From positions 1 through 23,003 of IMG/VR virus record IMGVR_UViG_3300020027_000032: 23,003 bases of DNA. One strand, 5' to 3'. Below are positions 1 to 23,003 of the stretch, piece after piece. Positions within the stretch are counted from its first letter, which is position 1. Each line of letters begins with the position of its first letter. Made by a program: the position numbers and the translations under genes. The DNA is from a virus. The notes beneath the pieces were generated by a model, which was not told the origin of the DNA, searched no databases, and was given only the letters and a program-made list of their open reading frames with translations.

Positions 1-1
1 G

Positions 2-1108
2 CACATCCTGTACGGCCCGCTGGGAGCCCCGGGCACCGGCATGCTGCCCAAGGACAGCATCGAGGACTCATCGCCTCGCCGCGGGCTTCCTGATGCGCTG
101 GACACGCAGTTGATTCGATGGGGCGGCGGCGGCGATGTGCAGACCGGGGTCTCCCAGCTCAACTACAAATCCAACGATCAGGGCCGCGAAAAGTGGCAGG
201 GCCCGACGCTCCACGGTGTCTGGATGGACGAGGAGCACGACGAGGATGTGTATAACGAGGGCTGGACGCGCACCAACGTGCACATGGGCCTGGTGGTGAC
301 TACGTTCACGCCGCTCAAGGGCCGCACCAGCGTGGTGAATCGATTCATGCTCGATAAGCCACCAGGCTGCCATTTGACCATGATGACGATTGAAGACGCA
401 CTGCACTACACCGCTGAGCAGCGTACTGAGATCATTGCAGGGTATGCGCCGCACGAGCGCGATGCGCGAGCCCGCGGCATTCCGATCATGGGGAGCGGCC
501 GAGTGTTTCCGATCGACCAAGATGAGATCACCTGCAGCGCGTTTGAGATCCCCAAGCACTGGGTGCGAATTGGTGGCCTCGACTTCGGCTGGGATCATCC
601 AAGTGCGGCTGTGCAACTGGCATGGGACCGCGATGCCGACGTGATCTATGTCATCAGCGCGCACAAGCAGCGCGAGCAGACGCCCGCGATGTTCGCGGCC
701 AGCGTCAAGCCCTGGGGACCGCTGCCCTGGGCATGGCCACACGACGGCCTGCAGCACGATAAGGGATCGGGTGAGCAGCTAGCCAAGCAGTACAAGGCGC
801 AGGGGCTGGATATGCTCGGCACGCGCGCTACATTCGAGGACGGCACTCATGGCGTAGAGGCCGGCGTTGCCGAGATGCTGGATCGCATGCAGACAGGCCG
901 CTGGAAGGTATTTGCCCACCTTTCGCAGTACTTCGAGGAGCACAACCTCTACTATCGCAAGGACGGGCTGATCGTGAAAAAGGGCGACGACATCATGAGC
1001 GCCGCACGCTACGCGATGATGATGCGACGGCACGCACGCACGATGAGCAAGGTAGTGCGCCAAAATCGATCAGTTAACGCCCACGGCGGGCAGGGGTGGA
1101 TGGGATGA
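2..1108 (+). CDS. terL: Phage terminase large subunit, 5' end cut by window edge
   Basis: Motor and nuclease that packages DNA into the procapsid. The frame is open to the window start, so the N-terminal Walker A region lies outside; the ATG at 41 is internal. Numbering from that ATG, the Walker B motif is V-W-M-D63-E64, followed by the coupling-like motif TTFTPLKG (residues 87-94). The C-terminal RNase H-like nuclease shows its acidic residues in GGLDFGW (D181), WPHDG (D235) and KGDDIMSAA (D316/D317). These are hallmarks of the family, and the protein ends with a short basic tail as usual. It stands first in a P22-type order, directly before the portal region. The function is very likely correct; the N-terminal half cannot be judged. 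Confidence 0.95.
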   Translation, partial: HILYGPLGAPGTGMLPKDSIEDSSPRRGLPDALDTQLIRWGGGGDVQTGVSQLNYKSNDQGREKWQGPTLHGVWMDEEHDEDVYNEGWTRTNVHMGLVVTTFTPLKGRTSVVNRFMLDKPPGCHLTMMTIEDALHYTAEQRTEIIAGYAPHERDARARGIPIMGSGRVFPIDQDEITCSAFEIPKHWVRIGGLDFGWDHPSAAVQLAWDRDADVIYVISAHKQREQTPAMFAASVKPWGPLPWAWPHDGLQHDKGSGEQLAKQYKAQGLDMLGTRATFEDGTHGVEAGVAEMLDRMQTGRWKVFAHLSQYFEEHNLYYRKDGLIVKKGDDIMSAARYAMMMRRHARTMSKVVRQNRSVNAHGGQGWMG

Positions 1109-1119
1109 CCATTTAGATT

Positions 1120-1148
1120 TTGTAAACGTTTAGAAAAAGTGATCTAAT
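1120..1148 (+). promoter_or_regulatory. Putative sigma70-type promoter before the inserted small gene
   Basis: The AT-rich gap between terminase and the next gene contains TTGTAA (1120-1125) and TCTAAT (1143-1148) separated by exactly 17 bases. This matches the -35/-10 consensus at 4 of 6 and 5 of 6 positions. A 10-bp palindrome, TAAACGTTTA (1123-1132), overlaps the -35. The predicted transcription start falls on or next to the ATG at 1155, so the transcript might be leaderless. The call rests on sequence match only. Confidence 0.45.
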
Positions 1149-1154
1149 CCATGG

Positions 1155-1511
1155 ATGGATGAAAAAGACGGCCAGCCTTTCAACCCCGACGGAATTCCTA
1201 AAGGAAACGTTGGGCGGATGGTGATTGGTCAGATGCCGCCCGCATACCGCAAGGGCAAGCACCGTGGCCGCAAGGCTGGCAGCAAGAACAAGCCAAAGCC
1301 GCCCAAGCCTCCTGAAATCGACCAACTCGCCACGCTCAAGGCCGAGCTACAGGCCCTGCGCGCCATCGTCCAGGACTGCTGTGCACTGCTGCTGCAGGCA
1401 TCCACCATCCGCATCGGCCAGATGGACAGCGAGAGTCGTGTAGCGGACCTGACCAAACAGCAGAGCGCATTGGCCGGCGAGGCGTATACGCGGCTGCGGA
1501 GCATGCTGTAA
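1155..1511 (+). CDS. Small basic protein inserted between terminase and portal, unknown function
   Basis: This 118-residue protein is not one I recognise. Residues 30-50 are strongly basic and Pro/Lys-rich (KGKHRGRKAGSKNKPKPPK), which suggests a flexible nucleic-acid-binding arm. Residues 54-118 look helical with heptad-like hydrophobics, so a short coiled coil is possible. No ribosome binding site precedes the ATG; a promoter-like sequence ends 6 bases upstream, so it may be translated from a leaderless mRNA. The stop TAA touches the portal GTG. In P22 no gene lies at this place, so it looks like an independently promoted insert (a moron). A packaging accessory or DNA-binding role is possible but unproven. 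Confidence 0.7.
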   Translation: MDEKDGQPFNPDGIPKGNVGRMVIGQMPPAYRKGKHRGRKAGSKNKPKPPKPPEIDQLATLKAELQALRAIVQDCCALLLQASTIRIGQMDSESRVADLTKQQSALAGEAYTRLRSML

Positions 1512-3611
1512 GTGGCCAGCGGCTACCCCAACCGCGAGGCCAAGCCAGCCATCACGCTGGATGAAATTTTCCTCGAGGCCAAGGAACGATTCGCGATCGC
1601 TGAGGAGTACGAGAGCAGCAACCGGCAATCGGGCCTGGATGCGCTGCGATTCCGGTACGAGGACCAGTGGGACAGTGGCGTTCGCAAGCAGCGCATGGTG
1701 GAGGCGAGGCCCTGCCTGACCATCAATCACACGGACGCCAATTGCCTGCGGGTGCAAAACCAGCTCAAGCAGCAGCGCCCGCGCATCAAGGTGCAGCCCA
1801 TGGGAGGCGCTGCGAGCGTCGAAAAGGCTGGCGTGATCCAGTCCCTGATGCGGCACATCCAGAATCTCAGCAACGCCGAGGCAGCCTATGACGAGGGCGT
1901 ACGCAGCGCCCAAGACATCGGCTGGGGATACTGGGAGATCGTTGGAAAGTACTGCGACCCGAAGAGCTTCGATCAGGATCTGTGGATCAAGATGATCGAC
2001 AACTCCTTCACGTGCTACGACGACCCGAGCGCGTGCACGCCGTGTGGTGAGGCGCGGCAGTGGTTTCTGATCACGGGCAAGATGTCGCGCGCGCAGTATC
2101 AGCGCGAGCATCCCAAGGCGCCGAATGCGGCCTGGAATCGTGCAGCGATCGGTGATGAGAATTACGAGTGGGAGACGCGCGATCAAGTGCGCATCTGCCG
2201 GTATTTTCGCATCCACGAAGTCGCCGACACGCTCGTGATGATGGTCGACGGGCGCACGGCACTGAAGTCCGAACTGCCGAGCGATGAAGTGCAAGCGGCA
2301 ACTGGCTGGGTGCCATTCGTCGATGCCCGCGGCAACCAGAAAACGCGGCCGACCACGCGCGCTCAGGTGCAGGTATACAAGCTCGGCGGCACCCAGGTGC
2401 TCGAAAAGCGCGACCTGCCGGGCAAATACATCCCCGTGGTGCGTTGCCTGGGCAACCAGGTGAACATTCAGGGCCGCATCCTGCGCTGGGGCATGGTCAA
2501 AAACATGATGGACCCGGCGCGCATGTTTAATTACTGGGAGAGCGCCGCTGCCGAGCTGGTTGCACTCGCGCCCAAAGCTCCGTGGGTGGTCGCCGAGGGG
2601 CAGACGGACAATCATCCCGAGTGGGATGATGCCAACCGCAGGGCCTACAGCAAACTCGTCTATACGCCCGTCGTGGTCGATGGCGTGCCTGCTCCGCCAC
2701 CGATGCGCCAGCCGCCAACACCAGTGCCTGAGGGCCAGCGCAACGCCGCGCAGATGGCGTTGATGAATCTCGTTGCCATGGCCGGCATGCCGATGGAAAA
2801 CCCCATCGAGCAAGGCCGCGTGGTGAGTGGCAACAAATACCTGCAGCGTCGCCAGCGTGAGCGGGACCTGATGCACTTTCAGTACAGCGACAACCAGGCG
2901 ATGGCCGTGATCTGGACCGGCATCATCCTGCTGGATCTCATCCCTTCCTACTACGACACCGACCGCATGCAGCGCATCGTGGGCGAGGATGGGACCGCGA
3001 GCATGGTGCGCATCAATGGCTCGGGCCAGGATGAGGCTGCCGAGCAGGGCGGGATCTATCAGATTGCCAAGAATCTGAAAGACGGCACCTACGATATCGT
3101 GATGGATGCCGGCCCAGACTACCGCACAGCTCAGGAGGAGGGCGCCGAGGGCATGTTGGGCCTGCTGGACACGCCGCTCGCCCCCAAGATTGCCGAGCGC
3201 GGCGCGGATCTCGTGATCCGCAACATGCCATTCGCAGGCAGCCAGGAGCTTGCGGACCGCATGCTGCCCGACACGCCGGAGGGCATGAAGAAAGTCATGG
3301 ATGGCATGCCACCACAGGCCCGCTCGCTCGTGATGGCGCTCCAACAGCAGGTGCAGCAGCTCACGCAGGTCACGCAGCAGCAGGCGCTGGAGATCAAATA
3401 CAAGGGCACCATTGCTGCCGCGCAGATCGAGAGCGCGCATGAGAAGTCAGTGCGCGAGGACAAGACCAAGCGCATCGACATCGCTACCAAGTCCGAGACG
3501 GCACGCGACGTCGCCGAGATTGGCGCTGCTGCGCAGCTGCTGAACTCGCAACTGGAGTCGGCGAGCGAAGAGAAAATGGCCGACAAGCTGATCAAGAAAG
3601 GGGTCGAGTGA
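1512..3611 (+). CDS. Portal protein, P22 gp1-like
   Basis: Forms the dodecameric ring at the unique capsid vertex through which DNA enters and leaves. The 699-residue length is close to the 725 of P22 gp1. The N-terminal part (residues 1-200) carries the typical pattern of this family, including FRYEDQWD, RPCLTINHTDANCLRVQNQLKQ (two family motifs near residues 46-90) and DIGWGYWEI. The last 110 residues are Gln-rich and strongly helical (for example LQQQVQQLTQVTQQQA), matching the long C-terminal barrel or coiled-coil region of P22-type portals. Start is GTG immediately after the preceding TAA. It lies between terminase and scaffold, as expected. High confidence. Confidence 0.93.
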   Translation: MASGYPNREAKPAITLDEIFLEAKERFAIAEEYESSNRQSGLDALRFRYEDQWDSGVRKQRMVEARPCLTINHTDANCLRVQNQLKQQRPRIKVQPMGGAASVEKAGVIQSLMRHIQNLSNAEAAYDEGVRSAQDIGWGYWEIVGKYCDPKSFDQDLWIKMIDNSFTCYDDPSACTPCGEARQWFLITGKMSRAQYQREHPKAPNAAWNRAAIGDENYEWETRDQVRICRYFRIHEVADTLVMMVDGRTALKSELPSDEVQAATGWVPFVDARGNQKTRPTTRAQVQVYKLGGTQVLEKRDLPGKYIPVVRCLGNQVNIQGRILRWGMVKNMMDPARMFNYWESAAAELVALAPKAPWVVAEGQTDNHPEWDDANRRAYSKLVYTPVVVDGVPAPPPMRQPPTPVPEGQRNAAQMALMNLVAMAGMPMENPIEQGRVVSGNKYLQRRQRERDLMHFQYSDNQAMAVIWTGIILLDLIPSYYDTDRMQRIVGEDGTASMVRINGSGQDEAAEQGGIYQIAKNLKDGTYDIVMDAGPDYRTAQEEGAEGMLGLLDTPLAPKIAERGADLVIRNMPFAGSQELADRMLPDTPEGMKKVMDGMPPQARSLVMALQQQVQQLTQVTQQQALEIKYKGTIAAAQIESAHEKSVREDKTKRIDIATKSETARDVAEIGAAAQLLNSQLESASEEKMADKLIKKGVE

Positions 3612-4609
3612 TGGCAGCAGTAGTAGTCACCTCTCATGGCCTGCAGCAGCTCGCCCAGACCGGCAAAGCCGAGCCCACCGAGGCCCTGCCGCCCATGCGC
3701 CGGGAGGTGATTGCCCTCAAAAGGGCGGGCACACCACCACTCGATCCTTCAGTAAAAGTTGACGATCCGCCCAAGGATGGGGTACAAGCAAATGGCGCGG
3801 CTCCTACCGCGAGGCCAGCACCTAAGGAATTGTCCGAGGAGGATCTCCCCGAGCATGCCCGCAAGGTGATTGGCAAAAAGCACCGGGAAATGAAAGAGGC
3901 GACTGAGTTCGCCGAGTTCCAACGACTCGGACGGCTCACCGCAGAAAAAAGGGTTCAGGAATTGGAGGCGCAGCTTGCAAAAGCGACGCCGGCCAAGACC
4001 GAAGAACCCAACCGGGCGCCGGCCGACAAGCCAAAGCCAGAAGACTTCGCGAATGTTGCCGAGTACACCGACGCTTTGACTGATTGGAAGTTGGAGCAGC
4101 GCGACCAGCAACGGGCTCACAAGCAAGCTGAGAGTGAAGAAGCCACGCGCCAGACCAAAGCGTCTGAAACATGGCAAACACGCCTCGCTGCAGTGATGGA
4201 GTCGAACCCGGACTTTGAATCTGTCGTCACCACAGCCTTCAACGGCGCCGATGGCAAGATCGCAAAGACCGTCATCGACTACATCGAAGAGTCCGAAGTA
4301 GGTCCGCAGCTGCTCTATCACCTGGCCAATCACGCCGATGAATACGCGACATTTCGCTCGCTGCCCGCAGCGAAGGCCATTGGCTTTCTCGGGCGACTGG
4401 AAGCGAAGCTTGAGGCTGGCGCGCAGGCATCCAAAGATCCCGCACCAAAACCACAGGCTGCCGCTCCAGTGAAGAAAGTGTCACAGGCGCCAGCGCCAAT
4501 CGACACCTCTGTGGGCTCGGCCGAAGTGGTCCGCAAGGATCCCGGTGAGATGACCACTCAGGAGTATCTCGCGATGAAGCGGTCCGAAAGGAAATCGCGC
4601 GCGAGGTGA
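3611..4609 (+). CDS. Scaffolding protein, P22 gp8-like
   Basis: Directs coat assembly into a procapsid and leaves before or during packaging. The 332-residue protein is highly charged and mostly helical, with coiled-coil stretches near residues 75-120 and Pro/Ala-rich linkers. Its C-terminus (QEYLAMKRSERKSRAR) is a basic helix like the coat-binding helix-turn-helix of P22 gp8 (303 residues). I take the ATG at 3611, which overlaps the portal stop as TGATG; a GTG one codon upstream is also possible. It sits between portal and coat, the position of gene 8. It is in the same reading frame as the coat gene, separated by one TGA and 12 sense codons. Confidence 0.88.
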   Translation: MAAVVVTSHGLQQLAQTGKAEPTEALPPMRREVIALKRAGTPPLDPSVKVDDPPKDGVQANGAAPTARPAPKELSEEDLPEHARKVIGKKHREMKEATEFAEFQRLGRLTAEKRVQELEAQLAKATPAKTEEPNRAPADKPKPEDFANVAEYTDALTDWKLEQRDQQRAHKQAESEEATRQTKASETWQTRLAAVMESNPDFESVVTTAFNGADGKIAKTVIDYIEESEVGPQLLYHLANHADEYATFRSLPAAKAIGFLGRLEAKLEAGAQASKDPAPKPQAAAPVKKVSQAPAPIDTSVGSAEVVRKDPGEMTTQEYLAMKRSERKSRAR

Positions 4610-4645
4610 GTCGAGAGGTGGTGGCCATTTACTGGAGCCATCACC

Positions 4646-6001
4646 TTGCCGAACAATCTCCTGACTATCAGCTACATCACCAACGATTCGTTGGATGTGC
4701 TGGACAACATGTGCGTCATGTCCGGGTGTTTCACCCGAGAATACGACGATCGCTTTGCAGTCTCAGGCGCCAAAATCGGTGCAACCGTCAACGTCCGCCG
4801 GCCTCCTCGCTACCGCGGTACGTTCGGCCCGGCGCTCAACGTCGAGGACAGCAACGAGACGTTCATTCCCGTCACCCTGCGCAATCAGTTTCACGTGGAC
4901 ATGCAGTTCACGACGCAGGACATGCTGCTCAGCATCGACAACTTTCGCGAGCGATTCATCACGCCGGCAGTCGAGGCTGTGGCCAACCGCATCGATTCGG
5001 ATGGCGCCAACTTCGCCTATCAAAACATTCCCAACGCTGTTGGAACGCCGGGTGTGCCCGCGGCATCGTTCCTAACTTACGCCATTGGCAATGCCATCCT
5101 GGACGCTGAGGCGTGTCCCGGCGGGCCGCGCAACTGCGTGCTGGATCCTTTGACTTCGGCATTCGCCGCAGACGGCATCAAGGGCCTCTACAACCCGCAG
5201 GCCAACATCAGCGAGAACTTTCGTCGCGGCTTCGTGGCCACGAAGACGGCGGGGCTGGAATGGTGGAGGGACCAGAACATCGTCAGTTTCACCACCGGCG
5301 CACAGGGTGGCACCCCACTGCTGACGGCGAATACCGGTGGTGCTTTTCTCACGACCGGCTGGGTCCAGGATGGATTCATCCAAACGAACGGCTGGACGGC
5401 CAGTACCGGCGTGGTCAAGGTCGGCGATATCATCCAGCTCGCTGGCGTGTTCCCCGCCAACCCACAGAGCCGCACGCAGTACGGCACGGCGCAGAAACAG
5501 TTCGTCGTGATCCCGCCGGCTGGCTACGAGAACCAGCCAAACGGGCCTGCAACGCCGGGTTTGCGCTTCGCTGCTGCCACGCTGACCAGCGGCACTTTCG
5601 ACGCCTCCACCGGTATCTACACCTCAGGCGGCGGTGCTGGCGCACTGTCGATTCGCATCGCTGAGGCAGTGATCACCGGCGGCCAGTTCCAAAACGCTGT
5701 CACGACCGCTGCGTTCACTGCCACGGCTGCACTCACTGTCAACGGCGGCACTGGCAACGCATCCAAGGTCTCTCCGCAAGGTCTCATCCTGCACAAGTCG
5801 TGCATTGCGCTGGCGGTCGCAGACTTGCCGCTGCCAGGTGGCGTCGAGATGGCTGCGCGTGCAAGCGACAAGGACACCGGGCTGAGCATTCGGCTCGTGC
5901 GCCAATACACCATCAACAACGATGCCGAGCCGACGCGGTGCGATGTCCTCTATGGATTCGACCGTGTTTACAACCAGCTCGGCGTACGAGTCCAAGGCTA
6001 A
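4646..6001 (+). CDS. Major coat protein, P22 gp5-like
   Basis: HK97-fold capsid protein forming the icosahedral shell. It has 451 residues, versus 430 in P22 gp5. The N-terminal region has the P22 coat-family pattern: GATVNVRRPPRYRG (about residues 44-57), then NVEDSNETFIPVTLRNQFHVD and an FRERFITPAVEAVANRID helix. Start is TTG at 4646, supported by GGAG at 4634-4637 with an 8-base spacing; no ATG is available before residue 22, which would cut conserved sequence. A rare start codon for what should be the most abundant protein is odd. It follows the scaffold after a 36-base gap. Confidence in the role is high, in the exact start moderate. Confidence 0.92.
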   Translation: MPNNLLTISYITNDSLDVLDNMCVMSGCFTREYDDRFAVSGAKIGATVNVRRPPRYRGTFGPALNVEDSNETFIPVTLRNQFHVDMQFTTQDMLLSIDNFRERFITPAVEAVANRIDSDGANFAYQNIPNAVGTPGVPAASFLTYAIGNAILDAEACPGGPRNCVLDPLTSAFAADGIKGLYNPQANISENFRRGFVATKTAGLEWWRDQNIVSFTTGAQGGTPLLTANTGGAFLTTGWVQDGFIQTNGWTASTGVVKVGDIIQLAGVFPANPQSRTQYGTAQKQFVVIPPAGYENQPNGPATPGLRFAAATLTSGTFDASTGIYTSGGGAGALSIRIAEAVITGGQFQNAVTTAAFTATAALTVNGGTGNASKVSPQGLILHKSCIALAVADLPLPGGVEMAARASDKDTGLSIRLVRQYTINNDAEPTRCDVLYGFDRVYNQLGVRVQG

Positions 6002-6012
6002 GGAGCAACAAC

Positions 6013-6480
6013 ATGCCTTCAGTAAATCCAGGGCCGTCGGTCACGCAGACCGGCAACACCCTATCGACGCTGACGCCCGTCAGCACAAGCAATCTGCCCG
6101 TTCCGGTCGGGGCACAGGCATTGCGCCTGCTCGGCGTGGTCAAGGGACTGTCGGTTGCGACGGTCGGCGATCCGATCCAGATGCAGATCATCAACTCACT
6201 CACGTGGGTGCCGACTGTGGTGATCACGGCAAATGCCAACGTGACCATGGCCACCGCAACCGTGGGGCTCTACACCGCGGCCGCAGCGGGCGGCACTGCA
6301 GTTCTGACGGTCGCAGCGCTCACCGGCCAGACCACCAATGCCTTTGTCTACGTCCGGGCGGCGACCGCCGTGGCAGCCGCACAGACGGCTCAAACGCTGT
6401 TCGTCAACGTGGGCGTCGCAGTCGCAACTGGCACAGTCGATCTGTACCTGTATGGCTACGACCTGTCGGCATTGCCGTAA
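6013..6480 (+). CDS. Small Ala/Thr-rich structural protein, unknown
   Basis: This 155-residue protein is dominated by Ala, Thr and Val in alternating beta-strand patterns with almost no charged residues (for example VTMATATVGLYTAAAAGG). That composition is typical of capsid decoration or neck proteins rather than enzymes. The ATG is preceded by AGGAG (6001-6005), which overlaps the coat stop, with 7-base spacing: a strong ribosome binding site suited to high expression. Position directly after the coat gene is where many phages place a decoration protein. No family is recognised; a head-decoration role is inference. Confidence 0.75.
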   Translation: MPSVNPGPSVTQTGNTLSTLTPVSTSNLPVPVGAQALRLLGVVKGLSVATVGDPIQMQIINSLTWVPTVVITANANVTMATATVGLYTAAAAGGTAVLTVAALTGQTTNAFVYVRAATAVAAAQTAQTLFVNVGVAVATGTVDLYLYGYDLSALP

Positions 6481-6491
6481 AGGAGCATCAC

Positions 6492-6839
6492 ATGCCCGGC
6501 CCATCAACCAACCCCATCGGCAGCGTGAAATACCTCTTCACGGTCTCCGTGACTGTTGTCGCAGGAGCGGCGCTCGCGGCTAACACCACCACAAGCCGAA
6601 CGTACAATGTTCCAGGTCTGGACGTTGGCTTCGACCACGTGGTGGTCAACAAGCCATCTGCCACACCGACCGGTGTGGGCATCGTCAACGCAAGAGTGTC
6701 TGCCGACGATACCCTTGAAATCACCTTCGGCAATTTTTTGGCTACGACGCCATCACTGCCAACGACCGAGGACTATCTCGTCCTCGTGACACGGCATGAC
6801 TACCCGGATCGGCCCAGCGTTCCGCGTGGATTCACGTGA
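6492..6839 (+). CDS. Small beta-rich structural protein, unknown
   Basis: 115 residues. A hydrophobic stretch near residues 14-30 (LFTVSVTVVAGAALAA) resembles a signal peptide, but a strand-rich core of a virion protein is more likely in this context. A second strand-rich part follows to the end. AGGAG at 6481-6485 gives a 6-base-spaced ribosome binding site identical in sequence to that of the preceding gene. The stop overlaps the next start as GTGA. The function is unknown; it probably belongs to the capsid or neck accessory set inserted after the coat gene. Confidence 0.7.
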   Translation: MPGPSTNPIGSVKYLFTVSVTVVAGAALAANTTTSRTYNVPGLDVGFDHVVVNKPSATPTGVGIVNARVSADDTLEITFGNFLATTPSLPTTEDYLVLVTRHDYPDRPSVPRGFT

Positions 6840-7210
6840 ACGAACTCCGCGCATTCTCCCCGGCCTACACCCGCACCGGCCTTGGGGGAACCCCAGCCGG
6901 TCGGCTGTTGCCGAGCGTCACGGTGGCAGCGGTGGACGCGACGGCGGTGGCGAGTGCGATATTTCCGGGGCAGCTGTCCAACAACAGCTTCGTGCAGTTT
7001 CAGATCTCCAACAAGACTGCCGCTTGGCAGCATGTGAGCTTTGGAATTCTCGGCGCTGTCGTACCGGCAACTCTCAATGACTATCCCGTGGCGCCCGGCA
7101 GCGTCGTGGTGGTCACCGTCGATCCTGAGGTGAATGCTGCATCGGTGTTCTCCAACGGCGCACCCGGCGCAGCCACCTCTGTTGTATTTACCCGCGGCGC
7201 AGGGATGTAG
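6836..7210 (+). CDS. Small structural protein, unknown
   Basis: This 124-residue protein starts at GTG overlapping the previous stop (GTGA). It begins with a Gly/Arg/Pro-rich segment, then shows alternating hydrophobic patterns with Asn, Thr and Val that suggest a beta-sandwich. No motif is recognised. Both neighbours are of similar size and composition, and translation is probably coupled. A virion accessory role is inferred from context only. Confidence 0.68.
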   Translation: MNELRAFSPAYTRTGLGGTPAGRLLPSVTVAAVDATAVASAIFPGQLSNNSFVQFQISNKTAAWQHVSFGILGAVVPATLNDYPVAPGSVVVVTVDPEVNAASVFSNGAPGAATSVVFTRGAGM

Positions 7211-7211
7211 C

Positions 7212-7955
7212 GTGGTCATCAAAAATGCCAGTTCGATGGACCCAGCCAGCGACCCGATGGTGGTCACCGGTGCCTGGACATTCACGGCTGGCATAACTGT
7301 CGGCAACGTCGTCGACAACCCGGTGTCCACTTTCCTCGGCACGGGCCTGATCTCGCTCGGCGGCGGGCTCACTGCCGTTGGCAACATCTCAGCCGCTCGA
7401 TTCGCACCCACGGGCAGTTCTTTGCCCACCAATGGCATGTATCTGCCGTCTGCCGGCACTGTTGGTATCTCGGCGAACAACGCGCTCAAGCTATCGATCG
7501 CCAACGGTTCGGTCAGCTCGCAGGTTGTTTACACCTGCGCCGCCGCAGGCTCGGCAGCCTCGCCAGCCTACGCCCTCACCTCGGGCAATGGCATGTACCT
7601 GGGTGGTGGTGGCGGCGTTGCTATTTCGTCTGGATCTTCGCAGCGTGCGCTGTTTGATTCGGGCCTGACGACCATCATCGGCAGCCTTTCCTTGAGCACC
7701 CTGGGCACGGGGTTTCAGGTCAAGGAGGGTGCAAACGGGCGCATGGGCGTAGCCACGCTGGTCGGCGGCACGGTGACGGTGAACAACACCAGCGTCACGG
7801 CCAACTCGCGCATATTCCTGAGCAGATCGACCACGGGCGGTGTCGTTGGACATCTGTCCTACACGATCATCGCCGCCACATCCTTCACGATCACCGCAAG
7901 TGTCGGGACAGACACCAGCACCATCAACTGGCTGATACTCGAGCCCGCCGCATGA
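7212..7955 (+). CDS. Fibre-like beta-rich virion protein
   Basis: 247 residues. The N-terminal 170 residues are Gly/Ser/Thr-rich with repeated strand-turn patterns such as ITVGNVVDNP and GGGLTAVGNI, as in trimeric fibre shafts. The C-terminal 80 residues form a recognisable small domain: GRMGVATLVGGTVTVNN, then SRIFLSRSTTGG, then SFTITASVGTD and a terminal WLILEPA. I have seen this arrangement at the ends of phage fibre or appendage proteins. Start is GTG at 7212 with AGGGA at 7201-7205 (6-base spacing). The position next to the coat genes suggests a capsid fibre or decoration rather than the main tailspike, which lies at 17092. Exact role is uncertain. Confidence 0.72.
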   Translation: MVIKNASSMDPASDPMVVTGAWTFTAGITVGNVVDNPVSTFLGTGLISLGGGLTAVGNISAARFAPTGSSLPTNGMYLPSAGTVGISANNALKLSIANGSVSSQVVYTCAAAGSAASPAYALTSGNGMYLGGGGGVAISSGSSQRALFDSGLTTIIGSLSLSTLGTGFQVKEGANGRMGVATLVGGTVTVNNTSVTANSRIFLSRSTTGGVVGHLSYTIIAATSFTITASVGTDTSTINWLILEPAA

Positions 7956-8257
7956 CCACTACTCTCACGACGCCGATCTCCGTAACTGTCACCAAAGCGA
8001 CAGTCGATGCCTGGGACTTGCGAGTGGCTCGGGTACTACCGGGGCTGACGGTCAATCTCGCCGACAGTCGTTTCGACGTCACGGTGGTCAATCGGCTTGC
8101 CAGCGGAGTGGAGGTAAGCCGCACGGAGGTGCAGTTTCCGCTGTCCGAGGTATCCGCCGGCACGCTCACAGTGCTGCGCAATTTCCATCTGCAAGTCATC
8201 GCGTACGTCAAAGCCAATGGCGCACTGCCGGCCGGTACCGACACGGCAGACCTGTGA
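7952..8257 (+). CDS. Small protein before gp4-like gene, unknown
   Basis: 101 residues, ATG overlapping the previous stop (ATGA) and stop overlapping the next start (GTGA). It has alternating hydrophobics and charged residues (VTVTKATVDAWDLRVARV) compatible with a compact beta fold. It is not recognised. Being tightly coupled on both sides, it is likely a structural or assembly component made together with the adaptor. Confidence 0.65.
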   Translation: MTTTLTTPISVTVTKATVDAWDLRVARVLPGLTVNLADSRFDVTVVNRLASGVEVSRTEVQFPLSEVSAGTLTVLRNFHLQVIAYVKANGALPAGTDTADL

Positions 8258-9195
8258 CCACTGCCAATCAACTCATCTTTGGCGCGCTGCTCAACATCAA
8301 TGCGTATGCGCCGGGTGAGAGCCTGCGCGCAGCCGATTCAGCCAATTCCCTCGAAGTTCTAAACGATCTGCTGGAGTCATGGGGCAACGATCGCGCGCAG
8401 GTGTACTGCACCAACGAGGATGTTTTCACCTTCACCGCCGGCCAATACGAGTACACGGTCGGCAACTACGACGCGGGCCAGTTCGCAGGCACGGTAACAA
8501 GCGCGAGTCCAACGATCACCGGCGTGACAGTTCCAGCAGACATGATCGTGCGGGGCGACTTGAGCGGGACCGGGATCCCGACGGGTACTACTATCCTGTC
8601 GACGAATCCAGGCGCAGGTACGATTCTGATGTCGGCGAATGCGACGCTGAGTCCCGGCGTGCAGCAGATTCGCTACACCATTCCCGGTGACTTCAAGATG
8701 AGCCGGCCGTTGCGTGTGTTGGACTCGTTCACGCGCATCAACAGCGGCACTGCAGCGCTCGATTATCCAATCACGGTGACCTCGCGAGAGCGCTACATCG
8801 AGATTGGATTCAAGGCCATCACATCGCCGTGGCCGGTGGCCATGTGGTACAACCCGATGATGCCGCTGGGCATGCTGTCGTTCTACGAGGCCCCGCAGAG
8901 TGGTGGTGAGTTGCATCTGTACTCGGATGTGCTGCTCACCGGCTTTCCTCTGCTCACCACTGATGTGCGCATGCCGCAGGGGTACAGCCGAATGATCAAG
9001 TGGGTGCTCGCCAAGGAGTTGGCGCCGCAGTTCGGGAAGGAATGGTCATTGCCGCACGAGAACAACATGAAAGCCGCGCTCATGAATGTGCGGCAGATCA
9101 ACAAGCAGCCGGTGCCGGTGGCCTCGTTTGATGCGGAGTTGTATGGAAGCGGGCGCAACGACGCGGGCTGGATCAACAACGGTGGATTTCGGTGA
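8254..9195 (+). CDS. Head-tail adaptor, P22 gp4-like tail accessory factor, with inserted domain
   Basis: Extends the portal after packaging and starts tail assembly. The N-terminus matches the family: helical ANQLIFGALLNI, then LEVLNDLLESWGNDR and FTFTAGQYEYTVG. The C-terminal half has PLGMLSFYEAPQSGGELHLYS and PQGYSRMIKWVLAKELAPQFG, the usual helix end. P22 gp4 is 166 residues; this one is 313. Part of the excess is an insertion at about residues 71-143 between YTVG and YTIPGDFKMSRPLR, containing a small beta domain rich in Gly and Thr. The next protein carries a similar insertion. Start GTG overlaps the previous stop. Confidence 0.85.
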   Translation: MTTANQLIFGALLNINAYAPGESLRAADSANSLEVLNDLLESWGNDRAQVYCTNEDVFTFTAGQYEYTVGNYDAGQFAGTVTSASPTITGVTVPADMIVRGDLSGTGIPTGTTILSTNPGAGTILMSANATLSPGVQQIRYTIPGDFKMSRPLRVLDSFTRINSGTAALDYPITVTSRERYIEIGFKAITSPWPVAMWYNPMMPLGMLSFYEAPQSGGELHLYSDVLLTGFPLLTTDVRMPQGYSRMIKWVLAKELAPQFGKEWSLPHENNMKAALMNVRQINKQPVPVASFDAELYGSGRNDAGWINNGGFR

Positions 9196-10901
9196 GCTAC
9201 GGTGGCGTGGACTTCGGCTTTGTCGGCCAGGCCTACGAAGCCGCCGACACCGATCAGGACACGCAGCGCCTGATCAATTGGTACGTCGAGGTGAGCAAGG
9301 ACGGCAAGTCCAAGACGCCCACCGCACTACTCGGCTGTCCAGGCCTCAACAATGTCCAACAACTCGATAACCCCGGACCGGTGCGCGGTGCCTGGGTGCT
9401 GCCGGGCGGACAGAAAGCGATCGTGGTCAAGGGCGACACGGCGTATTTGATCACTGTGACGGCGCCGCCCACGCAGACTTCAATCGCTCAGTTCGCGCAT
9501 GCGCCCTTGGGGGGACTACTCACCAGCAGCGGCCCTGTTGTGATACGAGACAACGGCGCCGGCGGCCATGTTGTGATGGTCGATGGTCCATACGGTTACT
9601 ACTACCGCCTGGATCCGGTGGTAGTGTTCACGTTCACAGCGACGCCGACGCTGGGAAGCTTCGATTTGCCCTATATCGGCACCTTGCCAACTCAGTTGAT
9701 TGTAGGGCAGAGCCTCGCTGGTGCTGGCATCAATGCGCTTGCCAAGGTTGCATCGGTTAGTTCATCACTCGGCATCATCACCATGACGCATGCCGCAACG
9801 GCATCGCCGGGCGCCACAATAATCACTGGAATCCCAAACATCTTTGACCGACTCACGGACCCGGCATTCCTTGGCGCTGATCGTGTGGAGTTCATCGACG
9901 GCTGGCTGATATTTAATCAGCCTGGAAAACAGAACTTTTATACGAATGCGCCGGTGCCCTACACGCTGTTGTTCGACGGGCTTTTCTTTGCAAAGAACGA
10001 TAGCTCCAGTGACAACATCGTCACGTTGGAATCGCTCAACCGCGATCTGTGGATCGTCGGCGAGCGACACAGTGAGATATGGTTTGATGCCGGCGGCTCA
10101 CAGTTTGCGTTCCAACGAATCCCTGGCGCTGCCCCTGAGATCGGCTGCGCGGCGAAGCACAGCATCACCAAGGCAGGCGACACGCTCATGTGGCTGGCGC
10201 AGTCGGCACGCGGTGGCGTCAGCGTGATCAAGACCCAGCAATACACGTGGGATGAGGTCACGACGCCTGCGGTGGCCAACATCATGAGCAACTATCCGCT
10301 CGTGAGCGATGCGGTGGGCTTTTGCTACGAAGAGCAGGGGCATGCGTTTTACGTTCTCACCTTTCCGACGCAAGAGGCCACCTGGGTCTACGACCTCACC
10401 ACGGACCTGTGGCATGAGCGCGGGCGCTTTGAGCGCGGGGAGTTCTTTCGATACCGCGCCAACTGCTTCATGAATTTCCAGAATCTGAGAATTGTCGGCG
10501 ACTACATCAACGGCCGGCTCTATCAACTCTCGCGCACGGTATACACCGACGACGGCGATCCACTGGTGTGCGTGCGTCGCTGCCCGCACATCTGGAGCCG
10601 TGAGAATCGCGAGCGCATTTTTCAGGCCTCGCTGCAGGTGGAGTTCAAGGCCGGTGTCGGAAAGGCCAGCGGTGCCGCTGCCGATGTCGACCCGCAGTTC
10701 ATGCTCTCGTGGTCGGACGATGGCGGTCAAACATTCACCAATGAGGAGCAGATTCCAATTGGCAAGATCGGCGAGACGCGCAATCGGGCCATCATTCGCC
10801 GCCTCAGTGTCTCGCGGGATCGCGTGTTCGAGGCTAGGTTCTCAGCCGCCGTGCGTCGCGACATCGTAGGCGCAACTCTGTACGCCGAGGTGTCCAAGTA
10901 A
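9192..10901 (+). CDS. Packaged-DNA stabilisation protein, P22 gp10-like, with inserted domain
   Basis: Forms the tail hub that closes the portal channel. The 569 residues include the hallmark segments of the family: QRLINWYVEVS near residue 30, CPGLNNV at 49-55, GPVRGAWVLPGG at 62-73, FIDGWLIFNQPG at 234-245, LNRDLWIVGERHSEIWFD near 285, and a repeated blade-like beta pattern to the end. P22 gp10 is 472 residues. The excess is largely explained by an inserted beta domain at about residues 142-216, similar to that in the preceding protein. Start GTG overlaps the previous stop, and the stop overlaps the next ATG (TAATG). Confidence 0.88.
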   Translation: MSYGGVDFGFVGQAYEAADTDQDTQRLINWYVEVSKDGKSKTPTALLGCPGLNNVQQLDNPGPVRGAWVLPGGQKAIVVKGDTAYLITVTAPPTQTSIAQFAHAPLGGLLTSSGPVVIRDNGAGGHVVMVDGPYGYYYRLDPVVVFTFTATPTLGSFDLPYIGTLPTQLIVGQSLAGAGINALAKVASVSSSLGIITMTHAATASPGATIITGIPNIFDRLTDPAFLGADRVEFIDGWLIFNQPGKQNFYTNAPVPYTLLFDGLFFAKNDSSSDNIVTLESLNRDLWIVGERHSEIWFDAGGSQFAFQRIPGAAPEIGCAAKHSITKAGDTLMWLAQSARGGVSVIKTQQYTWDEVTTPAVANIMSNYPLVSDAVGFCYEEQGHAFYVLTFPTQEATWVYDLTTDLWHERGRFERGEFFRYRANCFMNFQNLRIVGDYINGRLYQLSRTVYTDDGDPLVCVRRCPHIWSRENRERIFQASLQVEFKAGVGKASGAAADVDPQFMLSWSDDGGQTFTNEEQIPIGKIGETRNRAIIRRLSVSRDRVFEARFSAAVRRDIVGATLYAEVSK

Positions 10902-11266
10902 TGGCTGGCCAAGCCCGCTTTTACATGGTGCCGGCTGAGACTCCGATCGCGGATCCTGGCCTGCGAGGACTCATCGCCACCAAGTCCTGGTTCATGTTCT
11001 TTTCGCAGCTCTACAAGGCCGCGGTGGATGGCATCTCACAGCCGCCGATGCAGGTGACTGTGAGCGGCAGTCCGTTTTTGTTCACGGCCACCGTCAAGGG
11101 GCAGGTATTTATCAACGGGGGTACGACAATCAGCACCGATTTCATTCGACCCGGCAACGTGCCAACGGCAGCGCCGCCGACCTTTTGCGTGATCCCGATG
11201 AATACCGGGGATCAGATTCTGATTTCGTTTGCGACTCCCCCGACCGTGACTTTTTACCCGATGTGA
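10901..11266 (+). CDS. Small beta-rich virion protein in the tail-needle position
   Basis: 121 residues. The C-terminal 70 residues look like a small beta domain of a sort common in phage virion proteins (SGSPFLFTATVKGQVFINGG, then TGDQILISF and a final VTFYP). In P22 the gene after gp10 encodes the gp26 tail needle, a long trimeric coiled coil; this protein has no heptad pattern and cannot be a needle of that design. It may be a replacement plug or a minor tail component. ATG overlaps the gp10-like stop, so expression is coupled. Role inferred from position. Confidence 0.68.
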   Translation: MAGQARFYMVPAETPIADPGLRGLIATKSWFMFFSQLYKAAVDGISQPPMQVTVSGSPFLFTATVKGQVFINGGTTISTDFIRPGNVPTAAPPTFCVIPMNTGDQILISFATPPTVTFYPM

Positions 11267-11272
11267 GGTAGC

Positions 11273-11779
11273 TTGATTTCCTTCATGGTGGTGGCCGCGC
11301 CGCGCTCAGGGACGACCTGGGCAAGTAACTGGCTGACCACTGACACGACGCTGTGTCTCCACGACCCATTATGGACACGGCATTACAGCGAGTTGGATGT
11401 GATCCAGAGCGACAAAATGCTCGGGATCGCGTGTACCGGGATTGCGCTGTTCCCGGACTGGCTCAACCAGCATCCGGCTCGCAAAGTGATCCTACATCGC
11501 CCCCTATCCGAAGTTGACGCATCGCTGGCCGCCATTGGCTTGCCCGCCTGCTCCCATGCGTGGCGCGGGGTGCTCGATCGCGTCGACGGGTGGCACCTCG
11601 ACTGGCGCGACCTGTGGCGCATCCCTGAGCTGATCTACGAGCGACTGTTGCAGCGACCCATGGACGAAGAGCGCTACGAGCTGTTGCGACAGCTGCGCGT
11701 GCAGCCTGACTTTGAGCGCGTAGCGATCGATCCAGTCCACACGCAGCGTATGGTGCGCGCCATTCAAGGCGCGGCATGA
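11273..11779 (+). CDS. Miniature sulfotransferase-like protein
   Basis: Sulfotransferases move sulfate from PAPS to a hydroxyl or amine. The N-terminal APRSGTTW (residues 9-16) fits the 5'-phosphosulfate-binding loop. ARKVILHRPLSEVDASLAA fits the 3'-phosphate motif, with R76 and S84 spaced by eight residues as in classical cytosolic sulfotransferases. At 168 residues it is much shorter than the usual 250-300 and lacks the C-terminal GxxGxxK-type motif, so acceptor binding must differ or activity may be lost. Start TTG is chosen because GAGG lies 4 bases before it; an ATG four codons later is possible. The stop overlaps the next gene (ATGA), pairing it with an oxygenase-like protein. It could alternatively be another P-loop kinase-like protein. 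Confidence 0.68.
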   Translation: MISFMVVAAPRSGTTWASNWLTTDTTLCLHDPLWTRHYSELDVIQSDKMLGIACTGIALFPDWLNQHPARKVILHRPLSEVDASLAAIGLPACSHAWRGVLDRVDGWHLDWRDLWRIPELIYERLLQRPMDEERYELLRQLRVQPDFERVAIDPVHTQRMVRAIQGAA

Positions 11780-12318
11780 AGATCAAGCGCCTAACGGGCG
11801 GAATCCTGGTCGATGAGATTGCCGCTGCGCTCGATGCCAACCCGCAGTTGTGGAATCAGCACCGGATGCGCACCGAGAGTCCGCACAGCCCGCACCGCGA
11901 GGTTGACGACATCTGGGTGCGGTACAACGCGGCTGAGAACTTCACAACCATGGATGAGTTCAACGGCCCGCACGAGTCAACGTGGTATCCGTCTGCTGAT
12001 TTGTTACACGTGAAACAATTGGTGCTCGATGTGATGCGTTACGTGAGCGGCACTGCCCTGGGTGGCGTGCTCATCACGCGCATCCCGGCCGGCAAGCAGG
12101 TGTATCCACACGCGGATCAGGGCTGGCACGCGCGGCACTACGAGAAATTTGCACTTCAGATTCGCGGCAATGAGCGACAGGCGTTCTGTTTCGATGATGA
12201 GCAGCTCGTGACATTTCCAGGGGATCTTTACTCGTTCGACAACGCACACCGGCACTGGGTGAGGAACGAATCCGCCGAGGATCGCGTGACCATGATCGTT
12301 TGTGTGAGGAGACACTGA
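11776..12318 (+). CDS. 2-oxoglutarate/Fe(II) oxygenase-like protein, aspartyl/asparaginyl hydroxylase type
   Basis: Such enzymes hydroxylate a substrate using Fe(II), O2 and 2-oxoglutarate on a double-stranded beta-helix. The iron ligands are visible: H112-x-D114 in YPHADQGW, and a distal His, best placed at H160 in SFDNAHRHWVRNES, which matches the family pattern FDxxxxHxxxN. R170 in EDRVTMIV is placed to bind the 2-oxoglutarate carboxylate. The 180-residue length is a minimal single-domain form. No signal peptide is present, so it would act in the cytoplasm. It overlaps the sulfotransferase-like gene and precedes the ejection genes. The substrate is unknown: a virion protein, a host protein or a small molecule are all possible. 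Confidence 0.75.
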   Translation: MKIKRLTGGILVDEIAAALDANPQLWNQHRMRTESPHSPHREVDDIWVRYNAAENFTTMDEFNGPHESTWYPSADLLHVKQLVLDVMRYVSGTALGGVLITRIPAGKQVYPHADQGWHARHYEKFALQIRGNERQAFCFDDEQLVTFPGDLYSFDNAHRHWVRNESAEDRVTMIVCVRRH

Positions 12319-12319
12319 G

Positions 12320-13390
12320 ATGCCCTTCGGCTACGCCGCCGGCGCCGCAGTCATTGGAGCTGGGCTCAGCGCAGATGCGAGCCGCGACGCTGCGAGGACG
12401 CAAGCGGGCGCGGCCAACCGTGCATCCGATGTGTCGCAAGCGCAGTTCGACCGGCTTCGAGAAGACCAACAGCCGTTCATCAATTCGGGCTATGGCGCCA
12501 ATCAGCTGCTCTCCAGTCTGCTCGGGATCAACACCACGCGAGGCACGGGTCCAGGCACCACCGGAGTGCCGCTGAATAGAGAGTTCAACTCCGCGAACGG
12601 CCAGCTGGTCGGTGACAAGTATCTGCCGCGAGGCACGACTACCAAGAGCGTCGGCAAGGGATATTACGAGGTGATCTACAACGGCACTCGAATCGGCACG
12701 CTCAAGCCAGGAGGCAAAAACGGGAAGTACGTGGCCGATGGAGATGCCCTCCCAGAGCAGGCCTACGAGACGATAAATCCAGGCTATCGCGCTGGTGGCA
12801 TGAGCAACGGCGGCCAAGACGGATTCGGCCCCGGCGCGAGCGTCGATGGCCGCGGGTTCACCTCGGCGCCTGGATTCGAGGTCGCAGATCGCCAGAGCGC
12901 CGATGGCAGCCCGGTACCGGGTGCCGCTGCTGGACCACAGCAGGGCTTTCTCACGCAACTGTTCGGCCCTGAGCAGTTTCGCGCCAACGTCGACCCCGGC
13001 TATCAGTTCCGCATGCAGCAGGGTACGCAGGGGATCCTCAATGGTGCCGCCTCGCGCACTGGCGCGCTGTCTGGGCCGGCCCTCAAGAGCCTCATCGACT
13101 ACAACCAAGCGGCCGGTAGCCAAGAGTACGGCGCTGCCTTCGATCGCTTTCAGACGCAGCAGGGCAACATCTATCAGCGGCTGCTCGGGCTCACGGGTCT
13201 AGGGCAAAGCGCAGCGGCCGGCGTGGGCGCACAGGGCGTGGCGACCGGCGGGCAGATCGGCGCGAATATCATCGGCGCTGGTAATGCCTCAGCTGCCGGG
13301 CAGGTGGGCGCAGCGAATGCGTTCGGTGGAGCGCTGGGCGATCTGGGCTCGCTGGCACTGTTGCGCGGGCCGCTGCGCGGGTCGATGTAA
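12320..13390 (+). CDS. DNA ejection protein, gp7 position
   Basis: Internal virion protein expelled into the host envelope at infection. The 356-residue protein has an N-terminal Ala/Gly-rich hydrophobic helix (residues 5-20), a Gly-rich middle, and a C-terminal segment of a kind common in phage ejection proteins: DPGYQFRMQQGTQGILNGAA, then RTGALSGPALKSLIDYNQ and an FDRFQTQQGNIYQRLLGLTG helix, followed by Ala/Gly repeats. The ATG has a strong ribosome binding site, GAGGAG at 12306-12311, with 8-base spacing. It is first of three consecutive large genes in the positions of P22 genes 7, 20 and 16. P22 gp7 is shorter (229 residues); the Gly-rich middle accounts for much of the difference. Confidence 0.8.
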   Translation: MPFGYAAGAAVIGAGLSADASRDAARTQAGAANRASDVSQAQFDRLREDQQPFINSGYGANQLLSSLLGINTTRGTGPGTTGVPLNREFNSANGQLVGDKYLPRGTTTKSVGKGYYEVIYNGTRIGTLKPGGKNGKYVADGDALPEQAYETINPGYRAGGMSNGGQDGFGPGASVDGRGFTSAPGFEVADRQSADGSPVPGAAAGPQQGFLTQLFGPEQFRANVDPGYQFRMQQGTQGILNGAASRTGALSGPALKSLIDYNQAAGSQEYGAAFDRFQTQQGNIYQRLLGLTGLGQSAAAGVGAQGVATGGQIGANIIGAGNASAAGQVGAANAFGGALGDLGSLALLRGPLRGSM

Positions 13391-14845
13391 GTGCCAGTCG
13401 ACGCTGACATCGCGCTCAAGGTCAAGCCGGTCAACGTCACCGGCAAGTTGAGCGATCTGCTGGGCGTCAAGCGGCAGATGGTAGACATCGAGCGGGCGAA
13501 GTCGGAGACGAAACAGACGCAGCAGGATGAGCGGCAGCGTGCAGCGCTGGCCAGCTTCGACGTCGGAAAGATCATCGGCGACGACGGGACCATTGACCTA
13601 AACAAGATCCCCGACAGTGGGCTGCGTGAGGCTGCGGGCGATCAGTTTCCCGAGGTGCTGAGCAAATACGCGCAGGTCAAACAGCAGCAGATCCAGGCCA
13701 AGCAATCGCTGGTGCAGCTCAATGACACACAGCGCGCCTCATTCGGCGAAATGCTGGGCGCGCTGCGCTCAGATCCGGATGTAGCGCAGGATAGCCCTGA
13801 GGGCCGGCAGAAAGTGGCTGAGAGGTTCTCCCAGTACGCCGGGATCTATGGCGCTGACAGTGAGAAAGTCCTCAAGGCGTTCGCCGGCCCACTGCAGAAC
13901 GCACCGCAGGGCAAGCTCGCGCAAGTGATCCAGAACATCCAGCTGCAGGCCACCTCGGCAGCGGATCAGGCATCGAGACAGGCGCCGTCGTACACCAACA
14001 CCGGCAGCCAGCTCCAGCAGACCAACCCGTACGCGCAGCAGGGGCAGGCGCCGGGCAGCATCCCGCTGACCATTGCGCCCGGCGAACAGGAAGATACGAT
14101 CAGCGGTCCAGACGGCAACCTGTACGTCAGAAAACGCGCGCCAAGCGGCAACATCACAGGCACTCGGCCACTCGCGCAGGACAATGGCGTTCCTTCCTAT
14201 GCGCCGGGGCAGCAGGCGGCACTTACGAAGCAGAGCACCTCGAACTTCGACACCGCTTTCAACAATCGCTTTGCCGCGCAACAGGCGCCGCAGCAGCTCG
14301 ACCAGATCCGCAAGGCCAAGGCGATCAGCAAGACGGTGGACACCGGCAAATGGTCGGCGCAGCGCGCGGGGCTGGAGTCTGGTTTGTCATCGCTGATTCC
14401 AGGACTGGACGCAGCCGAGAATGACGCCACCAAGCTGCAGGAGCTCGACAAGTTCCTGGAGCGAATCGCTGCGGATGCAACAAAGGTGCTCGGCACCTCT
14501 GCCAACACCGACGCCGCGCGCGAGTCGATCAGCAAGCAGAACGCCAGCATCGGCTACACCCCCAAGGCCATCCAGGATGTGTTGGCCTACGCCGAGGCGC
14601 AGACCATGGCCATGGGTGCGAAGGGCGATGCGCAGGAGAAATGGCTTACCGAGCACAAGGGCGACTTCACAAATCAGCATCAGTTCGAAACCGCGTGGCG
14701 CCAGGCGTATGACCCGGTTGTATTCCAGTGGCAAGCTGCTGATCCGGAGGATCGCAAGAAGATCGTCAGCAAACTGAGTCCGAAGCAAGCAGCAGAACTT
14801 AAAGAGAAACGAACCAAGCTCCGCGAAATGGGAGCGATCAAATAA
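13391..14845 (+). CDS. DNA ejection protein, gp20 position
   Basis: A 484-residue protein close to the 471 of P22 gp20. It is mostly helical, Gln/Ala-rich and without hydrophobic segments, with a low-complexity Gln/Pro/Gly linker near residues 200-225 (QQTNPYAQQGQAPG). The C-terminal end is a charged helix (KQAAELKEKRTKLREMG). No catalytic motif is visible. Start is GTG touching the previous TAA; the stop overlaps the next ATG (TAATG). The assignment rests on position, length and composition, since ejection proteins diverge quickly. Confidence 0.72.
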   Translation: MPVDADIALKVKPVNVTGKLSDLLGVKRQMVDIERAKSETKQTQQDERQRAALASFDVGKIIGDDGTIDLNKIPDSGLREAAGDQFPEVLSKYAQVKQQQIQAKQSLVQLNDTQRASFGEMLGALRSDPDVAQDSPEGRQKVAERFSQYAGIYGADSEKVLKAFAGPLQNAPQGKLAQVIQNIQLQATSAADQASRQAPSYTNTGSQLQQTNPYAQQGQAPGSIPLTIAPGEQEDTISGPDGNLYVRKRAPSGNITGTRPLAQDNGVPSYAPGQQAALTKQSTSNFDTAFNNRFAAQQAPQQLDQIRKAKAISKTVDTGKWSAQRAGLESGLSSLIPGLDAAENDATKLQELDKFLERIAADATKVLGTSANTDAARESISKQNASIGYTPKAIQDVLAYAEAQTMAMGAKGDAQEKWLTEHKGDFTNQHQFETAWRQAYDPVVFQWQAADPEDRKKIVSKLSPKQAAELKEKRTKLREMGAIK

Positions 14846-17004
14846 TGCCTGATGAATTCGACAGGATGCTTGATGAGCGCGCTGCATCGGCCGAAACCGA
14901 TGACATGGACGCCATGCTCGATGCGCGCGCGGCTACCGATGCCGGGTCTGGGAAGCCCTCCCGCCAGCCCACCGAGGCAGATCGAGCGGCGCTGAAAGAG
15001 TTCGGCAAGCCCGAGGATCTGCCCTGGTACAAGCGCTCGGCACGCGGTGAGGTTGATCCAATTCTTGGCTCAGGGCAGATCGTCCAGAACGTCACGCCAG
15101 ATTACGTGATGAACGCGGGACGCAAGATGACAGATCCTCTCGTCAACATGTTTGCCGGCGGTGAGGCCAAGGACACCTCCAATACCAGCACCGCGGAGTT
15201 CAACCGCGCCGTGCGCACAGACGAGGCCGGATATCAGGCGCAGCGCGCCGCGGCTGGCCAAAGCGGCATCGACGTCGCTCGAATCGCCGGCACCGTGGCC
15301 AATCCAATCACCTGGCTCGGGCCGGTGAAGGGCGGTCCGGGTGTGCTGGCCGGCATCAAGGCGGGCGCTCAAGCCGGCGCTTTCCAGGCGCTGCTGCAGC
15401 CGGTGACGAGCAGCGGCAGTTTCCTGTACGACAAGGCCATGCAGGGCCTCGTCGGCGGCGTTGCGGGCGGCACCCTAGGTGGAGCCTTCGCCAAGCTCGC
15501 ACCGCTCTTTGGCAAGGCCCGTGAGGCGCTGGGCAAGGCCTTTGGCCAGGCCGATAGAAACGCCCAGGCGGCTGCCGCTGCTCAGGTGGCTGACGATGCG
15601 CTGCGGGCTGTGAATGCCGATCCGGCGCTCGTGGATCCGGCCGTGCGGACCGCAATCAAAACCGAGGTCGGCGATGCATTGCGGGCCGGTGTGAATCCGG
15701 ACCCAGTCGTGATGACCAACCGCGCTGATGCTGCAGCGCTGCCCGTGCCGATGCAGTACACGCGCGGGCAGGCGACTCGGGACAACCTTCTTTACAGCTG
15801 GGAAAAAACCAAGTCAAAGCTCAAAGGCTACGAGGATCTGAACGAGATTCTGACCGGCCAGAATAGGCAGCTGATTGAAAACATGAACGAACTGGGCGCG
15901 CGCAATGCGCTGAGTCCCTTCGAGGCATCCGAGCAGGCTATTTCGCGTCTTCAGCAAATCGATGACGGCCTCAAGAAGGGCGTCACTGAAGCGTACGAAA
16001 AGGTGAAAAACTCGGCCGGCCAGTCCGCGCTGATGGATTCAGCGGACTTTCTTGATAAGGCCCGCGCCGGGCTGCGTGGACAAGAGGATTTCCTTCCATC
16101 GCAATTTCGCAGCACGCTGAATGCACTGGAGCTGGGGCAAACCCCGCTGACCGTGAACACCGTGCAGCAGCTCGATAAGCAGCTCTACACTGAGATGGCC
16201 AACACGACCAACGGCAACATCAAATCGGCCATCAATGCATTCCGGCAGGCCCTCAACGGAGCAAAGCTGAGCGATACGCTTGGGGATGACTCGATGCGCC
16301 AGTATAAGGCCGCGAAGCAGTTGCATGCTCAGCGGATGGGGCTCATTGAGGACAATCCAGCCTATAAGGCGGTGGTGGATGGCAAAGCAGAAGCCGAGAA
16401 GTTTTTCGCGAACTACGTGGCCGGCTCAAACGTCTCGCAACTGCCGGGGTTGAAACAGCTGCTCGGCCCCGAAGTGGTGAAGACCATCAAGAACACCACC
16501 GTGGGGCAGCTGAAAAAAGCAGCGCTTGGCCCGGCGAGCGATGAAAACGGCGTATTCGGCCAGGCTGGGTACAACAGCGTCCTTCAGAGCGATGTCATGG
16601 GCCCCCGCCTTCGGGCGTGGTTCGCGGATGAGCCGGTGCGCCTCGGGCACCTATACCGACTTGGACGAGTTGCAGAAAACATCGTCAAGTACCCCTCAAA
16701 CCACAATGTGAATACCAGCAATAGCGCCACAGTTGGCGCTGAGCTGCTCCGAGAGGGATTGGAGAGCGGCTCTGCCGGTATTCCAATCGTCGGAGGCCTG
16801 GTTAGGGGGGGCAGAAAGTACACCGAGAGCGTAGGCAGGCGACAGGCTATCAAGGACTCTGTCTCGCCCACCGTCACACGCGAGCCGCTGCGCCCGAAGC
16901 AATCAAAGACCCAGGCGCGGCTTTCCGATCTTCTGTCTCGCGGCACGGCGGCTGCGGGCCCTGCTGATCTGATCTCGCGCGCCTTTCGCGAGGACAAGGA
17001 GTAG
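14845..17004 (+). CDS. DNA ejection protein, gp16 position
   Basis: 719 residues, versus 609 in P22 gp16, which penetrates the inner membrane during DNA entry. The N-terminus repeats the acidic motif FDRMLDERAA and MDAMLDARAA (residues 5-14 and 21-30). Residues 145-218 form a long Gly/Ala-rich hydrophobic stretch (for example GLVGGVAGGTLGGAFAKLAP) suited to membrane insertion. The rest is a long helical region with regular charged/hydrophobic spacing. No lytic transglycosylase motif is seen. It is last of the three ejection genes and is coupled to the previous one. Position and membrane-active segment support the call; sequence identity to P22 is not obvious by eye. Confidence 0.75.
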   Translation: MPDEFDRMLDERAASAETDDMDAMLDARAATDAGSGKPSRQPTEADRAALKEFGKPEDLPWYKRSARGEVDPILGSGQIVQNVTPDYVMNAGRKMTDPLVNMFAGGEAKDTSNTSTAEFNRAVRTDEAGYQAQRAAAGQSGIDVARIAGTVANPITWLGPVKGGPGVLAGIKAGAQAGAFQALLQPVTSSGSFLYDKAMQGLVGGVAGGTLGGAFAKLAPLFGKAREALGKAFGQADRNAQAAAAAQVADDALRAVNADPALVDPAVRTAIKTEVGDALRAGVNPDPVVMTNRADAAALPVPMQYTRGQATRDNLLYSWEKTKSKLKGYEDLNEILTGQNRQLIENMNELGARNALSPFEASEQAISRLQQIDDGLKKGVTEAYEKVKNSAGQSALMDSADFLDKARAGLRGQEDFLPSQFRSTLNALELGQTPLTVNTVQQLDKQLYTEMANTTNGNIKSAINAFRQALNGAKLSDTLGDDSMRQYKAAKQLHAQRMGLIEDNPAYKAVVDGKAEAEKFFANYVAGSNVSQLPGLKQLLGPEVVKTIKNTTVGQLKKAALGPASDENGVFGQAGYNSVLQSDVMGPRLRAWFADEPVRLGHLYRLGRVAENIVKYPSNHNVNTSNSATVGAELLREGLESGSAGIPIVGGLVRGGRKYTESVGRRQAIKDSVSPTVTREPLRPKQSKTQARLSDLLSRGTAAAGPADLISRAFREDKE

Positions 17005-17011
17005 GGGCCAA

Positions 17012-17095
17012 ATGATCTCCCTGATTGTCATGATGATTGCGGTAACGATGGCGGCACGAATCATTGGTGAGTCTTGCATATGCGGTGAATTATGA
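17012..17095 (+). CDS. Putative 27-residue hydrophobic micropeptide
   Basis: A short frame between the third ejection gene and the tailspike encodes MISLIVMMIAVTMAARIIGE followed by a short Cys-containing tail. The first 19 residues could span a membrane. AGGAG lies about 10 bases upstream (16997-17001) and a G-rich AGGGG 4 bases upstream. Its stop overlaps the next gene's start as ATGA, the same coupling seen throughout the operon, which favours real translation. It may simply be a translational coupler for the tailspike, or a membrane peptide. Too short for family recognition. Confidence 0.45.
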   Translation: MISLIVMMIAVTMAARIIGESCICGEL

Positions 17096-18006
17096 ATCTG
17101 GCTCCGCTCGCGATCCAGCAGTTTTTTGACAACAATGGCAACCCAGCTGTTGGCTTCAAGCTTTTCACATACGCGGCCGGCACGACAACTAAGCTCGCAA
17201 CGTACATAGATTCGGGTGGATTGACACCGAACACGAATCCAATTGTGCTCAACTTCCGCGGCGAGGCTCGGATATGGATCGACCCGACCTTAAGCTACAA
17301 ATTTACCCTAGCACCTTCGACCGATACCGATCCGCCGGGAAATCCGATATGGACGGTCGACAACATCACTGCCGGCCCTGCGAGCATGGACAATGCCGCC
17401 ATCGATACGGGCGGCGGCAACAACGTACTGCTGAGCATTCCGAACCTGCCGTCCACCCCTTCGATTTTCACGCGCATTGTCTGGAAGGCTGCGGCGACGA
17501 ATAGCGGCGCGATGACGATTGCCATCAACGGTGGTGCGACCAAAAACCTGCTGACTCAGGAATTGGCCGCGATGCAATCGCAGTCGGTGCGGCAAAATGG
17601 CATATACCAAGCGATCTACGACGGCACGCAGTGGCAGACTGGCATACCTGTTTATACGGGCGTGCTTCAATACACGGGTACACTGACGCAATGCACGACT
17701 GCGCCTACTGGGCAGATTTCGTATTCTCTAATCGGAAACTTGGTGCTGCTGGATATTCCTTCGATAACAGCCACCAGCGCTAACACAAACCAGCCGACTA
17801 TAACCGGAATGCCTGCGGCGATATGGCCGGCAAATCAGCAGGTTTTGTCTGCGGTCGTTTACAACAACAGTGTCCCGATAAACTCATCCATTGCCATCGG
17901 AACTAACGGCGTGATCTCTCTGTTCAACACCGGGTTAAGCGCTCTTTTCACGGCCGCTGGCACGAAGGGTATCAACGCATACACTGTACTTTACAGGCGC
18001 CTGTGA
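17092..18006 (+). CDS. Tailspike or tail fibre, receptor-binding protein
   Basis: Contacts the host surface. Residues 10-90 form a particle-anchoring domain seen at the N-terminus of many podovirus fibres: QQFFDNNGNPAVGFKLFTY, then a TTTKLATYIDSGGLTPNTNP stretch, NFRGEARIWID and a closing WTVDNI. The remaining 215 residues are beta-rich and low in charge, ending in an aromatic VLYRRL. At 304 residues it is short; P22 gp9 is 666 and has a long beta-helix, so this protein is more likely a compact binding fibre than an enzyme. No catalytic residues can be assigned. It follows the ejection genes and precedes the lysis block. Confidence 0.82.
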   Translation: MNLAPLAIQQFFDNNGNPAVGFKLFTYAAGTTTKLATYIDSGGLTPNTNPIVLNFRGEARIWIDPTLSYKFTLAPSTDTDPPGNPIWTVDNITAGPASMDNAAIDTGGGNNVLLSIPNLPSTPSIFTRIVWKAAATNSGAMTIAINGGATKNLLTQELAAMQSQSVRQNGIYQAIYDGTQWQTGIPVYTGVLQYTGTLTQCTTAPTGQISYSLIGNLVLLDIPSITATSANTNQPTITGMPAAIWPANQQVLSAVVYNNSVPINSSIAIGTNGVISLFNTGLSALFTAAGTKGINAYTVLYRRL

Positions 18007-18007
18007 G

Positions 18008-18316
18008 ATGAGCAACATCAACCCGGAAACCCGCCCGCCGGCCATCACGGAAGAACAACTGCAGCGGCTGCTGCAGTCAATCGAACGCATGCGCTCAGAG
18101 GGAAATGTGAGCCTCACAGATCCGCGCGTGTCGCAGGTGCAGACATGGATCCTAGGACTGGTCGGGATGGGATTGATTGCAGCCGGCTGCTGGGTGGCGC
18201 AGAGCATCGGTACTCTGAGTTCTACCGTTTCCGCCTCGGTACAGCGGCTCGACCAGTACGGCACAACACTGCAGGATCACGAGCAGCGACTCAGGGACCA
18301 GGAGCGAAAGCCATGA
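18008..18316 (+). CDS. Single-pass membrane protein with coiled-coil tail, unknown
   Basis: 102 residues. A charged N-terminal helix is followed by one transmembrane segment (about residues 46-66, TWILGLVGMGLIAAGCWVAQ) and a C-terminal helix with heptad spacing (VQRLDQYGTTLQDHEQRLRDQE). This layout recurs among phage membrane proteins in lysis regions, where such proteins act as holin partners or remain unassigned. The stop overlaps the next gene's ATG. Function is not established; an antiholin or pinholin-type role is one possibility. Confidence 0.7.
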   Translation: MSNINPETRPPAITEEQLQRLLQSIERMRSEGNVSLTDPRVSQVQTWILGLVGMGLIAAGCWVAQSIGTLSSTVSASVQRLDQYGTTLQDHEQRLRDQERKP

Positions 18317-18651
18317 GCGAGGATTCGCAATACGAGCATGAATTCATGTCCCCGCAAAACGGCTGGCAGCACCGAGGCAATGGTGGCGTGTATGCGCCAA
18401 TCGATGCCAGCAGCAACAAGTCTCTACCGTGGATCGTATTCAGTTGGTTCTTGAGCGGCGGCTCGATCATCGGGCTGATACTGCTGGCCATCATTCTGCC
18501 TTCGTATGTGGATTCCAAGATCGAGGGTAGGGTGGCGAAGGCCGAAGCAATTGCCGAGTTGGCTAGACGCGATGCCAGCATTTCGAAAGACATGGTTGAT
18601 TTAGATCGAGCGAAGTTGAAAGCGAAAGAGGAATTGAAGCATGAGCGATGA
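18313..18651 (+). CDS. Single-pass membrane protein, unknown
   Basis: 112 residues, starting at the ATG that overlaps the previous stop. The N-terminal 38 residues are polar, then one strong transmembrane segment (about residues 39-64, ending in GLILLAIILPSYV), then a charged, Ala/Lys/Glu-rich helix to the end. It is the second protein in a row with this topology, so the two may form a complex. It belongs to the lysis neighbourhood but no family is recognised. Confidence 0.7.
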   Translation: MSEDSQYEHEFMSPQNGWQHRGNGGVYAPIDASSNKSLPWIVFSWFLSGGSIIGLILLAIILPSYVDSKIEGRVAKAEAIAELARRDASISKDMVDLDRAKLKAKEELKHER

Positions 18652-18832
18652 AGAGGAAGAGCGGCGGCGAAGAAATGTCATTCGCATCGCTGCTGAAAGC
18701 TCCGTCCTGACAGCCGATCAGCGCGTTTTTCTGCGCGAGGTGGAAGCAGAGATCGGTGCCGGCATAACTCCGAATCCAATTGTGCGCTGGCAGGTACGGC
18801 GACTGGTTGGGCGAGTAGCAACAGGGCCGTGA
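18641..18832 (+). CDS. Small charged protein, unknown
   Basis: 63 residues, starting with an acidic then basic run (SDEEEERRRRN). It overlaps the preceding gene by 11 bases and the endolysin start by 4 (GTGA). AGAGG at 18627-18631 gives a ribosome binding site with 9-base spacing. It is soluble and probably helical. No function can be assigned; it is retained because of its ribosome binding site and coupling. Confidence 0.6.
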   Translation: MSDEEEERRRRNVIRIAAESSVLTADQRVFLREVEAEIGAGITPNPIVRWQVRRLVGRVATGP

Positions 18833-19356
18833 ACGTACTCACGCCCGAACTACTGATCCGCCTCATGCCCGCCGCCGGTGGTCGCGCGTCGATCCATGCC
18901 GAGCACCTCGAGCGGTCGATGCAGTCGGCCGAGATCAACACGGCGCAACGTCGAGCCGCATTTTTGGCGCAGATCGCGCACGAGTCTGGCAGCCTGCGCT
19001 ACGTTGAGGAAATTGCGGACGGCAGTGCGTACGAGGGGCGTGTGGACCTTGGAAACACACAGCCGGGTTGGGGCCGGCTCTACAAGGGAAGGGGATTTTT
19101 GCAGATTACGGGCCGCACAAACTACCGGCGCTGCGGCGAGGCGCTGAAGCTCGATCTGCTCGCATCACCCGCGCTGTTGTGCACGCCCGAGAATGCGGCC
19201 CGTGCGTCGACGTGGTTTTGGCAGTCGCGGCAGTTGAACGAGCTCGCCGACCGCGATCAGTTCGGTCTCGTCACCAAGAGAATAAACGGTGGTTACAACG
19301 GACTCGACGATCGACTCCAACACTGGCTGCGATGCCGGAAGATATTTGGACTATGA
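18829..19356 (+). CDS. Endolysin, GH19 chitinase-like lysozyme fold
   Basis: Cuts the peptidoglycan glycan strand at the end of infection. The 175 residues match the GH19-type phage endolysins: AAFLAQIAHESGSLRYVEE carries the catalytic glutamates E52 and E61, with the nine-residue spacing of the Salmonella phage SPN1S enzyme. RLYKGRGFLQITGRTNY (residues 83-99) is the conserved substrate-groove motif, and ITKRINGG-like sequence follows near residue 150. There is no signal peptide, so export would depend on a holin. The start is GTG overlapping the previous stop, and the holin candidate follows by ATGA overlap. Confidence 0.92.
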   Translation: MNVLTPELLIRLMPAAGGRASIHAEHLERSMQSAEINTAQRRAAFLAQIAHESGSLRYVEEIADGSAYEGRVDLGNTQPGWGRLYKGRGFLQITGRTNYRRCGEALKLDLLASPALLCTPENAARASTWFWQSRQLNELADRDQFGLVTKRINGGYNGLDDRLQHWLRCRKIFGL

Positions 19357-19541
19357 ACGAAGGCGCTCCTCAGAACAAAGTACTGGCTGGCCTGCCAATT
19401 GCCGGCGCCGCGGGCTTCCTATGCTGGTTGTCGAAGACTGTATGGGGCTTCGAGATACCAGCAGAGCAGGCGCTATTCATTGTTGGTCTGCTCACCTTCG
19501 TTGTTCAGTATTACGTTCGTAACAAAGGGGTGAGCCAGTGA
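19353..19541 (+). CDS. Holin candidate, two transmembrane segments
   Basis: 62 residues with two hydrophobic stretches, about residues 10-28 (VLAGLPIAGAAGFLCWLSK) and 38-56 (EQALFIVGLLTFVVQYYV), joined by a short loop. This is class II holin topology: a small inner-membrane protein that opens lesions and releases the endolysin. It lies directly after the endolysin and before the spanins, with ATGA and GTGA overlaps on each side. Of the membrane proteins in this block it is the best holin candidate. Confidence 0.75.
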   Translation: MNEGAPQNKVLAGLPIAGAAGFLCWLSKTVWGFEIPAEQALFIVGLLTFVVQYYVRNKGVSQ

Positions 19542-19729
19542 CTACCCCTGACATCTTGCTCATCCTCGGTGGCGTCGGCATCCTGCTCACCAACATCGGC
19601 GGGCTCGTGATCCAGATCATCACGGCCCTGAAAGTCGCGAAGGTCGAGACTCACACCAACGGCATGCAGCAGCAGTTGATAGCGTCGGCCAAGAAAGAGG
19701 GCGCACAGGAAGAGAAGGACAGGAAATGA
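19538..19729 (+). CDS. Small single-pass membrane protein of lysis cassette
   Basis: 63 residues. A long N-terminal hydrophobic helix (about residues 5-30, ILLILGGVGILLTNIGGLVI) is followed by a polar, Lys/Glu-rich tail. Coupled to the holin candidate (GTGA) and to Rz (ATGA). It could be a second holin component or an antiholin, since paired small membrane proteins often occur here. No direct evidence distinguishes these. Confidence 0.7.
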   Translation: MTTPDILLILGGVGILLTNIGGLVIQIITALKVAKVETHTNGMQQQLIASAKKEGAQEEKDRK

Positions 19730-20202
19730 TCTTCCTCGCCCGCTTCTGGCCGGTGTTCGCCGTTGCCGCGCTACTGGGATTGCTCACGTGGTGGGCGCAT
19801 GTCGCGCTCGATCGTGCCGACCAGCGTGGCTACGATCGTGCTACGGGCGAGATGCAAATATCAATTGCCGCGGCCAACGCCAAGGGCCGATCCGATGAAC
19901 AGGCAGCGCAGGCGCGCGCCAATGAGGTTGACCGTGAACATCAGAAAGCCATCACTGACCTTGTCGCCAAGTACGCTGCTCGCCCTGTGCCTGCTGTGCG
20001 GCTGTGCCCACCAGCAGCCCGTCAAGTTCACCTGCCCTCAGCCCCCGCAGCCGCCAGCGTCGATACTGCTGGCGCCGGAAGAGACGGACTTCCTGGGGCG
20101 GTTGCTCCAGATATTGGGCCACAGCTCGAGCAGCTCGTCAGAGTTGCCGACGAGCAAACCGAGCGATTGATTTCCTGCCAGGCATTTATCAATGCGAGGT
20201 AG
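19726..20202 (+). CDS. Rz: Inner-membrane spanin, Rz-like
   Basis: Couples to an outer-membrane lipoprotein to disrupt the outer membrane in the last lysis step. The 158-residue protein has an N-terminal transmembrane anchor (about residues 8-27, WPVFAVAALLGLLTWW) and a periplasmic helical region with Ala/Glu/Gln spacing (about residues 40-85), then a Pro/Ala-rich part and a final helix. The topology, the position after endolysin and holin, and a second frame carrying a lipobox inside it together make the call firm. Confidence 0.85.
   Translation: MIFLARFWPVFAVAALLGLLTWWAHVALDRADQRGYDRATGEMQISIAAANAKGRSDEQAAQARANEVDREHQKAITDLVAKYAARPVPAVRLCPPAARQVHLPSAPAAASVDTAGAGRDGLPGAVAPDIGPQLEQLVRVADEQTERLISCQAFINAR
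19934..20170 (+). CDS. Rz1: Outer-membrane spanin lipoprotein, Rz1-like, embedded in Rz
   Basis: This frame lies wholly inside Rz, shifted by +1, as in lambda. The N-terminus (MNIRKPSLTLSPSTLLALC) is a lipoprotein signal peptide ending in the lipobox L-C-G-C, so the mature protein starts at that Cys (residue 24) and would be lipid-anchored to the outer membrane. A Pro-rich stretch follows (PQPPQPPA), typical of Rz1. I take GTG at 19934 because GAGG sits 6 bases before it; an ATG at 19922 would add four residues and also fits. The length is 78 residues. Confidence 0.85.
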   Translation: MNIRKPSLTLSPSTLLALCLLCGCAHQQPVKFTCPQPPQPPASILLAPEETDFLGRLLQILGHSSSSSSELPTSKPSD

Positions 20203-20383
20203 GAACAAGCACAAGAAGCATGCCGTTGCTCACCTATGGCGCCGCGATCATCGAAACAAGATTCGCATCATCTCTGAATGCGGGAACGCGCAAAGTTTCG
20301 CCGACGATGTTGTAGTTGACGACAAGGCGCCTCTCTGCAAGCACTGCAAGCGATTATCGGGAGTTGGAAATGTACAGCGTTAA
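20192..20383 (+). CDS. Basic Cys-containing micro-protein, unknown
   Basis: 63 residues, very basic at the N-terminus (RGRNKHKKHAVAHLWRRDHRNK), with C30 and a later C49-x-x-C52 pair. This could be a partial zinc-binding site completed by a histidine, but four ligands are not clearly arranged. It overlaps Rz by 11 bases and the cellulase start by 14, so it is coupled on both sides. Small proteins with such Cys spacing are common in phages and unassigned. A nucleic-acid-binding role is only a guess. Confidence 0.55.
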   Translation: MRGRNKHKKHAVAHLWRRDHRNKIRIISECGNAQSFADDVVVDDKAPLCKHCKRLSGVGNVQR

Positions 20384-21593
20384 AGGCGGTTTGATCTTCG
20401 ACGGAACCAGCGAAATCAGGCTGCGGGGCGTATCGCACCACGGGTTCAACGCGCCGATATTGCGGCCTGAGTATCTGTGGGAGATGGGTTGGAAGGAGCA
20501 GCTTGCACAGATAAAGTCGCTCGGCTTCAACGCGGTGCGCTGTCCTTTCGTGCCGGATACGCTGAAGACGCCAAAGGGCGCAGATAGCTACCTCGAGCCA
20601 CGGCTCAATGCGGACCTGAGCGGCAAGACGCCGCTGCAGACCCTCGATATGTGGATGGCAGAAGCAGATCGCATCGGGCTGTACATCCTGCTGGACTTTC
20701 ACTCAGTCACGCCGAAGACACAGTTTCCTCTCTGGTACTGCAACGACCCGACATTGATTTACAACAAGAAGATATACACAAAAGAGAATTGGATTCGTGA
20801 CCTTGTGTTCGTTGCAGCTCGATACAAGCATCTGCCGCAGTTCCTCGGCATCGACATCTTCAACGAGCCGCACGGTGACGCGCGTTGGAACGCTGGCGAT
20901 TTGAACATGCAGAAGCCTTCCAATTACTGGAAAATTGAAGCGCAAATGGCCGCATCCTCAGTGCTCGCGGCGAACCCAAACATCCTGATATTCGTGCAAG
21001 GCTGTGTTGCAATGGACGGCAAGTCCAAGCCGGAAGAAGCAAATTGGGGCGAGGACTTTCAGGCGCACGCGTACGACCCGCTTAAGATGCCGAAGGACAA
21101 TCTTGTTTTGTCCTGCCACACCTACGGACCCGACGTGTACCGAAAGAAGCTGTTCGACGACCCAACGTTCCCGGCCAACCTGCCCGGTCACTGGGATACG
21201 TTGTTCGGGCAGTTTCGGACGGTACACGCCGTGGTCCCTGGAGAGTGGGGCGGGTTGTACGGCAACGGGCAGGTGAGTGAGTCGACCAAGAAACCCAGTG
21301 GCCCCGAAGACATCGCTTGGCAAAACGCCTTCGTCGACTACATGATTTCGCGGGGAATTCGCAGCAGCTTCTATTGGTCGTACACGCCGAACAGCGGTGA
21401 TACCGGCGGCGTGCTAGACAACAACCTGCAGGTGCGTGAGGACAAGATGGTCATGCTAAATCGGTTGTGGGCTGCGGCACCGCCGGTCCCAGTCGTTCCG
21501 CCCACACCTGGGCCATCGCGTCCTCAGATCATTGTGGCGGACGGCAATATACAGATCATCGGCAAGGGCAGCGTGACCATCACGGTTGGCTGA
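20370..21593 (+). CDS. GH5 endoglucanase (cellulase)
   Basis: Hydrolyses internal beta-1,4 links of cellulose or related glucans. The 407-residue protein is a complete (beta/alpha)8 GH5 domain (residues 1-370). Family residues seen: R57 in FNAVRCPF, H111 in LLDFHS, the acid/base E166 in IFNEPHGD, H250 and Y252 in CHTYGPDVY, the nucleophile E292 in PGEWGG, and W336 in YWSYTPNSGDTGG. The pattern resembles endoglucanases of Xanthomonas and Xylella. There is no signal peptide, so release by lysis is likely. A Pro-rich linker (residues 371-385) leads to a 22-residue beta tail where a carbohydrate-binding module might be expected. ATG at 20370 is chosen for GGGAG 6 bases upstream. Confidence 0.9.
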   Translation: MYSVKGGLIFDGTSEIRLRGVSHHGFNAPILRPEYLWEMGWKEQLAQIKSLGFNAVRCPFVPDTLKTPKGADSYLEPRLNADLSGKTPLQTLDMWMAEADRIGLYILLDFHSVTPKTQFPLWYCNDPTLIYNKKIYTKENWIRDLVFVAARYKHLPQFLGIDIFNEPHGDARWNAGDLNMQKPSNYWKIEAQMAASSVLAANPNILIFVQGCVAMDGKSKPEEANWGEDFQAHAYDPLKMPKDNLVLSCHTYGPDVYRKKLFDDPTFPANLPGHWDTLFGQFRTVHAVVPGEWGGLYGNGQVSESTKKPSGPEDIAWQNAFVDYMISRGIRSSFYWSYTPNSGDTGGVLDNNLQVREDKMVMLNRLWAAAPPVPVVPPTPGPSRPQIIVADGNIQIIGKGSVTITVG

Positions 21594-21613
21594 CACTACC
21601 CGCGCGCCGCCGG

Positions 21614-21799
21614 CTATCGCTTGCTGGGGTACGCCATCTTTGCCCGAGGCGGTAGGTAGCCGCGGGCCTTCGCCAGCGCCTTCTGATTCGGCGCCCGCGG
21701 CTTCCCATTCTCATCGACGCACGCCGCGACAAACTCATCGAATGCGGCGCTGAGCGCGCGAAGAGCCATGCGGTCGATACCATCATCGCTGCCTTTCAT
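21614..21799 (-). CDS. Small conserved phage-type protein, unknown
   Basis: 61 residues. The segment ENGKPRAPNQKALAKARGYLPP resembles small proteins I have seen in the non-structural part of phages of xanthomonads, but no function is known to me. On the minus strand the ATG is preceded by GAGG with 7-base spacing. It starts 2 bases after the end of the 99-residue gene, so the minus-strand genes form an operon. It ends 20 bases from the cellulase stop, facing the late operon; no terminator hairpin with a T-run is visible between them. Confidence 0.6.
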   Translation of the reverse strand: MKGSDDGIDRMALRALSAAFDEFVAACVDENGKPRAPNQKALAKARGYLPPRAKMAYPSKR

Positions 21800-21800
21800 T

Positions 21801-22100
21801 TCATCGCCTCGGGCCCGAACGGGAATTCACCCTTTGCGCATCCTCAGCCGTTTCCTCCACCACGCTCATCCCCCGATGCCGAGCGCTCAGCCGGCGCGCG
21901 TGCATGGCGAAGTCGTGTATGGCGAAGTCGTGTATGGCGCGGGTGAGTCGCGCTCGGTCCTGCGGGCTTGCTGAGCTGCGCAGGGCAATGTCGGCAGCCC
22001 ACCGGATGCGGCTGGCCAGGGCCTCGGCCTTGTAGGCCGCTCGCTGGTAGGACTCGGCCGTGAGTGGCCGAGTCGAGCGGCGTGTGAATTGGGTGGACAT
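21801..22100 (-). CDS. Small basic helical protein with internal 5-residue repeat, unknown
   Basis: 99 residues, rich in Ala and Arg, largely helical. The middle contains AIHDF repeated twice in tandem and a third degenerate copy (AMHAR), encoded by a 15-base tandem repeat. The ATG lies one base after the stop of the upstream gene, implying coupled translation; the local ribosome binding site is weak. Not recognised. Context suggests a non-structural phage function. Confidence 0.55.
   Translation of the reverse strand: MSTQFTRRSTRPLTAESYQRAAYKAEALASRIRWAADIALRSSASPQDRARLTRAIHDFAIHDFAMHARRLSARHRGMSVVEETAEDAQRVNSRSGPRR
21904..21933. repeat. 15-bp tandem repeat, two exact copies
   Basis: The unit ATGGCGAAGTCGTGT occurs at 21904-21918 and 21919-21933, and the first six bases of a third copy follow. 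Being a multiple of three, it keeps the minus-strand frame open and duplicates five residues (AIHDF). It probably arose by recent slippage, since both copies are identical. Confidence 0.9.
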
Positions 22101-22101
22101 C

Positions 22102-22380
22102 TCAGGCTACTGGAGTCAGGTACTTCGGGGCCGCGATATATTCCCGATCGCCGACCATGACACCAACGAAAAACTCATTGACCACCCGCGCAATGGTGCC
22201 GGTTATCTCCGGCGCCGAACCGTCGCATCCAGCAGGGCCGGTGACCAGGGAGCCAATGCCCCCGAGCCTGGCAATCTCGGCGTCGCACGAGGCTCGGGCT
22301 TGGGCCGCTCCGAGCGCTAGCTCTGCTGATACCTGATGTACGCTGCCATCTCGATTCGCGGTCGACGCTTTGCTGCTCAT
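22102..22380 (-). CDS. Small protein downstream of repeated promoter element, unknown
   Basis: 92 residues from the ATG at 22380, which has a good ribosome binding site (GGGGAG, 8-base spacing). The frame is open further upstream, but that extension has no comparable site and crosses the promoter-like region. An N-terminal helix (SAELALGAAQARASCDAEIARL) is followed by a beta-rich part (TGTIARVVNEFFVGVMVGDREYI) resembling a small SH3-like or barrel fold. No family recognised. It lies behind a promoter that contains the 13-bp element shared with the regulator gene, so it is probably under that regulator's control. Confidence 0.6.
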   Translation of the reverse strand: MSSKASTANRDGSVHQVSAELALGAAQARASCDAEIARLGGIGSLVTGPAGCDGSAPEITGTIARVVNEFFVGVMVGDREYIAAPKYLTPVA

Positions 22381-22452
22381 GTCTCTATCTCCCCTCCGGT
22401 ACTCGCCCCGGCGTAGCGTTGCCGCGATGTGCGGTGGCCTCTCGATGGGTGC

Positions 22453-22480
22453 AGTATATCTATGCGCACACCGAAAGCAA
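22453..22480 (-). promoter_or_regulatory. Putative minus-strand promoter containing repeated operator element
   Basis: On the minus strand, TTGCTT (22480-22475) and TATACT (22458-22453) are 16 bases apart. The -10 matches consensus at 5 of 6 positions and the -35 at 3 of 6. The 13-bp element described below fills most of the spacer, so a protein bound there would block RNA polymerase. Transcription would start near 22446 and give a leader of about 65 bases before the ATG at 22380. Confidence 0.5.
22458..22470. promoter_or_regulatory. Operator-like 13-bp element, copy 1
   Basis: ATCTATGCGCACA. The identical 13 bases recur at 22697-22709. Here it lies between the -35 and -10 of the promoter of the 92-residue gene. 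An inverted, slightly shortened version (ATCTGCGCAC on the minus strand) sits at 22491-22500. An exact 13-base repeat within 250 bases is unlikely by chance, and its identical placement beside two -10 sequences points to regulation. Confidence 0.55.
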
Positions 22481-22490
22481 CTATTATTTA

Positions 22491-22500
22491 GTGCGCAGAT
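22491..22500. promoter_or_regulatory. Inverted variant of the operator-like element
   Basis: The minus strand reads ATCTGCGCAC, which is the 13-bp element with two bases (AT) removed and in opposite orientation to copy 1, about 20 bases away. Together the two could form a paired binding site for a dimeric or tetrameric regulator. Confidence 0.4.
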
Positions 22501-22504
22501 GAAA

Positions 22505-22684
22505 TTAGTTGCCCGGCGTCGCATCCAGCAGGCGCTGGACACCGGCTGATGCGCTCCCGTCCCCGAGCCGCTCAAGCCTGGCGATGGCCTCGTGTGGCAG
22601 GTACAGGTTGATGGCCCGGCCAGTGCGGCCGGTGCCGGTGCCCTTGGGGCGGCCGCGGGGGCGTTTGGGGGGTTGCTTGCTCAT
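22505..22684 (-). CDS. Ribbon-helix-helix transcriptional regulator with AT-hook-like arm
   Basis: 59 residues. The N-terminal arm KRPRGRPKG contains the AT-hook core R-G-R-P (residues 10-13). It is followed by a ribbon-helix-helix unit: strand RAINLYL (23-29), helix A from PHEAIARLERL (30-40), a turn at GDGSA, and helix B AGVQRLLDA (47-55). Such proteins dimerise and insert the paired strands in the major groove; Arc and Mnt of P22 are of this fold. The 13-bp element lies 13 bases before its ATG and again before the next gene, so it may repress both. No Shine-Dalgarno sequence precedes the ATG; a TAATAT ends 6 bases upstream, so the mRNA might be leaderless. Confidence 0.72.
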   Translation of the reverse strand: MSKQPPKRPRGRPKGTGTGRTGRAINLYLPHEAIARLERLGDGSASAGVQRLLDATPGN

Positions 22685-23003
22685 CCAGGGATATTAATCT
22701 ATGCGCACATGCATGCGCTACTTGGCCCGCCGCGTCGGTATCCGGATCTGAATCGCTCTCCGATATACAGCTACAAGGCATTGATTCAACTGTCCCAGAA
22801 ATTCCAATTTATGCCCGATTTTCCAACCCCTCGAAAACGCATATCCGTCGTTTAGATTCATAGTCTTGCGCCGCTGGCAGGCAAGTATGGGATGCATAAC
22901 TGCTACACCTCTGCTGCTGCCGAAATTCTCATGTTTTCCGATTCGTTCCCGAATCCTTCCTTTATCCAGTGTTCCCGATTTTCACCTTGACCCACTCCCC
23001 GCG
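22685..23003. other. AT-richer region without a supported gene
   Basis: No open frame here has a start, ribosome binding site and coding character. The left end holds the regulator's control element. A further weak minus-strand promoter match (TTGAAT at 22789-22784, TATATC at 22767-22762, 16-base spacer) could serve the regulator. CCCGATTTTC occurs twice, at 22814-22823 and 22974-22983, and GAAATTC twice, at 22798-22804 and 22922-22928. No tRNA, CRISPR or integrase end is recognised. It could be a control region or an attachment region between early genes and what lies beyond the window. Confidence 0.4.
22697..22709. promoter_or_regulatory. Operator-like 13-bp element, copy 2
   Basis: Identical to 22458-22470 and in the same orientation. 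On the minus strand it reads TGTGCGCATAGAT and is followed at once by TAATAT, a -10-like hexamer before the regulator gene. No recognisable -35 lies upstream. The arms GCGCA (22703-22707) and TGCGC (22714-22718) form an imperfect inverted repeat around it. Confidence 0.5.

Follow-up and report, generated by a model that had tools for sequence, protein, structure and literature searches.

The window analysed here, a virus record from IMG/VR with a length of 23,003 bases, contains a real and intact GH5 gene in an unusual setting. Its product has a complete catalytic domain and lacks an export signal, its closest kin are enzymes of bacterial exopolysaccharide (EPS) clusters, and the gene is carried by a phage, as the last one after the GH19-type endolysin and the Rz/Rz1 spanins, all on the plus strand (table 1). 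The reading that we favour, with a probability of about 0.5, is that the protein is an endo-beta-1,4-glucanase from an EPS-cluster source that would be released at lysis and cut the slime of the host.

Table 1. Position of the GH5 gene, its parts and its surroundings in the window.
Feature	Position	Strand	Basis
Short tail fibre; N-terminal anchor common to the beta-helix tailspikes of relatives, no beta-helix	17092–18006	+	comparison with relatives
Small membrane or holin-like ORFs, lysis region	18008–18832	+	first one has a relative in L012
GH19-type endolysin	18829–19356	+	PF00182, E 3e-9; phrog_181 endolysin, E 6e-58
Rz-like inner-membrane spanin	19726–20202	+	position; membrane helix at the N-terminus; Rz1 frame inside the gene
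Rz1-like lipoprotein within the Rz gene (lipobox LLCGC; approximate start)	19895–20170	+	sequence
Putative 63-aa ORF between Rz and GH5	20192–20383	+	ORF list
Predicted GH5 endo-beta-1,4-glucanase, 407 aa, without signal peptide	20370–21593	+	Pfam, PHROG, solved-structure and catalytic-residue matches
Pro-rich linker of GH5, about residues 370–385	21477–21524	+	sequence; P/T-rich linker at matching place in cellular relatives
C-terminal 22 residues of GH5, predicted two-strand hairpin	21525–21590	+	low-confidence model
Right end of window, identical to contig G003 (519/519)	22485–23003		G003 continues into a tyrosine integrase

The GH5 gene and its product

The reading frame runs from an ATG, with GGAG 7–10 bases before it, to a stop codon, and its product matches the Pfam Cellulase profile PF00150 across the catalytic domain and far over the curated cut-off (115.6 bits against 23.5, E 3.8e-33, profile positions 7–272 of 272). 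It also matches PHROG 18474 ('hydrolase', E 1.2e-38), and no near-identical DNA was found in named phages. In an alignment of the window protein with two relatives from IMG/VR and seven GH5s of named phages, the residues R57, N165, E166, H250, Y252, E292 and W336 are invariant in all 10 phage sequences; the window protein thus has the whole PF00150 catalytic set of two Glu plus Arg, Asn, His, Tyr and Trp, with E166 and E292 aligning to E201 and E342 of the Pyrococcus horikoshii endocellulase. The closest solved structure by sequence is 4tuf, an endoglucanase of Xanthomonas campestris (E 6e-76), and 4tuf, 2zum and 1ece are the top matches by both sequence and fold, the model (pLDDT 66, pTM 0.72) being used for the fold only because of its modest quality. 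We take endocellulases of the 4tuf, 2zum and 1ece type to represent GH5 subfamily 1, and these nearest characterised relatives point to an endo-beta-1,4-glucanase of that type. The profile match and the seven invariant residues agree with an earlier note on this DNA, which had described a complete and probably active GH5; judged from its sequence, the protein is indeed probably active as an enzyme.

The same note had reported that a secretion signal is lacking, and none is visible, even when an upstream TTG (20316) is taken as the start. The N-terminus lies at the point where the mature parts of the secreted cellular relatives begin, and the protein is a stand-alone enzyme, its catalytic domain beginning right there. 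At the other end, several cellular relatives have a P/T-rich linker followed by IPT, GDSL or CBM-like modules, and the window protein keeps a Pro-rich linker and stops 22 residues further on. This arrangement fits the idea, also raised previously, of a lost binding module; the short tail may be a stub or an anchor. The two strands of the tail (386–390 and 393–397) come from the low-confidence model, and searches with the tail against other phage proteins gave no homologue, or chance-level matches. A short N-terminal element and a Pro-rich linker precede the GH5 domain in three viral contigs (L045 7890–9101, L046 7893–9101 and L003 3399–4613), a mirror image of the way in which the window protein ends in a linker and tail.

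A gene of a P22-like temperate phage

Another contig, G003 (L004 and L018), represents the same phage: the left part of the window matches it at 6447 of 6448 bases, its right end is identical as well, and the two sequences combine into a circular map roughly 42 kb long. The GH5 gene itself is outside the part covered by G003; on the joint map it sits between the spanins and the integrase. Because G003 overlaps both ends of the window and phage genes lie on either side, GH5 cannot be a flank of host DNA; its assignment to the phage, made previously from the window sequence, is thus confirmed. The phage is temperate, as G003 runs into a tyrosine integrase, and the portal, stabilisation and ejection proteins, together with the integrase, identify it as a P22-like temperate podovirus. 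Its nearest cultured relative by portal and stabilisation protein is Xanthomonas phage PBR31.

Elsewhere in the window, a 451-aa ORF with a TTG start (4646–6001) is by its position probably the major capsid gene, and the ORFs 4606–5109 and 5113–5664 look like shadow frames of it. A conserved pair of ORFs (11273–11779 and 11776–12318) between the stabilisation and ejection genes is kept in L012 and L013; one member looks sulfotransferase-like by eye, with no Pfam match, and the other is Asp/Asn hydroxylase-like (PF05118).

The link of GH5 to the lysis genes had been argued from overlapping frames. The overlaps exist (11 nt between the Rz-like gene and the 63-aa ORF, 14 nt between that ORF and GH5); the 63-aa ORF, however, has no family match in Pfam or PHROG, so that the argument leans partly on an unconfirmed ORF, and if this ORF is discounted, a gap of 167 nt separates Rz from GH5. 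The Rz-like protein likewise has no profile match in Pfam or PHROG. Neither a sigma-70-like promoter nor an intrinsic terminator was found on the plus strand between the lysis genes and GH5, although the consensus used may not apply here.

Relatives in bacterial exopolysaccharide clusters

The closest relatives of the window GH5 are chromosomal, signal-bearing enzymes of Gammaproteobacteria with 57–63% identity (about 50% for that of genome G041). The tree places the window protein within the clade of chromosomal EPS-cluster GH5s with support of 100/100, and a phylogenetic check that had been suggested against Xanthomonadales endoglucanases shows it closer to these Gammaproteobacterial proteins than to the type enzyme from X. 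campestris. Within the EPS clade, phages may have acquired GH5 once or several times; a single clade of phage GH5s is not rejected (p-AU 0.63). A search of 369 genomes of the class for prophages of the window type gave one partial match.

The surroundings of the GH5 gene were read in six genomes, and in four of them (G009, G131, G066 contig 1 and G041) it lies inside a Wzy-type EPS cluster with a GH8 endoglucanase. The GH8 is confirmed in all four, and the Wzz, Wzy, acyltransferase, WecG and sugar transferase genes are Pfam-confirmed in G009 and identified by reading the sequences in the other three. In G010, GH5 is near Wzz and a kinase-like gene, and no recognisable EPS cluster surrounds the second G066 gene (contig 32) or the G642 one. 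Since the closest relatives reside in EPS clusters beside GH8, the enzyme is more likely to act on the slime of the host than on cellulose from plants. Of the substrates that the earlier note had considered, a host exopolysaccharide is thus the better supported one and a plant glucan the less supported.

GH5 genes in other phages

Two scans of viral contigs with narrower GH5 queries retrieved L002 and L003 only, and a wider alignment added five more contigs; the number of viral relatives is therefore a lower bound. In L002, a signal-less, stand-alone GH5 of the EPS-type clade is again the last gene after the lysis genes, and no L002 protein besides GH5 matches a protein of the window. In both L045 and L046, GH5 directly follows the gene of a small membrane protein and is followed by one small ORF and then an endolysin-like gene (hence two genes upstream of the endolysin, the profile match having been tested in L045). 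In the Erwinia phages S6 and phiEaP8, an anchor–GH5 fusion gene comes a few genes ahead of those for holin, endolysin and Rz. Shared by L002, L045, L046, S6 and phiEaP8, closeness of GH5 to lysis genes is a recurring arrangement in phages, which weakens the view that it is unusual to find a cellulase linked to spanins (S6, phiEaP8 and L045 all bear on it). Among 80 loci, none from another phage showed GH5 adjoining a related endolysin. GH5 lies among tail and head genes in L003, and in L043 its neighbours are the gene of the major head protein on one side and that of the major tail protein on the other.

Proposed release at lysis and alternative roles

Under the favoured reading, the phage lineage would have acquired the gene from a source in a bacterial Wzy-type EPS cluster, minus the export signal. 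The enzyme would be made late, together with the lysis proteins, and would stay in the cytoplasm until holin, endolysin and spanins have broken the cell open; once outside, it may cut the beta-1,4-glucan backbone of the host slime, and the progeny could then escape from the matrix and get to fresh cells. Phage depolymerases are familiar mainly as tailspikes fixed to the virion, which work on entry. If our reading is true, a free glucanase taken from slime-making machinery of bacteria and released by lysis would represent a second strategy, employed on exit, and the host is predicted to make an EPS with a beta-1,4-glucan backbone that limits the spread of the phage.

The main rival to this reading, less probable than it, is that GH5 is carried by the virion, attached through the Pro linker and the C-terminal hairpin or through some other part, and clears EPS on entry in place of the beta-helix tailspike of related phages. 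The spikes of L012, L015, L016 and PBR31 fuse the anchor domain of the window fibre to a beta-helix, and both contigs of the window phage encode the short fibre only, with no beta-helix spike; GH5 may thus be a functional replacement. The GH5s of named phages are virion proteins, anchor-fused in the S6 lineage. Among the phage GH5s that share the clade of the window protein, those of L002, L003, L045 and L046 have short appendages with Pro-rich linkers at either end, and that of L043, encoded between head and tail genes, has a tail-fibre-like N-terminus. The linker and short tail of the window protein, which also has a weak PHROG match to a tail protein, could serve as an anchor. Yet the window GH5 has no anchor domain, its tail matches no other phage protein, the appendages of the different phages are not demonstrably homologous, and L002 combines its GH5 with a spike-like protein.

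The location between spanins and integrase would also suit a gene that serves the lysogen by trimming or remodelling its EPS, like other genes found between the late operon and the integrase. In a small survey of this slot (the window, G004, PBR31, G007 and G008), cargo occurs in the window, G004 and PBR31, and none was seen in G007. At the corresponding site, the related phage G004 encodes a beta-helix protein that has a signal peptide (L019 11494–12402, minus strand, between lysis region and integrase), and PBR31 has a gene annotated as 'deacetylase' (L017 26930–27577), whose product belongs to the GDSL-family esterases (PF13472). Such a role in lysogenic conversion is nevertheless improbable here, because a protein without a signal peptide has no usual route to the EPS from an unlysed cell; moreover, GH5 is on the strand of the lysis genes and a promoter of its own was not seen. 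The GDSL family of the PBR31 gene recurs as a C-terminal module in two cellular GH5 relatives (L025 and L033).

As a speculation that joins several of these elements, P22-like temperate phages of this group might use the site between spanins and integrase as an exchangeable place for genes of polysaccharide-active enzymes, filled here by a signal-less EPS-cluster endoglucanase for which lysis would be the export route and which would act as a diffusible matrix solvent instead of the missing tailspike depolymerase. Least probable of all is an auxiliary nutritional gene for plant-derived cellulose or mannan: papers on soil and rumen viromes mention GH5 alongside auxiliary metabolic genes, but the closest relatives are in EPS clusters rather than plant-polymer loci, and an enzyme kept inside until lysis would bring the producing cell nothing.

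Comparison with known systems

The endocellulases of X. campestris (4tuf), P. horikoshii and Acidothermus share their fold and active site with the window GH5; they are non-phage enzymes with 32–39% identity to it, and 4tuf, the one included in the tree, falls outside the EPS clade. The chromosomal EPS-cluster GH5s (G009, G010, G131, G066 and G041) belong to the same clade as the window protein and differ from it by a signal peptide and, in several cases, by C-terminal IPT, GDSL or CBM-like modules. Phage PBR31 (38–49% identity), in which the integrase follows the lysis genes as in the window phage, has no GH5, a GDSL esterase in the slot and a beta-helix tailspike.

The best-known phage counterparts are S6 gp095 and its kin in phiEaP8, Pavtok, Klebsiella phage SopranoGao, Serratia phage Parlo and Pseudomonas phage Skulduggery. 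They have the same catalytic residues and are late genes, those of S6 and phiEaP8 being near the lysis genes like the window GH5. They differ in that GH5 is part of a large virion protein of about 650–930 aa, with 25–32% identity to the window GH5, and in that the phages are members of Schitoviridae or of other groups, whereas the window phage is P22-like and temperate. The large N-terminal virion domain is absent from the window protein, and the S6-type GH5s form a separate clade (100/100), so the tree rules them out as its immediate source. According to a commentary (PMC9544554), S6 gp095 degrades carboxymethylcellulose, and phage S6 uses cellulose as its first receptor; given this precedent, a role of the window GH5 in infection is plausible by either route, on entry or on exit. 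Phage GH5 cellulases are thus already known, and what the window adds is the clue to the substrate offered by the EPS clusters and a separate lineage of phage GH5s with neither anchor nor signal.
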